Source: Blautia sp. (GTDB lineage: Bacteria; Bacillota; Clostridia; Lachnospirales; Lachnospiraceae). Taken from it: 64,000 nt of DNA. The stretch lies in NCBI GenBank assembly GCA_023667395.1, contig JAMPAC010000005.1:11186-75185 (forward strand), given 5' to 3'. Below, piece after piece: positions 1 to 64,000 of this stretch. The position numbers were made by a program, and so were the translations under genes. Below the pieces are notes generated by a model. That model was not told where the DNA came from and did no database searches. It was given only the letters and a program-made list of their open reading frames with translations. Numbering within the stretch: the stretch's first letter is position 1; the number at the start of each line of letters is the position of its first letter.

Positions 1-1600
1 CTCTCCTGTCGCGGCGGCTCTCGCTGTCCCGGCCGTCCCTGTCTCTCCTGTCGCGGCGGCTCTCGCTGTCCCGGCCGTCCCTGTCTCTCCTGTCGCGACG
101 GCTCTCGCTGTCCCTCCAGCTTCCATTGTCTCCGCCGTCTTTCTCTCTCCTGTCGCGGCGGCTCTCGCTGTCCCGGCCGCCCCTGTCTCTTCTGTCCCGG
201 CGGCTGCCGCTTCCCCTGCCGTCGCTCTCTTTTCCGTCCTTACGGCTGCCGAAACGCAGACCCTTGCGGTTTTCAACCTCATCCGCCTGTATCTCCGGCC
301 CCCTGTCACCTATCTGCTGTTTTAACATCACTGCGGCAATCTCCAGGGCGTCACAGCCCTCTTCCTCCATCTTGCGCTGGACGAAGGACTTCATCAGTTC
401 CATATCCTCATGCTCATGGAGTTCCCATGCGCGGTTCAGGTATTTGTCCGCCTTCGCTTTCAGCACTTTAGCGGCTCCGGGCAGCTTTTTCTCCTCAATG
501 GTAGTATGACAGAATCTTTCGATCTCACGGATCCTGTGCAGTTCCCTGGCGCTGGAAAAGGTAAAGGAACGTCCTGTCTTACCCGCCCGTCCTGTCCTGC
601 CGATGCGGTGCACATAATACTCGTTATCCAGGGGGATATCATAATTGATGACAACCTCCACATTATCCACATCGATGCCCCTGGCCGCCACATCCGTGGC
701 GATCAGGATATTGGTTCTGCCGCTGCGGAACCGGTTCATTGCCACATCCCGCTGATGCTGGGACATATCCCCATGCAGTCCTTCCACCTGGAAACCCGCT
801 TTGTTCAGTACTTCCGCAAGTTCGTCCACCTTTCTCTTCGTGTTACAGAAAATCAGGCACAGCCTGGGCTGGTAATATTCCAACAGACGGACGCAGGCGG
901 CATCCTTGTCCTGATGCTTTATCCTGTAATATCTCTGGGACACCAGCGGAATGGTCAATTCCTTTGCAGCCACCCGTATCATCCTGGCATTGTTCTGGAA
1001 CTGATTCGTGATATCCAGGATGGGTTTGGGCATGGTGGCGGAAAAGAGCGCGGTCTGATGCTCGTTGGGGATCTGCCCCAGGATCGTCTCCATATCTTCC
1101 CTGAAGCCCATGTTCAGCATCTCATCCGCCTCATCCAGCACTACCATGCTGACATCGTCCAGCTTGATGGTATGGCGGCGCATATGATCCATGACGCGCC
1201 CCGGCGTGCCCACGATGATCTGCACCCCTTTCAGCCCCATGATCTGCTTTCCGATCTCCTGGCCGCCATATACGGCAAGCACCTTGATGCCCTGCATATA
1301 TTTGGCCATCTTGCGCAGTTCCTCCGCCGCCTGCATGGCAAGTTCCCGGGTAGGGCACAGGATGACCGCCTGAAGCTTTCTCAGTTCCGGATCCACTTTC
1401 TGCAGGATCGGTATTCCGAATGCCGCCGTCTTGCCGGTACCCGTCTGGGCCTGTCCGATCACGTCGTCCCCCTGCAGGAGGTAAGGGATCGCCTCGCTCT
1501 GGATGGGGGACAGCTTCTCAAATCCCATCTCCCTTACCGCCCGGACGATACGTTCGTCCAGTAAATCGTCTAATAAGTCTTCCACTAATAATTCTTCCAC
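1..1600 (-). CDS. DEAD-box ATP-dependent RNA helicase (CshA/DeaD type), C-terminus cut by window edge
   Basis: Cytoplasmic RNA helicase that unwinds structured RNA in decay, ribosome assembly or cold adaptation (family knowledge). Visible motifs, numbered from the GTG start, are AQTGTGKT at 51-58, DEAD at 156-159, SAT at 187-189 and HRIGRTGR at 331-338, so both RecA-like domains are present. The GTG at 1600 is chosen because AAGGAG lies about 7 bases upstream. After about residue 455 the protein becomes a basic/acidic tail built of repeats such as SESRRDRRDRDGRD, resembling RGG/RS-type RNA-binding tails. The frame is still open at base 1, so the true length is unknown (533 codons seen). It has its own promoter and is separate from the polysaccharide cluster. 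Confidence 0.93.
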   Translation of the reverse strand, partial: MEELLVEDLLDDLLDERIVRAVREMGFEKLSPIQSEAIPYLLQGDDVIGQAQTGTGKTAAFGIPILQKVDPELRKLQAVILCPTRELAMQAAEELRKMAKYMQGIKVLAVYGGQEIGKQIMGLKGVQIIVGTPGRVMDHMRRHTIKLDDVSMVVLDEADEMLNMGFREDMETILGQIPNEHQTALFSATMPKPILDITNQFQNNARMIRVAAKELTIPLVSQRYYRIKHQDKDAACVRLLEYYQPRLCLIFCNTKRKVDELAEVLNKAGFQVEGLHGDMSQHQRDVAMNRFRSGRTNILIATDVAARGIDVDNVEVVINYDIPLDNEYYVHRIGRTGRAGKTGRSFTFSSARELHRIREIERFCHTTIEEKKLPGAAKVLKAKADKYLNRAWELHEHEDMELMKSFVQRKMEEEGCDALEIAAVMLKQQIGDRGPEIQADEVENRKGLRFGSRKDGKESDGRGSGSRRDRRDRGGRDSESRRDRREKDGGDNGSWRDSESRRDRRDRDGRDSESRRDRRDRDGRDSESRRDRR

Positions 1601-1653
1601 AATGATCTCCTTCTTAATAATGTATGATTCCAACTTTGTCAGCAAATATGAAC

Positions 1654-1683
1654 ATTATAACAGATACCGGGGAAATTGTACAA
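1654..1683 (-). promoter_or_regulatory. Promoter of the DEAD-box helicase
   Basis: On the minus strand TTGTAC (1678-1683), an 18-base spacer and a perfect TATAAT (1654-1659) preceded by TG one base upstream (extended -10). It lies about 55 bases upstream of the GTG start, in the gap after the last gene of the polysaccharide cluster, so the helicase is probably transcribed independently. Confidence 0.6.
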
Positions 1684-1704
1684 TACAATTTCTCAAGACT
1701 TTTT

Positions 1705-3213
1705 TCATTTCGCCATTTTTTCCCTCAATTCTTCCATAAAATATTCCTTCCATTCTTTCACGGGCGTCAGTTCCGCCGTTCCCACCCTGTAACCGCAGAC
1801 CCCCGGATCCTGTTCGTTTGCAAGAAAAATCCTCTCCCCCGATGCCACATCCCGGATATCAAAGTATATTTCGTATTCTCCAGCCGCCTTACCATGGAGT
1901 GCAAGTTCCGCATGAACCGTGTAAGACTGTTCCGCATCATTTCCGCCGGTCAGGACTCCCGGATCGCAGTCAACAGGATAATAATGCACGATACCGCTAT
2001 CTGTTTCTTTCAATATGATCCATACGTCCGTTTCGTGATACAGGGGAGCAAATCCCACGTTCCGAAGGGTGACATCCACGGAAAGTTTATCCTCCGAAAA
2101 CTGATAATCCAATGCTGTTTCATCGATCAGCAGCCGGTATCCCAAATGCCTTTCCATGTAAGACAGACCGTCCATGCCCTGAAAACAGCCCTCCTCCGTT
2201 ACCGTATACGCCGCCCACTTATCAAGCACATTCCCATCGAAATCCCTGTTGAGATAGGTGACATGCATCCGCTTCATATCCTGCAGTGCGTTTTCAAAAT
2301 CATTGTAGGAATTATCGACGATCACCTCTCCCCCGATAGGCACCACTTTACAGAGTTCCTCCTGGAACTCCAGTTCCTCCTCCCTGCTCCAGTAAGTAAA
2401 GTCACCGTCTTCCTCCCTGGTATGCTCCCCGTATGTGCCATAATCGCTCCAGCTTCCCAGCATTCCGTCATTAAACAGCCCCAGCCTGGAAGCAGGCGTC
2501 CCGTCCCCCCTCGCCACTCCCGAAACATCCCCAAGCCGGGTCACCATCCGCCACTGCATGGGCATCCGCACGGCAAGGAACGTGGAGGGATCTGTGGCGT
2601 TCATCAGTTCCTCTGCCAGGATCTGCATACTTTGGGGATCAGAGTATTGCGTTCCGTTCATCTCCCCCCAGTTGCCTATGAACAGTCCCTGCATGGTAAA
2701 TATCCTGTCCTTATACTTTCTCAATGTTGAACCCACCTGGCGTATATGCTCCAGGATCACATCGATATTCTCAGGTTCCACCTGCTCGTTCTCCCCGTTC
2801 CAGTCATACAGGAACCTGACAATAAGCTGTTTATCCACCTGTTCCAGCGCCTGGAACAACGCTTCCAGATTCTCAAGTCCCTGTTCCGAGATCGGTCTGT
2901 CCCTGAAAGTCTGCAGATTGAACTCTATCAGGGTAAGCGTCGTATCCTCATCCTGACAGAACCTGTCAGCGATATTCTGCCTGAAATCCGTCTCTTCCTC
3001 ATTAATATGAAAACCATGCATGCGGTAAAAACCCCTGTTGGGATTATAAAGCTGTCGGGCAGATTCCGTGAAAACACAGTTCTCCAGTTCCACATCGCCA
3101 TGTCCCCTCGCTGCCAGAAGACCGTTCCCGCATCTATACAGCAGTATACCGGATGTCACGATCAAAGCAAGCATAAGCAGGCTTACGATACCGCCGACCA
3201 ATAATTTTTTCAA
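1705..3213 (-). CDS. DUF4874/DUF4832 protein, membrane-anchored, last gene of the polysaccharide cluster
   Basis: A 502-residue protein with an N-terminal hydrophobic segment (residues about 4-27) that should anchor it outside the membrane. The motif NPNRGFYRM near residue 58 and the body match the DUF4874 (TIM-barrel-like) plus DUF4832 pattern; the activity of this family is unknown to me, though a glycoside-hydrolase-like fold is plausible. A second copy of the family without the anchor lies at 9710-10978, with the motif NPGRGWYRI and the same WGEM and YLN blocks. It closes the minus-strand cluster, 48 bases after the 820-residue membrane protein, which suggests a role in processing the exported polymer. 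The catalytic role is inference only. Confidence 0.75.
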   Translation of the reverse strand: MKKLLVGGIVSLLMLALIVTSGILLYRCGNGLLAARGHGDVELENCVFTESARQLYNPNRGFYRMHGFHINEEETDFRQNIADRFCQDEDTTLTLIEFNLQTFRDRPISEQGLENLEALFQALEQVDKQLIVRFLYDWNGENEQVEPENIDVILEHIRQVGSTLRKYKDRIFTMQGLFIGNWGEMNGTQYSDPQSMQILAEELMNATDPSTFLAVRMPMQWRMVTRLGDVSGVARGDGTPASRLGLFNDGMLGSWSDYGTYGEHTREEDGDFTYWSREEELEFQEELCKVVPIGGEVIVDNSYNDFENALQDMKRMHVTYLNRDFDGNVLDKWAAYTVTEEGCFQGMDGLSYMERHLGYRLLIDETALDYQFSEDKLSVDVTLRNVGFAPLYHETDVWIILKETDSGIVHYYPVDCDPGVLTGGNDAEQSYTVHAELALHGKAAGEYEIYFDIRDVASGERIFLANEQDPGVCGYRVGTAELTPVKEWKEYFMEELREKMAK

Positions 3214-3260
3214 AACCCTCTCCTCCTGTTCCAGACCGTCATGTTTTTACAGGGGCTTCC

Positions 3261-5723
3261 CTATTGATATATCGCCAGCTGGTACAGCCGCATAATATTC
3301 TGTTTGAAATAAAAGCATATAAAATCATCGTCCTCATAATACACATTCAATTCATTCGGATACATCTCCTCAAATTTCCTGCACCATTCGTATAGCCTGG
3401 ATTCCACTACGGTGCGTGTCCTCAGATTGGAATACACCTTGGAAGAATTGGGAAGGGGAACCATATTTTCTTCCGCCAGTTCCCTGGAAATTTCCGACAC
3501 CGTAATATCCGGGCACTGACTCACATAGGAACTGTAATATGCGGGATATTTTTCCCACGCCAGCCACCTGGGGCCGGTAAAGAAATGGCTCTGCCCATAT
3601 TGGAGCGGCTTTTTCTCAATAAACAGGAACACATATTCCGTCGGCAGGGTATAATCTTCCTCCAGGCTTTGGTTGATAAAAGTTACCGCCTCCTCATGAT
3701 AACCGTACTGGATGACCTGATACAGTTCGTCCACAGGCGATACGATCGTAAAGTTACCCTCCGGCAGGCTTTCCATGATGGAATAAGTGGTCATGACAGC
3801 CACATTATGGCGGGTCAGTTCGAAATACAGGTATCCGTGGAAAGTCCCTGTCACCATGGTTCCCAGATAGATACCCGCCATGCCCAAAGCTGCGGCCGCT
3901 TTCATGACCCATTTGAACATCACCAGTCCGATCAGGGTAAACAGCAGATCCACAGGGATCACCATCACGGATACGATGAGAAGCTGCGCTATGGAACAAA
4001 GCCTGGATTCCGCGATCAGCATGGGCAGCCCCAGGGAACTGGCACAGTACATACACATATAGACAAGCGATGACAACGTTAAGGATAAATAATGGTCGAA
4101 ACCGTCCGTTGCAATCTTTTTCCTCTTGCGCAGGATCAGCTTAAGCAGACCCGCGGCCACCCTGCATACCAGCCATATCAGTACCGCCAGTATCGTAAAG
4201 CCCACTATCACGCGGGCGCTGGTGTCCCTGTACAGCGTCACATAGGAAGCTTTATACAGTATCTGTGCCTTCCGTGCCATAAGGCCGGTCACTTTCCCTG
4301 CCAGTCCCCGGATCCGCTCCGCAAAAGAGGGCTTGGGCTGGGACGGCTGCACGCTCTGTACGGAAGAGACTCCCGTGGGCGTCCCCCCCTGTCCAGGGGA
4401 GACAGATCCCACCTGTCCTCCCTCCTGCGGACTTCCCGCAGGGACACCCGATGTTCCCGTTCCCTCCTGCGGTGTGCCCTCCGACGGCGCTTCCTCCCTG
4501 CTTTCCTCAATGATGGCATTTCCGCCGCTCTCCGCCGCCGTACCATTGATCACGTTCATGGCCCAGCCGATGGAGCCCTGAAAAGGGATTCCTGAAGCGA
4601 GCGCGCCCGCCATGGGCAGCACCGCTATGACAAAGCCGCCGGCCACCGCCGCCACAAGCGGAACAAACCTCCTTTTGTGAAAGATCTTCCTGAGGGACAC
4701 CGGAACAAATGCCACACAGAGAAAGAATGCCATGATGGTAGCGTAAAAATGAATGGCCAGGGAAGCCGCCAGCGTAAGCGCGAATACGATCAGATTCTCA
4801 TTCCAGTAAAATCTGGCGCGCGGCTTATTGGGCGGTATCCGGTTAGCCTCACGAAGATATTTGACCAGGAACGCCGCGCATAAAAACAGGGTATAAAGCC
4901 CGAACTCCTGGGGAAGCGTCCACTGGAGGCGGGACATACTGAATATCTCATCCACACACAATTGCTCCAGCGTAAGGAACATGGTCAGCGCCAGCATGGG
5001 GGTATACCTCCAGTGAAATATTTCTTTCAGGAGGACATATGCCGACAGCAGGAATGTCATGATATGGATTCCCGCCGTGAAAAGCAGGGCGCTGTATACC
5101 TTAACCCCGAACAGGATATGGATTGCATACAAAAAACAGTGCATCCCTTCCGGGTACACCCCCGCCGAAAAAATCTGTCCCTGGATCAGTCCGTATATCC
5201 ATGCATTATGGGGGTACATATCACCGAATCCGTAGGAATAATCCTGGAAAGCCCCATAAGAAAAATAGATCATGCCATAGACTACGGCAATCGTCAGAAG
5301 ACCATATTCCCATATATGTCCCTTTACAATATGGTAAAATTTCCTGAAACATGCTTTTATCCCATTTCCCAGCCGGGAAAAGGAATCACTCACAAAAAGT
5401 TTCAGTCCATATGTTCCATTTAACAGACAGCCCATCGTCTTAATGGCGCCTTCATCGATCAGTATCTTCTTCATGACAAAGAACAGAAAAGTCCCATAAA
5501 ACAACGTCCCTACCATAAAAGCATTCAGCAGATGGATCAGCCCCAGGCATATCACTACCGTGTTCACCAGGACCGGCTGCATCGTAACGCAAAAACCAAA
5601 ATAGAAAGTTTTCGACTTTCCTTTCAGATAACCCCGGAAAACCACGGAAGGCCAGATGAACATAAGGAACATATATGAAAAAAATACTTTAATATATTCT
5701 ATCGCCCAATATAATGTAACCAA
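3261..5723 (-). CDS. Large polytopic membrane protein, GT-C-like, with Ser/Gly/Pro linker
   Basis: An 820-residue protein with many transmembrane segments. The first half has a loop at about 168-195 with an Asp...His...YPEGMH arrangement after a membrane helix, reminiscent of GT-C glycosyltransferases that use lipid-linked sugars. A low-complexity linker rich in G, S, P, T, Q and E spans residues 400-465, then more helices follow and a soluble tail with Tyr- and Asp-rich stretches. Translation probably starts at the TTG at 5723, which has CTGGAG about 9 bases upstream. Its position between the nucleotidyltransferase-like gene and DUF4832 supports a part in polymer assembly or modification. 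No exact family is recognised. Confidence 0.6.
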   Translation of the reverse strand: MVTLYWAIEYIKVFFSYMFLMFIWPSVVFRGYLKGKSKTFYFGFCVTMQPVLVNTVVICLGLIHLLNAFMVGTLFYGTFLFFVMKKILIDEGAIKTMGCLLNGTYGLKLFVSDSFSRLGNGIKACFRKFYHIVKGHIWEYGLLTIAVVYGMIYFSYGAFQDYSYGFGDMYPHNAWIYGLIQGQIFSAGVYPEGMHCFLYAIHILFGVKVYSALLFTAGIHIMTFLLSAYVLLKEIFHWRYTPMLALTMFLTLEQLCVDEIFSMSRLQWTLPQEFGLYTLFLCAAFLVKYLREANRIPPNKPRARFYWNENLIVFALTLAASLAIHFYATIMAFFLCVAFVPVSLRKIFHKRRFVPLVAAVAGGFVIAVLPMAGALASGIPFQGSIGWAMNVINGTAAESGGNAIIEESREEAPSEGTPQEGTGTSGVPAGSPQEGGQVGSVSPGQGGTPTGVSSVQSVQPSQPKPSFAERIRGLAGKVTGLMARKAQILYKASYVTLYRDTSARVIVGFTILAVLIWLVCRVAAGLLKLILRKRKKIATDGFDHYLSLTLSSLVYMCMYCASSLGLPMLIAESRLCSIAQLLIVSVMVIPVDLLFTLIGLVMFKWVMKAAAALGMAGIYLGTMVTGTFHGYLYFELTRHNVAVMTTYSIMESLPEGNFTIVSPVDELYQVIQYGYHEEAVTFINQSLEEDYTLPTEYVFLFIEKKPLQYGQSHFFTGPRWLAWEKYPAYYSSYVSQCPDITVSEISRELAEENMVPLPNSSKVYSNLRTRTVVESRLYEWCRKFEEMYPNELNVYYEDDDFICFYFKQNIMRLYQLAIYQ

Positions 5724-5836
5724 TACTTTTTCTCCAGTCCTGCTTTCTGAAAAGCCGACAAAGCAGCCCGTACAATAAACATATTATACATCAAAGGATT
5801 CCCCATTGACAGGCTTCCATGATAATTTTAATAAAT

Positions 5837-7057
5837 TCATCCCTTCCACAACCGCATCTGCTCGATCACTTTTCCCCGTCTCCCCGCTTTCTTCAGGACA
5901 TCCCGGGCTGAAACATTACGGATCTTGCGGTTGTTGTACAGGAACCTGGCCAGCGTGGCAATCCACAATACGGGCCAGCACGGCACGCATTTTGACGCCC
6001 TGGGATAATTGAGGCGCATCTGATGGTGAAATTCCCTGACATACTCCAGGGGGCTGGCGCTGCGCAGCGCCACCATGCGGTCCCTGGAGGATTTCCCGAA
6101 TTCCTCCGCCTCCAGGACCTCCGCCATGAACGCGATGGCCTGGGCTTTCCCATAGTCCGCTTTCATCCACCGCACCGCATCGTAGCGCAGCCCGAGGAAA
6201 CGACAGCAGATTTCCGTGACCGCATCCGAAAAGCCTTTCAGCTTGCTTTCCGACACCAGCCGCAGATAGTTCTCCCGTTCCGCGGGATCTTCCGCTTCCG
6301 CGCTGTTCCACAGCACGACCCAGTCGCACAGAAGCTTCAGCCCGAACCCGGAACGGAGAAAATGCTGTAACATGTGCAGCAGCAGTTCGTATGCGTGATA
6401 TCCCGGCGATAACACAGGCATTTCCACTCCCATGGCATCCACCCTGGCCACATGCTCCCCGTACGCCCTCTGGCTCTGTCGGAGATACTCGTTGATCTCA
6501 CCGTTGTCAAAGGGTTCCGCCAGCATGGTATGAAGTTCCACCTCTATCCCGTCTTTTGTGTAAAACTGCACATGGTGTAACGCGTTCTGGTTACTGCTTT
6601 TCCTGCATCCGCCCTCCTCCAGGATCCGGCAGGCTTCCTCCAGCCTGTCGGTGTCCGGCAGAAGCAGGTCTATATCCCCTGATTTGCGCAGTTCCGGCAC
6701 AGGATAAAAGGAAGCCGTCCCCACGCCTTTCAACAAAATTACCGTAATGCCCGCCTGCTCCAGTCCCGCAATCAGATAACGGCTGGCAAACAGCAGCCGG
6801 TAACTCTGCATTGCCACGCGCTTTGACACTGCCTTTGTCCTTTGCAGGATATGCCCTGGGATCAGGTCCTTTCTCTCGTCCAGCGCATCGTAGAGCAAAG
6901 ACAGCACCTTATGGCTCTCAGTCAGCTTTAAAAACTGATCCCAGTCCACCTGTCCCCAGGGAAACACCCTGTTTTCTTTTTGATTCTTCTGACCCGATAA
7001 CGCTTCCCTCAGCAGAAGCATTGCGCAGAGTTGCTCTGTACGGAACTCTTTTCCCAT
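5837..7057 (-). CDS. NTP_transf_5-type nucleotidyltransferase family protein
   Basis: A 406-residue cytoplasmic protein. The block LKG (109-111) followed by RKSGDIDLLLP, with the metal-binding DxD at 128-130, is the signature of the uncharacterised nucleotidyltransferase family PF14907. Members often sit in surface-polysaccharide or peptide-modification clusters together with PqqD-like proteins, and here a PqqD-like gene lies at the head of the same cluster (21960-22229). The start has AAGGAG upstream and follows the flippase stop by two bases, so they are translationally linked. Substrate unknown; transfer of a nucleotidyl or sugar-phosphate group is inferred. Confidence 0.75.
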   Translation of the reverse strand: MGKEFRTEQLCAMLLLREALSGQKNQKENRVFPWGQVDWDQFLKLTESHKVLSLLYDALDERKDLIPGHILQRTKAVSKRVAMQSYRLLFASRYLIAGLEQAGITVILLKGVGTASFYPVPELRKSGDIDLLLPDTDRLEEACRILEEGGCRKSSNQNALHHVQFYTKDGIEVELHTMLAEPFDNGEINEYLRQSQRAYGEHVARVDAMGVEMPVLSPGYHAYELLLHMLQHFLRSGFGLKLLCDWVVLWNSAEAEDPAERENYLRLVSESKLKGFSDAVTEICCRFLGLRYDAVRWMKADYGKAQAIAFMAEVLEAEEFGKSSRDRMVALRSASPLEYVREFHHQMRLNYPRASKCVPCWPVLWIATLARFLYNNRKIRNVSARDVLKKAGRRGKVIEQMRLWKG

Positions 7058-7059
7058 CC

Positions 7060-8616
7060 CTATGCTCCTTTTCCAGCCCTAAGCCGCAGCTGCCAGCCCT
7101 GTATGATCTTCCATGCTTTCCTTGCCAGCAGCCGGAATTCCCTGGTCCTGTGATAAATCAGCAGATAAAGCAGGTTCACCCCGCATCCGCAGACAATCAG
7201 CCGGAGAGCACACACTTTCCACAATCCCCCTGTAAGGTGGCCGCACAGGACATCCATTCCCCACCACAGCAGGAAAGTGACCGACGCATACAGCCCATAA
7301 CGCAGAAAATATCCCTTTACAGGCATCTTCAGGCGAAACCTGTACAATACAAAGGGTTCTGCCCAGAGGGATGTGGTCACTGTACTGATCAGCGTTCCCA
7401 TGAAAATACCAAAAGTCCCCCAATATTTTCCCAGCACGATGGAAACCGTCAGATTGATCAGCGCTTCCGCCAGCGACTTATACCTGTCATACCAGAAAAG
7501 CCCCATGGAATCATGAAACGCCAGCACGGGCTGACGCATTCCCGTGATATAAAAGTTCAGGCACAGGATCAGCGTCACGCTGCGCGGGAACACATACTGG
7601 GCGCCGAAACTGATCTCCACAAACACGTCGCAGAGTTCAAAAAGGCATATGGCCGCCAGTCCGAACATCCACTGCCCCATGAAAAAAGACGCCTCAAAGA
7701 TCTTCCTGATCCGCTCCCTGCCCTCCTCCACGCCCAGGTTGCCCACGCTGGCTGTAATGCCCTGAAAAGCCTGGTTGAGCACCTGGCGCACGGAACCGAT
7801 CACCAGGAAATAATTGGAATATTTACTGACGCTGACAATCCCTACGATGGCGGACAACAGCAGGTTGTCGGAATTATTCACCACCACGCCGCCCACCTTA
7901 TGCATCAGCATCGCCCGGATATTGCGGAAGATGGACTGCCTCTCCTCCTCCGGCAGCCTCTGTACCTCTTTCTCTTTCAGGTAGGGATACATCCTGTCCG
8001 CTTTCCGGGAGACGCTGAAATTATTCCCCAGCGTACATGCCAGCTGCACTGTCACGAACAGCAGGAAATTGCCCGTAAAAATCAGGATCAGTATCTGCGC
8101 CAGATACTGCAGGAGCAGGAAAGCCGTCTGGTAGAGTATGACGATATAGCTGAGCTGGTGCGCCTCTATCAGCGTCCTCTTATAGATCAGCAGATAGGAC
8201 AGCACGGAGTTCGCCAGGTACATCAGGTAGATCAACACCAGATGCTCCACATCCGGCTGGTTCCTGATCAGCTTCCCAAAAAAGGGAATCACCAGCAGGC
8301 CGCAGACCAGCACGATCACGGCTGCGATCCTGTAAAAATATCTGTACATCCGCATCAGGCTCTTCTGCTTTTCCACGTCCTTTTTGGAGACCGGCAGATA
8401 GAGCGCATAGGTGATCGCCGTCCCCACGCCCAGTTCTGACAGCGCCAGTACATTCAAAATATTGGTAAACAGTCCGTTGATGCCCACATAGTCCTGACTG
8501 AGCGTATGGGTGAACACCACCCTGGTCACATACCCCGCCAGGATGGCAATCACCCTGGCCGCCATGGCCACGGTGGCATTGCGCGCGGAATGCTCCGTTC
8601 TACTGTTCTCGTTCAA
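7060..8616 (-). CDS. Polysaccharide flippase (Wzx/MOP superfamily)
   Basis: A multi-spanning membrane protein (about 518 residues) of the polysaccharide-export MOP superfamily, expected to flip lipid-linked oligosaccharide across the membrane. It shows the usual N-terminal helix pair with a YVGINGLFTNILNVLALSE block, regular hydrophobic helices and a charged loop (VSKKDVEKQKSLMRMY). The TTG at 8616 is preferred because GGAGGAGG lies 5 bases upstream. The in-frame ATG at 8706 would overlap the previous gene by over 100 bases and lacks a good ribosome site. With the TTG start the overlap with the Stealth gene is 17 bases. It is a second exporter besides PelG, which points to an extra polymer or repeat-unit pathway in the same operon. 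Confidence 0.82.
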   Translation of the reverse strand: MNENSRTEHSARNATVAMAARVIAILAGYVTRVVFTHTLSQDYVGINGLFTNILNVLALSELGVGTAITYALYLPVSKKDVEKQKSLMRMYRYFYRIAAVIVLVCGLLVIPFFGKLIRNQPDVEHLVLIYLMYLANSVLSYLLIYKRTLIEAHQLSYIVILYQTAFLLLQYLAQILILIFTGNFLLFVTVQLACTLGNNFSVSRKADRMYPYLKEKEVQRLPEEERQSIFRNIRAMLMHKVGGVVVNNSDNLLLSAIVGIVSVSKYSNYFLVIGSVRQVLNQAFQGITASVGNLGVEEGRERIRKIFEASFFMGQWMFGLAAICLFELCDVFVEISFGAQYVFPRSVTLILCLNFYITGMRQPVLAFHDSMGLFWYDRYKSLAEALINLTVSIVLGKYWGTFGIFMGTLISTVTTSLWAEPFVLYRFRLKMPVKGYFLRYGLYASVTFLLWWGMDVLCGHLTGGLWKVCALRLIVCGCGVNLLYLLIYHRTREFRLLARKAWKIIQGWQLRLRAGKGA

Positions 8617-9634
8617 GGCTCCTCCTCCGTTCGCCGCGTTCAAAGGCGGATCTCCCCGGCAGTATCTGTTCAAACGCCTGCTGGATCTGCTGTCTGGCAT
8701 GTTCAAAGCCGCCCTGTATCACGGCGTCGTTAATGCAGATGGCGCTCTTTTTCTGTTTTCTTATGGTATCCAGCAGTCGCGCATTGTTGTCGCTGATATT
8801 AAAATATCCAAAGTCCCTTGCCACATTTTTCGGGTGGAAGCGTCCTGATAATTTCTGCCATTCCCTGAACAGATATGGGGTAAGATCATCCCCGCTCCGG
8901 AACCTGTTGTCTGACATCCTGGTAAGCGCTTCTCCCTCTTTCTCCCATATCTCTTCAAAAGTGCCCTTACAGAAAGGCGACGGTCCGTGTACGGTATAAA
9001 AGCCCGTATACAGGGGGAAAGCCATCTCCAGCAGATTATAGAAGAAATACAGGGGCGGGTATCCTATTTTAAAATAGCTGCCCGGCTGGCGCCTCACATT
9101 CTCCCGCTTCGTAAAATATTTGCACAGCACCAGCGTATTATTCAAATAAACATGGGACATCACCGGGTTGGCGGGGTTCGCCACCACAGGCTGGAACGCC
9201 AGCATATCGCAGGGCAGTCCGCCCTGGAAAAAACAGGACGGCTTCGTGTCCCGGATCAGGAATATATCGTCGTTAAAATACACAAAATGTTCCGCCAGCC
9301 CCTCAATGCGGTGCATATAGATCTCCAGCACATTACTGTTAAAAACGGGAAGGAACTGTTTCGGGATATAATCCTCATGGCGGACCACATGCAGCCTGGG
9401 ATTCCCCGTATCAAGCCAGTCCGGCAGGTGTCCCCATGTGATAAAGTGGATCTTCCGCACCCAGGGCGCAAATCTTTCCACACCCCGGAACCAGTATTTC
9501 AGGAGTCCCCAGTCCCTGTAGCGTTCCTCGCTGTCGTCATTTTTGCCGTCAGGCAGATACGCGCTCTTTTCCCTGCGCCATGCCTCGTCCTGCCCGTCCA
9601 CCCAGGTGATCACAAAATCGATTGCATGCTCCAT
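8600..9634 (-). CDS. Stealth-family sugar-1-phosphate transferase
   Basis: A 344-residue cytoplasmic enzyme. The N-terminal block IDFVITWVDGQDEAW (residues 5-19) is Stealth conserved region 1, and RYRDWGLLKYWFRGVERFAP plus the following FVYFNDDIFL are region 2 with the acidic catalytic cluster. The later HVYLNNTLVLCKYF and HGPSPFCKGTFEEIW blocks fit regions 3 and 4. Stealth proteins make phosphodiester-linked polysaccharides by transferring hexose-1-phosphate from a nucleotide sugar (family knowledge). The length is typical. It lies between DUF4832 and the flippase and overlaps the flippase start. The implication is that part of the polymer is phosphodiester-linked or capped, which is unlike classic Pel. 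Confidence 0.88.
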   Translation of the reverse strand: MEHAIDFVITWVDGQDEAWRREKSAYLPDGKNDDSEERYRDWGLLKYWFRGVERFAPWVRKIHFITWGHLPDWLDTGNPRLHVVRHEDYIPKQFLPVFNSNVLEIYMHRIEGLAEHFVYFNDDIFLIRDTKPSCFFQGGLPCDMLAFQPVVANPANPVMSHVYLNNTLVLCKYFTKRENVRRQPGSYFKIGYPPLYFFYNLLEMAFPLYTGFYTVHGPSPFCKGTFEEIWEKEGEALTRMSDNRFRSGDDLTPYLFREWQKLSGRFHPKNVARDFGYFNISDNNARLLDTIRKQKKSAICINDAVIQGGFEHARQQIQQAFEQILPGRSAFERGERRRSLEREQ

Positions 9635-9709
9635 ACATCTGTCGAGCCGATCCGTCTCGATCTTCCACTCCTTTCAAAGCAGCTTTGGGAGCGTGGCTGC
9701 CTGTGGGGA

Positions 9710-10978
9710 TCACCTGTCGGCAAAGTTCCCCAGCAACAGGCTTTCACCGGCTCCTTCGTTGGCAAAGGTTATCACTCTCCGATCCCCCGCCCGCTGTAAT
9801 CTTCCGTAAAGGCAGGTTCCTCCCTGCTGCATTTCCTCTTCCAGGGAGATCCGCAGCGTCATGCCCTTACCCCCCGCAAGCTTCCCCAGCCCGCAGTCAA
9901 CAGGAATCAGGTGTTCCTCTTCTCTCCGCCGCAGGCAGAGGATGAACTGTAATTCCTCCGTGCAGCAGGCAAAGCCATGGTTGACGATCCTCACCGCCAG
10001 ATGGGCTTCCTTTTTCTTCCTCTCGCACACGGCTTTCTCCACCACAAACCGATAGCCCAGATGGGCGCCTATATAGTCGTACAGGCTGACCCCCGGAGCA
10101 TATTCCGTCTCGCGCCATCTTTTAAGCCTTGCTTCCTCGTGCACGCAGTTTAAGTAACTGACATGGAGCCCGCTGAGCCTGTGCACCGCATCCGCCGCTG
10201 TCATGCCGTCCTCCCAGTGCAAAACCTCGCCTCCGAAAGGGACTTTTTCCGCCAGCTTCTCCAAAAAAGGGATCTCCTCCTCCGGACACCACGGGCTGTC
10301 CCAGCCTGCCTCCTGCCTCCCCTGGAGGCCAAAGGTCCCCATATGGGTTTCCGATGCAAAGATGGCATCGTCAAAACAGCCCGTCAGGGGCAGCCTTTCA
10401 CACTCAAACCCCTGGATCAGCCGGTATTGCACCGGTTTTCTTACCGCAAGCCTTAACCTGCCCCCTGTCAGGCGGAAAAAATCCTCCGCCAGCTGCCGCA
10501 GGTATTTTTCCGACACAAATTTCGAGGTGTGCATTTCCCCCCAGCTTCCCACAAGCAGCCCCTGATACACAAAGATGTGCCCGCTGTATTTCACCAGCAA
10601 TGGCGCCATCTGTTCCATATGCCGCTGCACCTGTGAGAAAAGAGCAGGTTCACGCTCCATTCCCCTGCCCGCCGTATCATAAACCACCCGCAGGATCATC
10701 TCCCGGCCGCTTTCGGCAAAACACCTCAGGATCCAGTCCATATCGGACAGACCTTTATCAGATATGGGCCGCTCCTGATACGCGCTGATGTCGATCAGCA
10801 CCAGCGCCAGCGTCTCCCCGTCATACAGCGCCGGGGGCAGTTCATACTGCCCGTCTTCCGCCAGGACATAGGTATAAATGCGGTACCAGCCCCTTCCGGG
10901 GTTCAATACGTTGCCCGGCGTCTCACGGAATTTCTCCTGTCGGAAAGCAGGCATGCCCTTATTGGAAAAAAATATCAT
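9710..10978 (-). CDS. DUF4874/DUF4832 protein, paralogue without membrane anchor
   Basis: A 422-residue protein beginning within the last codons of the upstream GT2 gene (20-base overlap), with GGGGGAG upstream of the ATG. The motif NPGRGWYRI near residue 26, the WGEMHTSKF block and the C-terminal half match the protein at 1705-3213, so the two are paralogues. This copy has no N-terminal hydrophobic segment and is about 80 residues shorter, so it is likely cytoplasmic. Function unknown. Confidence 0.72.
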   Translation of the reverse strand: MIFFSNKGMPAFRQEKFRETPGNVLNPGRGWYRIYTYVLAEDGQYELPPALYDGETLALVLIDISAYQERPISDKGLSDMDWILRCFAESGREMILRVVYDTAGRGMEREPALFSQVQRHMEQMAPLLVKYSGHIFVYQGLLVGSWGEMHTSKFVSEKYLRQLAEDFFRLTGGRLRLAVRKPVQYRLIQGFECERLPLTGCFDDAIFASETHMGTFGLQGRQEAGWDSPWCPEEEIPFLEKLAEKVPFGGEVLHWEDGMTAADAVHRLSGLHVSYLNCVHEEARLKRWRETEYAPGVSLYDYIGAHLGYRFVVEKAVCERKKKEAHLAVRIVNHGFACCTEELQFILCLRRREEEHLIPVDCGLGKLAGGKGMTLRISLEEEMQQGGTCLYGRLQRAGDRRVITFANEGAGESLLLGNFADR

Positions 10979-11753
10979 CTTTCTTCTCCCCCGTCCCGAT
11001 ATGTAAGACTTTGATCCGGAAAACCACCGCCATAATGGAGAACATCATGCGGAACATATAGACAAACGGTTTCAGCCCGGAATGCATGCTGACGCCATGG
11101 CTCCTGTTGTGCATCACCGCAGGCACTTCCACCACCTGGTATCCCAGCAGCAGCATCTGGATCAGCATATTGGCGTCGGGATACTTGTTGTCAAAATTGC
11201 CGAATTTCGAGTAAAATAACGCCGCCCGGCTGCTCAGTCCCTGCAGGCCTGTGGTGGGATCGGAGATCCACCGGCCCGTGGTCATCCTGATACAGCGCCT
11301 GAACAGGGCATACGCGATCTTCTTGGACAATGATATGGGGAAATCGCCGCTGCCCTCCACGAAACGGGAACCCAGCACGATATCAGGGCACTCGCCCCCT
11401 GCCCCCGGCGTCCGCAGCGTCCTGTACAGCGAGGGAATGTTGCAGGCGTCATGCTGCCCGTCCGCATCCATCTGGATGATGTATTTATATTTCCTGCGGA
11501 CGGCATATTTGTACCCCAGCTGGATGGCGCTGCCGTAACCCAGATTGAATACATTCGTCACCAGTTTAAATCCCTGCTTTTTTACGATCCAGTTCGTGGA
11601 ATCGGAAGAGGCGTCATTCATCACCAGCACATCCGCTATCTCCTTGATCTCCGGCGCGGAAAGCTGCTTCAATACCTCAGGTATATTCTGTTCCTCGTTA
11701 TATGCCGGCATAATGATCAGCAAATCTTTCTGTTCCCCGTATTTCACATCCAT
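10959..11753 (-). CDS. Family 2 glycosyltransferase (dolichyl-phosphate-mannose-synthase-like)
   Basis: A 264-residue GT-A fold enzyme. The N-terminal IIMPAYNEEQNIP, the VMNDASSDST block and MDADGQHD (DxD metal site) are diagnostic of GT2 polyprenyl-phosphate sugar transferases. A short C-terminal hydrophobic stretch (MFRMMFSIMAVVFRIKVL) may place it at the membrane. Such enzymes usually charge undecaprenyl phosphate with a sugar for a GT-C enzyme or flippase; the DUF2304 protein and the 820-residue membrane protein in this cluster fit that scheme. It overlaps the following DUF4832 gene and lies 9 bases after the GT4 gene. Confidence 0.88.
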   Translation of the reverse strand: MDVKYGEQKDLLIIMPAYNEEQNIPEVLKQLSAPEIKEIADVLVMNDASSDSTNWIVKKQGFKLVTNVFNLGYGSAIQLGYKYAVRRKYKYIIQMDADGQHDACNIPSLYRTLRTPGAGGECPDIVLGSRFVEGSGDFPISLSKKIAYALFRRCIRMTTGRWISDPTTGLQGLSSRAALFYSKFGNFDNKYPDANMLIQMLLLGYQVVEVPAVMHNRSHGVSMHSGLKPFVYMFRMMFSIMAVVFRIKVLHIGTGEKKDDIFFQ

Positions 11754-11762
11754 CTCTCCCTT

Positions 11763-12971
11763 TTAATCGCTGTCCAGAATCTCTGTCAAAAGTCTGATGT
11801 CTTCCTCATAAGTCATTCTTTTGCAGGCCGCCGCATGTTTCAGCTTTTCACGCAGCCCGTCGTCATCGATCAGTCTTAACACGGCATCCTTCACCGCCCG
11901 GGGGGACAGATCGCATAAGAGACCGTCCGTCCCATGAATGATCTGCTCCCTGTTTCCCGTACAGTCCGAGGCAATGATCGCGCATCCCAGGATCTGCGCC
12001 TCCTGTATGGCAATGCTTTTCCCCTCGAAACCGGTGGCGTGGACATAAAGGTCTGTCTGTTTATAATAAGGAAACGGATTCTCAACCGCCCCCATAAGGA
12101 CAAAATCCTCTTCCAGGCCGTATTCCCCGATCTTTTTCTCCAGGGCGCGCCGCTCCTCCCCTTCCCCCAGCACATACCATCTGGCCCGGCATCCCTCCGC
12201 TTTCAGCAGTTTCATGGCTTCAATGGCGACGGGATACGCTTTCTGCCGTGTCAGCCTCCCAACCGTCAGGATCCTGGTGCCCGGATAGTCATCTGTAAAG
12301 CCCTTCCCCTCTTTTGCTTTCTCAAGGATCCTGTCCCGGTTGATCATATTGTGAAAGACCCTGGTCCTGTCGGCACATTCAGGGTAGACCCTTAACAGCC
12401 TGTCCCTGATCTCCTCCGCTATGGGGAAGATCGCGTCAAACCGCAGATAGCAGTCCCTGTCAAGTTCCCTGGTATATCCCGCCTGTTCATAATCGATATG
12501 TATGAAAGCGGCCTTTTTCCTGGCTTTCACATGGTCGGCCACATAATACGCGGAGCCGCCCTCCAGGAACGCCACCGCCAGGTCGTATTCCCCATCCAGG
12601 CGCATGCCGCCGTCCGACAGCACCCTCCAGAGCAGCTTGTCAGCCTGCACCCTGCCCTGTCCCAGCATGGCCAGGAAATTCCGGCACAGGTAGGGAAACA
12701 GCCGTATCCCCGTGGCGCGGCACAACAATGCTTTCATGACGATACCTGCCATATGCAGGCGGCCTCTGGCGGAGAGAACGGAGCAGTCGGTGAAGCGCCT
12801 GTTCAAAAGACGCACACCCGGCGGAAGTTTTGACACCATTTCCCCCTGTCCCATCAGCACATAAAGGTCGATCTCATAACTGTCCCCCAGCCTCTCCAAC
12901 AGTTCCAGGAGCGCGGTCTCCGCCCCCGCGTGCCCCAGCGTGTTTATGACAAACAGGACCCGCTTACTCAT
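11763..12971 (-). CDS. Family 4 glycosyltransferase (GT-B fold)
   Basis: A 402-residue cytoplasmic glycosyltransferase. The N-terminal VLFVINTLGHAGAETALLELL is the typical GT4 nucleotide-binding start, and the C-terminal half has TVGRLTRQKAYPVAIEAM and GFEGKSIAIQEAQILG, which carries the E-x7-E type donor-binding motif. It starts inside the end of the DUF2304 gene (8-base overlap). Sugar donor and acceptor cannot be read from sequence. Confidence 0.88.
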   Translation of the reverse strand: MSKRVLFVINTLGHAGAETALLELLERLGDSYEIDLYVLMGQGEMVSKLPPGVRLLNRRFTDCSVLSARGRLHMAGIVMKALLCRATGIRLFPYLCRNFLAMLGQGRVQADKLLWRVLSDGGMRLDGEYDLAVAFLEGGSAYYVADHVKARKKAAFIHIDYEQAGYTRELDRDCYLRFDAIFPIAEEIRDRLLRVYPECADRTRVFHNMINRDRILEKAKEGKGFTDDYPGTRILTVGRLTRQKAYPVAIEAMKLLKAEGCRARWYVLGEGEERRALEKKIGEYGLEEDFVLMGAVENPFPYYKQTDLYVHATGFEGKSIAIQEAQILGCAIIASDCTGNREQIIHGTDGLLCDLSPRAVKDAVLRLIDDDGLREKLKHAAACKRMTYEEDIRLLTEILDSD

Positions 12972-13335
12972 GGGGATTTTCTTCCTTTTTCACCGTAAGC
13001 ATACGGATGAAACTTTCATTTTCCTGGTTCAGCAGCGACACCTGCATGGCAAGTTCCTGGTTCTTCATGACCAGGATGGATATCACCCTGCTGAATCCGA
13101 ACAGTCCCGCTACCAGCAGCACGCCCAGGAGAACCGCCACAACAAACAATGCGGTGACACTCTGCCCCATCACGATCAGCACAATTCCCCCCCCCAGGAA
13201 GCAAACCGCCACGATCACCCATATCATGCCAAAATCCTCCGTGAGTTTACGGCGTGCATACGCCGTGAAACTTCCGGCCAGGAGTATCACTCCCAGCGCG
13301 GTCAGAACAATTCCCGCTATCCTTGCCATTTCCAT
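12964..13335 (-). CDS. DUF2304 small membrane protein
   Basis: About 123 residues with three hydrophobic segments (ARIAGIVLTALGVILLAGS, MIWVIVAVCFLGGGIVLIVM, ALFVVAVLLGVLLVAGL) and a charged C-terminal tail. This is the layout of DUF2304 proteins, which accompany GT2 polyprenyl-phosphate glycosyltransferases in surface-polymer operons. The start at 13335 (MEMARIAG) is preferred for the family length; an in-frame ATG at 13365 is an alternative and also has a G-rich sequence just upstream. It overlaps the GT4 gene downstream. Confidence 0.7.
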   Translation of the reverse strand: MEMARIAGIVLTALGVILLAGSFTAYARRKLTEDFGMIWVIVAVCFLGGGIVLIVMGQSVTALFVVAVLLGVLLVAGLFGFSRVISILVMKNQELAMQVSLLNQENESFIRMLTVKKEENPHE

Positions 13336-13378
13336 AACACACCCCCATTTTTTAAGAAGACGCATCGTCCCCCAGTCC

Positions 13379-14854
13379 CTACATCCAGTCCTCATCCACC
13401 AGCTTCTTCCGCGCTTTCCGCCAGTCATATACTTTCGAATCCGGCTTCTTTCCCTTGCCGAAAGGGAACAGGACGCCCTTGCAGAACACATGCTCATCCA
13501 GATGCTTTTCCACCCAGCGGATCCGCATATATGCCGTGGTCAGCCCGATGAAGCTGCTGAGCAGCAGCCCCAGGCCATACCAGATCTCCGACAGATTCCT
13601 GGAGATCAGGCTGCCCAGCAGGGTGACCACGCAGAACGACATGGAAGTCAGCACCGCCCCGTTCAGGTCATTGAAATAATACAGGAATATTATTTCCGAA
13701 TACATCACAAACAGGATGAAATACCCCGCCGCGAGACAGGGGTAGATCCTCAGCACCGTGCCGGAAAAACCCAGCCTTGGCAGGAAGACCAGCATCAGCA
13801 GATACAGTACGATGGATATGATGAACTGTATGCGCACCAGGTTCTGGACTTCCCGCGACAGCTGCCGGAACATCCGGTTCTTGGTGTTGATGATGTCCTG
13901 CCACCGGCCGCCTGTGACCGCCTCTGAATATACCTTATACCGCCCGTGAAAATGCATTTCCACCCTGGAAATAAAGATCACCGTGGCGGAAATGTTGGTA
14001 AACATGGCCAGGCAGGTAGCCATATCATAGATCGGCGCCATCACAAAGGAATCAGCCACCACCATCTGCATCCTCGTATCCCAGAACACAAAATTATGGA
14101 TATACAGTCCCAGCGTGTATCCCGTATTGACAATTACCAGCTTCCAGTATTTCTTAAAATACTGAAATACTTTTTTGTAACGGTTGCTGTTCCGTTTAAA
14201 ATAACGCCGGATCGTTGACATCTCCAGCACCGCCGTCAACAGGAAGCCCATGCTCAGGGACAACAGCATGCTGTAAGTCAGCCCGGCGTCCAGTACCATG
14301 ACCAGCACTACCGCAGTCACAAAGGCCAGCAGCATGCCCGCGAAAAAATACAGGGATATCTTCGCATAATCCTTGCAGATGGATAAATACAGCATGGAAT
14401 AAAACACCAGCACCAGCGCGATGTAACCGCAGTACCCGGTGAACACAAAATGCAGCGCCACGTTCCCCACCAGATATTCCCGCACGCAGAACGGTATGCC
14501 CAGCAGGCTGCTCAGCACAATGTTCAGGGCCAGTCCCGCGTAATAACAGGGCATGATATCCTCATAATGTTCCTCGTAAATCACATCGGAAATATACCGG
14601 GACAGTACCGCGTTCAGGGGCGCCGCCGTCAGCAGGGCAAAAATGAAGATATACAGTATCGTGGCGGAAAAAAGATTCCTCTCCACATATCCCAGTTTAT
14701 CATATCCCAGCACAATACTCATCAGCATAATATTTCCAATGACCACCATCATGGGCGCGACGGTGACCACCATGCTGTACCCAAAGCCCAGCAGATTCAT
14801 TGTAATGCCGCCTTTTTCGTAGATCCGGTTCAGACGTACCCCTAATCCTGCCAT
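13379..14854 (-). CDS. pelG: PelG-like exopolysaccharide transporter
   Basis: About 491 residues, strongly hydrophobic with roughly twelve membrane helices. The opening MAGLGVRLNRIYEKGG, followed by a long first helix, is characteristic of PelG, the MOP-superfamily inner-membrane component that moves Pel polymer together with PelD and PelE. The ATG at 14854 is preferred because GGGAGGAATT lies directly upstream; the ATG at 14866 lacks this. It follows pelF by 18 bases, in the conserved F-G order. Confidence 0.87.
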   Translation of the reverse strand: MAGLGVRLNRIYEKGGITMNLLGFGYSMVVTVAPMMVVIGNIMLMSIVLGYDKLGYVERNLFSATILYIFIFALLTAAPLNAVLSRYISDVIYEEHYEDIMPCYYAGLALNIVLSSLLGIPFCVREYLVGNVALHFVFTGYCGYIALVLVFYSMLYLSICKDYAKISLYFFAGMLLAFVTAVVLVMVLDAGLTYSMLLSLSMGFLLTAVLEMSTIRRYFKRNSNRYKKVFQYFKKYWKLVIVNTGYTLGLYIHNFVFWDTRMQMVVADSFVMAPIYDMATCLAMFTNISATVIFISRVEMHFHGRYKVYSEAVTGGRWQDIINTKNRMFRQLSREVQNLVRIQFIISIVLYLLMLVFLPRLGFSGTVLRIYPCLAAGYFILFVMYSEIIFLYYFNDLNGAVLTSMSFCVVTLLGSLISRNLSEIWYGLGLLLSSFIGLTTAYMRIRWVEKHLDEHVFCKGVLFPFGKGKKPDSKVYDWRKARKKLVDEDWM

Positions 14855-14872
14855 AATTCCTCCCATTCCCGG

Positions 14873-16297
14873 CTAATAAAGCCAGTCCTCGATATCCCTG
14901 TATATCCTCTGATATGTCTTCCGCATATCCTCTATCTTATATTTTGCCATAAGGCGTTTGTAGCCGTTCTCCCCCATCTCCACGCGCTTTTCCTTACTGT
15001 ATGCCAGTTCCAGTATCGCCGCCGTGATCTCCTCCACATTCATCACGTGGGTCAGGATACCCGCCGCGCCGAAGGAATCCCCTTCCCCGTAGATCAATCC
15101 CCTGCAGTTTCCCACATCGGTGGCTATGGCCGGCTTATGGGCGGCGTATCCCTCCAGTATGGTCAGGGGCTGCCCCTCGCTGATGCTGGTCAGGATCGTC
15201 ATATCCATCTGCCACAGATATTCCGTTACATTGATCCTGCCCGTAAAGACAATATCCTTAACCTCCAGCGCCTGTACCAAGTCCACGCACTCCTGCGCAT
15301 ATTTCGGATCCTCATCCGCAGGACCCATGATCCAGAGTTTCAGGGCGGGAACTTTCTCTTTCGCAAACGAGAACGCCCTGATCAATGTCTTCACGTCCTT
15401 GATCGGCGTTACCCGCAGCACCGCGCCCACATGGATCATCCCCTCGTCCAGGGTGCGCTTCATATCCTCCGTCACCACAAAACGGGACGCATCGATCCCA
15501 TTGGGCGTCACCATCGTGATCTCCCTGGGGCATCCCAATTCTACCTGCAGTTCCCTGGCATGTTCATACAGGCTTGTGACCAGTTCCGCCTCACTGTACG
15601 CCAGCCGGGACATCTTCTTGAACTGCTCGATCCAGATGTTTTTATAAATACCCTCCACCCACTTTGCGCGGATCAGTTCCTCCTCGCGCTCCCTGGTATA
15701 AATGCCGTGTTCCGAGATGATCAGACGGCTCCTGTGCTTATACCTGGCCATACAGCCCAGGATCCCCGCGTATCCCGTGGCCACGCAATGATAAAGGTGC
15801 GCTTTTGGCACATCCGTCTCCATGACCAGGAACAGCGGGAGATAGATGGAACGCATGGTCCACAGGAAATCGGAAAATACCACTTCCGGATAACGGATCT
15901 GATAACATTCCTTCACGGCTCTCAGGAAATCCGGTCCCATCAGCAGTTCGTTCAGGGATAACTTCCTGCGGGCAAAAAGTTTGAACAGTTCCCGCCATTT
16001 TACGTTCTGGTTCAGCAGCAGGCTCTTAAGCGCCTCATACTCTTCCTTATCCAGACGTTTCCGTCTGTCAACCGTTCCCTCCCTGTTCCAGTCGCTGTCT
16101 TCCAGATACACTTCATGGACTTCCAGCAGGTTTTCAGGCAGTTCATAGACAAACTTCCCCCTGTAAGACCGGTTCGCCACAATGGTCAGGAGGATAAAAT
16201 CCTGATCCGGGAATGACTTTATCATACTGTGTACCCAACTGGACACGCCGCCCACCACATAAGGATAGCAGCCTTCCGCAACAATACATATCTTCAT
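14873..16297 (-). CDS. pelF: PelF-like glycosyltransferase (Pel polymerase)
   Basis: A 474-residue GT4-family cytoplasmic enzyme. It begins MKICIVAEGCYPYVVGGVSS, the hallmark of PelF, and contains ISEHGIYTRERE at about 195-205, VTPNGID at 263-269 and the donor-site motif SISEGQPLTILEG with E374 and E382. PelF polymerises the Pel chain from UDP-HexNAc sugars (family knowledge). It sits between the PelA-position gene and pelG. A GGGCGTAGG sequence precedes the ATG. Length agrees with the family. Confidence 0.88.
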   Translation of the reverse strand: MKICIVAEGCYPYVVGGVSSWVHSMIKSFPDQDFILLTIVANRSYRGKFVYELPENLLEVHEVYLEDSDWNREGTVDRRKRLDKEEYEALKSLLLNQNVKWRELFKLFARRKLSLNELLMGPDFLRAVKECYQIRYPEVVFSDFLWTMRSIYLPLFLVMETDVPKAHLYHCVATGYAGILGCMARYKHRSRLIISEHGIYTREREEELIRAKWVEGIYKNIWIEQFKKMSRLAYSEAELVTSLYEHARELQVELGCPREITMVTPNGIDASRFVVTEDMKRTLDEGMIHVGAVLRVTPIKDVKTLIRAFSFAKEKVPALKLWIMGPADEDPKYAQECVDLVQALEVKDIVFTGRINVTEYLWQMDMTILTSISEGQPLTILEGYAAHKPAIATDVGNCRGLIYGEGDSFGAAGILTHVMNVEEITAAILELAYSKEKRVEMGENGYKRLMAKYKIEDMRKTYQRIYRDIEDWLY

Positions 16298-16325
16298 CCT
16301 ACGCCCTTTTCCACATCATGTTTTG

Positions 16326-18146
16326 TCATTGATAGAAATACTCCATTTCTGGGGAACCCATATCGATCGTCACTTCTGTCTCTGTTGCCTCCAGAAGATA
16401 ATATCCCCCGCCCATCTCCTGGAGGGCGCCACCCTGCACCTCCCCCGGTTTCCCGTTATTGAACTTTACAAGAAACCACACGGAGTCCTCAAACTCATTT
16501 ATGTGCAGCAGGATCTGGTTCCCGTTGCTTTCCGTCCGGTAATCCAGCGCAAGGAATCTCCTGACCCTGGCATCGCTTTCCGCCAGCGTCGTCTGGGTAA
16601 AGGCCTTGTAATCTTTCCAGTAAGTGCACAGGTTCTGGGAGATCGTCCGGGCCAGGTTCTGCCAGTAATCTTTCTCGGTCTCCGGATAAGATACCTCTTT
16701 CATATCCAGCACAATATTGGAATACCCCAGCGCCGTCTCATAACCCATGATCGCCAGGTTCGCGCTGTAAGGATGCTCCCTCCCGATGGCCGTGGCCCGC
16801 TGCAGCGTCACGTCACGGTTCAGGTAGCCAATGGGCGGGGCGCCGCTGTCCGGGGCGGTGGCAATGGTCCGCAGTTTGGGGAAATACTTCTCCCAGGGCG
16901 ATTCCATCACCTCGTCCAGATCCTCCGCATACATGGATAGGATTGTATAACCATCCGCGCCCTCCATGTAAAAGGACACGTCCCTCGACATCTTGTCTGC
17001 CAATGAAGTCTCGGAAACCCTTCCCATGGAAGCGCCTATCTCACCGTACTCCTCATTGACAAGCGCCATGTACCGCGGAAACAGATCGTTTTCCGGTTCG
17101 TTGCCATCATCATAATCCAGCTGCGGCGCTGCCATCAAGGTCATATGCGCCCCCGTCCTCTCGGTAACGGATATCAGGGACGGCCATATCACACTCTCGT
17201 ATAACGCGGGCTGCCTGCTGCTGTAGATCGACATCAGTTCCTCCGTGTTATCCTCCGAGAAAGCGGAGAACTCCGCCACGGTCATGCACTGCGCGTTGAC
17301 GATGGGATATATCTCATAAACATCCGTTTCCGCCATCATGGCGCTCAGGAACCCCATGCCGTACATATTGGACATATAACTGGCATTCACGCAGAAAATA
17401 TAAGCGCTGCCCGTACTTTTCCTCCAGACGATGGCCGGCATTTCTTCATTTTTATATTCATTCTCGTCCAGCATCCCCATAACATATGTCTTGGTGCCGC
17501 TGCCCAGCGTATACCAGTGGACCACCATCTCCAGATCCTGGAGTCCGGATTCATCGTCCACCTCCGTTGCATAGATCCGCTCGCCTCCCAGCAGGAAGCC
17601 GTCAAACAGGTGGACGCCGTCCACCAGTATCTCTCTTCTCCTTACGCTCCTGATCCCCAGGAAATCGCAGAACTCAGGATTACCTGCCATGGTCAGGTGA
17701 TGGGGCATCCGCGCCATGATCAGGTGCACCCCTTTATCCGTCAATTCCCGCATGAACGGAAATTCCGTGTCCACATCGATATACTGGCCGTCCACCACCA
17801 CCACTTCCGGGAGATCATCCTCAGGCATCGCATAATCCGCCAGGGACTCGCATTCCTCATACCCCCTCTTGGTATAGGTGCACCAGCTGCTCACCACCGC
17901 CCTGACGTCCTGGGAATATTTCGACCCCACAAACAGGACGTATTCCCTTGGGATTGCAAAGCCGCCGTCTGTTTGGTCTTCCGCACGCACCATGCTTTCC
18001 TCGGTCAGTCCTGTTTTCGTTGTGTCTTCAAATCTGTTGACGTCATACTCATTCAATGCCTCCTTGATCACCCCTGTAAACATGAACATGAATGTAAGGA
18101 TCAGCAGCATCATTGTAATTGTCACAAAATTCCTGCGTGATACCAT
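16326..18146 (-). CDS. Membrane-anchored extracytoplasmic protein in PelA position (DUF2194-like)
   Basis: A 606-residue protein with one N-terminal transmembrane segment (residues about 7-27), the rest presumably outside the cell. Its slot between PelE-like and PelF is where Gram-positive Pel operons carry the PelA deacetylase. The middle has TGAHMTLMAAPQLDYDDG and the end has a beta-rich region, recalling DUF2194 proteins related to polysaccharide deacetylases, but I do not see a clear His-His-Asp metal triad. It may modify or guide the polymer. GAGG lies upstream of the ATG at a good distance. Family assignment is tentative. Confidence 0.5.
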   Translation of the reverse strand: MVSRRNFVTITMMLLILTFMFMFTGVIKEALNEYDVNRFEDTTKTGLTEESMVRAEDQTDGGFAIPREYVLFVGSKYSQDVRAVVSSWCTYTKRGYEECESLADYAMPEDDLPEVVVVDGQYIDVDTEFPFMRELTDKGVHLIMARMPHHLTMAGNPEFCDFLGIRSVRRREILVDGVHLFDGFLLGGERIYATEVDDESGLQDLEMVVHWYTLGSGTKTYVMGMLDENEYKNEEMPAIVWRKSTGSAYIFCVNASYMSNMYGMGFLSAMMAETDVYEIYPIVNAQCMTVAEFSAFSEDNTEELMSIYSSRQPALYESVIWPSLISVTERTGAHMTLMAAPQLDYDDGNEPENDLFPRYMALVNEEYGEIGASMGRVSETSLADKMSRDVSFYMEGADGYTILSMYAEDLDEVMESPWEKYFPKLRTIATAPDSGAPPIGYLNRDVTLQRATAIGREHPYSANLAIMGYETALGYSNIVLDMKEVSYPETEKDYWQNLARTISQNLCTYWKDYKAFTQTTLAESDARVRRFLALDYRTESNGNQILLHINEFEDSVWFLVKFNNGKPGEVQGGALQEMGGGYYLLEATETEVTIDMGSPEMEYFYQ

Positions 18147-18167
18147 AGCATATCCTCTTTCGCGCCG

Positions 18168-19259
18168 TCATCCGAATACCCTGATCAGATCCAGCGTATC
18201 CTTGTCGATCACCACATCCGATTTCTTTAACCGATCCATAGTGTCAAAGAACTTCTCCCTGTCCTGGATACTGAAATACAGCTTGAGCTGGATCGTATAA
18301 CTGGTCAGTTCCTCAGGGTATATTTCCATGCAGCGGCTGCACCATGTGCCCATACGCTCATATTCTTTCAGGCGCAGCAGCAGGTCGGCAATCCATTCTA
18401 TATACTCGCACTGCAGGCGGTATCTGTGCTCCTCGCTCCTGTAAAGCCAGGTACATGCCTCTTCCATCATATCCACATAGCTGCGCTGCTCGATCTCGGG
18501 AAAAACATCCTGGCTCAGTACCTGGTTCATGTATTCTATCAGCATGCAGGCGTAATCCGCCGCCCTGTCATCGCCCCTGTGGAGCGCGTTATATATCTCC
18601 TGCGCCTCCTGACGGAAATCATTCAGGGCGTCCCTCAGCACGGAAGCGGCATAGTGGGAAGTCTCCGTATCCTCACTGTTCAGGGCAAGGGAGATCGTGG
18701 CCAGGGATTTTTTGACATCCCCCTTCACCACATCCATGACCAGCGAACGCAGGCTCTCCTTGTCCGCCACAGCCAGCGCTTCCTCTATGGGCACCCGGTT
18801 CTTCTCGCTCTCCTCGTCCGCCCTTCGGTTTGCCACCACTTTCTCCTTGCCAAAGATGACATCCGTCAGATCGACCTTGGTCCGGAAGAACAGGACATAC
18901 ATCAGCTGGACGGTCGTGAAGAACAACACGCCCACCACCGGACAAAGGAGCATGACAAGGGCCTTGAAAAAAAATCCTGTCCTGCTGAGCATCCTCCACT
19001 CCGGCCATTCATTTTCCTCTTCCTCCTGCTCCGGGTCAGAATCCTCGTTTGTTTTCCCTTTCCCGGCTTCTCCCTCTTTCGCATTTTCAACCTTTGGTTC
19101 ACCGGCTTTCGTCCTGCCCGCTTCCGGCTTTCCCTTTCCCCGGGCGGCATGCTTTCCAGGCCGGACTGCCTGTACCATGCATCCCCAGATAAAATACGCG
19201 ATGGAGATAATGGTATTCAGCAGCAGGATGATCATAAAAACCTTTTCAGCAGTTGTCAT
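18168..19259 (-). CDS. pelE: PelE-like membrane protein with TPR-type C-terminus
   Basis: A 363-residue protein with a membrane helix at about 8-30, a charged K/E/G/P-rich cytoplasmic loop (about 36-85), a second helix pair around 95-125 and then an all-helical region (about 150-363) that looks like tetratricopeptide repeats. That is the layout of PelE, which links PelD to PelF and PelG in the inner-membrane complex. The ATG overlaps the stop of the PelD-like gene (ATGA), so the two are translationally coupled. Sequence-level similarity to PelE is weak by eye; the call rests on layout and gene order. Confidence 0.62.
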   Translation of the reverse strand: MTTAEKVFMIILLLNTIISIAYFIWGCMVQAVRPGKHAARGKGKPEAGRTKAGEPKVENAKEGEAGKGKTNEDSDPEQEEEENEWPEWRMLSRTGFFFKALVMLLCPVVGVLFFTTVQLMYVLFFRTKVDLTDVIFGKEKVVANRRADEESEKNRVPIEEALAVADKESLRSLVMDVVKGDVKKSLATISLALNSEDTETSHYAASVLRDALNDFRQEAQEIYNALHRGDDRAADYACMLIEYMNQVLSQDVFPEIEQRSYVDMMEEACTWLYRSEEHRYRLQCEYIEWIADLLLRLKEYERMGTWCSRCMEIYPEELTSYTIQLKLYFSIQDREKFFDTMDRLKKSDVVIDKDTLDLIRVFG

Positions 19260-21895
19260 ACCACCAACGCCTCCTCAACCTGACATCCCATGCCCACATC
19301 TTCAAACCTCTTCTGCACGAACCGCGCTCCATCCACATCAGTATTGGCCAGCAATACGTGCAGTTTCCCCTTGGAATCCTGTCCAAGGTAGTCGGTCTGC
19401 CTCACCAGTTTGCTGAGTTTCTCATTGACCTCCTCCTGGGACAGTTCTCCCGGCTCAAGGTTCAGCAGCGCACAGGTAGTAAGGTTCCGGCTCCTCGCGC
19501 GCATAAATGCGGACAGCAGTTCTTCGAAAGCCTCCGGCTCCAATATATGGGTTCCCTGGATATACCGCTGCTGCTCCAATGCCGCCATATAGCGGTTTGC
19601 CCTCAGCACCGCATCCTGGATCAGATGTCCCGTGATTGCCAGCATATCCGCCTGTCCCAGCGTCATCCGCTCCCAGGGGATATCCCAGACCATCAGGATC
19701 ATCTGCATCTCATCCCCCTCATAGATGGCGCTGGCCATCAACGGATATTTCTCGGTCATATTCTTATTGATATAAACCTTATGTTCCTGAATCGCCCCAT
19801 ACAGATCCGTCATCTCCGAATAATTCACGGAATTCCCCAGGATCCTCGCCCTGTCCGATGTGGCGGAAAACAGTCTCGCATAGGAACGGTTCGCCACGGA
19901 ATAGATTGCCACATCCTTGCTCCGCATGATCTTGGAAAGCACTTCCGCCGCGTAGAACAGGACCTCCGCCGGCTGATAGCTGCCCAATTCGGAAGTGATC
20001 TCATAGATTTTCCCCATACTGTCGTTCTGGTTCAACAGATGATCCGACAGCACATCCTTTACCCTGACGTTGCTGCCGTTGATCTCCGACAGGTCGGCCA
20101 GCTGTTTCGTCAAAAACTGTATCTCGCCCGCATGCTCCTCCCGGATGGATCTCAGCTGGTCCCGCATGTATCCCACTACCAGCCCGAGGATCAGGATCTG
20201 CGCCATCCAGACGTATGTGTTATAGTCCAACATGACATCAAAACCGGTCCGCTGGTACATCTGCCGGAAACAGTAACCCGCAATGGCCAGCAGACTGGAA
20301 AAGATGGCCTGCTGCTGCCCATAGACAATGGCAAAAAGCAGCACATACAACAGATAAAAGTCAAGGCGCGTAAAATATTTGCTTCCCACGGCTCTGTTAT
20401 TCAGCATGAAAAAGGGAATAAACATGACCATGTTCTCCAGGAAAGGGATGAAAAGCTTTACGATCTCCCTAAACCCGCGCTTTACCTTTTCTGTCAGGCT
20501 TTCTTCCATGTCCGACCGTCTGGAAAACTGCGCCGCGTTCTTCTGAAGGTACTCAACAAGCTTGGGGATTGCCTTGCCGGGCGGGTTAAAACTCTTCAGA
20601 TGAAATTCCTCCATGAAAGTGAAACCCGACAGGACAACGCTGTTCACGCCTTTTTCCGGGGCATTCACGATCTGGACGCCGTCCTCGTCCGATTCTTTCG
20701 TCTTATCCAGTTCTTCCAGTTCCTTCCATTCCCCGGATGTCCCCGGTTCTTTCGCCGCCTTCTCTTTTTCCGGCTCTTTCGATTCGCCCTGCCCTTTTGA
20801 TTCTGGCAGTTCTTTTGATTCGTTCTGTTCTTTTGCTTCTTCCTGTTCTTTGGATTTCTTCTGTTTTTTGGATTCTTTCTGTTCTTTGGATTTCTTCTGT
20901 TTTTTGGATTCTTTCTGCTCTTTCGGTTCTTTCTGTTTTTTGGATTCTTTCTGCTCTTTCGGTTCTTTCTGTTTTTTGGATTCTTTCTGTTCTTTCGATT
21001 CTTTTTGCTTCTTGGATTCTTTCTGCTCTTTCGACTTCTTGGACGCTTTCAGTCCGTTTGGCCCTTTCTGCAGGTTCTCCTTTATCATGCCTGCGATTTC
21101 CGCCTGGGTCACCGTCCTGCTGCCGGACACCTGATAAACGGATTGTTTGTACTCCTTTGCCGCAGCCACCTGATAAATATACTCCACGGCGTCAGCCAGA
21201 TACACGGGAGAAAACTCTTTCTCCTTTTCCACCGTGAAATGCGACCGGTCGATGGTCTCCACCGCTGCCTCCGCCTCTTCCACATAGATTCCCTTGTCGC
21301 CATCTATGGTGATCTCGCCCGTATCTATGGCTTCCATGCACATCCGGGCGCAGATATTGTCAATCTCCTCACGGCGGGTAGGAATCCCGTATAAATGATC
21401 CAGACGCAGCACCACCACCGTCTCATCCACCATGCGGCCGTAATCCAGGCACATTTTCTCTCCCATGGCCACAGCCTGTGCCTTGGGATACTGCTCCGTC
21501 CGGTTCATGACCTCATTTTTCTCGTTGATGCTGAGACCCCCGAACACTTCCTCTGAAGACAGGTAGATGAATTTTCCTTTTTGCTGGGCGGAAAAAGCCA
21601 TCAGCATATTCAGGATGGCTGAAGAGTAATCAACGGACGTACCCTGCCTGCTTTCCCAGTTGAAATTCCAGTCGTATGCCCCCAGGAAGATCGTCACATC
21701 CGGCTTCACGCTGTTGAAAACCTCGCGGATGCAGGCATTATTGTAGCTGAAACGATATGTCTCAAAGGTTCTGCGATAACCCGGGACTTCCTTTCCCTCT
21801 TCCGTCAGCACAAATACCCTGTGCCTCTCTTTATCCAATTTGTCTATCAGCTTTTGCATCAGGTTGCCTGTGCTTCCCACCAATAAAAAATCCAT
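19256..21895 (-). CDS. pelD: PelD-like c-di-GMP receptor fused to an N-terminal SDR-like domain
   Basis: An 879-residue fusion. Residues 1-280 look like an extended SDR (NAD-dependent epimerase-like) domain, but the glycine motif reads GSTGNLM and the Tyr site reads YPKAQ, with Gln where the catalytic Lys is expected, so it may be inactive. Residues 284-385 are a charged low-complexity linker of KEQKESKKQKE-type repeats. Membrane helices lie at about 480-579, a GAF-like domain at 640-770 and a degenerate GGDEF domain at the end. In this last domain RQTD (832-835) stands where the RxxD c-di-GMP inhibitory site belongs, while the GGDEF position reads SKGKL. This matches PelD, which activates Pel synthesis on binding c-di-GMP. 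First gene of the Pel core. Confidence 0.8.
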   Translation of the reverse strand: MDFLLVGSTGNLMQKLIDKLDKERHRVFVLTEEGKEVPGYRRTFETYRFSYNNACIREVFNSVKPDVTIFLGAYDWNFNWESRQGTSVDYSSAILNMLMAFSAQQKGKFIYLSSEEVFGGLSINEKNEVMNRTEQYPKAQAVAMGEKMCLDYGRMVDETVVVLRLDHLYGIPTRREEIDNICARMCMEAIDTGEITIDGDKGIYVEEAEAAVETIDRSHFTVEKEKEFSPVYLADAVEYIYQVAAAKEYKQSVYQVSGSRTVTQAEIAGMIKENLQKGPNGLKASKKSKEQKESKKQKESKEQKESKKQKEPKEQKESKKQKEPKEQKESKKQKKSKEQKESKKQKKSKEQEEAKEQNESKELPESKGQGESKEPEKEKAAKEPGTSGEWKELEELDKTKESDEDGVQIVNAPEKGVNSVVLSGFTFMEEFHLKSFNPPGKAIPKLVEYLQKNAAQFSRRSDMEESLTEKVKRGFREIVKLFIPFLENMVMFIPFFMLNNRAVGSKYFTRLDFYLLYVLLFAIVYGQQQAIFSSLLAIAGYCFRQMYQRTGFDVMLDYNTYVWMAQILILGLVVGYMRDQLRSIREEHAGEIQFLTKQLADLSEINGSNVRVKDVLSDHLLNQNDSMGKIYEITSELGSYQPAEVLFYAAEVLSKIMRSKDVAIYSVANRSYARLFSATSDRARILGNSVNYSEMTDLYGAIQEHKVYINKNMTEKYPLMASAIYEGDEMQMILMVWDIPWERMTLGQADMLAITGHLIQDAVLRANRYMAALEQQRYIQGTHILEPEAFEELLSAFMRARSRNLTTCALLNLEPGELSQEEVNEKLSKLVRQTDYLGQDSKGKLHVLLANTDVDGARFVQKRFEDVGMGCQVEEALVV
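20741..21043 (-). repeat. In-frame tandem repeat encoding the K/E/Q/S linker of the PelD-like protein
   Basis: About 300 bases of imperfect repeats (units like KEQKESKKQKE and KEPKEQKES) that keep the reading frame between the SDR and membrane parts of the protein. Several 30-36-base units are nearly identical, so replication slippage could change the linker length without breaking the gene. Confidence 0.85.
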
Positions 21896-21959
21896 TCCCT
21901 ATGCTCCATTCCCCTTTATGCAGACAACTGCGCGGCACGCGCCGGCCATCCTGCCGCAG

Positions 21960-22229
21960 TCACTGCTCCGGAACGATTCCCTGTTCCTTAAGCTGTCGTA
22001 AAAAGCGCTTAACATCCGCCAGGGCTTCCTGCACAGGCGCCCCGTGCTCCCTGCACAGTTCTTCCGCCACGGCTTCTTCCGACTTCAGACACTGATATCT
22101 TTCCCAGATATATGCGCCGCTTTCATTCATTACCGCAGGTTCTTTCCAATCCAGGCCGTCCTGCTCCATATCAATCAGCCAATATAAGCCTGCGGCCTTA
22201 CGCATCTGGTAACGGTTTCTTTTTTCCAT
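21960..22229 (-). CDS. PqqD-like small protein
   Basis: An 89-residue protein with the PqqD pattern: RKAAGLYWLIDMEQDG (beta hairpin), then AVMNESGAYIWERYQ and a helical tail with VKRFLRQLKEQGI. PqqD-family proteins bind peptides or partner enzymes; stand-alone copies also occur in surface-polysaccharide clusters together with NTP_transf_5 proteins, and such a protein is encoded at 5837-7057. It lies 64 bases before the PelD-like gene and probably is the first gene of the long cluster. The ribosome site (GTGGGG) is weak. Confidence 0.75.
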   Translation of the reverse strand: MEKRNRYQMRKAAGLYWLIDMEQDGLDWKEPAVMNESGAYIWERYQCLKSEEAVAEELCREHGAPVQEALADVKRFLRQLKEQGIVPEQ

Positions 22230-22267
22230 AGTTAAGCCCCACGCCCGCTATTGGTGGACACTTGTTT

Positions 22268-22316
22268 ATTGACTTTATTGGTTTGGCCGCCTCGGCCGCT
22301 GACCCATCAAGTCAAT
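22268..22316 (-). promoter_or_regulatory. Structured hairpin in the gap before the Pel cluster
   Basis: An 8-bp outer stem ATTGACTT/AAGTCAAT encloses a GC-rich inner stem GGCCG-AGG-CGGCC. It lies after the amidohydrolase stop (22362) and 39 bases before the PqqD-like start. There is no T-run, so it is not a plain terminator; it may be a leader structure, a protein site or a processing site. No recognisable c-di-GMP riboswitch consensus is present. Confidence 0.4.
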
Positions 22317-22361
22317 ATTTATCCATATTATGCCACCCGTTTTCGAAAATAATATCATATT

Positions 22362-23288
22362 TTAGCACAAATAGGAACCCTTAAAATAAATTTTCTCAGC
22401 AGTTTTCCACAAAATAGCCTCTTTTTCGCCCTCCGCAAACGCCGGACTCTCCAGAATATAGTCAAAAAGGTGTCGGTATGTGTCCCTGCACAGGTTGCTG
22501 GGCAGGTCGCTTCCCCACATCATGCGATCCGCCCCCAGGATGCCCATGGCCTCCCTGATGAACCATACGGCGGTGGGATAGGGATAGGGTTCCGGCCTCT
22601 GGTTCCCGCTTAGACTGGCCAGGTCAAAAACCACGTTTTCCAGGTTCAGCGCTTCCATCGCCTCCCGCCAGTCATTCTCGTAACTGCGCCCCTGGGGCGC
22701 CAGCAGGTGGCAGACCACGAACTGTATCCGGGGATGGCGTTTCACAGCCGCCGCCAGCCTCTGCGCCTGCCAGCAGCATCCGCCGTGACGTCCGATATCG
22801 ACTACGACGGTCAATCCCATTGTTTCCGCATATTCGAACTGTTCCTCCATCATTTCCCCGTCCAGGGGAAACTCCCTGTGATAACTCATAAGCCCGCTGC
22901 CGTCGCTTACCTCAAACTTTACGATGGAAAAACCCAGATCCTCAAACAAATGTCTGCGGACGTCCTCATATTTCCTGCAAAAGGGATCGTAGCACGCCGC
23001 TCCGGTAAACCGGTGGGGATATTTCTGCATGGCCTCCCAGGTGTAGAGGTTCTGGGGGCCGATGAAATTCCCCTGGAGCATCACGGCTTTCTCCACGCCC
23101 TCCCTGTCCATCAGCGCCAGGACAGCCTCCGGCGTCACCCTGTCTTCCCCCAGTTCCTCCGGGAACATCTGGAATCTGCTTCCGTCCGCATACTCCACAA
23201 ATCCGCCGCCGATGCAGCGCAGCTCCCCTTTCGCGCCAAACCCGTTCAGGCTCTGGCAGAGATGAATGTGCGCGTCTATGATCTTCAT
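22362..23288 (-). CDS. Amidohydrolase_2-type metal-dependent hydrolase
   Basis: A 308-residue TIM-barrel hydrolase. It starts KIIDAHIHL with the HxH metal pair, has VVCHLL with a further His near residue 200 and ends with MMWGSDLPSN, the conserved Asp of the family. Members hydrolyse or decarboxylate small cyclic or aromatic substrates; the substrate here is unknown. AGGAGG precedes the ATG by 6 bases. A repeat-rich stretch lies upstream. It may be transcribed with the Pel cluster, but a 132-base gap with a hairpin separates them. Confidence 0.8.
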   Translation of the reverse strand: MKIIDAHIHLCQSLNGFGAKGELRCIGGGFVEYADGSRFQMFPEELGEDRVTPEAVLALMDREGVEKAVMLQGNFIGPQNLYTWEAMQKYPHRFTGAACYDPFCRKYEDVRRHLFEDLGFSIVKFEVSDGSGLMSYHREFPLDGEMMEEQFEYAETMGLTVVVDIGRHGGCCWQAQRLAAAVKRHPRIQFVVCHLLAPQGRSYENDWREAMEALNLENVVFDLASLSGNQRPEPYPYPTAVWFIREAMGILGADRMMWGSDLPSNLCRDTYRHLFDYILESPAFAEGEKEAILWKTAEKIYFKGSYLC

Positions 23289-23307
23289 ATGGTTGTCCTC
23301 CTGTTCT

Positions 23308-23503
23308 GATTCCAGTTCCGTCTCTCCACTTCCATGCCTCAGGCGGGGAACAAATTTCCATCTGCATAAACCGCAGCTGAAAATTTATTCCATGTGCCTC
23401 AGGCACATTGCATTTCCTGTTCCGAGACTGATTCCAGTTCCGTCTCTCCACTTCCATGTGCCTCAGGCACATTGCGTTTCCCGTTCCGAGACTGATTCCA
23501 GTT
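23308..23503. repeat. Palindromic direct-repeat block upstream of the amidohydrolase
   Basis: Two interleaved repeats. Unit A, 29 bases beginning GATTCCAGTTCCG, occurs at 23308-23336 and 23430-23458, with a truncated third copy at 23494-23503. Unit B contains the near-perfect palindrome ATGTGCCT-C-AGGCACAT followed by TTCCGAGACTG, at about 23390-23429 and 23455-23493. It occupies the 383-base gap between the divergent genes at 23288 and 23672. It looks like a small REP-like or duplicated regulatory array. Confidence 0.75.
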
Positions 23504-23671
23504 TTTTGATTTCATGTTACCACAAGTTACAGGAAAAGTTTACAAAAAGTTTGTACGACACAAAAAGGATAATTTCCCGAAAGCGCTTTATACTAAGTCA
23601 ACAAACCGACACGAAAATCACCGCAGTCAAAGCGATAACTGCAATATATGAAAATGAACGGGAGCAGGATT

Positions 23672-24289
23672 ATGAAACAGACCATAACTATCAATGATAA
23701 ACGAACGAATCCAAAAGGCGGTCAAGGCCGTAAGAATATCAGACTGGAGATCCTTGCCACAGAACTTCCGGGAGACTGCCCCTCCTTCACATTGGCCATT
23801 ACGGATGAACCCGCCGCACCAAAAAAGCAGACGCCCGCCGCCATCACCGCCACCCTGGAAAGAAAAGACGGGAAACGGGAAACTTACACGCTCCCCCTGG
23901 AGGATGGCAGGAAATATGCGGCGGACTGGTTCAGCCGTATAGAGACCGTGGCAAGCGACGCGCCCATGGAGTATTCCGAAGAACGTTTCTCCGTCTGCGA
24001 TACCCTGAAGGATATCATGGCAAATGACAGGGCTTTCCAGATCCTGACAGATGCCGCGTACTCCATGAGCGGTATCAAAATAACCCGGAACCTGGCGGCA
24101 ATGATGGGAGACAGGACACTGCTGGAACTTGCCTCCGCACTGAAATCTGCCGACGGCTCAGGAACCGGGACAAAAGTTCCTGAAAACGCCCTGCAGATCA
24201 TCAACGCCGAACTGAATAAAATCACAAAAGGCAGCAGCCGAAAATCTGTTTCCAAGGCCGGAAAGCGGTCAGGACTTTCTGCGCAGTAA
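23672..24289 (+). CDS. Unknown protein, about 205 residues
   Basis: Starts MKQTITINDK at an ATG with GGGAGCAGG upstream; a longer in-frame start at 23648 has no ribosome site. The N-terminal half is beta-rich and basic. The C-terminal half has DTLKDIMANDRAFQILTDAA...MMGDRTLLELASAL, resembling small helical domains found at the ends of some glycosidases and Clostridia proteins. It ends [15 protein letters not shown], a basic tail. No signal peptide. It is convergent with the P-type ATPase gene and overlaps its 3' end by 21 bases. Function not recognised. Confidence 0.6.
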   Translation: MKQTITINDKRTNPKGGQGRKNIRLEILATELPGDCPSFTLAITDEPAAPKKQTPAAITATLERKDGKRETYTLPLEDGRKYAADWFSRIETVASDAPMEYSEERFSVCDTLKDIMANDRAFQILTDAAYSMSGIKITRNLAAMMGDRTLLELASALKSADGSGTGTKVPENALQIINAELNKITKGSSRKSVSKAGKRSGLSAQ

Positions 24290-27037
24290 GATCAGTATTT
24301 CATGGGCAAACAGCGGCGCGGCGGCAAGAATGCTCAATCTCATCCACTCGCTTCCCGAAAGGTGGGAGGTACCAAACGCCCGGATCAGGAATGGGATCTC
24401 CGTCACGGCGAACTGCAGGCAGAACCCCACCGCGCAGGCCGCCAGCATCAGCTTGTTTTCCAGGTGCTTCATGCGGAATACGGACTTTCCCGTGTCCCGC
24501 ATCCCAATGGCATGGAACAGCTGCGAGATTCCCAGCACCGTAAAGGCATAGGTCTGCGCCCTGGAAAGCACATGGGGATTCCCCAGCAGATGGGAGATCC
24601 CCGCAGGCGTCAGGGGCAGGCCGTTTGCCCGCAGCAGGGCGCAGGGCAGCATCAGGAAAGCGGTCAGGCTGATGGCCCCGATCAGCACGCCGTAAAAGCA
24701 GGTACAGGCAAGTCCGCCCCTGGCAAACAGGCTCTCCTGCGCCTTTCTGGGCTGCTGGCGCATGAGGCTTTTCCCATCGTTCTTATCCACCCCCAATGCC
24801 AGCGCCGGAAGGGAATCCGTGATCAGGTTGATCCACAGGATATGGCTGGACTTTAAAGGGGACGCCAGCCCGCAGAGCACCGCCGCAAACATGGTGATGA
24901 TCTCCCCCATGTTGGAGGACAGCAGGAATATTACCGACTTGCGGATATTTTCATAGACGCCCCTGCCCTCCTCTATGGCTTTCCTGATGGTGGCAAAGTT
25001 ATCGTCCGTCAGGATCATATCCGCCGCCTGCCTGGCCACATCCGTGCCGTTCATTCCCATGGCGATGCCGATATCCGCCGCCTTTAACGAAGGGGCATCG
25101 TTGACCCCGTCCCCGGTCATGGCAACGATCTCCCCCCGTTTCTGGAAACCGTCCACAATACGCACTTTCTGAGCCGGGGAAACCCTGGCAAAGACCCTGT
25201 TGGTCTCCAGCCGTTTGATCAGGTTCTCTTCTGACATTTTTGTCAGTTCCTCCCCGGTCATGCATTGGTTCCTGTTGTCCGCGATCCCAAGCTGCCTGCC
25301 GATGGCAAAGGCGGTGTCCACATGGTCTCCGGTGATCATCACGGTGGTGACGCCCGCCCCCTTAAAGTCCGCCACGGCGCCTGCAGCCTCCGGTCTGGCA
25401 GGATCCTTCATGCCCACCAGCCCTAAAAATACCAGCCCCTCTTCCCTGGCCTCTTTCGCGTTACGCCGCATGGCAATGGCCAGCGTGCGCAGGGCTTCCC
25501 CGGACATTTCCCGGACCGCAGCCTGCAGCTGCCTGACCTGCTGCGCACCCATGCGGACGATGCCCCTGGAGGTCCAGATTTCCGTGCACCGCTTCCACAC
25601 CTCGTCGGGCGCTCCCTTGGTAAAGCTGATGCAGCTGTAATCTCCATAACCCGCGGCCCGGGGTTCATATCCTGCGGCATGGAGTTCTCCCCTGCCGGAA
25701 TCCGTGGCCTGACGGGGCTTATAGTATGCCATCTGAAGATTCCGGCCTCCTGAAGCAGTAATCCTGTGCAATGTGGTCATCATCTTCCTGTCCGAATCAA
25801 AGGCCAGTTCCCCGATCCGGGGCATCTGACGCTCCAATTCCTCTTTCTGTATTCCCGCCCTGGAAGCCATGTCCAAAAGCGCCAGTTCCGTGGGATCCCC
25901 CATGCCCTGTGCCAGGGAAGCGTCGTTGCAGAGCGCCATCCCCTGGAAAAATTCCGGGCAGACCGCAGGCGATATCTTCGACGCTTCCATGCATTTTCCC
26001 CCTATGACCGCCTTTTCCACGGTCATGCGGTTCTGGGTCAGGGTTCCCGTCTTGTCGGAGCAGACCACGCTGACGGCTCCCAGCGTCTCCACGGAGGGCA
26101 GCCTCCTTACAATGGTATTGACCTTGACCATCCTGGTCACACTCAGGGCGAGGCATATGGTCACCACCGCAGGCAGCCCCTCCGGCACCGCCGCCACCGC
26201 CAGGGAGATTGCCGTGATCAGCATTTCCCCCACATTGCGGCGCTGAAACACTGCCAGTCCAAACAGTGCGGCGCAAAGGAGCAGGGACAGGAAGCTTAAG
26301 ACCTTCCCCAGTTCCCCCAGCCGCTTCTGCAGGGGTGTCATCTCCTCTTTCGCATTGGTGATCATCTCCGCAATCTGCCCCAGTTCCGTCTGCATTCCCA
26401 CGGCAGTGACGATTCCCTCCCCCCTGCCGTAGGTCACGATGGTGGACATATAGGCCATGTTATACCTGTCCCCCAGGGGCAGGTGCTCTCCCCGCCGCCC
26501 CATGAAAGCGGCATCCTTTTCCACAGGCAGGGATTCTCCCGTAAGGGCGGATTCCTCTATCTTCAAGTTTGCCGTGGCTGCCAGCCGCAGATCCGCCGGA
26601 ACCTGGCAGCCCGCCTCCAGGCAGACAATATCCCCTTTTACCAGTTCCGCCGCAGGGATTTCCCTCCGCTTCCCCTCCCGGATCACCACCGCTTTGGGGC
26701 TGGTCAGCTTCTTCAGGGATTCCAGGGCCTTTCTGGCTTTTCCCTCCTGAAGCATGCCTATGATGGCGTTCATGCAGACCACCACCCCGATGATTACCGC
26801 ATCGCTGATCTCTTTCAGCAGCACGGAAACCACCGCCGCCACGATGAGCACATAGATCAGCGGGTCGTTCAGCTGCTCGAAAAAGGATTCGATGACCGTC
26901 TTTTTCCTCTCCCCCCGCATCTCGTTCCTGCCGTCCCTGGCAAGGCGAGTGGCAGCGTTTTTTTCCGTAAGTCCCTGTTTCAGGTCGCTTTCCAGTTGTT
27001 GTAAGGTTTCCTGTATGCTGCACTGTTCAAACACCAC
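24269..27037 (-). CDS. Ca2+-type P-type ATPase (SERCA/PMCA-like)
   Basis: About 922 residues, the normal length for bacterial type II P-ATPases. Numbered from the GTG at 27037 it shows TGES (166-169), the membrane motif PEGLP (285-289), the phosphorylation site DKTGT (328-332), and later [18 protein letters not shown] and an [13 protein letters not shown] helix. It would pump Ca2+ or a similar cation out of the cell using ATP. The GTG is preferred because CGGGAGGG lies just upstream; a longer TTG start at 27100 lacks a ribosome site. That site is part of a strong hairpin. Confidence 0.9.
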
Positions 27038-27040
27038 AAA

Positions 27041-27089
27041 TCCCTCCCGAAGCTTGTTTGCTGATGCAATTCTATGCTTCCGGGAGGGA
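27041..27089 (-). promoter_or_regulatory. Hairpin sequestering the ribosome site of the P-type ATPase
   Basis: In the mRNA TCCCTCCCGGAAGC (27076-27089) can pair with GCTTCGGGAGGGA (27041-27053): 13 base pairs with one bulged G and a loop of about 22 bases. The pairing hides the GGGAGGG ribosome site completely, so translation would need the hairpin to open. This could be a metal-, protein- or temperature-responsive switch; the signal is unknown. Confidence 0.6.
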
Positions 27090-27173
27090 AAGTAGTCCAA
27101 GTTTTATGAGGTTGTTTTCAGAATTCCATTCCTTGTTTTTGTGCATTTGCACGGATTTTAGTAATGGCGCATA

Positions 27174-27428
27174 TTAATAATGATATTTACAGGTATACAC
27201 AATCAGATGCTGACCATTGACTTCATACACCAATCTATGTTCCTCCGTTATCCTTCTGCTCCATTTTCCTGCCAGATCATATTTCAGCGGTTCCGGCTTT
27301 CCAAGTCCTTCAAACGGAGTTCTCTTAATATCCTTGATCAGGTCATTAATTCTTCTGACAATTTTCCTGTCTGTTTTCTGCCAGTAAAGATAGTCTTCCC
27401 AAGCATTTTCAGTGAAAGATACATTCAT
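27174..27428 (-). CDS. yoeB: YoeB/Txe-type toxin (ribosome-dependent mRNA endonuclease)
   Basis: An 84-residue protein of the RelE superfamily. It starts MNVSFTENAWEDYLYWQKTD and shows KIVRRINDLIKDIKRTPFEGLGKPEPLKY, a GKWSRRITEEHRLVYEV core and the YTCKYHY end, all typical of YoeB/Txe with the catalytic Glu, Arg and His-Tyr tail. It cleaves mRNA in the ribosomal A site when free (family knowledge). It starts 3 bases after the antitoxin stop. Confidence 0.93.
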   Translation of the reverse strand: MNVSFTENAWEDYLYWQKTDRKIVRRINDLIKDIKRTPFEGLGKPEPLKYDLAGKWSRRITEEHRLVYEVNGQHLIVYTCKYHY

Positions 27429-27431
27429 GCG

Positions 27432-27683
27432 TCAATCCTCCGCATCAAATTTTATAAGCTTTCCATCTTCCGCCTGCCTGATGGACTCTTTTATCCACTC
27501 ATAATTTGCCTTGCTGTCTCTTATGTGAAGATTCTCCATCAGATTATCATATTGTACCTGGGACATAAGCACAACATTTTCATCGTTTTTCCTTGTAATG
27601 ATCGCCACATCAGAATCCTGCACAACGCGGTCACACACTTTTTTAAAATTGTTTCTTACATTTGAAAAATTAGTCGCTATCAT
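27432..27683 (-). CDS. yefM: YefM-type antitoxin
   Basis: 83 residues from MIATNFSNVRNNFKKVCDRV, the usual Phd/YefM N-terminal DNA-binding fold, with AIITRKNDENVVLMS and a flexible toxin-binding tail ending in KLIKFDAED. The ATG at 27683 is chosen because GGGAGAG lies upstream. The frame stays open to 27758, but that extension would cover the promoter and operator. It neutralises the YoeB toxin and represses the operon. Confidence 0.92.
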   Translation of the reverse strand: MIATNFSNVRNNFKKVCDRVVQDSDVAIITRKNDENVVLMSQVQYDNLMENLHIRDSKANYEWIKESIRQAEDGKLIKFDAED

Positions 27684-27704
27684 AGAATCACTCTCCCTAT
27701 AAAC

Positions 27705-27756
27705 AGCATATTCCTGCTTGATAGTATTGTCAACATTTTGTACAATATTCTGTACC
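27705..27756 (-). promoter_or_regulatory. Promoter and likely operator of yefM-yoeB
   Basis: Minus strand: a consensus TTGACA (27728-27733), a 17-base spacer and TATGCT (27705-27710), about 20 bases before the antitoxin start. Just upstream at 27739-27756 is an imperfect palindrome with TGTAC at both ends and an inner TTGTACAA. TGTACA cores are the known binding motif of YefM repressors, so autoregulation is likely. Confidence 0.75.
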
Positions 27757-27757
27757 A

Positions 27758-29473
27758 TTAATTCCCCAACAGCAGTTTCGTATAGTCCTCCTTCGGATGA
27801 TTGAAAACCTCCTCCATCTCCCCGCTCTCAATGATCCTGCCGTCTTTCATGACCATGATCCGGTCGCACATCCGGTAGACCACGTTGATATCATGGGAAA
27901 TGAACAGGTAGGACAGGTTCATCTCCTGCTGTAATTCCTGCATCAGTTCCATGATCTGCGCCTGGATGGTCACATCCAGCGCAGACACCGGCTCATCCGC
28001 CACGATCATGCCGGGATGGGTGATCAGCGCCTGGCCGATGCTGACGCGCTGACGCTGGCCGCCGGAAAGCTGGGAGGGCTTCCTGTGGAAATATTTGTCC
28101 TCCATGCCCACCTTATGGAGCATATCATAGGCAGCCGCCTCCATATCCCCCCTGGTCATGGCAAAAGACCGATCCAGCGCCGCCCTTGCCCGCAGCGGCT
28201 CCATCAAAAGCCACCCGATGGTCCTGGAGGGATTCAGGCTGCTGTAGGGATCCTGGAAGATCATCTGGGGGCGCAGGGTGGTGTGGGCGATCTCCCCTTC
28301 TATTTCCTTATTCATGCCCAGGATTGCCCTGGAAAGGGAAGTCTTGCCGCAGCCGCTCTCCCCCACCAGCCCCAGGCTCTCCCCGGGATACAGTTCGAAC
28401 TCCGCGCCGGAGACCACGCACTGCCTTTTCCTGCGGGAAAACAGGCTGTTGTCGCCGTCCTTATAATAGACGGACAGATTTCTAACCCGGAGGATCGGCT
28501 GCCCGGCATTTTCCCCTGCGGGATGATCCTGGCTTTCCCGGCTCTCCGCGCCCGACAGCTTCCCTGACGGAATCTTCCCGGATGACTCCGTCAATTGATC
28601 GGCTGCATTTTCACCTGTTGGATTCCCGCCGGATTTCAATTCGGACATTTTCCCCGCAGACATTTCCTTTTTCGAACCGATGTCTTTCTTTCGCCTGATC
28701 CGGGAGGGCACCGCCTCGATCAGCCGCTTCGTATAGGCTTCTTTCGGATTCTGGAAAATTTCCTCCGTCTCCCCCAATTCCACCACTTCCCCATCTTTCA
28801 TCACCGCGATCCGGCTACACAGCCGCCTGGCCAGATTCAGGTCATGGGTGATAAAGAGCATGGCGTTATTCTGTTTCCGGTTGATCTCCCGGAGCAGTTC
28901 GATGATCTGGTTCTGGATGGTCACATCCAGCGCCGTGGTGGGTTCGTCCGCCACGATCAGCCTGGGATGCAGGATCACAGCCATGGCGATCATGACCCTC
29001 TGGCGCATCCCGCCGGAAAGCTGGTGGGGATAGCAGGAATAGACTTTCTCCACATCCCGCAGTCCCACGGACCGAAAGGCTTCCAGAACCCTCTCCCGCA
29101 TTTCCTCCCTCTTCAGTTCCGTGTGCAGCCGCAGCATCTCCTCCACCTGCCTGCCCACCCTCTGGGTGGGATTTAAGGAGGTCATGGGCTCCTGAAAGAC
29201 CATGGACATCCGGGCGCCCTGATAGGACCTGTACAGCGCCCTGTCGCAGGGCTTTCCCGCCTCCCTCAACACCACATCATCAAAAAGCACCCGCCCGGAA
29301 GTCACCTGTGCGGAATCTGCCGCCAGCCCCATCAAAGTCAGCGCCGTCACGGACTTCCCCGAACCGGACTCCCCCACGACACCCAGGACCTCCCCGTCGA
29401 TCAAATCAAGATTCACATGTTTTACCGCCTCCGTATCCCCAAACGACACGGAAAGATCTTCCACCCTGATCAT
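27758..29473 (-). CDS. Fused oligopeptide ABC transporter ATPase (DppD-DppF type)
   Basis: A 571-residue protein with two complete ABC ATPase domains in one chain. The first has GESGSGKS at 34-41, LSGGMRQR and ADEPTTALDV; the second, after a Ser/Gly/Lys-rich linker (about 265-325), has GESGCGKTS, LSGGQRQR and ADEPVSALDV. Such fusions (GsiA/YejF type) energise peptide or nickel importers. It is encoded after the two permeases, with a 310-base gap that holds a long inverted repeat. Confidence 0.92.
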   Translation of the reverse strand: MIRVEDLSVSFGDTEAVKHVNLDLIDGEVLGVVGESGSGKSVTALTLMGLAADSAQVTSGRVLFDDVVLREAGKPCDRALYRSYQGARMSMVFQEPMTSLNPTQRVGRQVEEMLRLHTELKREEMRERVLEAFRSVGLRDVEKVYSCYPHQLSGGMRQRVMIAMAVILHPRLIVADEPTTALDVTIQNQIIELLREINRKQNNAMLFITHDLNLARRLCSRIAVMKDGEVVELGETEEIFQNPKEAYTKRLIEAVPSRIRRKKDIGSKKEMSAGKMSELKSGGNPTGENAADQLTESSGKIPSGKLSGAESRESQDHPAGENAGQPILRVRNLSVYYKDGDNSLFSRRKRQCVVSGAEFELYPGESLGLVGESGCGKTSLSRAILGMNKEIEGEIAHTTLRPQMIFQDPYSSLNPSRTIGWLLMEPLRARAALDRSFAMTRGDMEAAAYDMLHKVGMEDKYFHRKPSQLSGGQRQRVSIGQALITHPGMIVADEPVSALDVTIQAQIMELMQELQQEMNLSYLFISHDINVVYRMCDRIMVMKDGRIIESGEMEEVFNHPKEDYTKLLLGN

Positions 29474-29592
29474 TTCTTCCTCTCATTCCCGCGCTCCCGC
29501 ACCCTGCGCAAAAACCTTTGAATCACTGCTTGAATCCTGTTATCCCACAGATACACACACCTGACTCGCTTCCTGTTAGCCCGTAGGAAACA

Positions 29593-29770
29593 GGCGGCGG
29601 GACGGCAGGGGGATTTCTGCGTGTCATGAGTGAGATGTGTAGATGAGACTCCGGCGATGCACGCCCCCTGAAGAGGGTGTGTAACACACCTCTTTGGGCA
29701 TGCGCCGTGCCCGAGGCTCATCGGAACGCCTATCGAGCTGACACGCAGCAATCCCCCTGCCGCCCCGGCG
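29593..29770. repeat. 178-base imperfect palindrome inside the peptide-transporter operon
   Basis: Three nested paired blocks. The outer arms are 29599-29626 and 29739-29766 (sharing GGCAGGGGGATT and CTGCGTGTCA). The middle arms are about 29641-29667 and 29697-29721. The inner hairpin AAGAGGGTGTG/CACACCTCTT is at 29671-29694. The whole 29474-29783 gap has no convincing gene. It could be a non-autonomous mobile element (MITE-like) or a structured RNA that separates permease and ATPase expression. Confidence 0.75.
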
Positions 29771-29783
29771 CCGTCCCTCCTCT

Positions 29784-30596
29784 CTACTCATTCCGCCTCC
29801 GGATCCCCTCGCTGAACAAAGCGAATCCCAGCACCACCCACACGATGGAAAGCCCCGGCGCCAGGGCATACCAGGGAGCCGTCCGCAGGTATCCCTGGGC
29901 GTCCGAAAGCATCTTTCCCAGGCTGGCATCCGGGGGCTGCACGCCGATTCCCAGGTAACTCATGCCCGACTCCGCCAGGATCGCGTTGTTAAACCCGATC
30001 ATCACGGACACCCAGAACACGGAGAAAATATTGGGCAGGATATGTACGAACAGGATCCGCATCCTGCCCACCCCCATAAGCCTTGCCCGCCTGATGTAGT
30101 CCGCGTCCCGCAGTCGGATGAACTCGCTGCGGACGATCCGCACATAGCTTGGCACGAACACGATCCCCAAAGACAGGATCACATTCTGCCTGCCGCTGCC
30201 CAGGATACTGATGATCACCAGCGTCAGCAGGATGCTGGGAAAACCGTTGACCGCATCGGTCACACGCATCACAACCTCATCCAATATGCCGCCGAAATAC
30301 CCTGTCAGAGCCCCCAGCAGAATACCGATGGAGCCTGAAAACAGCACCACCAGGCTGCTGATGACCACGGTTGTCCCCATGCCCTCCATCACCCGGGAGA
30401 AAATATCCCGCCCGAAATTATCCGTGCCGAAAATATGGCGGAAGGACGGCGCGTCAAATTTCTCCGCCGCAGACATGGCGGTAGTGCTGTAAGGCGTCCA
30501 GAACATCCCTACGATCCCCAGCAGCAGGGCAAGGCCTGTCATCAGCAGACCCGCCGTCAGGTACTTATTCCATTTTCCCGTACTGCGATTTTTCAT
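29784..30596 (-). CDS. Oligopeptide ABC transporter permease (DppC/OppC type)
   Basis: A 270-residue inner-membrane protein with about six helices. The FGTDNFGRDIFSRVM motif after the first periplasmic loop and the LRDADYIRRARLMGVGRMRILFVHILPN cytoplasmic loop (EAA motif) are diagnostic of OppC-type subunits. It pairs with the OppB-type permease encoded 15 bases upstream. Confidence 0.93.
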   Translation of the reverse strand: MKNRSTGKWNKYLTAGLLMTGLALLLGIVGMFWTPYSTTAMSAAEKFDAPSFRHIFGTDNFGRDIFSRVMEGMGTTVVISSLVVLFSGSIGILLGALTGYFGGILDEVVMRVTDAVNGFPSILLTLVIISILGSGRQNVILSLGIVFVPSYVRIVRSEFIRLRDADYIRRARLMGVGRMRILFVHILPNIFSVFWVSVMIGFNNAILAESGMSYLGIGVQPPDASLGKMLSDAQGYLRTAPWYALAPGLSIVWVVLGFALFSEGIRRRNE

Positions 30597-30611
30597 ACCT
30601 TTTCTCCCGGC

Positions 30612-31571
30612 CTATTGTTCGCTGATCCTTGGATCGATCACCCGATACAGGATATCCACCAGAAAATATACAAAAATAACCACAAATGTGATATACAATA
30701 TCAATATCTCCACCACCGGGAAATCCCGGGTGGAAATGGAACTGATCAGCAGCCGCCCGATACCGGGCAGTCCGAACACCTGCTCGATCACAATACTGCC
30801 CGCCACGATCTCCGCAATGATCATACCCAGGAAAGTGACCACCGGCATCATGGCATTCCGCAGCACATGGCCGTACATCACCCGCCGTTGGGTACAGCCC
30901 TTGCTGTAGGCGGTGCGGACATAATCCGACTGTAACTCGGTCAGCATGGAATTGCGTAAAAACCTGGCTGTCATCGCGATCTTCGGGATGGCGATGGACA
31001 GCGCCGGGAACAACAGGTACCTTAAGAACCCGCCGAAATCCTCCTGATAGCTTATGTAGCTGCCGGGAGCAAAGAATTTCAGCAGGATCCCGAACAGATA
31101 GGTCACAAGGATGCCCAGGAAAAAGGACGGGACAGCCATGGAAACCTGCGTCACCACCCCCAATACCGCATCTAGGATGTGGCTGCCGCTTCTGGCCCAC
31201 AGCACCCCCAGGGGGATGGCCACAACCACAATCAGCACCAGCGACACCGCCGCCAGCCAGAGCGTCACGGGCAGCTTATCCCCGATCAGTTCCGCCACGG
31301 GCATCATCTCATTCATATTTTTGGAGTAGCGGTAACTCTCCCCCAGGTCTCCCCGGAGCACATCCGCCACCCAGTTAAAATACCGCTCCACGGGCGGTTT
31401 GTTCAGTCCCAGTTCTTCCCGAAGCTGTTCCTCCCTCTCGGGAGTCGCCTCAGTCCCCAGGATGGATGTCACCACATCCCCGGGGATGATCTGAAAAGCC
31501 AGGAAAGCGGCCACAGAAACCAGGAACAATGTCATAATGAGAGTAAATAGTTTTTTCAGGAAATATTTCAT
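30612..31571 (-). CDS. Oligopeptide ABC transporter permease (DppB/OppB type)
   Basis: A 319-residue membrane protein. The N-terminal KKLFTLIMTLFLVSVAAFL helix, the EREEQLREELGLNKPPVERYFNW loop and the RTAYSKGCTQRRVMYGHVLRNAMMP EAA loop are typical of OppB subunits. First permease of the operon, 24 bases after the binding-protein gene. Confidence 0.93.
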   Translation of the reverse strand: MKYFLKKLFTLIMTLFLVSVAAFLAFQIIPGDVVTSILGTEATPEREEQLREELGLNKPPVERYFNWVADVLRGDLGESYRYSKNMNEMMPVAELIGDKLPVTLWLAAVSLVLIVVVAIPLGVLWARSGSHILDAVLGVVTQVSMAVPSFFLGILVTYLFGILLKFFAPGSYISYQEDFGGFLRYLLFPALSIAIPKIAMTARFLRNSMLTELQSDYVRTAYSKGCTQRRVMYGHVLRNAMMPVVTFLGMIIAEIVAGSIVIEQVFGLPGIGRLLISSISTRDFPVVEILILYITFVVIFVYFLVDILYRVIDPRISEQ

Positions 31572-31595
31572 GTGGCCGCCACCTCCTTTTCGATT

Positions 31596-33134
31596 TTAGT
31601 TGGTCCAAAATACCGTGCTCATATCCTGCACATACACCGGATAAAACTTGTAGCCTGCAAGCTTCTTATTGATCGCCGTCATGTTGGCGGGAACCTGCAG
31701 AAACGCGCTGCCCGCCTCGTCGCACAGGATTCTTTGCAGCTGCGCGTAATCCTCGATCTTCTCCTGCGCATCAAGGGTTGACTGGGCGCTGAGATACAGC
31801 GCATCATACTCCGCGTTGGCGAAGTTGATAAAGTTCTTTTTGGAGTCTGTCTGGAACCGGTTCAGCAGGTATCCGGGCGTGGAATCGCAGGTAATGCCGC
31901 TGATGGTCGCCTGATACTGCCGTCCGTTGTAGATCTCGTCAAGCCATGTACTCCACTCCACCGCCTTGATGGTCGCGTTGATGCCCGCTTCTTTCAGCTG
32001 CTCCACCACCACCTCGCCGGTCTGCATGTGGAACTCGTAGTTGGAGGGAATGGCGATCTCCAGATCCAGTCCGTTCCCATAACCCGCGTCGGCAAGCAGT
32101 TCCTTTGCCTTCTCCACATCTGCCGTGGTACCGTGCACATCATTCAGATCCACGTAATTATCTTTCAATGTGGGAAGCATGGCCGAACTGATGATGGTTC
32201 CGTTCCCGCCGCCTACGAAATCATTGATGCTGTCCTTGTCAAGGGCATAGCAGATTGCCTGGCGCACCCGCACATCGTCCAGGGGCTCCACCGCGTTGTT
32301 CAAAAACAGCGCCTGCACCACATTGGAAGCGGAGGCCTCCACGTTAAAACCATCCTGCAGTTCCTGTGCCTGGGAATCCGTCAGGTAGGCATAAATGTCA
32401 ATGGTTCCGCCCTGCAGTTCCAGCACGGCGGAATCCGGACTGTTGACGATCTTGAAATTGACCTCATCCAGATAGGGCAGGCCTGCCTGCCAGTAATCGG
32501 GATTCTTCTTCAGGACGATACCCACCTGGGGCGTATAGGACACATAAGAAAACGGTCCCGTACCAATGGGCTCCGCCTCTGCGTCCTCCCCGCTCCCTGC
32601 GGGAATGATCGCCGCCACAAAGCTGTAGATCAGCTCTGTGTTCGCGCTCTCCACCGTTACCTGAACCGTCTTTTCATCCAATATGTCTACGGCCTGGATC
32701 GTTTTCAGCGTGGAAATGAGGGGCGTGCCGTCCAGAAGTCCCGACACTCTCTCCAGAGAGTACTTCACGTCCTCACACGTCACAGCATTGCCATTGTGGA
32801 ACTTTACGTTATCCCTGAGGGTAAAGGTATATACCAGACCATCCTCGGAGATCGTATAGCCGCTTGCCACCGCATCGATCAGATTGCCGTTTTCATCAGG
32901 CTTTACCAAGCCTTCAAAAATGTTAAACAAGATTTCTTTCGTTCCTGCCGCCGTTGCTTTATGAGGGTCAAGACTGTCAATATCCTGTTGTATGCCTACA
33001 ACAACGGAGCCTCCATAAACAGGCTCCTTAGAGGAATTATCCCCCGAAGACTCTCCTGTGCCGTCTGCGCTGCATGCGCCCAGTACAGCCATTGTCAGAA
33101 GCGCCGTTAAAAGAAAACAAATACGTTTCATCAT
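31596..33134 (-). CDS. Peptide-binding lipoprotein of the ABC importer (SBP_bac_5)
   Basis: About 512 residues. From the ATG at 33134 (GAGGAG upstream) it has a lipoprotein signal ending LGAC with Cys21, then the family-5 binding-protein core with SLDPHKATAAGTKEIL, YTFTLRDNVKFHNGNAVTCEDVKYSLER and AYLTDSQ. It captures peptides or related ligands outside the membrane and delivers them to the permeases. A longer in-frame start at 33155 covers the ribosome site and is not used here. Confidence 0.92.
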   Translation of the reverse strand: MMKRICFLLTALLTMAVLGACSADGTGESSGDNSSKEPVYGGSVVVGIQQDIDSLDPHKATAAGTKEILFNIFEGLVKPDENGNLIDAVASGYTISEDGLVYTFTLRDNVKFHNGNAVTCEDVKYSLERVSGLLDGTPLISTLKTIQAVDILDEKTVQVTVESANTELIYSFVAAIIPAGSGEDAEAEPIGTGPFSYVSYTPQVGIVLKKNPDYWQAGLPYLDEVNFKIVNSPDSAVLELQGGTIDIYAYLTDSQAQELQDGFNVEASASNVVQALFLNNAVEPLDDVRVRQAICYALDKDSINDFVGGGNGTIISSAMLPTLKDNYVDLNDVHGTTADVEKAKELLADAGYGNGLDLEIAIPSNYEFHMQTGEVVVEQLKEAGINATIKAVEWSTWLDEIYNGRQYQATISGITCDSTPGYLLNRFQTDSKKNFINFANAEYDALYLSAQSTLDAQEKIEDYAQLQRILCDEAGSAFLQVPANMTAINKKLAGYKFYPVYVQDMSTVFWTN

Positions 33135-33186
33135 GCTCTTCTCCTCTTCGATCAAATAAACCTCTCACTATTCAATTGTCCCCACT

Positions 33187-33214
33187 ATTGTATCATAGAA
33201 TACTCCGATTGCAA
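33187..33214 (-). promoter_or_regulatory. Promoter of the peptide importer operon
   Basis: Minus strand TTGCAA (33209-33214), a 16-base spacer and TACAAT (33187-33192), about 50 bases before the binding-protein start and downstream of the chemoreceptor terminator. Confidence 0.55.
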
Positions 33215-33224
33215 GCAAAATATG

Positions 33225-33258
33225 AAAAAAATCCCCCGACTGTGACCGCCGGGGGATA
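33225..33258 (-). terminator. Rho-independent terminator after the chemoreceptor gene
   Basis: Minus-strand stem ATCCCCCG/CGGGGGAT with an 11-base loop followed by seven T. It directly follows the chemoreceptor stop at 33275. Confidence 0.9.
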
Positions 33259-33274
33259 TCTGTTCCAAATATAC

Positions 33275-35065
33275 CTACACTTTAAAGAAGTTCATATCTT
33301 CACTCAGTCCATGCGCGATCTGTTTCAGCCTGGAAGCCTCCTCCGCCATCATGTTGATGGTGGCGTTCATTTCTTCCATGGAAGAAGCCGTCTCCTCAGC
33401 GGATGCCGCGTTCTCCTGGGAAATGGCGGACAGATTGGAGATCACGTCGATCACAGTGGATCTGGAACTGTCGGCGGAATCCGCGTTCATGCGGATCTCC
33501 TCCGTTCCCTTTCTGGAAACACTGATGCCGTTGCTCACATCATTGAACTTGTTCCTGGTATCCTCCAGCCTCTCCTCCTGTTCCTGCATCAGGACTTCCG
33601 CGTTCCGCATCTCATCGACGGTCTTCTGAGCCTCATCCTGCAGTGTGGAGATAATGCCCTGGATCTCCACGGCCGCGTCATTGGACTGTACGGAAAGCTT
33701 CTGGATCTCCGTGGCAACCACCGCAAAGCCCCTGCCTGCCTCGCCTGCCCTTGCCGCCTCTATGGACGCGTTCAGGGATAACAGGCTGGTCTGGGAAGCG
33801 ATGGAGGTGATCAGTTCCGTGGCGGCTCCGATCTTCTGTACGGACTCATTGGTCAACTGGATCTGATGGGCAATGCTGTTCAGCGCCGCAACCGTCTTGT
33901 CATTGGATTCGCTGAGCTGGCGCACGGTTTCCATGGAGGCATTTCCTGCATTGCTCATGCTGACGGATACGGTGGTCTGTCTGCCCACGCACTCCACGAT
34001 ACTCTCGATCTGGTTCCCCATATCCACGATCTGACCGGAAGCATGCTCGATCTCCTCCGCCTGGGATACGGCTCCCCTGGAAATCTCATCCACTGCGCGG
34101 CTGATCTCATCCGTGGCATTGCTACACTGGCTTGCCATCTCGTCCAGGGACTCGCCCGTTTCGTTCAGCCTGCCTGCGGAGTTCAGCAGATTGCCCACGA
34201 TCTCCCGCAATTTGGCAATCAGGCCGTTCAGGGAATCTCCCATAGCCCCCAGTTCATCGTTACGCTTCAGGATGGAGGCGTCCACCTGGGTATTCAGATC
34301 GCCTGTAGCCAGGCTTTCCAGTTCTTTCTTCGTCCTGATCAGGCAGTTTGCAATCCTGTTTGCCAGAAGCCAGCCAACTCCCACAAAGATCACACTCATA
34401 AGCACCGCCAGCCCAACGATCGCCGAGACTCTCAGATTGATAAACTCGTCGATCTCCTTTCTGGGCTCCCCCGCAAACACAATACCCACAATGGAGCCGT
34501 CAGGATTCTGCAGGGGCACATAGCACGCCATGTAATCCGCATCATTGATCGTGATATGTGTGGTCTCGTAGACTTTCCCTTGCTGTACGGTTTCCCACAC
34601 TGCGTCCGATACATTCGTGCCAATAATGCGTTCACCGGTGGAGGGATCTGTCAGTGTGGTCATCACACGGGTAGGGCCGTAACACACCGTGACTGCGGCA
34701 TCGGAACCCTTTACATAATTGTCCAGTTCCTCCATGTCCACCGTCAGGTTTGTCTCACCCTTGTAAAAAGTGTCGTTCTCAAAACGATAATCGCCCTCCA
34801 TGTTGCTGTAGCCCGCCATAGTGGCCATCGCCAGCATGTTCAGGCCGCTCTGGGTTTCCGTTTCCAGACCGTTGATCAGACTGACCCGCGCAAACAATGT
34901 CAGGACAACGGCAACGACCAGTGCAGGAACCACTGTCTGCGATACAAGCTGCAGCTTGATCCCCGACTTTTTCCTTGTCTTCCGTTCTGCCGGATTCGTT
35001 GAGGATGCAGATGTTACGGGTGCTGTGGATATTACGGTTGATACATTCGTTTCTTGCATTTCCAT
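33275..35065 (-). CDS. Methyl-accepting chemotaxis protein
   Basis: About 596 residues from the ATG at 35065 (GGAGGAATT upstream). It has an N-terminal membrane helix, an extracellular single-Cache-like sensor (with [21 protein letters not shown] and [22 protein letters not shown]), a second helix, a HAMP-like region and the conserved signalling hairpin with [27 protein letters not shown]. It relays ligand sensing to CheA/CheW. It lies between folD and the peptide importer. Confidence 0.93.
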
Positions 35066-35102
35066 TAGCGAATTCCTCCATGATGTAATTTTAAGTCTGC
35101 GT

Positions 35103-35939
35103 TTATATTGCTCCTTCCACACAGTTATTCATAAGCATGGCAATGGTCATGGGACCCACGCCTCCCGGAACCGGGGTTATGGCTGAAGTATGATGCGCCA
35201 CGTCCTCAAAGTCCACATCGCCGCAAAGCTTATTATTTTCGTTCCTATGGATTCCCACATCAATAACGACAGCGCCCTCCTTGACATATCCCGCATCCAC
35301 AAACTTTGGCTTTCCGATCGCCACTATCAGGATGTCCGCGCGCTTTGTGATCTCCTTTAAATTTTTTGTCCGGGAATGGCATACCGTGACGGTGCCGTTT
35401 TCCCGGAGCAGAAGCATTGCCATGGGCTTCCCCACAATATTGCTCCTGCCAAGCACTACACATTCCTTTCCCTCAATCTTGATCCCTGATCGTTTTAACA
35501 GTTGGATCACCCCGGCGGGGGTGCAGGACACATACCCCGGCCTGCCAATACTCAGATTTCCCACATTCACGGGATGGAAACCGTCCACATCCTTGGCGGG
35601 GTCGATGGCCAGAAGAATCTTTTCTTCATTGATATGCCCGGGCAGGGGCAGCTGCACCAGGATACCGTTCACTTCCTCTTTTGCGTTCAATTCGCCGATC
35701 AGTTCCAGAAGTTCCTCTTCTGTGGTCGCTTCCGGCAGTTCATATGCCAGCGACCGGATGCCTATGTACGCGCACGCCTTTTTCTTGTTGTTGACATACA
35801 CGCTGGAAGCGGGATCGCTTCCCACCTGTATGACCGCCATACAGATTTCCTTTCCCTGGTCTTTCAGCTTCTCGACTTTTTCTTTCAGTTCATCTTTGAT
35901 CTGCTGCGAAATCGCTTTTCCGTCAATCAGCTGGTACAT
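35103..35939 (-). CDS. folD: FolD: methylenetetrahydrofolate dehydrogenase/cyclohydrolase
   Basis: 278 residues from the ATG at 35939, which has AGGAGGTGATT upstream. It converts 5,10-methylene-THF to 10-formyl-THF using NADP. Signatures are [21 protein letters not shown] with the catalytic Tyr and Lys, [21 protein letters not shown], the Rossmann motif [15 protein letters not shown] and the C-terminal [17 protein letters not shown]. Housekeeping one-carbon gene with its own promoter. Confidence 0.97.
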
Positions 35940-35982
35940 TGGAATCACCTCCTGAACTTTTGAAGTAAACTCTCCTAAGTAT

Positions 35983-36011
35983 ATATTAACTGAATTTTCA
36001 GAATTTTGCAA
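35983..36011 (-). promoter_or_regulatory. Promoter of folD
   Basis: Minus strand TTGCAA (36006-36011), a 17-base spacer and TAATAT (35983-35988), about 45 bases before the folD start. Confidence 0.65.
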
Positions 36012-36060
36012 CCCTAAACCACCTTATATTGCGGGGCTTTCATTACATTTTTCTGAATAT

Positions 36061-37602
36061 CTAATACACATACACTGTCCGTCCTGTAATCTCCTCGTAG
36101 GCATCCAGTATACCGTCCAGTGGAACGCACCAGTATCTGATGGGATCGGTGGAATAGGCGTAGGCCATGGAGATCAGGTTGCCGCGCCCGTCCAGTATGG
36201 CGGAACCGGAATCCCCGTGTTCCAGTTCCACCGTCACCTCGGTGTGATCCTTTCCGTCATACCACTCAAAAAGCTGTTTGACCTTGACCAGGTTCCCGGT
36301 GGTCACATGCAGGATACCGCCTTTTCTGTCCACCCTCTCCAGCCCCAGTTCCAGTGTCTGGTCGTCCAGCCCGTCCCAGTAAGACCTGTCAATATGTACC
36401 GTCATCAGCTGTTCCTGCAGTTCTTCCGGGATATCCTCCCTGCTGACGGTGACCACGCCCACATCATATCCCTCGCTGCTGCCCAGATGCCTGCCGTCCA
36501 CCCTGGTCCCATCGTAGAAAAACACATCCCAGTCGTCATACTTTTCCGCCACATGGCGGTTACTGCAGATGTAGACCGTATCCTCCGTGATCTCCATGAT
36601 GTAACCGGAACCGGCGCTGTACCCGTTGTCCCGTTCATGATACAGCTGTACCAGCGCAGGGCGCATATAGGCAAGAGCCTCCTCCAGGTCATCCTCCTGC
36701 ATGGCGCCCGCGTCATAGGGATTGGGCGCCCCCAGGATCACGTCCTCCCAGCGGTTGATCCGTCTGGTCCCGATCATCTTCTGCAGTTCCCCGGGGGACA
36801 CCACAGTGACCGTAGCCTGCTTCTCCGTCACCAGACCGCAGTCGTCCTCCACGCTGTAACTCAGTTCATAGACGCCCTCCCTGCCCAGATGAATCCCGGA
36901 ATCGTCCAGGATGATACTGGCTGTCAGGTCGCTGTCCGCCTTGTCAGCCGCCGTCACGCTTTCCAGGAAGTCCGGCTCGCTGCCAGGGGTGACATAGAAA
37001 TCCCTGACGCCCACGATCTCGGGAGGGATGTCCACCCTTACCGTCAGCGCGGTCCTGGACTGATTGCCCGAGGAATCCCTGGCGCCGACCTCCAGGATGT
37101 ACTCGCCTGGTTCCTCGAAAGTGATGGCATCCTTTTCCTGGCCGTCCTGGATAAAATACACTTCCGTGTCGCGGTCCTTGTCCACGATCCTGTCCACCGC
37201 GTCCTCCGGCCGGATCTCCGCCCCCGCCGCCAGAAACACCTGCCCTTCCTTTTCCCGTATCTCGGGCGGCGTGGTATCTTCTATGATGATCGTATAGAAA
37301 AAGACTTCCCTGCCATGATAGAGCGCCGCCTCATAAACGCCCGTATGCCTGCGGTCCACCTCGGACAGGTCAAGCTGCGACAGCCCCCGGGACCATTCGG
37401 TACCACCCGAGATGTAATCCTCCATATCGCGGCTGACGCGCTCTCCCAGTTCATAGGTGGCGGTGCTGAACACCGGCTCCACCAGGTATATCTCCCGGTA
37501 AAAGACTACTGCCATCACAACCGCCGCCGCGATCACGCCAGCAGCGGTCAGGATCGCTTTCCCTTTCCTGCGCTTCCCTGTCTTCATTTCCCCTTGCAAC
37601 AC
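36061..37602 (-). CDS. Membrane-anchored trypsin-like serine protease with Ig-like N-terminal part
   Basis: A 513-residue protein. A basic N-terminus and one helix (about 16-35) anchor it outside the cell. Residues about 40-270 are beta-rich, with two bacterial Ig-like or DUF5011-like blocks (DTTPPEI..., DIPPEIVGV...). The C-terminal domain is a chymotrypsin-fold protease with His350 (CSNRHVAE), Asp380 (GYDVGVV) and Ser465 (HGDSGSAI). It follows the zinc-ribbon/LRR gene by 3 bases, so the two are co-translated. Substrate unknown. Confidence 0.85.
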   Translation of the reverse strand: MLQGEMKTGKRRKGKAILTAAGVIAAAVVMAVVFYREIYLVEPVFSTATYELGERVSRDMEDYISGGTEWSRGLSQLDLSEVDRRHTGVYEAALYHGREVFFYTIIIEDTTPPEIREKEGQVFLAAGAEIRPEDAVDRIVDKDRDTEVYFIQDGQEKDAITFEEPGEYILEVGARDSSGNQSRTALTVRVDIPPEIVGVRDFYVTPGSEPDFLESVTAADKADSDLTASIILDDSGIHLGREGVYELSYSVEDDCGLVTEKQATVTVVSPGELQKMIGTRRINRWEDVILGAPNPYDAGAMQEDDLEEALAYMRPALVQLYHERDNGYSAGSGYIMEITEDTVYICSNRHVAEKYDDWDVFFYDGTRVDGRHLGSSEGYDVGVVTVSREDIPEELQEQLMTVHIDRSYWDGLDDQTLELGLERVDRKGGILHVTTGNLVKVKQLFEWYDGKDHTEVTVELEHGDSGSAILDGRGNLISMAYAYSTDPIRYWCVPLDGILDAYEEITGRTVYVY

Positions 37603-37605
37603 CCC

Positions 37606-39735
37606 TTATTTAATGATAATCACGTTTTTCAGCGCTGCCATATCCCGTATCGGATTATTTGCACAGACCAGCACCTTGAACTGTTCCAGTCCCGCCAGCG
37701 GGGACAGATCAGTGACATAATTGTCCGTTATGTCCAGATAGGTAAGCTGCGTCAGATTCCCCGCAAACTCCACGTCCTGCAGTTCCTGTCCGGGCGCTTT
37801 CAGCACGGCCAGGTTCGGCATATGCTCAAAGAACTCCGTGTAGCCGCCCAGCATGATCCGGGTGCTGCCCGCGCCGTAATCCCAGCTTCCGTCCTCTTTC
37901 AACTGATGGACGTTGGCGTCCCGCATATCCAGTTCCTGCAGGCTCTCGCTGACAGGCATCCCCTCAAGCCTTAAGCCAAAGTCGGCGTCCTCCAGGATCA
38001 GCGTCTTCAGGTTGGGCAGCCCGAAAGCCGCGTTGAGATCCCCCCAGATAAAGCTGTCCGTCAGATCCAGCGTCTCCAGCGAGGGCACGCTGGCAAAGGA
38101 TTCCAGCAGCCTAGACTCCATGGACATATCGATGAAAGAAAGCGTTTTCAGGCTGGTAAGATTCTCCAGGCTTTCCAGATCCCCGTCGCTTCCAAAAGAT
38201 CCCACCCCCGCCAATGTCAGGCTCTCCAGCGCCGTCAGGTTCCCAAGGCCGGGATACCTTTCGTAATTGCCCAGCGTCAACACTTTCAGCCCGGGCATCA
38301 TGGAGAGATCCGGCATCACCATCTCTTGATCAAAATCATAATCCACATACAGCTCCAGTTCTTCCAGCCCCGTGCACTCGAATACCGGGCTGTAATCCTC
38401 CAGCGAATAATTCTGATGCAGCCGGAGGCATTTCAGGGTGTCCGCACGGTCCGCTATGGCGGCTGCCTGCAGCAGTCCGGTACTGACCAGTTCCAGGCTC
38501 TCCAGGCCGGGCATCTCCCGAATAAAACCGATATCACGGAGCCCGTCCGACTCAATGGACAGTTCTTTCAGCTGCGTCATATCGTAAAGTTCCCCGAAGT
38601 CCGTGATGAAGTCCCCGTCTTCAATAATAAGCGTCTCCAGGGAAGATGCCTGGGAAACGCCGTCCAGCGCCATCCCATGATCGCCGCAGTCCAGCTTCAG
38701 ATATTTCAGGCCACTGTACGCTCCCAGTCCGCTGCAGTCGTCCATCATGAAATCACAGGTCAGACTTAACAATGTCAGTTGGGAAACGTCCATATATTCC
38801 TCCAGATCTTCCAGAGAAGAATCACAGGAAAGCGAGGTCAGGGAGGTCAGGTTATGCCAGTCCGTATCCCAGTCCAGGGATTCCCTGCCCAGATCCAGAG
38901 TCTGTATCCCGGGGAAACACTTGAAATCCCCGGAATCCACATAGGTATTCGTCAGGTAGGCGGTTCCGACGGTTCCGTCAGACAGTTCATAGGCGACTTC
39001 CACGCCGCTGTAATTGTACATATCCCGGACTTTCAGCCCGACTACGCTGTTCAGTTCCTCCCTGGTCACCGACGACGCGGGCTTGCCAAACAGCTGGCTC
39101 ACAAATTCCTGCAGGAGTTTACTCTCCGGCTGGTGAAACGTCAGATGGCTGACATCGCTGACGCTGCTCTGCACTGACGACGGCACGGAGTACTCCTCAA
39201 AGGAGGAAATGGCGGAAGCCGTATCCCGATGGCTGCTCCCTTCTTCCTCCTGACCATTCCGGGTCGCTGCGGAATAGAGCCGGGTTCCCAGCACTGATAT
39301 GAGCACCACCACCGCCGTCACGGTCATAGTGGCAATGATCACAACCGCAGCAACGTTACCTTTCTTTTTCTCCTTGCCGGAGGGCTGGACCACCGCCGCA
39401 TAGGGACCCATTTTCGGCTGCTGGCCATAACCCGGCTGCTGATGGCTGGTGTCCGACCGGGACGGCTGCCATCCATTGTCCGACCGGGACGGCTGCCATC
39501 CATTGTTCGTCTGGGGCTGCTGCCAGCCGCTGTTCGTCTGGGGCTGCTGCCAGCCGCTGTTCGTCTGGGACTGCTGTCCATAATTCATCCGGGGCGGCTG
39601 ACTCTGATCCGCCTGGGACTGTGCGCCGCCTGAACGGTAGGGATCACGGTAGCCGCAGTCCGGGCAGGTGGGAACACCGTCCTTCATCACCAGCCTCTTA
39701 TTACACAGTGGACATTTGTTTTTCTTCTCTTCCAT
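37606..39735 (-). CDS. Zinc-ribbon, single-pass membrane protein with leucine-rich repeats
   Basis: A 709-residue protein. Cys8, Cys11, Cys24 and Cys27 form an N-terminal zinc ribbon; then a Q/G/W/S-rich repeat region (NSGWQQPQT units, about 58-105), a membrane helix at about 127-150 and an extracellular part. From about residue 270 there are LRR-like repeats (ALESLTLAGV, LVCANNPI and similar), ending with a cap. The cytoplasmic zinc ribbon with an outside LRR suggests a sensor or scaffold. It lies between the ABC exporter and the protease in a tight operon. Confidence 0.8.
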   Translation of the reverse strand: MEEKKNKCPLCNKRLVMKDGVPTCPDCGYRDPYRSGGAQSQADQSQPPRMNYGQQSQTNSGWQQPQTNSGWQQPQTNNGWQPSRSDNGWQPSRSDTSHQQPGYGQQPKMGPYAAVVQPSGKEKKKGNVAAVVIIATMTVTAVVVLISVLGTRLYSAATRNGQEEEGSSHRDTASAISSFEEYSVPSSVQSSVSDVSHLTFHQPESKLLQEFVSQLFGKPASSVTREELNSVVGLKVRDMYNYSGVEVAYELSDGTVGTAYLTNTYVDSGDFKCFPGIQTLDLGRESLDWDTDWHNLTSLTSLSCDSSLEDLEEYMDVSQLTLLSLTCDFMMDDCSGLGAYSGLKYLKLDCGDHGMALDGVSQASSLETLIIEDGDFITDFGELYDMTQLKELSIESDGLRDIGFIREMPGLESLELVSTGLLQAAAIADRADTLKCLRLHQNYSLEDYSPVFECTGLEELELYVDYDFDQEMVMPDLSMMPGLKVLTLGNYERYPGLGNLTALESLTLAGVGSFGSDGDLESLENLTSLKTLSFIDMSMESRLLESFASVPSLETLDLTDSFIWGDLNAAFGLPNLKTLILEDADFGLRLEGMPVSESLQELDMRDANVHQLKEDGSWDYGAGSTRIMLGGYTEFFEHMPNLAVLKAPGQELQDVEFAGNLTQLTYLDITDNYVTDLSPLAGLEQFKVLVCANNPIRDMAALKNVIIIK

Positions 39736-39753
39736 TCTGACCTCCTGAATTTA

Positions 39754-41376
39754 CTAACCGATCGTTATCAGCCTTCCCTGCTGCATTTTTTCATGTATCC
39801 TGTGGGAAATGGAGATCACGGTCCTGCCTTCGGACGCTTTCTTAAGCACCTCCAGCACCCTTGCCTCCGTCACGCTGTCCAGATTGGCAGTGATCTCATC
39901 CAGCAGCATGATCCTGGGCTTCGCCACCACCGCCCTGGCGATGGACAGAAGCTGCAATTCCCCCTGGGAAAAATCAGCGTGTTCCATGGGCGTGTCATAG
40001 CCCTGGGGCAGCGACAGTATCTTCTCATGAAGCCCCACCATCCGGGCGGTCTCCTCTACGGCCTTCCTGTCAAAAACGGGATCAAACAGAGCGATCTGAT
40101 CCTCCACCGTTCCCATGCAGGGATGGAACTGCTGTTCCACATACCCCAGGAAATAACGCCGCTTTTCCCCGGAAAGACGGCCTGCGGCCACTCCCCCTAT
40201 GGTAACGCTTCCCTCCTGGGGCTCGTACAGCCCCAGGAGCAGCCGGAACACGGTGCTCTTGCCCGCCCCTGTCCTGCCGACCAGCGTCACGGTTTCCCCC
40301 TCTTCCACGGTAAAACTTAAATGTTCCAGCACCGGATGGGAGGGCTCGTAGGCGAAGCTGACATTCTCAAACCTGACATCCGTGCCCCGGGTCTCCTGTT
40401 CCCCGTACAGGGGCGCCTCCTCTTCCTCCAGGAACTCATCGATCCGTTTGATACCGGCGATGGCGGTCTGGATATTCTGGATCTCCATGCCGATGCTTTC
40501 AATGGGGTTGAACACCTTTCCCACATAGGCGATAATGGCCACCGCGCTGCCCACCGTGATGCCGAAGAACCGCTGCATGGCGCTGCCCATGGAAGAGCAC
40601 ACCATCATCACGGCGATGACGCAGGAACTGAGGCTGACCACGATGGGGGAATAGATGGCGTTGTAAAAGTTGGTCTTTTCCAGCGCCCGGTAGCTTTCCT
40701 CTATGTAAACGTCATATTTCCTTTCCATATACTTCTGGATGGAAAGGGTGCGGATACTCCGCATATTGCGGATGGTCTCCGGCACATGGTTGTTCACCTT
40801 TCCGATGGCCGCCCGGTTGGCCATCTGGGCTTTCAGCATCCGCTTCTGGATATGGCGGGTCATGACGAACAGGCCGGGCATGATGCACAGGAGCAGGATT
40901 CCCAGCCCCAGGCTCTTATAGAAAATCACCCCAAGGATCCCCACCACCTTACAGGCATTGGCGAACATTCCCACGATCCCGTTGGAGAAAAGGGTGTCCA
41001 CCGCGTCCACGTCATTGACAAACCGGGAGGTAATCTTGCCAGGCTCCACTTTTGTGAAATACCCTGCCTGCATCCGGGAAAGCTTTCCGCACATCTCGCT
41101 GCGCACGCTGTGGGTCAGTTTCTGCCCCATCACCGTCAGCATCACGTTCTGCAGGGACTCCAGCAGGTTGGACACTGCCAGCATACCCAGATAGGCAAAG
41201 GCAACGCTTAAGACCAATGTCTCTTTTTCCGTCAGCCGGTTGACGATCTCCTCCAGGATCAGGGGCGGTATCAGCGTCATGATCACGGACACCAGGATCA
41301 CCAGCAGCGTCACCGCCACGGTCTTCCTGGACTTTCTCACCAGCTTCCAGAGGATTGCAATCATATTATTGTTCAT
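39754..41376 (-). CDS. ABC exporter half-transporter, subunit B
   Basis: About 540 residues from MNNNMIAIL (GGAGGTGAG upstream; overlap of 11 bases with subunit A). An N-terminal six-helix exporter domain is followed by an ATPase domain with GRTGAGKST, Walker B LLDEITANLD with the catalytic Glu, and an altered signature FSQGE instead of LSGGQ. Its partner has Asp instead of Glu after Walker B. The two changes fall in the same composite site, as in heterodimeric exporters of the BmrCD/TM287-288 type. Confidence 0.9.
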   Translation of the reverse strand: MNNNMIAILWKLVRKSRKTVAVTLLVILVSVIMTLIPPLILEEIVNRLTEKETLVLSVAFAYLGMLAVSNLLESLQNVMLTVMGQKLTHSVRSEMCGKLSRMQAGYFTKVEPGKITSRFVNDVDAVDTLFSNGIVGMFANACKVVGILGVIFYKSLGLGILLLCIMPGLFVMTRHIQKRMLKAQMANRAAIGKVNNHVPETIRNMRSIRTLSIQKYMERKYDVYIEESYRALEKTNFYNAIYSPIVVSLSSCVIAVMMVCSSMGSAMQRFFGITVGSAVAIIAYVGKVFNPIESIGMEIQNIQTAIAGIKRIDEFLEEEEAPLYGEQETRGTDVRFENVSFAYEPSHPVLEHLSFTVEEGETVTLVGRTGAGKSTVFRLLLGLYEPQEGSVTIGGVAAGRLSGEKRRYFLGYVEQQFHPCMGTVEDQIALFDPVFDRKAVEETARMVGLHEKILSLPQGYDTPMEHADFSQGELQLLSIARAVVAKPRIMLLDEITANLDSVTEARVLEVLKKASEGRTVISISHRIHEKMQQGRLITIG

Positions 41377-43249
41377 GACGCTCACCTCCAAGCTGCTGGG
41401 TCCGGTAAAGGGAGGCATACTCCGCGTTTCCCTCCAGAAGTTCCCCGTGAGTACCGAAAGTCCCCGTGCCGTCATGGAGATACAGCACGCCGTCCGTCTC
41501 CGGGAACAGCGCCAGCCTGTGGGACAGCAGCAGGATGATCCTGTCCGCCGCCAGCTTTCTCAGTTCCGCAAAAATCTCCCGCTCCGTCCGCTGATCCACT
41601 GCGGAAAACGGGTCGTCCAATATCATGACGCTCCTGCTGTGGCAGAGGGTACGGGCAAGGGAAATCCTGGCCTGCTGGCCGCCGGACAGCTGCTGGCCGC
41701 CGCTTCCCACATAGGTATCCTCCCCATCGGGCATAAGCCCCACTTCCCCATCCATATGTACCATCCTTAACAGGGACGCCGTATCCGCCTGCTCTCCCAA
41801 AAGGATGTTTTCGCGGACACTGTCGCTCATCAGTTCCGGCTCATGCCCCATATAGGCGATAAGCCCGCTCTTTTCCACATCATTCAGGTCACGGAGATCA
41901 CACCCCGTTCTCTGTGAGCTTTTTTCCTCTGCATCACTCCTGCCACAAAAAGCCTGTCCCGCCGCCGGGATCCGGGAATGGGCGCCTGTCTTTTTCCCCT
42001 CGTCCGCGCCGCAAAGAGCGTTTCCGTACAGCCGGATATTTCCCTCATAGACAACATCCCCGATAAAAGACTTTCCCAGCGCCGTCTTTCCGCAGGCCAC
42101 AGCCCCCGTGACGCCGATCACCTGCCCCTTTGCCGCCTCAAAGGAAATACCCCGCAGAACCGGCTCACAGCCGGGGTAGGCCAGGGTTACATTTTCCACC
42201 TTTATCTGATCGACAGAAAGCCCCTGGTCAGGCCGGGACAGTTCCACATACTCCCTGAACAACGGTTTGATGCGCCGCCAGGACACCAGCGCCCTCTGCA
42301 TGTTGTTGAACATCCGGGCGGAGGAGGATACCTTCTGCGCAAATTTGGTAAAACAGGATACAAAAGTGGTAAACATACCAATGTCCCACACGGTCCAGCC
42401 CGTGCCCAGCACGTTTTTCCCGCCAAACCATATGATGAACAGGACGCCGCCCATGGCAATGGTGTTGTAAATGGGAGTGGTAGCGCTTCCCCACAGGTTG
42501 GAAACCACGGCGTTTTTCTCATATTCCGTCAGAATCTTCTCATAGGATCGATCCCTGTCCTGTTCCCTTCCGTACACCCGGTAGGTAACGGCATTGTTCA
42601 CCCGGTCCAGGGTCTCCTGGTTCAGCCGCCCCGCCGTCTGCTTGAACCTCTCGTTGATCCTCGTCACAGGCCCTTTCAGGCTGAGGGCGATCACATACGC
42701 AATGGGAATGAACAGGCAGGCCAGCAGCGTCAGCCGCCAGTCGTAGACCAGAAGCATCCCCAGATAGGAACCCAGCAGCACGCCCGTATCGAAAATCTCC
42801 GTGGTCACCTGCTGCATTCCCTGTGCGCTGGCGTCCACGTCCGCCACCGCCTTGGTCATCATGGCCCCGGTGCTCTCCCGCTCCACCTCTTCCCTGCTCA
42901 TGTGGACAATGCCGTTGTAAAGCATGTGCCGCATGTTGCGGCTAAGGTCGTTCCGCAGCCTGGCGCCCGAAAACCTTTTTAACGTGCGCATCAGCTGTAC
43001 AAAGAAGATAACCGATAAGTATACGCCGGCAAGCTTCAGCATATCCCTGCCTGTGGCCTGTCCCTGTATACATTCATAGAGGCACTGCGCCAGACGTCCC
43101 TCGAAATAGGGTCCGGCGATCATGCCCCCGTTAAAACCGATCCCCCCTACGGCGATCAGCAATAAGATTTTTTTCTCCGGCTTAAAATAGGACAGCGCCC
43201 TGTCCGGGTGCTCAATCTTCCTGATCCCCGCCGTCTTTTTTTGCAGCAT
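41366..43249 (-). CDS. ABC exporter half-transporter, subunit A
   Basis: A 627-residue exporter subunit with about six helices and an ATPase domain: GAVACGKTA Walker A, LSGGQQARISLA signature and MILDDPFSAVD Walker B, where Asp replaces the catalytic Glu. About 45 residues rich in S, G, K and R are inserted between Walker A and the Q-loop, and the Q-loop itself reads YMGHEPEL, with His instead of Gln. These features mark the degenerate site of a heterodimer with the next gene. GAGGAAG precedes the ATG. First gene of a four-gene operon. Confidence 0.9.
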   Translation of the reverse strand: MLQKKTAGIRKIEHPDRALSYFKPEKKILLLIAVGGIGFNGGMIAGPYFEGRLAQCLYECIQGQATGRDMLKLAGVYLSVIFFVQLMRTLKRFSGARLRNDLSRNMRHMLYNGIVHMSREEVERESTGAMMTKAVADVDASAQGMQQVTTEIFDTGVLLGSYLGMLLVYDWRLTLLACLFIPIAYVIALSLKGPVTRINERFKQTAGRLNQETLDRVNNAVTYRVYGREQDRDRSYEKILTEYEKNAVVSNLWGSATTPIYNTIAMGGVLFIIWFGGKNVLGTGWTVWDIGMFTTFVSCFTKFAQKVSSSARMFNNMQRALVSWRRIKPLFREYVELSRPDQGLSVDQIKVENVTLAYPGCEPVLRGISFEAAKGQVIGVTGAVACGKTALGKSFIGDVVYEGNIRLYGNALCGADEGKKTGAHSRIPAAGQAFCGRSDAEEKSSQRTGCDLRDLNDVEKSGLIAYMGHEPELMSDSVRENILLGEQADTASLLRMVHMDGEVGLMPDGEDTYVGSGGQQLSGGQQARISLARTLCHSRSVMILDDPFSAVDQRTEREIFAELRKLAADRIILLLSHRLALFPETDGVLYLHDGTGTFGTHGELLEGNAEYASLYRTQQLGGERHEQ

Positions 43250-43302
43250 TTTCCGCTTCCTCTTTTCCGGAACCGTTTTTCTCTCTTAATTCTCTCTCAT
43301 AC

Positions 43303-43331
43303 ATTATACTAATAATCACGCTTTTCCGCAA
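43303..43331 (-). promoter_or_regulatory. Promoter of the ABC exporter operon
   Basis: Minus strand TTGCGG (43326-43331), a 17-base spacer and a perfect TATAAT (43303-43308), about 50 bases before the subunit A start. Confidence 0.65.
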
Positions 43332-43364
43332 CGGCATTCCTTCGCTTAGCTGCATATGACATTT

Positions 43365-44339
43365 TCAATTCTCCGCCCCTGCCATCAGCAGCTTCTCCAC
43401 AATATCGTTATTGCCCGCTTCCGTTGCGTAGTAGAGGGCCGTATGCCCCGCCAGATCCGTGTAGGCAACGTCCGCGCCGTTCGCCAGCAGGGTTTCCACG
43501 ATATAATTGCTGCCTTTCCTCGCCGCGATGATCAGCGCCGTCTCCCCGTCCTCGTCCCGCTCGTCGATCCGGGCGCCGCTCTCAAGCAGCTTCTTTACAA
43601 GGTGCTCGTTTACGTTGCCCGCCGCCATGTGCAGCGGAGAGTAGCCGTTATTGCCGCTGATGTTGGGATCCGCCCCCGCCTCCAGCAGCAGTTCCGCGAT
43701 CAGCAGGTTATCCTCCGCGACCGCCACATAGAGCGGGGTCTGCTTGCTGTCGTTGCGGGCGTTGATGTCCATATCCCCCTTTGCCAGCATGGCCTTTACC
43801 ACCTCGCCCTGTTCGTTATAGCAGGCCTGATGGAGCGGGGTGTTGCCATAGGCGTCCGCATTCCCCGCACTCTCCTTTGAAAGGATCTCGATCAGCTGTA
43901 CCAGCCCCAGGGCATTGGCGTAATCCAGCGCCGTATGGTTCTCGTTATCCATAACGGAGCTATCCGCCCCAATCTCCATCAGATATCTTGCCGCTTCCGC
44001 TTTCTTAGCCTCCACCGCATAAATCAGCGGCGTCTTTCCGTTCTTGTCGGTGGCGTCGATGTCCGCTCCCGCGTCCGCCAAAAGTTTTATGATCTCCTTA
44101 TTTCCCGAATGCACCGCCATGTGCAGCGGGGTCACGCTGGTATTGGATATCAGGTTCACATCCGCATCCTTTTCCAGCAGCATTTTTACAATGTCCCTGT
44201 AACCCTTATTGCAGGCATAATGGAGCGGCGCCATCCCCCGTTCGTCCACCGCGTTGACATTGATCCCATCCTTTTTCAGGAATGCCGTCACTACCCCTTT
44301 TTGTCCGTTCTGGCAGGCTTTCAATAACAGTTTTTCCAT
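43365..44339 (-). CDS. Ankyrin-repeat protein
   Basis: A 324-residue soluble protein made almost entirely of about nine ankyrin repeats. Units such as GMAPLHYACNKGYRDIVKML, TPLHMAVHSGNKEIIKLLAD and TALYYATEAGNNDIVEKLL are regular and complete. There is no signal or enzymatic domain, so it is a protein-binding scaffold of unknown partner. GGGGAGG precedes the ATG. Confidence 0.93.
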   Translation of the reverse strand: MEKLLLKACQNGQKGVVTAFLKKDGINVNAVDERGMAPLHYACNKGYRDIVKMLLEKDADVNLISNTSVTPLHMAVHSGNKEIIKLLADAGADIDATDKNGKTPLIYAVEAKKAEAARYLMEIGADSSVMDNENHTALDYANALGLVQLIEILSKESAGNADAYGNTPLHQACYNEQGEVVKAMLAKGDMDINARNDSKQTPLYVAVAEDNLLIAELLLEAGADPNISGNNGYSPLHMAAGNVNEHLVKKLLESGARIDERDEDGETALIIAARKGSNYIVETLLANGADVAYTDLAGHTALYYATEAGNNDIVEKLLMAGAEN

Positions 44340-44479
44340 TTAATACCTCCCCGTTTGCAATCTGAAATGTATACTAATAACTATATAACAATTTCCGCAG
44401 GTTGTCGAGATTTTTCAGGCGGTTTCTTCCCTGCGGGACGGGGCGCACGCCACCATCGTCCCTTTTCCCGGCTGCAGGT

Positions 44480-46024
44480 TCACTCCCTCTCCAGCCGCAG
44501 TCCGCTCCCGGTCAACCGGTAAACTTTCCGGCATACTTCATCAATATACTTCCTGTCATGGGAAATACTGATGATGGCCCCGGGAAATTCCGCCAACATC
44601 CGGCGGATGACCGGACCGGACAACGGCGAGAAATTCCGCGTGGGTTCGTCCAGCAGAAGCACGTTTGCCCCCGACAGGCTCATCTTCAGCAGCAGCGCTT
44701 TCGCTTTCTGTCCCCCCGACAACTGCGCCATGGGATGATCCATCTCATCGGCGGTATATTTCAGCGAACCCAGATATGTCCGGATCCTGGTGCGCTCCTC
44801 TTTCTCCCCGGAAGCGTCAAGATAGTCCACCGGGGTCAACGCCAAATCCAGCAGTTCCCCATAATCCTGGGGCATGTATTCCGCATGGATATCCTCCCTG
44901 TCCAGGAGTTCCTCCGCCATCCGCTTTAAGAGCGTGGTCTTCCCCACCCCGTTGCTTCCCACAATGCATATCTTCTCCGGGCCCCTGACCTGGAGCCGGA
45001 TATTTTCCGCCAGGACTCTCCCCTCCCCCGGCGCGCATAATCTGTCCAGCGCAAAGTCAATGACGCCCTTTCCCGCCGGGATTGCGGCGCTTTGATCCCC
45101 CAGCCGGAAATAGATGGCGTTTTCTTCCTCCGGCACTTCCGTCATCTCCCGGTCTTCCCTGACAAACCGTTTCTCCATGGACTTTACCACGTGCATCTTC
45201 TTTTTCAGAAGCCTGCCTTCCCCCGGACTCTGCCTGGAAACGTTGGCCTGGGCGTATTCCACGCTCTGGTAGATCCTCTGGAACTTTTCATCCCGGATCT
45301 TCTTTTCCCGCCGCTCCTCCAGCGCCTGCTGTTCCTGCTTCGCGAACTGGCTCTGACGCGCCTCCAGATACTTTCTGTAAGGCAGGCGCGCAACCGTGTG
45401 TCTGGTCCTGGTCTTTCTCCGAATCTGCTCTATATGGATCACCAGATTGGCGGTGTTTTCGATCAGCGTCTCGTCATGGGATATGAAAAGGACGATATGC
45501 TCCCAGCCATCGATCATTTTCTCCATCCGCTCCAGCGTCTCCACATCGATATCGTTGGACGGCTCGTCCAGCAGGAGCACGGTGGGATCCGCCAGAAGCA
45601 GCCGCATCAGCTGCGCTTTCACCTTCTCCCCTCCGGACAAGGTTCCCATAAGCTGTTCCCCGTAAAAGAACTCCGGGGAAACGTTAAAATCCCTTGCCAA
45701 CATTCCCAGTTCTTTCGGCGTTTTTTCATAAAAGGACGGTTCCTCCGCGAAAAATTCACAGACCGTCTTTCCCGCGTCTTTCCCCGGCAGTTCCTGGGGC
45801 AGATATGCCAGCCGCTCCCCGCCTGTGATCCTCTCCCCTGCGGCTTCCGTGTAATCTTCTATGAGTCCGGGATCATGGATCCACTTTAACAGCGTGGATT
45901 TCCCGTCCCCTTCCTCCCCGATGATCACCGCCTTATCCCCCGCGTTCAGCACGCAGGAAAAATCCTGCAGCAGGACGCGCAGATCCTTTTTGTGTGTTAT
46001 CGTTAAATTCTTAATCTGTAACAT
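44480..46024 (-). CDS. ABC-F ATPase (ribosome-associated, possible antibiotic-protection type)
   Basis: 514 residues from MLQIKNLTI, with AGGAGGG upstream. Two ATPase domains and no membrane helices: GEEGDGKST (36-44), LSGGEKVKAQ and LDEPSNDID in the first; GSNGVGKTT, LSGGQKAKAL and LDEPTRNF in the second. A long charged inter-domain linker (SQFAKQEQQALEERREKK and following) matches the P-site-reaching arm of ABC-F proteins. Some members protect ribosomes from lincosamides, streptogramins or pleuromutilins, often behind attenuator leaders such as the one upstream here. Resistance is inference. Confidence 0.88.
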   Translation of the reverse strand: MLQIKNLTITHKKDLRVLLQDFSCVLNAGDKAVIIGEEGDGKSTLLKWIHDPGLIEDYTEAAGERITGGERLAYLPQELPGKDAGKTVCEFFAEEPSFYEKTPKELGMLARDFNVSPEFFYGEQLMGTLSGGEKVKAQLMRLLLADPTVLLLDEPSNDIDVETLERMEKMIDGWEHIVLFISHDETLIENTANLVIHIEQIRRKTRTRHTVARLPYRKYLEARQSQFAKQEQQALEERREKKIRDEKFQRIYQSVEYAQANVSRQSPGEGRLLKKKMHVVKSMEKRFVREDREMTEVPEEENAIYFRLGDQSAAIPAGKGVIDFALDRLCAPGEGRVLAENIRLQVRGPEKICIVGSNGVGKTTLLKRMAEELLDREDIHAEYMPQDYGELLDLALTPVDYLDASGEKEERTRIRTYLGSLKYTADEMDHPMAQLSGGQKAKALLLKMSLSGANVLLLDEPTRNFSPLSGPVIRRMLAEFPGAIISISHDRKYIDEVCRKVYRLTGSGLRLERE

Positions 46025-46520
46025 GAAATCCCTCCTATTCCAGTTCCGGCTCTGCGTTTCTGACTCTGCTTGAATAAGCAGGCTCGAAAGGCTTTGCCTT
46101 TCTCGCTCGCGTTGCTCGTCATAACCGCCCTCTCCCATCTGCCCATGCAAGCATGGCAGATGGGAGAGGCCGTTTCTGACTCTGCTTATTCGCGAAAATG
46201 AGCCTGTTTCCGTTTCCGGAAACAGACTCATGCACAAACAAAACCTATATATTTGCCAAAAGAAAACAAACCTCTGACAAGATCAACGGTTCTGAAATGA
46301 GCGGGATAATCTGAATCCGGAGTACGCAAACTTAACCAGGCTGGCATTCCAGCCTCTGTCACCATAAATGTCTGCTTTTTCCCATCCAAACTATCTGCTG
46401 CTCATCCTCTCACCTTACACAATCCTGTGCCTTTCTCTTTTATGCATCCATACCGCCATATGCACAGACCGCACACGGCGCTTATGGCCATTCGGCCGCC
46501 AACGACCTTAAATATGGACT
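46025..46520 (-). promoter_or_regulatory. Long structured leader of the ABC-F gene with small upstream ORFs
   Basis: About 490 transcribed bases precede the ABC-F start. They hold a mini-ORF MSSR (46391-46405) with AAGGTGAGAGG upstream, a 45-codon ORF (46228-46365, starting MVTEAGMPAW) whose stop overlaps another ATG, a 12-bp hairpin (46200-46211/46218-46229) and a 15-bp hairpin (46129-46143/46155-46169). The sequence AAGCAGAGTCAGAAACG occurs twice. The frame from the overlapping ATG runs open into the ABC-F gene. This is the layout of a ribosome-stalling attenuator. Confidence 0.55.
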
Positions 46521-46521
46521 C

Positions 46522-46550
46522 ATTTTACCACAGGGGGCGGACGTTTGCAA
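46522..46550 (-). promoter_or_regulatory. Promoter of the ABC-F leader
   Basis: Minus strand TTGCAA (46545-46550), a 17-base spacer and TAAAAT (46522-46527). It starts transcription about 490 bases before the ABC-F start codon. Confidence 0.65.
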
Positions 46551-46573
46551 GAAAAAGATAGGGAATATCATTT

Positions 46574-48925
46574 TCAACCATTCTCACTCACATACAGCTG
46601 AACCCGGTTCTGTATGACGCCGACCACATCATCTATCCCCTTCTGCCCGCTGTAATAGCCGGAAGCCTCCTCATTGATGATATTGATCACATCGTCATTT
46701 TCCACGGAGAAAGCGGGCATCGCCTCTTTCAGCAGATCCAGTATTACATCGATCTCCTCCCGGGTAACGGCGTGATACTGGAAAAACCATCCGTCCTCCT
46801 CAAAGAAGGTTCCATGGAACCTGTCGCTTTGGCGCTGGCTGTCGCTCGCCATCTTGTATGCTGTCATCGCATCCCAGGTGTCCTTTAAAACGGGGAATCT
46901 GCTGGGGAACGTATATTCCATATAAATCTCCTCCCCGCTCATCCCGTCCGGTTCTATCCGGGTCAGGACATCCTCTATGAATTCCCATGCCCCGTCCTTG
47001 TTCTCCGACACTGCAGTGATCCCATAGGCATTCTCCGCAAACAGCAGCGCCTTTCCCTTTCCGCCCTGGGCAGGGAATCCCACGCAGGCCGCATTTTCCC
47101 CAAAGATTCCCTGATAAAGCTGGAAATCATCCAGCCGCCGCAGATCCGCCAGGGCGAACAGTACCTGACCGTTCTGCACCTTGGTGGGCATGGAAACGTC
47201 TCCCTTCCCGGCTCCCAGGGAATCCGGGAAGCGGCTCATGTACTCCAATACGTCCTTGAACTGCTGCGAATCAAAATGGCACTCCCCCGCCTCCCAGTCG
47301 ATAAAGACGTCCTCGTTGAACATCATGAGATACCGCATCATCTCTTCCCTTGTCATTCCGTCAAAGGGCAGCGCCCCGGGATTTCGTTCCGCCGCTGCCA
47401 GCAGCCCCTCCAGGGACAGGGCGGTTCCGCCTCCCAGGAGCGTACTGTCCGCCGCCACGGTCTGCAAGGTAAAAGAATCCGGGATCCCGGTCAGCGTACC
47501 GTCAAAGGTATATGCCTCCAGAATTCCCTCCAGGAAATCAGCGGCATCAAACGCTTCCGACTGTTCCAGATAAGGGGTCAGGTCGGCGAAGACATCCTGC
47601 CCGGCAAGCTTTTCCACATCCACCCCGGACAGGTCGATGATATCTATAGTCTCTTTCGCCAGCAATGCATTATACAGGTCTGTCAGGGAATCGTAATTTT
47701 TCACCGTCAGATGATACCGGTCGCTGCTCCTGCCAAACCCCACCGCCAGGGCGGACAGACTGCCTCCCCCGCCCACGGTGGCAAGGACCAGGTTCTCCCG
47801 TTTCGGAGCCTCCTCCGCCCTGGTTTTGGTCAACAGCACAATGCCCAGGTCATCATGCTCCCAGTCCTCCACCGTGCAGAAATATCTGCCATCCTCCAGC
47901 ACGCCAAACTTTTCCACAAAGTATCCGTTGACGTCGCTGTCCCCCCAGGCGAATAACTCTACCGCCGCCTCTTTCTGTGCGGAGAGGTCATAGCCATACG
48001 CAGAAATATCATCATACAGCAGGAAATCATACTGCCCCGCCGGGTCTGTGGAAATGCCGCTGACCTCCGGGAACTCTTTCGTCAGTTCCACCAGCTGCCC
48101 TTTCTCAAAATCCACTTCCATCAGCGTGCACCGGGCCGAGTCATCCCTCGAACCGACGCAGGCATAGAACCTGCCATCCTTTCCCTCTGCGGTTCCCCTG
48201 ATCAGGACGTTTTCCGCAGATCCAAACCGTATGGAGCCATGATAGCTTCCATCCGCCGTATACAGCCAGATACCCGCCTCATCGGTATATGCATCGGTGT
48301 AAACATAGAGACGTCCCTGGCTGTCAAGCGCTATGGCTTCTATGGAAATCTCCCGCCCCAGCTGCTCCGTGACCTCCTGGGAAAACAGATTCTTTCCCTC
48401 CGGGTCAAACTTGCACAGATACCGGCTCAACTTGCTGTAATCCGCAGGGTAAGCGTTTACGATCAGCCATACGCTGCCATCCTGGTCAAAGGCATAAGCA
48501 CAGATCTCCCGCTGGGGCTCCGCCAGGGTCCATTGGATGGCGGTGCGGCTCAACTCCCCGTTGGTCAGGGAATACCGACAGATGCCCTGCGATTCCCCCT
48601 CCGCCTCCCCGTTCATGGAAATATAACAGGCATTGTCGCCAACCTGCTGCATCCCGCCGTAATCGGCCCGGTGGTCATTCACCCTGATCAGTTCCGGCAC
48701 ATAGACATATTCCGGCCCCTGCGCCAGATCCACGGCAGTCAGGTCACTTCCCGCAGATACCTTGCTATCGCTGCGGCCGGCGCCGACTGCAGCGCCATCA
48801 GCCGCGTTCCCCTGACCGCATGCGGTCAGGAGCAGGGCTGCGCACATGGCCAGACAACATACCAGGCAGCCCCATCCGCCATGCCTGCCAGAAACCGGAA
48901 ACTCTTTTCTTCTCATCTTATTCAT
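46574..48925 (-). CDS. Large lipoprotein with binding-protein-like C-terminal half
   Basis: About 783 residues. A lipoprotein signal ends LLTAC with Cys36, anchoring it outside the cell. The N-terminal half has repeated beta blades (FDQDGSVWLIVN, DSQGRLYVYTD, KDGRFYACVG), suggesting a propeller. The C-terminal half (from about 400) resembles family-1 solute-binding proteins (KNYDSLTDLYNALLAKETIDIIDL, and a late KDGAWEFIEDVL). The ATG at 48925 overlaps the upstream anti-sigma gene. It is the third gene of the ECF sigma operon and may sense or bind the operon's signal. Confidence 0.75.
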   Translation of the reverse strand: MNKMRRKEFPVSGRHGGWGCLVCCLAMCAALLLTACGQGNAADGAAVGAGRSDSKVSAGSDLTAVDLAQGPEYVYVPELIRVNDHRADYGGMQQVGDNACYISMNGEAEGESQGICRYSLTNGELSRTAIQWTLAEPQREICAYAFDQDGSVWLIVNAYPADYSKLSRYLCKFDPEGKNLFSQEVTEQLGREISIEAIALDSQGRLYVYTDAYTDEAGIWLYTADGSYHGSIRFGSAENVLIRGTAEGKDGRFYACVGSRDDSARCTLMEVDFEKGQLVELTKEFPEVSGISTDPAGQYDFLLYDDISAYGYDLSAQKEAAVELFAWGDSDVNGYFVEKFGVLEDGRYFCTVEDWEHDDLGIVLLTKTRAEEAPKRENLVLATVGGGGSLSALAVGFGRSSDRYHLTVKNYDSLTDLYNALLAKETIDIIDLSGVDVEKLAGQDVFADLTPYLEQSEAFDAADFLEGILEAYTFDGTLTGIPDSFTLQTVAADSTLLGGGTALSLEGLLAAAERNPGALPFDGMTREEMMRYLMMFNEDVFIDWEAGECHFDSQQFKDVLEYMSRFPDSLGAGKGDVSMPTKVQNGQVLFALADLRRLDDFQLYQGIFGENAACVGFPAQGGKGKALLFAENAYGITAVSENKDGAWEFIEDVLTRIEPDGMSGEEIYMEYTFPSRFPVLKDTWDAMTAYKMASDSQRQSDRFHGTFFEEDGWFFQYHAVTREEIDVILDLLKEAMPAFSVENDDVINIINEEASGYYSGQKGIDDVVGVIQNRVQLYVSENG

Positions 48926-50144
48926 TTTCAAATAATTCCTCCTCCATTTTCTCAAAAAACAGTTCAACCGTGATCTCCTCCTTACGTCCGTATTCCTCCC
49001 TCCATTGCGTGGATTTCTTTATCTTTTCATATTCCTCCTGCCAGGATGAGAACAGATACTTCTGGAAACGGCGGAAAGTTCCGTCCCAGGAATATTCCAG
49101 GATAAACGCGCTGCTGCCCTCATCCACAAAATAGAACGTAACCGTGGAATGCAGGACACCGTTGACGGTGTAATACGCAGGGTAAACCTCCTCATACGCC
49201 AGCCCCAGCCGTTCCGTTGCAAAAGAGGCCGCCGTCCGCGCCAGCCCCGGCAGAAGGGCCTCCGCTTCCCCCATATCCCACAGCGTTTCCTCCCCGCTTT
49301 CATCATATCTCCCCGCGCTGTCCAGACTGCCATCCTCCACATCGATATGGAGGGCATAGTAAGGCTGATTCTCACTGCCCATATAAAGCATCCGGTAAAA
49401 TACCTGTTTATCCCCTATGGGCACATTTTCCGAAAGGAAACTCTGGCATTCCAGGCTGCCTGCATCGACGCCGTATATCTCCAGAAGCCATTCATCCGCG
49501 ATCTCCCTCGCTCCCTCCTCCGAGAGCCCGCCGTCCGCCACGATCTCCTCTTTCTTCTGCTCCAGATCCCTCTTCGGATCCACGATCCACTCCGGATGAT
49601 TTTCCTCCACATACTGTCTCAGTGAATAATCCCTTTTCACATAAAAATCAATGACCTGCAGCATTTCTTCCTCCGTCAGTTCCCTGTCGGGCAGATAAAA
49701 CCTGCATACCGGTATCAGGAAGCAAAATCCCAGCTTTTCCGCCTCCCCCTCGGTTTCCACCTGGGCCAGTTCGCCTTTGGGGAACCTGCCCTCCTTATAT
49801 TGGGCGAAAAGTTCATTAAATTTTCTTTTTTCCTCTTCCGTGTAAGGCCTGGTCTGGCTGTCCGCGTTTACCGTTCCGCGATTCAGATTGTCCAGCATGG
49901 TCGTCCGTTCTTCTTCCGTCATATCCTCCACCCGCGCCTGCAGGAAGGACTGTACAACCGCCCGCCCCGGAATGCTGACTGTCCCCAGCAAAAGGAGCGC
50001 CAGCACGGCTGCGGCAGCCCTGGGGAAACGACGCCTTTTCCCCTTTACTCCCGCTTTCACATTCTGAAGGATCTCCCTCTGCATTGTCTCCGAAATATGT
50101 ATGGAATTGACTGCATCCTGCAGATCTTTTACCTTTCTTTGCAC
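48918..50144 (-). CDS. Likely membrane anti-sigma factor
   Basis: A 408-residue protein: a short cytoplasmic N-terminus (MQRKVKDLQDAVNSIHISETMQREIL), one membrane helix at about 43-60 and a large extracytoplasmic part. It directly follows the ECF sigma gene (31-base gap), the usual place for its anti-sigma factor. No zinc-type HxxxCxxC motif is visible, so it belongs to another anti-sigma type such as those with DUF4179-like N-termini. The function is inferred from position and topology. Confidence 0.7.
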   Translation of the reverse strand: MQRKVKDLQDAVNSIHISETMQREILQNVKAGVKGKRRRFPRAAAAVLALLLLGTVSIPGRAVVQSFLQARVEDMTEEERTTMLDNLNRGTVNADSQTRPYTEEEKRKFNELFAQYKEGRFPKGELAQVETEGEAEKLGFCFLIPVCRFYLPDRELTEEEMLQVIDFYVKRDYSLRQYVEENHPEWIVDPKRDLEQKKEEIVADGGLSEEGAREIADEWLLEIYGVDAGSLECQSFLSENVPIGDKQVFYRMLYMGSENQPYYALHIDVEDGSLDSAGRYDESGEETLWDMGEAEALLPGLARTAASFATERLGLAYEEVYPAYYTVNGVLHSTVTFYFVDEGSSAFILEYSWDGTFRRFQKYLFSSWQEEYEKIKKSTQWREEYGRKEEITVELFFEKMEEELFENE

Positions 50145-50175
50145 AATATCACATCCTTTCCCTGATCCATCCGCA

Positions 50176-50622
50176 TCACAACATCAACCGCAGTTCTTCC
50201 CTGCCCCTCTGCATACGCTTTTTGACCGCCTGGGCGGATATGCCCAGCATTTCAGCGATCTCGGAACATTGATACCCTTCGATATAATGCAGGTAGATCA
50301 CGATCTTCAGCTTGTCCGGCAGCCTGACCAGGGCTTCCAGCACCTCGCTCTGTTCCGGCATCTCGCAGGACGCGGTCACCTTTTCCAGATCGGTGCAGGG
50401 ATGCCTCATCCGCTGCCTGTGAATGTCACGGCAGCGATTGGTCGCCACTTTGATCAGCCATGCTTTTTCATGTTCCCTGTCATGAAAATCCACCGCTTTT
50501 TCCATATAACGGCAGAACGTATCCTGTAATACGTCCTGCGCGTCCTGTTCATTACACAGCATCACCATGCAGATCTTAAAGAGCATGTTGCTGTATTCCA
50601 TTACCAGGTTCTCTACTGACAT
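50176..50622 (-). CDS. ECF-type RNA polymerase sigma factor
   Basis: A 148-residue sigma-70 family factor. Region 2 contains DAQDVLQDTFCRYMEKA and KAWLIKVATNRCRDIHR; region 4 contains LPDKLKIVIYLHYIEGYQCSEIAEMLGISAQAVKKRMQRGREELR. It is short and lacks region 3, as expected for ECF sigmas. GAGGTGAGGAC precedes the ATG. With the next two genes it forms a signal-response operon. Confidence 0.95.
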   Translation of the reverse strand: MSVENLVMEYSNMLFKICMVMLCNEQDAQDVLQDTFCRYMEKAVDFHDREHEKAWLIKVATNRCRDIHRQRMRHPCTDLEKVTASCEMPEQSEVLEALVRLPDKLKIVIYLHYIEGYQCSEIAEMLGISAQAVKKRMQRGREELRLML

Positions 50623-50637
50623 GTCCTCACCTCTATA

Positions 50638-50658
50638 TCATAAATCTTCGATTTATGA
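50638..50658. promoter_or_regulatory. Perfect 9-bp palindrome upstream of the ECF sigma gene
   Basis: TCATAAATC-TTC-GATTTATGA, 15 bases before the sigma start and downstream of a TATAAT on the minus strand. It may be a protein operator or a leader hairpin affecting translation of the sigma gene. Confidence 0.5.
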
Positions 50659-50744
50659 CGAACGGCCATTGAGCCGCTGAATGCCTCAAATAAGTTCACA
50701 CTATTATATACACGCGGGAACGGGGCGGAAGGTGACAAAAAAAG

Positions 50745-50779
50745 TAAAAAAAGCACTAAAACCGCCTGGCTTCAGTGCT
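50745..50779 (-). terminator. Terminator after the gene at 50792-52222
   Basis: Minus-strand stem AGCACT/AGTGCT (50774-50779 and 50752-50757) with an internal partly paired region, followed by seven T. It lies 13 bases after the stop codon at 50792. Confidence 0.8.
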
Positions 50780-50791
50780 GTAAAACATAGT

Positions 50792-52222
50792 TTATATGTT
50801 GATCTGTCTTTCATTAAACAATGCATCTATTTCTGCTATTTCTTTTTCAAGCTGACCAGATATTTCGCTCTCGACATATTCTTGTTTTATTCTGGCCATA
50901 AATTTTAAATCAGAAAACAAATGCGTCACTGTATTTAACAAACTTCCGATATCGAGATTTTCAGGATTACCTGTAATCGCCGCGTTTATAACCGTACTTG
51001 TGGATGCGATGGAACTGGAGATCAACAATATTTTTCTGGTTCTGACTTCATATAAATCTTTATTTTCATCTTCTCTTCTAAATAATCCATGCGTCAATGA
51101 GATAATTATATCAAAAAACTTCGATATCACAAAAGACGCACCCACAATTTTTACATCTCTGCCAAAACATAGGGCATCATAATTTTCACTATATAATTTA
51201 CTCGCAAAATTTTCATTTATACATGAAAGCACCGGAACCGGTAATCCCAGTTTCGTAAATTCATCCGATTTTAAATGCTGGGCCTGTGCGAACAATGCAG
51301 CTGGAAGATTTAAGCGATCCGCTTTCACCTCATCATAACATTCCCTGAACATTGTACCGATCAAAACCGTCTCAGGAGTTATGATCATCCTGCTTTTCCC
51401 CGTTACGGGATCCATCCTGGAAATTCTGTTTGTGCGAAAATCATTGAATGTAATGCAGTCAGTTAAAATATTCGCGGTGCCAAATACCCAGCCCAAAACA
51501 GGGTCATGGCCTAACGTATACATTCTGTGATATTTTCCGCCCATGTTTTTCCCTATGTCCCTGGAGCCTTTTGTAATGTCATATGGCACAGTCTGATATA
51601 AAAGATTGATCCAATGTCCGGTTCCATGCTTTTCAAGGCGCTTATCTCTAAATTTATCGTTTGCATTTCTATGGGTTTCTTCTATTTTTTTATCATTATA
51701 AGCCAGCCGCTCTGACGGGTCAAAGCTTTTCCCATAATCATATTTCTCCGCAACATACGGGAACACCAATGCTTTCGCTACCTGTAATGCCGTGGCAACC
51801 GCCAAAAACGATAAATCCGTTTTATTTGCTATGCCTGTCTTTTTTAAGAACCGCCTGTTTATCTCATCCAGTTCCTGAAACGCACTCCTGATTTCCCCCT
51901 CAGACAAAATATCCTCAAGAACAACCCTGCCAGGTTCATGCAGATCTGCCTGTTCCGCAATCTCATTCCATGCCTCGGTCCGTGGTTTGCAGTCAGATTT
52001 TCCGCCCCTGTCTTTTCCTGTTGTTTCCACGGATAACCCTGCCAGTTCTTCGTCCTTTCCCAAAGAATGCAGCAGTTTAACAGAAGATCCAATGCTGCTG
52101 TCCGCAGATGCCCTTATCGTATCCATATCGGTGTCATTTAATAATAAAGCGGCTTTATCCTGATTCATCTTCAGAACCTTATTGATTTCCATTTCATCCT
52201 CTGAATATTGAAATCTGCCCAT
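50792..52222 (-). CDS. Unknown 476-residue protein, defence-like context
   Basis: I do not recognise the family. The N-terminal third is polar and helical (MGRFQYSEDEMEINKVLKM). The centre has conserved-looking blocks HGTGHWINLLYQTVPYDITKGS and YTLGHDPVLGWVFGTANILT, with several His, Asp and Trp that could form a site. Hydrophobic stretches at about 365-385 (SFVISKFFDIIISLTHGLF) and 400-420 may touch a membrane. It ends with a charged helix. Its start lies 14 bases after the stop of the glycine-rich protein gene, so both form a two-gene operon with its own promoter and terminator. Confidence 0.7.
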   Translation of the reverse strand: MGRFQYSEDEMEINKVLKMNQDKAALLLNDTDMDTIRASADSSIGSSVKLLHSLGKDEELAGLSVETTGKDRGGKSDCKPRTEAWNEIAEQADLHEPGRVVLEDILSEGEIRSAFQELDEINRRFLKKTGIANKTDLSFLAVATALQVAKALVFPYVAEKYDYGKSFDPSERLAYNDKKIEETHRNANDKFRDKRLEKHGTGHWINLLYQTVPYDITKGSRDIGKNMGGKYHRMYTLGHDPVLGWVFGTANILTDCITFNDFRTNRISRMDPVTGKSRMIITPETVLIGTMFRECYDEVKADRLNLPAALFAQAQHLKSDEFTKLGLPVPVLSCINENFASKLYSENYDALCFGRDVKIVGASFVISKFFDIIISLTHGLFRREDENKDLYEVRTRKILLISSSIASTSTVINAAITGNPENLDIGSLLNTVTHLFSDLKFMARIKQEYVESEISGQLEKEIAEIDALFNERQINI

Positions 52223-52236
52223 TCCTTTTCCATCCC

Positions 52237-52788
52237 TTATGAAGTAATGCCCAGATCGTGCTGCAGATCCTTGATTGCGGACTGCAGCAGGATATTCAAT
52301 CCGTTCAGATACTCAATCCTTTTCCTGTCCGCAGCACGCTCTTCATTTAATGCCTTAATAATTGCCGTCTGTTTTGCCAGGGCATTTTTATATACCAGCT
52401 GTTTTGCCTCATGAAGCTTTTTGTTCTTAATACGAGTTGCTATTCCTGCCCCCGCCCCTCCCAAAATTACCGCAGGCGCCGCCAGGACTGCTATCCCTGC
52501 AGCCATCCCTCCTCCGATCAGACTGCCTGCGGCAGCCAGACCGCTTGTAATTCCGGCAGCGCTTAATCCGGTCACGGAACCGCCCAGATATAAACCGGCA
52601 AAGCCAATCCCCGCCCCCACGCCTACCCCGACAGCGCCCGCAATCGCCTCGCCGATCGGAGCGTCCTCCATACGCCGTGATTTATCCTTTAGCGCCCTGT
52701 CCGCTTCATCAATAACGGACTGCACCGTCTTTAAGGCATCCTGACTTTGAAATTTCATATTCTTCTTATTTTTCACGTACCCGCCCAT
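52237..52788 (-). CDS. Glycine/alanine-rich membrane protein with coiled-coil tail
   Basis: A 183-residue protein. Residues 1-45 are a polar helix, residues about 48-120 are a long glycine-zipper region (GVGVGAGIGFAGLYLGGSV, GGGMAAGIAVLAAPA, ILGGAGAG), and residues 123-183 are a charged coiled coil ending LQHDLGITS. Glycine-zipper proteins often insert into or permeabilise membranes. AAGGAGG precedes the ATG. Together with the 476-residue protein it could be an effector-regulator pair; this is inference. Confidence 0.75.
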   Translation of the reverse strand: MGGYVKNKKNMKFQSQDALKTVQSVIDEADRALKDKSRRMEDAPIGEAIAGAVGVGVGAGIGFAGLYLGGSVTGLSAAGITSGLAAAGSLIGGGMAAGIAVLAAPAVILGGAGAGIATRIKNKKLHEAKQLVYKNALAKQTAIIKALNEERAADRKRIEYLNGLNILLQSAIKDLQHDLGITS

Positions 52789-52819
52789 CGCCCAAAACCT
52801 CCTTCGACAGATATGTTTT

Positions 52820-52849
52820 ATTATATCACTGTCCGTACTTTACTGACAA
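52820..52849 (-). promoter_or_regulatory. Promoter of the two-gene operon 52788-50792
   Basis: Minus strand TTGTCA (52844-52849), an 18-base spacer and TATAAT (52820-52825), about 30 bases before the glycine-rich protein start. It is divergent from the promoter at 52901-52929. Confidence 0.7.
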
Positions 52850-52900
52850 TAACGGATATCGAAATCCATAATTGAAAAATGGATTCCCGATTACTATTAA

Positions 52901-52929
52901 TTTACAAAATCAGGATTATCTGCTATACT
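52901..52929 (+). promoter_or_regulatory. Promoter of the plus-strand genes from 52963
   Basis: TTTACA (52901-52906), a 17-base spacer and TATACT (52924-52929), about 33 bases before the first start codon. Confidence 0.7.
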
Positions 52930-52962
52930 GTTTTTATCCCAAACAGAGAAAGGAAGCCGGAA

Positions 52963-53199
52963 ATGAAAGAATGGGATGAAATAGCAATCGTAACAGACCC
53001 TATGAAACATATGGTTTCAAAAGTAATCAGTAAAATTGTGAAGAAAAATTTGGACTGCGATGCGGATGTTCAGCTTAATGAATTGAACGTTACGGATGAA
53101 AATGAAAAGTTACATGTTCATTTAAACATTGATGCGGAAATCAGTATAAGCGAATTGGAGCACCTCCTGGAATCCATGCTGACAGACGGAGAACAGTAG
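52963..53199 (+). CDS. Unknown small protein with one copy of an alpha/beta repeat domain
   Basis: 78 residues from MKEWDEIAIV, with AAAGGAAG upstream. It contains a block of about 45 residues (ISKIVKKNLDCDADVQLNEL...HLNIDAEISISELEHLL) that recurs twice in the next protein. Function unknown; it may pair with its neighbour. First gene of a four-gene plus-strand set. Confidence 0.7.
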   Translation: MKEWDEIAIVTDPMKHMVSKVISKIVKKNLDCDADVQLNELNVTDENEKLHVHLNIDAEISISELEHLLESMLTDGEQ

Positions 53200-53218
53200 A
53201 CGCTGAGGAGAACACGGA

Positions 53219-53677
53219 ATGCAGGGACAGGACATATTGGCGGTCAGGACAGAATTCGCCAGAAAAATGATCTGCAATCAGATCAAAAAAGTCTTAAAAG
53301 AAAAGGCAGGATACCTCGTTGACATTCAATTTGATCAGCTGGAAATCATAAGCGCCAATGAAAACGTATCTCTTCATTTGACTGGAACCGCTGAAACAGA
53401 CTCCAAAGAGTTAAAAAGAATATGCGGGAATTCCGTTGTTTTAAAGAATATCGTTTCCATGCTTTTAAACGTTTCGTGGGCGTTCCTGGATCGACGCGTG
53501 GAAAAGTTCATAACCGAAAAGCTGAAAAGCAGGTATGGGGCACAGGTCATTCTTCAGATCAAAGACAGAAAATACCGCGAGGAACGCGGCAGATCATCCA
53601 TTTACCTGGATGTTGACGCTGAAATAAAAACAACGGAACTTGAGAAAATCCTGAAAGCTGTTGAATTAATTGAATGA
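53219..53677 (+). CDS. Unknown protein with two copies of the same repeat domain
   Basis: 152 residues. Residues about 18-70 (IKKVLKEKAGYLVDIQFDQLEI...TDSKELKRI) and 98-150 (ITEKLKSRYGAQVILQIKD...VDAEIKTTELEKIL) repeat the domain of the preceding 78-residue protein. The pattern is helix, strand with alternating acidic residues, strand ending in DxDAEI, helix. No motif for enzymatic activity is seen. The start lies 19 bases after the previous stop. Confidence 0.7.
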   Translation: MQGQDILAVRTEFARKMICNQIKKVLKEKAGYLVDIQFDQLEIISANENVSLHLTGTAETDSKELKRICGNSVVLKNIVSMLLNVSWAFLDRRVEKFITEKLKSRYGAQVILQIKDRKYREERGRSSIYLDVDAEIKTTELEKILKAVELIE

Positions 53678-53708
53678 TTCCTGCCCGGAGAGGAAAATAA
53701 TTCACATT

Positions 53709-54374
53709 ATGAACGAACGCAGTTATGCACAATACAAAAGGAACCGATTCCGTGAACAGAAGAAACGCGAAGGCCTCCTGGACGGAAAAATCCAGCTGAT
53801 AGCCGGAATATGCCTTTTACTGTATACTTTCTGGATACTCCCGTTCCACGCGGACAACATCAGCGCAATTTCCGGGGATGAGGTGCAAGCCGGGGATAAT
53901 TATGCCCCAAGGCAGGTTTATTATATGGAAAACCTGCAGCTTCTGTGCGCGGATACGGATGACGACGAGATTTACTGTATCGCAAGATTTCCCGACTGTG
54001 GCCTGAATGACTGGATCGTCTGCTTTACCCCCGGCAGAAACAGGGAACTGGCGGCGCAGATCAGGCTGGCGGCCCAGGACGGCATGGAGATCGACCTGAC
54101 CGTGGGCGGATATTTCCAGATGAGGGTTCTGGATGATCTACCTTTCTCGGCGGATTCGTTTCTTTCCGTATATGGCAGGAAGTACGCGGATGCCGATGCC
54201 GGGAACCTGTTGGAAATGGACGCGGAATACCTGTGCGAAAGGAACGACAACTATACCCTGCGGACGCTCCTGCGCCCCGGCATCCCCCTCGTCAGCATTC
54301 TGGTGGGCGCAGGCGGAGTGATATCCGGCGGGATCCTGCTGATCCGGAACCGTCCGCGCAAAGCTTTTCGATAA
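53709..54374 (+). CDS. Unknown protein with two membrane helices
   Basis: 221 residues from MNERSYAQYKRNRF, with GAGAGGAAAA at a longish distance upstream; a TTG start at 53670 is possible but overlaps the previous gene. There is a basic N-terminus, a helix at about 28-46, an extracytoplasmic domain of about 150 residues and a second helix near the end (about 192-213). It may present a sensor domain outside the cell. Family not recognised. Confidence 0.65.
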   Translation: MNERSYAQYKRNRFREQKKREGLLDGKIQLIAGICLLLYTFWILPFHADNISAISGDEVQAGDNYAPRQVYYMENLQLLCADTDDDEIYCIARFPDCGLNDWIVCFTPGRNRELAAQIRLAAQDGMEIDLTVGGYFQMRVLDDLPFSADSFLSVYGRKYADADAGNLLEMDAEYLCERNDNYTLRTLLRPGIPLVSILVGAGGVISGGILLIRNRPRKAFR

Positions 54375-54413
54375 AAAATAAAATGCCGCTTATGCGGCGG
54401 AATGGAGAACAAA

Positions 54414-55118
54414 ATGATTACATCCACAGAACACAAGGACTACCAGGCATTATTGAAGAAAGGAAACGGAAGCATCCTGAAAGCCCTCCGCGCCGACAAG
54501 GGCGGCGGAAAAGGCCTGATCGCCGGGGGAATCGTCCTCTTAGCCGCCGGGCTCCTGCTCAGTATTTTCGGATTGTTTTTCATCTTTGGGATCCCGGGTC
54601 TCATACTTCTTGTGATCGGCATTGTACTGAAAAATAAAAGGGATTCTTCCTGGATCTCCTATTATCGGGAAACCACCGGTTATTCGGAGGGGGAAATCCA
54701 ACAGATCGACCGTGAACTGGCTTCATCCTCCGTTACGCTGGTGGTAACGCCCAGCGCATCGGTAAACAACTGCGTATCCTGCTTCTTCACGGAACACTAT
54801 ATGGTCATGAACGGTATGGAGCCCTATGTCCGCCGTTTGGAGGACTTCATCGCTGTGGCGTTCTCTGACAGCACGGACCGCTGGTATATGGCCAGTCTGA
54901 CAAAACAGGACAAAGAGACCAGGGCGGTTGGCCTTTTTACCGACACGGACAAAAAGCCCACCCTCTGCAAGGAGGTCATGGAGGAACTGTGCCGCCGCAA
55001 TCCGGATGTGCTCTGCGGCCAGGCGATCGTCTGCGAGGGCAGGAACTACATATTGGAGCGCGACGGCGCACAGATCCTGCGCCTGTATCAGGAAGGGCGC
55101 AGGCTGGAACTGGCATAA
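54414..55118 (+). CDS. Unknown membrane protein, about 234 residues
   Basis: From MITSTEHKDY (GGAG 6 bases upstream; alternative start at 54402). Two close hydrophobic segments at about 34-72 (GLIAGGIVLLAAGLLLSIFG and FFIFGIPGLILLVIGIVL) are followed by a cytoplasmic alpha/beta domain ending in YILERDGAQILRLYQEG. This resembles small two-helix membrane proteins with a PH-like or similar domain. It ends the plus-strand set and is followed by a strong hairpin. Confidence 0.65.
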   Translation: MITSTEHKDYQALLKKGNGSILKALRADKGGGKGLIAGGIVLLAAGLLLSIFGLFFIFGIPGLILLVIGIVLKNKRDSSWISYYRETTGYSEGEIQQIDRELASSSVTLVVTPSASVNNCVSCFFTEHYMVMNGMEPYVRRLEDFIAVAFSDSTDRWYMASLTKQDKETRAVGLFTDTDKKPTLCKEVMEELCRRNPDVLCGQAIVCEGRNYILERDGAQILRLYQEGRRLELA

Positions 55119-55123
55119 TGGCA

Positions 55124-55162
55124 AGACCGCCCCGGTTTTCCGCAGGAAGACCGGGGCGGTCT
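55124..55162 (+). terminator. Strong hairpin after the plus-strand gene set
   Basis: A 13-bp perfect stem AGACCGCCCCGGT (55124-55136) / ACCGGGGCGGTCT (55150-55162). The T-rich tail expected for a terminator is missing here, but it is found after the second copy of the right arm at 56469-56489, which suggests the hairpin was split from its tail by an insertion. Confidence 0.65.
55142..55162. repeat. 21-bp direct repeat, left copy
   Basis: GCAGGAAGACCGGGGCGGTC plus T, identical to 56469-56489. The two copies bracket the PRTase-like remnant and its partner gene, about 1.3 kb. Confidence 0.8.
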
Positions 55163-55229
55163 CAATTAGGGCTTATATAATGAACTACTGCTGTCCCACA
55201 ATTACATAATATCAGGATTATTTTCTCAT

Positions 55230-55860
55230 TTACTGCTTATCTATTGTTCTATCAAACAGCGGCATCCATTCCCTTTGCTTATATTTACCTCCATCCAACC
55301 AGATTGGCGTGAGCGTATAGGTCGGAACATTGGATTTTAAAACAACCAACTGTTGTGCATCATTATATCCCAATTTTCCCTCTTCGATTCTTTCCTGCGT
55401 CCATTTTTCCTTTAATTTTCCGTCTTCATCACTTTTCGCCGTCTTTAAAATTTCTCTTCCTATTTCACTGAAATATTTCTGTACAATCTGCTTTTGCCTT
55501 TGATCTTTAAATACCGCCGAATGGTCAGAAAATACTTTTTCTGTCATATCAAAACCAAACTTAATCTCGACATTTTCTATTCCCAACTCTTTTAAGCGCG
55601 TTAAAATTTCTGTTTCTTTCTCCTGGTTAAAACATATATATGCCAAAATTATTTTCTGACCTTTTAATTTTTCTTTTTCCTTTGCAGTCAATTCTTTTAC
55701 ATGTGACTCCTGCGTCTCCCTTTCCCCTATAGGTATTCCCATATACTCCTGAAAGATAGAAATAACCTGCCTACCGGAATATGCACCGTCATCAAAAAAA
55801 AATAATAGCTTCTTTCTTTCCGTTTTCCCTTAACGATTCAAATTTCTCTTGACATATCAT
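55230..55860 (-). pseudogene. PRTase-CE (phosphoribosyltransferase-like) remnant with a frameshift in a T9 run
   Basis: The main frame (170 codons to 55742) continues upstream in frame through FFFDDGAYSGRQVISIF, a PRPP-binding-type DDxxxSG motif, and ends with TPIWLDGGKYKQREWMPLFDR, the typical C-terminus of PRTase-CE proteins of conflict systems. Upstream of a run of nine T (55794-55802) the sensible sequence (KFESLRENGKKEAIIFF) lies in another frame, so one T too many breaks the gene. Even joined, about 90 N-terminal residues of the usual family length are missing. It could be a decayed gene or a phase-variable one. Confidence 0.6.
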
Positions 55861-55868
55861 CAGAATAC

Positions 55869-56288
55869 TCAATCTACCATGCCCACTGAAACCGAAACGC
55901 CAGCCCCCTTACAAAATGCCAACGTCAATTCCCTGATAGCATCATTGGACAGCTTCAAGGATTTATCCGACAATATATAATCTGCGTCTGCCGACTCTAT
56001 CTTGATAGAAGCCTTTTCATAATAAGGATTCTTTAGCTCAAACGAAATCATATTTCCGTCATTGCAATCCATAATACCCTTTGCTAAATCTCCTTCTCCC
56101 CCATCGATAAACAGTAACTCTATATCATAAAGGCTTTTGTCCAATAACGACTGCATTTCCAAAAAATGCTTCTTCATCTCATAAACACCATTCCTATATT
56201 CATCATTACGAAACGGGATCTGAGAAACGCCCAGTTTTTTAAGCATTGACAAGAATTTGTCAATGAATAGTATTTCATTATTGTACAT
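55869..56288 (-). CDS. Unknown 139-residue partner of the PRTase-like remnant
   Basis: A soluble protein starting MYNNEILFIDKFLSMLKKLG. It has acidic blocks (LLFIDGGEGDLAKGIMDCNDG, IESADADYILSDKSL) and no membrane helix. It ends 9 bases before the likely start of the PRTase-like gene, so the two were probably one operon. Base composition is AT-richer than in neighbouring genes, which hints at transfer. No family is recognised. Confidence 0.6.
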   Translation of the reverse strand: MYNNEILFIDKFLSMLKKLGVSQIPFRNDEYRNGVYEMKKHFLEMQSLLDKSLYDIELLFIDGGEGDLAKGIMDCNDGNMISFELKNPYYEKASIKIESADADYILSDKSLKLSNDAIRELTLAFCKGAGVSVSVGMVD

Positions 56289-56468
56289 TCGTATTCCTCC
56301 ATGATAGACAACTACCTATATACTTAGCAAAATTTTATCAACTATACGGCTTAAAATCAAGAACTTTTTTATTTGATTAGGCTTTGATTCCCATTACAAA
56401 AATTTTCTCCCTGCTATGGACTCTGCTGGCTTCTCACAGTTCGTTGTTACTCGGCTAAGGGAACTGCT

Positions 56469-56489
56469 GCAGGAAGACCGGGGCGGTCT
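56469..56489. repeat. 21-bp direct repeat, right copy
   Basis: Identical to 55142-55162 and followed by TCACTTTTACC, a T-rich tail that would complete the split terminator. The rest of the 56289-56525 gap shows no gene. Confidence 0.8.
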
Positions 56490-56525
56490 TCACTTTTACC
56501 CTTTCCACTTTATCATTCTAACCTT

Positions 56526-56975
56526 TCACGGAATAGCATCTTTCATGGAATAAAAGACCATACTCCGCACGGTTTCAAACAGCCTGGCGGCTTCGTACAT
56601 CAACTCTGTTTTGTCCGCGTCATTCTCCTCCGGACGCAGGCTGGCGATCCTTTTCAGGCCTGTTGTCACCCTGTTTTCCAGTTCCTGCGCATCTTCGATA
56701 TACGCGACGGTGAAGCGGTACTTCCTCTCCAGCTGCGGGTAAAGTTCCTCGAATTTTGCGGAGATCGGGTCGAAAAACTTATAGTAAAAGAAGCTGAATA
56801 CATCGAAGGGCCGGTTCCAGCCGTCCTCCCCGTGAAAGACCTCATCCACGTAACCCAGCATGACTTCCGCATAATACCGTAATTTCAGCCCAATACTGTC
56901 CCTGGGCTCACCCTCAATGATTTCCCTGTATTCCTGTCTGATCTCCTCGTCCAGGGAAAGCTCTTTTTCTCCCAT
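56526..56975 (-). CDS. Unknown 149-residue protein
   Basis: From MGEKELSLDEEIRQEYREII at the ATG at 56975, with AGGAGGACG upstream; the longer open frame to 57107 has no good start. Acidic and all-helical by eye, with aromatic-rich stretch FDVFSFFYYKFFDPISAKF around residue 55-75. No motif recognised. It follows the gene at 57022-57525 by 46 bases, probably in the same transcript. Confidence 0.65.
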   Translation of the reverse strand: MGEKELSLDEEIRQEYREIIEGEPRDSIGLKLRYYAEVMLGYVDEVFHGEDGWNRPFDVFSFFYYKFFDPISAKFEELYPQLERKYRFTVAYIEDAQELENRVTTGLKRIASLRPEENDADKTELMYEAARLFETVRSMVFYSMKDAIP

Positions 56976-57021
56976 ATATCGTCCTCCTGTCTTTATTTTT
57001 CCCGCTTTGCTTTCGTCCTTT

Positions 57022-57525
57022 TCACGACACCCTGCACAGGCCGCCGTATCCGTATGTAATGCCGATCCGCATGATCTCGCCGTGCCCGCCGGAGAGGTCC
57101 TGCGCATTCCGCATTACAAAACCGGCGCTGTACACATAGGCCTCCGGATACAGGATATACGTTTCAATGCCCGAAATATCCTCCCGTTCACGCTCCCATT
57201 CCGATTCCCTGTCGGAGACATACAGGAAAGAATACTGCACGTCAAAGGGTTCGGGCATCATCATTGTCAGGCACGTCATTTCATTGCGGATCACATGGTA
57301 GACAAGGTATCCGCTCTGCCGTTCAAATTCTTCCACCAGCCTCTTTTCCGCCTCTGACAGAGCATACAGCACCCCTACTCTGTTTCCCTTTCCCGCATAG
57401 CTGGCACACACCTTCCCCTCTTCTTGAAACATCCTGATCACGGACTCTTTCGGCTCATCATACAGCTGCAGCATCTGCATTCTTTTTACCGCTTCGTCGA
57501 TCCATTTTTCTTTTCCTTCGTTCAT
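57022..57525 (-). CDS. Unknown 167-residue protein
   Basis: From MNEGKEKWIDEAVKRMQML, with GGGAGGATG upstream. Mixed alpha/beta soluble protein with LVYHVIRNEMTCLTMMMPEP, a charged segment DRESEWEREREDISG and a glycine-rich end GGHGEIMRIGITYGYGG. Related in layout to small immunity-type proteins of Clostridia, but no firm family. Likely first gene of a two-gene operon with 56526-56975. Confidence 0.65.
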   Translation of the reverse strand: MNEGKEKWIDEAVKRMQMLQLYDEPKESVIRMFQEEGKVCASYAGKGNRVGVLYALSEAEKRLVEEFERQSGYLVYHVIRNEMTCLTMMMPEPFDVQYSFLYVSDRESEWEREREDISGIETYILYPEAYVYSAGFVMRNAQDLSGGHGEIMRIGITYGYGGLCRVS

Positions 57526-57626
57526 CTTCCATCCTCCCGTTTATGATCTGATTCTTTCAGACTCAGCTTTTTTTATATCTGCCTTCGCAAAGCGCCCTCT
57601 CCACGGGTATCTCCTGCTCCGCCGCC

Positions 57627-57677
57627 TTGCCTTCCTGCTTTTACTATAGCGTCGGTTTTCCTGCCCGGTTGCAAAAA
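57627..57677. repeat. About 51-bp direct repeat, left copy
   Basis: It shares ATAGCG, then GGTTTTCCTGCCCGGTTGCA and a run of A with 63533-63583 (a few differences in the first half). The two copies lie 5.9 kb apart and bracket the small-RNA-like units, toxin-antitoxin loci, Rpn nuclease and the CRISPR accessory operon. Confidence 0.6.
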
Positions 57678-57683
57678 AAGCGC

Positions 57684-57854
57684 AAAAAAATTCTGTAGAT
57701 CTTTTCTACAGAACTTTTTGGTAATCGGAAATGAGGAAACCGTGTACGGATCAGTGTGTCAATGCCCTGTATCGGGCTCATTCCATTTCTATCCTGCCAA
57801 TAGCGCCCCTCTTTCCCACGCCTTAAGCATAACACAATCCCATACTTTCTGCAA
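57684..57854 (-). ncRNA. Small-RNA-like unit, copy 1
   Basis: Minus strand: promoter TTGCAG (57849-57854), 17-base spacer, TATGCT (57826-57831), about 135 transcribed bases and a terminator TTCTGTAGA/TCTACAGAA (57691-57713) followed by seven T. The first 75-80 transcribed bases and the promoter are almost identical to a second unit at 58702-58963; the terminators are also identical. No convincing protein is encoded on this strand. Function unknown. Confidence 0.5.
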
Positions 57855-57891
57855 GAAAATCAATTCGATTTACAGCTTGCCAGATTTTCAT

Positions 57892-57966
57892 CTAACTTTT
57901 GCCCATACGTTTTCCTGTAAGTTTCAAATCTTGCTTAAACTGATTAGATGGAACAATTTTAAGCAT
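57892..57966 (-). pseudogene. Decayed YafQ/RelE-type toxin fragment
   Basis: Starts MLKIVPSNQFKQDLKL, the typical YafQ N-terminus, but hits a stop after 24 codons. A short piece of the expected later sequence (QKLDENLAS) follows in another frame, so there is an internal deletion and a frameshift. The ATG overlaps the antitoxin stop as in intact operons. Confidence 0.65.
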
Positions 57967-58102
57967 CGGTAAATACCTCGTCTAACACTTCATCCAATGA
58001 TTCATAGCGCTTGTAATTACCGGGATTCTTTTTCATTTCCTCATATTCATCCAACGCCGCCCTTGTTTCCGCATTTGGCGTAAGACGTTTGATAGATGCG
58101 TA
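57959..58102 (-). pseudogene. Truncated DinJ/RelB-type antitoxin remnant
   Basis: 47 codons ending LTPNAETRAALDEYEEMKK...YESLDEVLDEVFTDA, the C-terminal toxin-binding half of DinJ/RelB antitoxins. The N-terminal ribbon-helix-helix part is missing: upstream the sequence turns into the promoter of the antisense RNA. No start codon is evident. Confidence 0.65.
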
Positions 58103-58110
58103 AAAAACAC

Positions 58111-58251
58111 TTGAAATCTGCAAAAATCAATGCTATTATATACATATAAAAAGGGAAAGCACCCATTCCAAAGTGGATGCTCCTAAAAAGGGTTAAATGT
58201 CCTTACGGACACTGCCTCTCTCGTGGACCAGACGAGGGAGGCTTATTTTTT
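58111..58251 (+). ncRNA. Antisense RNA antitoxin of the type I toxin at 58243-58362, with promoter and terminator
   Basis: Promoter TTGAAA (58111-58116), 17-base spacer, TATTAT (58134-58139); expected RNA from about 58145 to a strong terminator GCCTCTCTCGT/ACGAGGGAGGC (58214-58242) with a T-run to 58251. It runs opposite to the toxin and overlaps its 3' end, as in TxpA/RatA and BsrG/SR4 pairs. Confidence 0.7.
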
Positions 58252-58362
58252 ACGCTTGTTCCTCTTATCGAGAAAGGCAAGCAACGCAATAACAAAGCTA
58301 CCAAAGGCAATCAGCAAAGCCAATATGCCAATGAAAATCGATATGATTTCAAAAGCTGTCAT
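58243..58362 (-). CDS. Holin-like type I toxin (TxpA/BsrG-like), 39 residues
   Basis: A single hydrophobic helix (EIISIFIGILALLIAFGSFV and the following IALLAFL) and a basic end DKRNKRKK. This is the form of Firmicute type I toxins annotated as putative holin-like toxin, which damage the membrane when overexpressed. GGAAGGAGG precedes the ATG. The toxin mRNA would overlap the antisense RNA at its 3' end, where two hairpins follow the stop. The gene is short but has promoter, ribosome site and terminator. Confidence 0.85.
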   Translation of the reverse strand: MTAFEIISIFIGILALLIAFGSFVIALLAFLDKRNKRKK

Positions 58363-58463
58363 AAGCGCCACCTCCTTCCAACGTACTATGTACGTTTTGT
58401 ACTCCGGCAAGCCGGGATAAGCTAGGAGGCTACCACCCTGTCATGGATACTTTCCGTAAATAA

Positions 58464-58492
58464 ATTATACCATATTTCTGATAATATGTATA
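58464..58492 (-). promoter_or_regulatory. Promoter of the type I toxin
   Basis: Minus strand TATACA (58487-58492), a 17-base spacer and a perfect TATAAT (58464-58469) with TG one base upstream (extended -10). About 95 untranslated bases follow, with an ACGTACATAGTACGT hairpin that may delay translation. Confidence 0.7.
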
Positions 58493-58701
58493 TGAAAACA
58501 TAATTTGGAATTGAAATTGGTTGACATAATCCTTTACTTTCCCATCTATTTCCTTTTCGCTTTCAGCATCCAATATTTGCAAAGAAGTTTCTGAAAATTC
58601 CACCCTGTCATATTGGTAATTTCTGCAAGGTACGCGCTCACCATGTAAAAGGGCATAGAATGAAGAAAACAGACATCACCAGTAGAGTACAAGAAAAGCG
58701 C

Positions 58702-58963
58702 AAAAAAATTCTGTAGATCTTTTCTACAGAACTTTTTGGAACGGATTACCTTTCGGCTGCATCCGATTCCCTGTAAACGAGCTGGCTGGAAACCAGCTGA
58801 CTGCCCAGCTGAACTATTGCCTACAAAATCTAAAAACACAAAAAAAGGGAGGAGTAAATTATGAGTGTCAATGCCCTGCATCGGGCTCATTCCATTTCTA
58901 TCCTTCCAATAGCGCCCCGCTTTCCCACGCCTTAAGCATAACACAATCCCATACTTTCTGCAA
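58702..58963 (-). ncRNA. Small-RNA-like unit, copy 2
   Basis: Minus strand: TTGCAG (58958-58963), 17-base spacer, TATGCT (58935-58940), about 225 transcribed bases and the same terminator TTCTGTAGA/TCTACAGAA (58709-58731). The 5' part equals copy 1 except for a few bases; about 115 unrelated bases sit between it and the terminator. On the plus strand the conserved part could also encode 24 residues from an ATG at 58861 with GGGAGGAG upstream. The rest of 58363-59130 shows no gene. Confidence 0.5.
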
Positions 58964-59130
58964 GGAAATTAATTCGATTTACCACATTCCAAGTAACAGT
59001 TCAAACTCGTCTCACAAGAATGTCTTTTCCCCAGTATTCCAGTCTTTTTCTGTCCTTTTCGTCTCCAAAATCCACTGAAATACACAGTTTCCATGCCGTT
59101 TTAACTACTTTTAGAACCAGACTGCAAAAC

Positions 59131-60099
59131 CTATATTTTGGCTTCCGACATTTCTGCAAGCAACTTATTTCTGTAGGCAACATCCTCTGTTACCCTTTTA
59201 ATATCCTCATTCCGATTATTTGACAATAGATAACTTATCAGAGAAATGATAGCGTTTTCGCCTTGAACAATGCCTTTTTGAATCCCTCTATTTTCTACAC
59301 GATCCAGCACTTCACACATAGTTGTCTCTCTCCTTTCCATTTCAATATTGTACGCATCTTCAAATCGATTATCTTTTGTCATAATAGACATCAACTGCAA
59401 CAGTTCATGCACATGCCTTATCGTAGTATTCGATGGAATATAATTCTTATTTTTACGCATCTGCACGAAATAATCTGCTACAATCTTAAAATCACTTGTG
59501 AACATCTGCACTTGTTCATCAGTAAGGTATGCGATTTCATACAGATTCATGCGATAGTCATTCACAAACGGCTTTAACTCTTCCGGAACGTCCAGACATT
59601 CATATAATGTTCTTGGTTTTCTCCACTGCCTGTCATATCCGAAATACAATACCAGTGTCACCACAGGGTATCTCGCTGCAGTTTTCCCTGTCTTTTCCCG
59701 CATCTCCTTATCCGTCAAGAGCTGCGCCCGGTAAGCGGCTCCGTCATAAGAAAATAACCGAAAGGGCATGTCATTGTCAATATCCGTCTGGTTTTCCAAT
59801 CCGTACAGTGCGATACGCACAAGCCCTTTCCGCCAATACTTGGCGACATCCCTTTCCTGCGCATGTAACTTCCCGTCTGCCTTGTAACTGGAATTAGGGC
59901 TTTCGTCATCCAATTCTTCCTCTTTCACAAGAAGTTTTCCGTCAAACAGCAGCACATTTATGATATCCGCAAACACGTCATTGTAAGCTTCCTCAATCAA
60001 TTTCTTACTTATCTGTATCTGTTCTGTATCTGTTGCATCCGTTTCCAGTGCATGACGGTACTGCTCTAATTCCAGTTCCGCTTTCCAGTTTCTCCGCAT
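59131..60099 (-). CDS. Rpn-family recombination-promoting nuclease (PD-(D/E)XK)
   Basis: 322 residues. The N-terminal KKLIEEAYNDVFADIINVLLFDGKLLVKEEEL, the YPVVTLVLYFGYDRQWRKPRTLYECLD core and the C-terminal coiled part are typical of Lachnospiraceae Rpn/YhgA-like proteins, which are Mg-dependent DNA nucleases linked to recombination and possibly phage defence. The exact start is uncertain: the ATG at 60099 has no clear ribosome site and adds about 30 residues. Confidence 0.82.
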   Translation of the reverse strand: MRRNWKAELELEQYRHALETDATDTEQIQISKKLIEEAYNDVFADIINVLLFDGKLLVKEEELDDESPNSSYKADGKLHAQERDVAKYWRKGLVRIALYGLENQTDIDNDMPFRLFSYDGAAYRAQLLTDKEMREKTGKTAARYPVVTLVLYFGYDRQWRKPRTLYECLDVPEELKPFVNDYRMNLYEIAYLTDEQVQMFTSDFKIVADYFVQMRKNKNYIPSNTTIRHVHELLQLMSIMTKDNRFEDAYNIEMERRETTMCEVLDRVENRGIQKGIVQGENAIISLISYLLSNNRNEDIKRVTEDVAYRNKLLAEMSEAKI

Positions 60100-60219
60100 G
60101 GATGGTGGTTCTTTGGAAAACAGGTATGCCGCTCCGTCCGCTCAGAACAGGGCAGTGCGCCTCCGCCGTCCCTTTAGCTGCAAACCGACAAATCGCCGGA
60201 AACCATCGGGGCTGAACTG

Positions 60220-61194
60220 TTACCATTCCAAATGATATTTCCCAAACCCAAAGCTGGTATTTTTCCCGATCTGCGTCACCTCACCCGCCAGCAGCAGATC
60301 CAGCCACTTTTCTGAAATGTCCGTCAGTTCCGCCTTTCCCACAATGCCTTTCAGCATGATATTCTGTCCGTGTCTGGAGGAATACCTGGAAATCTCTTTC
60401 TGCCTGGCCCACCCGGAGGCCACGGTCAGCGCGGGCTGTTCCGGCGGTTGGAACAGCCTGTACCCGCCGCCCTCTTCCCCAATCACGTTTTCAAAACAGG
60501 ACAGTATCCACAGCCTCCGCAGCACTCCGGCGCTCAGGGCTTCCCCTGTAAAAGACTGCTGGAACTGCCCCTGATATTTCAGACATAAAGGAGTCTCAAA
60601 GACAAGGGATCCTGCAAACGGCTCCCTGTTCCCCGGCTCCGTCTGTTCACAGGCCTGCAGCAGTTTTGTCCTCCTGTGAGCCACATACTCCCCCAGGGTT
60701 TCCCACCGGTACCGCTCCATATAGACATTCCGCCCCTCCAAAACGGGCTGTCCATACAGGTTGCGCACCGACAGGACGCGGAACCGGCTGCCATGACTTC
60801 CCAGCCCGTTCTGCCCAAGGGCGTAAACCGCATTCAGATACTGGCTGAAATACACGATCGTCCTGCCAAACAGGGTCAGCGTAAATTCCAGGCGATCCCC
60901 CGCCGCAAACTCTTTTCTCCTGTCCGTGCAGCAGAGGGTATATCCCACGCTGTCCCCTGCATGGACGGACTCCGGCAGCTTTTCAAAGCGGGAATACATC
61001 GTCCTCTGGACAATGCATTCATCCCGGAACCCACAGCTTTCGCACTGCCTGTTGGCAATACAGTTGGCCCGCAGCAGCATTTCCCCGATCCCTCCGCGGA
61101 TGGCGGAGACTTTCTCCCGGACTAACTCCGTCTCCTCCTCAAATTCGATTACAAACGTCAACCTTGTATACCTGATCTTTTTATAATCCTCCAT
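60220..61194 (-). CDS. cas6: Cas6 CRISPR RNA-processing endoribonuclease
   Basis: A 324-residue RAMP-fold protein of the PF10040 Cas6 group. It has a four-Cys cluster (C45, C51, C54, C60) seen in many of these proteins, two ferredoxin-like halves and the C-terminal glycine-rich loop QIGKNTSFGFGKYHLEW. Cas6 cuts pre-crRNA within repeats for type I or III systems. GGGAG precedes the ATG. It ends the minus-strand CRISPR accessory operon, 62 bases after the small ring-nuclease-like gene. No CRISPR array is within the window. Confidence 0.88.
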   Translation of the reverse strand: MEDYKKIRYTRLTFVIEFEEETELVREKVSAIRGGIGEMLLRANCIANRQCESCGFRDECIVQRTMYSRFEKLPESVHAGDSVGYTLCCTDRRKEFAAGDRLEFTLTLFGRTIVYFSQYLNAVYALGQNGLGSHGSRFRVLSVRNLYGQPVLEGRNVYMERYRWETLGEYVAHRRTKLLQACEQTEPGNREPFAGSLVFETPLCLKYQGQFQQSFTGEALSAGVLRRLWILSCFENVIGEEGGGYRLFQPPEQPALTVASGWARQKEISRYSSRHGQNIMLKGIVGKAELTDISEKWLDLLLAGEVTQIGKNTSFGFGKYHLEW

Positions 61195-61256
61195 CCGGTC
61201 AACTCCCTCTCAGCGCCTGTTCCACAGCCTGGCGCCTTTCCTCACAACTCCCGTAC

Positions 61257-61619
61257 TCAGGCCGTTCCATACTCCCTGAACCGGACAAACTCAAATTCCA
61301 CTTCTTTCTTCCCCGTTGCCGGATCTTCCTTCACTTTCCGCTCACTGCAGGCTGCGACTACCCTGATCCCTCTTGCCTTCAGTCTCGTGACCACGGCATA
61401 AGCCATGCAGAATTCCCCCTGGCACATGACAGCATCGGGACAATATTTCTCAATCTTTTTGCATTCTTTTTCCGCACAGGCGGTCAATTCCGCAGTCCCC
61501 ATATCCGGCGGCACATTGGGAAAAGGAATGTCCACGATATCCTTCCCCAGCTTCCGCGCCGCACGGATCTGTTTTTCTCCCCATGCACTGCTGGGATGAT
61601 TCGAATAATTTACAAACAC
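61257..61619 (-). CDS. Small type III CRISPR-associated protein, ring-nuclease-like (possibly Csx20-like)
   Basis: 120 residues, GTG start overlapping the sigma-like gene by 10 bases. It begins FVNYSNHPSSAWGEKQIRAARK, has DIVDIPFPNVPP and MCQGEFCMAYAVVTRLKARGIRVVAACSER and ends with EFEFVRFREYG. This Rossmann-like small protein recurs, to my memory, near type III CRISPR loci and looks like the small CARF-type ring nucleases that degrade cyclic oligoadenylate, but I cannot name the family with certainty. Its job would be to switch the CARF response off. Confidence 0.6.
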   Translation of the reverse strand: MFVNYSNHPSSAWGEKQIRAARKLGKDIVDIPFPNVPPDMGTAELTACAEKECKKIEKYCPDAVMCQGEFCMAYAVVTRLKARGIRVVAACSERKVKEDPATGKKEVEFEFVRFREYGTA

Positions 61620-62827
61620 TGGAACACATCCCTTTCTTTCACCAAAAGCGCTTTCACCAGTTCCACATACTTCTTCCGCTCCCTTGAGATCGTGCTCTTA
61701 TCCTTTCCCTCCAGTTCCGCGATCACCTTGTCCGAAAAGTCAAAATCCCCCCGCAGAAGCTTCACGTACACCTCATGGAAATCTTCCGGATATTCCGCCA
61801 GCGCCCTGTGCAGATACTTTTCATCCAGCAGCTTCCGGTACAGGAAACCGCCCCTGGGCTCCAGCAGCAGATAGAATTCCACATCCCCCGCCGGTTCCGT
61901 GGGATAGGGCTGACCGTTGCCGTCCAGCTTCAGTTCCTTTAACAGGTTGGAGGAAAAAAACAGCTGAATGGTTCTCTTCTCCCGCAAGCCTTTTCCCGAG
62001 TCGATCAGTGCCCATTTCCTCTCGATATTCTCGCAGAAAGCTTTCAGCATATCCCGGGCCGCTTCCCGGTTCTCCGCCTCCTCCGTCCCGTTCCTCTCAT
62101 CCGCCAGCTGAAATTCCACAGGATCGCCGTTCTCATCCGTTCCCCCGTCCATGGATATGCAGGAAACGGTATCGAACACCAGCGTCCGCACCAGTTCCCG
62201 CGCCTTTGCCGTATACCAGTCTTTTCCCTGACACTCTTCCCGGATCTCGTCCATGATTTTGTCGGGAGACGCTTCTTTTCCCATCCTCTGCATCATATTT
62301 TTCCTACCGCGCGCCAGTTTCATGATCCTGCACAGATTCCGTTCCGGTATCTCCCCGTCGTATATGCCCATCCCGCTTAAGTCGTTTTTCGCCGCTCCCA
62401 TCTGGGCGGCCTGCTTATAGAGCACCCCCAGACAGGCCAGGAAGCTGTATCGCTCTCCCTTCCCGTTCACTCCCGTGTAACTGCATACCGCCTTATTTAT
62501 GGCTTCCGCAAAGGCCACGTTGTCAATATCCTGCCTGTTTTTCACCGACGCGATATCCTCGTCCATGCCATATCCTTTTTCCCGCTCCTTATGGGCGTCC
62601 GTCAGCCGTTCCTGAAACCGCCTGTATGCTCCCGGCCTGTAAGCCTGCATGGCTTCCGTCCAGAAGTCGTCCCGCATGGGATACCTCCGGAACAGATCCA
62701 GGCGCTGCTCCTTTCCTTCCCCTCCGCCGGTTCCCACAGGCATCCGGGCAAGCTTTCCCAGAAAATCCCCATGCCTGGCCTCAAATTCTCCGGCAAGTTC
62801 CTCTTTGATATCCTCTCTTCCGTCCAT
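61610..62827 (-). CDS. Sigma-70-like transcription factor in a CRISPR accessory operon
   Basis: 405 residues from an ATG with GGAGGACG upstream. Residues about 105-145 (AEAINKAVCSYTGVNGKGERYSF) resemble sigma region 2; 158-195 (ERNLCRIMKLARGRKNMMQ, then RMGKEASPDKIMDEI) resemble region 3; 220-257 (ISMDGGTDENGDP then FQLADERNGTEEAENRE) match the SLDxP...ADExxxPEE stretch between regions 3 and 4. Residues 355-390 (DFDFSDKVIAELEGKDKSTI, then SRERKKYVELV) look like a region-4 helix-turn-helix. There is an extra N-terminal domain of about 95 residues. It lies between a CARF protein and a ring-nuclease-like protein, suggesting signal-controlled transcription. Assignment is by eye. Confidence 0.6.
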   Translation of the reverse strand: MDGREDIKEELAGEFEARHGDFLGKLARMPVGTGGGEGKEQRLDLFRRYPMRDDFWTEAMQAYRPGAYRRFQERLTDAHKEREKGYGMDEDIASVKNRQDIDNVAFAEAINKAVCSYTGVNGKGERYSFLACLGVLYKQAAQMGAAKNDLSGMGIYDGEIPERNLCRIMKLARGRKNMMQRMGKEASPDKIMDEIREECQGKDWYTAKARELVRTLVFDTVSCISMDGGTDENGDPVEFQLADERNGTEEAENREAARDMLKAFCENIERKWALIDSGKGLREKRTIQLFFSSNLLKELKLDGNGQPYPTEPAGDVEFYLLLEPRGGFLYRKLLDEKYLHRALAEYPEDFHEVYVKLLRGDFDFSDKVIAELEGKDKSTISRERKKYVELVKALLVKERDVFQCL

Positions 62828-62843
62828 CCTTTCGTCCTCCGGC

Positions 62844-63449
62844 TTATGATCTGATCATCTTTTGCAGCGCTTCCTGCATTTTCTCGATTCCCAGTCCATG
62901 CATTTCATCGATCACATTCCCCAGCAGCTGGAATACCGTCAGATCGTACAGGCAGGCTCCGGTCATTCTCCCGGCCTCCCTTTTCACCTCTCCGTAATAG
63001 ATGCCGTCCACCTCACAGTCCTTTATTTTGGGGAGAAAACTCAGGGCATACAACAGCACGGCGGACATGGGCTTCGTTCCAAAGGTGATATCCCCATAGA
63101 CCAGCGATCCCTCCGGTATTTCCTCCAGAATACGCATGAGCAGTTCAAGGCTCACGGCGTCGCTCTGCTCCTCCGCCACGGAGATCACCCTGACTTTCTC
63201 TTCCCCTATGCCAAGTTCCGCCAGTTCGCCCAGAAACGCCGCGTAATTATCCGGCGTATCCGCAGTATCCGGACGCACGGCCAGCACCGTTACGTCGTCT
63301 CCCGGATCCTGATGACCGGCAATCACCGGAATAATGGGAAAGCTGGACTCCCGGTTATGCTCCAGCGCAAAGCCCTTGGGCTCATACAACAGCTTCAGCA
63401 GATCTCCCCTTGCCTGGAGGGAGATATTGGTAAGATAGGTTTTTTTCAA
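62844..63449 (-). CDS. Stand-alone CARF-domain protein (TM1812-like)
   Basis: 201 residues from a TTG with GGAGG upstream. The block SLVYGDITFGTKPMSAVLL followed by YALSFLPKIKDCEVDGIYYG and GACLYDLTVFQLLGNVIDEM is the TM1812/Csx1-type CARF pattern that binds cyclic oligoadenylate made by Cas10. Only about 30 residues follow, so there is no room for a nuclease effector domain. It is the first gene of the minus-strand operon and may be a sensor, a ring nuclease or a regulator of the sigma-like protein. Confidence 0.72.
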   Translation of the reverse strand: MKKTYLTNISLQARGDLLKLLYEPKGFALEHNRESSFPIIPVIAGHQDPGDDVTVLAVRPDTADTPDNYAAFLGELAELGIGEEKVRVISVAEEQSDAVSLELLMRILEEIPEGSLVYGDITFGTKPMSAVLLYALSFLPKIKDCEVDGIYYGEVKREAGRMTGACLYDLTVFQLLGNVIDEMHGLGIEKMQEALQKMIRS

Positions 63450-63484
63450 TGTCTGCGGCCTCCTTTCCGATGTACACCACCTTA

Positions 63485-63513
63485 ATTTTAAGACAGAAAG
63501 CCAAAATATGCAA
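63485..63513 (-). promoter_or_regulatory. Promoter of the CARF-sigma-ring nuclease-cas6 operon
   Basis: Minus strand TTGCAT (63508-63513), a 17-base spacer and TAAAAT (63485-63490), about 35 bases before the CARF start. Confidence 0.65.
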
Positions 63514-63532
63514 GCGCCATACGCTTCCTTCT

Positions 63533-63583
63533 TTGCCCTCCTGCTCTTTCCATAGCGCCGGTTTTCCTGCCCGGTTGCAAAAA
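63533..63583. repeat. About 51-bp direct repeat, right copy
   Basis: Counterpart of 57627-57677. It overlaps the -35 region of the plus-strand CARF promoter. Confidence 0.6.
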
Positions 63584-63603
63584 GACAATATTTCTGCTAT
63601 ACT
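63575..63603 (+). promoter_or_regulatory. Promoter of the plus-strand CARF gene
   Basis: TTGCAA (63575-63580), a 17-base spacer and TATACT (63598-63603), about 37 bases before the ATG at 63641. Confidence 0.7.
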
Positions 63604-63640
63604 TTTTTCAAAATCTAAAAAGAAAAACGAGGGGAAACAT

Positions 63641-64000
63641 ATGAGCAGACACTTTATCACCGTACTGGGTACGGGCAACTATTCGGAATGTGTTTATGAG
63701 ATGGAAGACGGACAGTTTGCATGTAAGACGCCCTTTGTGCAGATCGCCGTTTTAAAGTATGTCATGCCCGACTTCAAGCGCGGCGATAAGATCACCGTCT
63801 TTGCCACGGAGAAAGCGGAAGAAAAAAACTGGAATACCACCATAACGGCAACGCCCCAAAATAATGGCGGCAAATCCAAGCCTGTACAGAAAAAACTGCG
63901 TTTCGGGAAAAAGACCTTTCACCTGCAGTTCCAGATGGAATCAGCAGCCGAAGCCGACAGCCTGTCCTCCGGCGGGACGGAGAGAAAAGGGCTGGACGCT
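63641..64000 (+). CDS. CARF-domain protein (Csx1/Csx2, TM1812 type), C-terminus beyond window
   Basis: 120 codons seen, frame open at the edge. It starts MSRHFITVLGTGNYSECVYE and has KTPFVQIAVLKYV and GDKITVFATEKAEEKNW, which are the N-terminal signatures of TM1812-like CARF proteins (xxLGTGNY, TxFVQxA, VFxTxKA). In full-length members a HEPN RNase or other effector follows. GAGGGG precedes the ATG. It diverges from the CARF-sigma operon, which suggests that the rest of the type III system lies to the right. Confidence 0.85.
   Translation, partial: MSRHFITVLGTGNYSECVYEMEDGQFACKTPFVQIAVLKYVMPDFKRGDKITVFATEKAEEKNWNTTITATPQNNGGKSKPVQKKLRFGKKTFHLQFQMESAAEADSLSSGGTERKGLDA

Follow-up and report, generated by a model that had tools for sequence, protein, structure and literature searches.

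A stand-alone CARF protein paired with a sigma-70-like protein at a type III-D CRISPR locus as a candidate messenger-controlled transcription switch

What might a CARF protein that lacks an effector domain do when its gene lies next to one for a sigma-70-like protein? The question is raised by a Blautia sp. stretch of DNA of 64,000 nucleotides, hereafter the window, in which CARF, the sigma-70-like gene, csx20 and cas6 form one minus-strand operon (63449-60220) that adjoins csx1 and a type III-D CRISPR module.

The operon starts with a stand-alone CARF protein of 201 aa (62844..63449, minus strand, TTG start). The PADLOC profile CARF2--CARF (PDLC01822) covers nearly the whole protein (7.8e-56, residues 1-194 of 201), leaving therefore no space for an effector domain, and the effector-less CARF protein of the original prediction is thereby confirmed. 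The NCBIfam model TIGR02221 also matches but under its cut-off (8.3e-9). After a spacing of 16 bp comes the gene for the sigma-70-like protein (405 aa, 61610..62827, minus), which overlaps by 10 bp with csx20 (120 aa, 61257..61619, minus). The product of the latter had been described as a small Rossmann-like, ring-nuclease-like protein, and it corresponds to the ring nuclease Csx20 (PADLOC 1.7e-35; NCBIfam NF040559 7.5e-10, under the cut-off of the model). Together with cas6 (60220..61194, minus; PADLOC 1.2e-59, Pfam PF10040 2.2e-11), this is the anticipated series of three closely spaced or overlapping genes followed by cas6. The absence of a protease was also correctly anticipated, as the four operon genes encode CARF, the sigma-like protein, Csx20 and Cas6, and neither a SAVED-Lon protease nor the anti-sigma CalpT is found among these four. 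A second assembly (JAMPHT010000024.1, which shares coordinates with contig C16 of G1275) has copies of all four genes whose DNA is about 97% identical, with dN/dS values of 0.22 for CARF, 0.10 for the sigma-like gene, 0.12 for csx20 and 0.11 for cas6, and this range of 0.10 to 0.22 indicates that all four are real and maintained.

The csx1 gene is divergent from the operon, with its ATG at 63641, and encodes a CARF-HEPN effector (PADLOC 1e-80). The cas10/RAMP module sits just past the window end on the same contig and on the minus strand, and it is of type III-D according to profile matches to Cas10d (2.1e-114), Cas5_IIId (4.1e-42), Csx19 (1.9e-12) and Cas7_IIId (1.1e-167). The minus-strand genes found there are an adenosine deaminase gene, cas10, the III-D cas7 and cas5, csx19 and a gene that matches DnaJ below the threshold; the palm motif of Cas10 is AGDD. 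The adenosine deaminase gene (L003:14546-15517, minus) is stand-alone and shares 4 bp with the start of cas10. It matches Pfam at 3.5e-32 and, in its deaminase part, PADLOC CARF_ADA at 2.9e-12, and its product may be a CARF-less relative of Cad1. In two relatives, a MYG1-type gene heads the III-D operon, namely in G007 (L024:13109-13930, read by eye) and in G368 (L025:10016-10846, Pfam 5.2e-43). The window also contains two 127-bp copies that are 93% identical (57756-57882 and 58865-58991), each holding one sequence that by eye is similar to the CRISPR repeats found in G368 and in G007, while no array lies in the window. Finally, the match of a gene at 55230-55742 to the PRTase-CE family is confined to the C-terminal part of that family (2e-16).

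How far can the 405-aa protein be called a sigma factor? From the window protein alone, the call is weak: RpoD_Cterm matches residues 166-285 with E=0.0042, far under the cut-off of the model, Pfam gives no sigma match up to E=1, and a PDB search returns only fluorescent proteins at E of about 1. Via its relatives, the call becomes firmer. The window family has five members, the window protein, G677 (57% identical to it) and G007, G368 and G198 (25-29%); across this family the CARF segment DITFGTKPM is kept and changes fall elsewhere in the CARF protein. Compared with 30 RpoD proteins, the profile of the sigma-like family reached a score of 40.5 (P=1.5e-4) in an alignment spanning window residues 125-245, which correspond to the stretch from the end of region 2 to region 3.2 of sigma factors, while 100 column-shuffled versions gave at most 29.3 and 33 other window proteins used as decoys at most 22.8. 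A PDB search with the five-member profile found no sigma factor, the best match being plant Adagio (E=0.77).

The clearest CARF partner is that of MT835511, a record filed as phage, which matches RpoD at 3e-6, RpoS at 3.9e-6 and ECF models at 9.1e-5. Pfam places matches to region 3 and region 4 along it in the expected order, both under the cut-offs (0.0089 and 0.052), and it is the only partner to match Sigma70_r4, the model for -35 recognition (E=0.052); in the PDB, SigA proteins come closest to it (E=0.023). Its alignment with the window family scores 42.5 (P 3.3e-5, shuffles at most 28.2). When the partner from Treponema was added, the score was 40.6 in one direction, over most of the length, and 29.9 in the other, over less (decoy maxima 23.4 and 24.2). 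The match to sigma-70 regions 2 to 3 is thus given by the comparison of profiles with shuffles and decoys and via MT835511, not by Pfam. Altogether, the profile alignments span window residues about 104-275, and the range of 95-405 originally proposed for the homology was about right. The same proposal comprised blocks like sigma regions 2, 3 and 4: regions 2-3 are supported by the profiles, whereas the tentative assignment of region 4 rests on a C-terminal helix-turn-helix-like stretch that is collinear with it, an insertion lying between region 3 and these C-terminal parts. The 405-aa protein thus appears to be sigma-70-like; binding to core RNA polymerase and promoter choice are predicted functions, for which the motif described below provides indirect support.

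Is the neighbourhood of CARF and the sigma-like gene a particularity of this genome? Searches with the sigma gene found it in 4 of the 397 family genomes, 3 of 392 of the order (strong matches; five weak partial ones in G188, G308, G196, G401 and G666, E 8.4e-5 to 0.0075, were left uncounted), 1 of 398 of the phylum and 3 of 134 of the genus. These amount to six distinct genomes (G000, which holds the window, G007, G368, G198, G677 and G1275), and in 6/6 a CARF gene lies directly upstream. From the other side, CARF searches matched 5 of 398 genomes at the phylum level, 8 of 111 in the G1071 family and 1 of 10 in the G1106 family. One phylum match, L023, was dropped because its gene is longer and CARF-HEPN-like. 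This yields ten distinct genomes with a stand-alone CARF, to which one plasmid and a scaffold classed with the phages were added. In 12/12 records, a gene of at least 285 aa follows directly downstream on the same strand. The association recurs in relatives, where CARF and the sigma-70-like gene are conserved as neighbours.

The nature of the downstream partner is graded. By these tests, five are firmly sigma-like (window, G1071, G1191, MT835511 and the Treponema plasmid pTS2); those of G1071 and G1191 match the window family with P 1.6e-9 over most of their length, with no match to RpoD directly, where 4 of the 33 decoys score equally high. For six others, the likeness is suggestive: G1126, G1153, G1196, G1132 and G1172 score above all 33 decoys against the window family with P of only 0.003 to 0.017, and the G1106 partner hits one sigma-70 model at E=0.084 and does no better than decoys. 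The remaining one of the 12, that of G958, is not sigma-like and has no link to sigma proteins in the model search or the decoy comparison. Csx20 also adjoins the CARF gene of G1172 (tblastn 3.4e-22), and cas6-like and csx1-like neighbours were recognised near other CARF genes by eye only. Scans of viral contigs returned zero relatives, whether the query was the window sigma-like protein or its alignment, the CARF alignment or the MT835511 partner. In tblastn searches, the window sigma-like protein had none at 1e-5 in plasmids and phages, and the MT835511 partner found no plasmid relative and, in phages, nothing beyond itself.

The idea that the pair is restricted to CRISPR loci was dropped after two pairs were seen without cas genes, in MT835511 and pTS2, which the original prediction had not foreseen. 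The ORFs of MT835511, read by eye, include bacterial housekeeping genes; besides BREX genes (BrxP, BrxC, PglZ, BrxL), the record carries a DndA-like gene, and VWA, PP2C and kinase genes come after its CARF-sigma pair. Inspection of its listed ORFs by eye revealed neither cas10 nor a RAMP gene. Its part 13088-38736 (L096), with the BREX island, the DndA-like gene, the pair and the VWA-PP2C-kinase genes, resembles a piece of bacterial chromosome. In pTS2, the pair adjoins AAA and VWA genes, and the gene table of the 98 kb around it, which is incomplete, has no annotated cas gene besides CARF. A gene annotated as an adenylate/guanylate cyclase domain protein (L066, 21282-22685) lies about 8 kb from this pair and is a possible other messenger source. 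A tentative extension, which we hold to be somewhat less probable than its opposite, is that CARF and the sigma-like protein make up a portable one-step messenger-to-sigma switch, serving self-induction and a small regulon in III-D CRISPR and reused in non-CRISPR defence islands with a messenger from another enzyme.

Which genes could such a sigma factor serve? A 51-bp repeat, 90% identical, joins the upstream regions of CARF and of the gene at 57022-57525. Its 22-bp core occurs twice genome-wide at up to 3 mismatches (reversed control 0); across 101 genus genomes, the same tolerance also gives one 3-mismatch site each in G1254, G1276, G1270 and G1250. A comparison to G677, together with a less strict local scan, narrowed the core to TGCAAC-N18-CTATRG, a bipartite, non-palindromic motif of fixed spacing. 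In the 4.43-Mb genome G000, the exact motif has 3 sites, all within 8.4 kb at the CRISPR locus. The predicted promoter of the CARF-sigma operon (TGCAAC-N18-CTATGG, 63550..63579, minus) lies 100 bases before the CARF start, and a second one (TGCAAC-N18-CTATAG, 57644..57673, minus) lies 118 bases before the candidate target gene 57022..57525 (minus, 167 aa), which has only a sub-threshold UPF0223 match (4.6e-5). An ORF overlapping the end of that gene (56526..57041, minus), with no Pfam match, may be its operon partner. The third site, TGCAAC-N18-CTATAG, precedes the gene of a J-domain protein (L003:6424-7149, minus) whose end matches DnaJ below the threshold and in which hydrophobic stretches were seen by eye. 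On the other strand, a housekeeping-like csx1 promoter was read by eye (TTGCAA-N17-TATACT, 63575..63603, plus), whose self-complementary TTGCAA overlaps the divergent CARF-operon site.

In the same way, the 3.0-Mb genome G677 has 2 exact sites, both at its CRISPR locus. One precedes the cas10-to-sigma operon and had helped to define the motif; the other, which had not, is a TGCAAC-N18-CTATAG upstream of the orthologue of the J-domain gene (L089:10206-10970) and is followed by a csx1-like gene recognised by eye. The two J-domain proteins are 45% identical over 109 aa and 69% over 61 aa, and this protein is a possible new immune effector. The hexamers of their two sites agree because the search pattern demanded it, and the spacers agree in 8 of 18 bases. 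Among spacings of 8 to 30, only 18 gives sites (110 kb of C162, 38 kb of C44 of G677), and 60 Markov shuffles of C162 average 0.017 sites at this spacing. In all five distinct locus sites of G000 and G677, the motif points toward a gene start. Being non-palindromic, bipartite, of a single spacing and start-facing, it is therefore as expected of a promoter.

The number of sites proves little, since 26 genomes contain 13 motif sites and 10 of the reversed control; it is their location that carries evidence. Four of the 20 same-genus comparison genomes have one site each, 13 of the 20 being named as without sigma match. G007, G368 and G198, which carry distant pairs, lack the motif, so that, for now, it is confined to one genus, and no common bipartite motif was found between the upstream regions of G1071 and G1191. 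G1275, a near-identical strain, adds for this reason little to the case; a fourth site in it lies inside a repeat-protein ORF and was taken as chance. Within its range, the motif goes with the CARF-sigma pair, because the CARF proteins of G000 and G677 are 73% identical while their Cas10 proteins are only 25% identical. The G000 Cas10 groups with that of G198 (46%) and with the longer of the G007 pieces (51%), and that of G677 with G368 (44%), so the two effector modules differ and the G677 motif precedes a different cas10 operon.

From the gene content, the pairing, the homology and the motif that were seen, we infer messenger production, CARF binding, sigma control, transcription and reset, and put the probability of a CARF-controlled sigma factor at about 0.58. 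Control of a dedicated sigma factor through CARF had been proposed in the original prediction, which is partly supported; the motif is evidence that this prediction lacked. Upon meeting phage RNA, the III-D complex would make cyclic oligoadenylate, most likely cA4 given Csx20 and Csx1. A CARF dimer would bind it and release or activate the sigma-like protein, CARF acting either as an anti-sigma freed by the messenger or as a co-activator. This dedicated, self-inducing sigma factor would direct RNA polymerase to TGCAAC-N18-CTATRG promoters, raising the output of CARF, sigma, Csx20, cas6, the J-domain protein and the gene pair of no assigned function; in the relative G677, the induced unit would be the whole cas10-to-sigma operon. 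Csx20 would then destroy the messenger and reset the loop, in agreement with the degradation of cA4 described for Csx20 enzymes (PMC12409355).

Other readings have to be weighed against this one. A sigma-derived partner could form with CARF a messenger-switched repressor or RNA polymerase inhibitor instead of a promoter-selecting sigma, the motif being its operator. Homology that is clearest at the equivalent of regions 2.3-3.2 and weak at region 4 would suit such a protein, as would the insertion before the C-terminal parts, but the promoter-like design of the motif, with one spacing and a gene start ahead at 5/5 locus sites, speaks against an operator and makes this unlikely in our view. The motif might also be read by another regulator or by the housekeeping sigma, its presence reflecting duplication and common descent and the pair being maybe a switch with other targets. 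That both 51-bp copies belong to one repeat, that motif and control counts are close (13 and 10 sites in 26 genomes) and that distant pairs lack the motif are in line with this. Yet common descent accounts poorly for J-gene spacers that match at only 8 of 18 positions, or for a motif found in G677 before another cas10 module, and we consider such a recogniser improbable.

CARF could even work alone, as a ring nuclease or a messenger sponge beside an unrelated neighbour. Some stand-alone CARF proteins are indeed ring nucleases, for example Crn1 (PMC12409355), but the window operon already has Csx20 for this task, and the pair stays adjacent across different cas10 modules and at both sites that showed no cas genes, which renders a solitary CARF very improbable. 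If the CARF-controlled sigma factor is true, it would be a direct wire from a CRISPR second messenger to transcription, with a ring nuclease inside the feedback loop, and the switch would be reversible because it involves no proteolysis. The motif also provides a short list of testable promoters, and the J-domain protein and the gene pair at 57022-57525 are candidates for new antiviral functions.

How does the pair compare with known systems? A large type III survey put transcriptional regulators aside for later work (PMC11229360). Searches of open-licence PMC papers turned up no description of a CARF and sigma-70 pair; the 2020 CARF classification may mention it, and priority is not established. 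Craspase, with Csx29-Csx30, is reportedly linked to a sigma factor, and a CRISPR-linked sigma is its likeness to the window locus. It differs in being protease-based, RNA-triggered and of type III-E, and in having no messenger sensor (PMC10028731). RtcR likewise couples a CARF domain to sigma-dependent transcription, but it is one protein made of a divergent CARF and an AAA+ activator of sigma-54 (PMC4012209), whereas the partner is here itself sigma-70-like. Csa3 shares CARF-controlled transcription in CRISPR loci and is one fused protein with a winged helix-turn-helix (PMC8699464), in contrast to the two genes and sigma-like partner found here. The nearest system in what it does is CalpL/CalpT/CalpS, where, as proposed here, transcription is governed through a sigma factor that answers to a type III messenger sensor. 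CalpL senses by SAVED and cuts the anti-sigma CalpT, and CalpS is an ECF sigma (PMC11417357). At the window locus, the sensor is a stand-alone CARF protein, the operon includes no protease and no third protein of this kind, and the sigma-like protein matches RpoD-type models; the pair may accordingly represent a variant of the way in which messengers control transcription in type III CRISPR.
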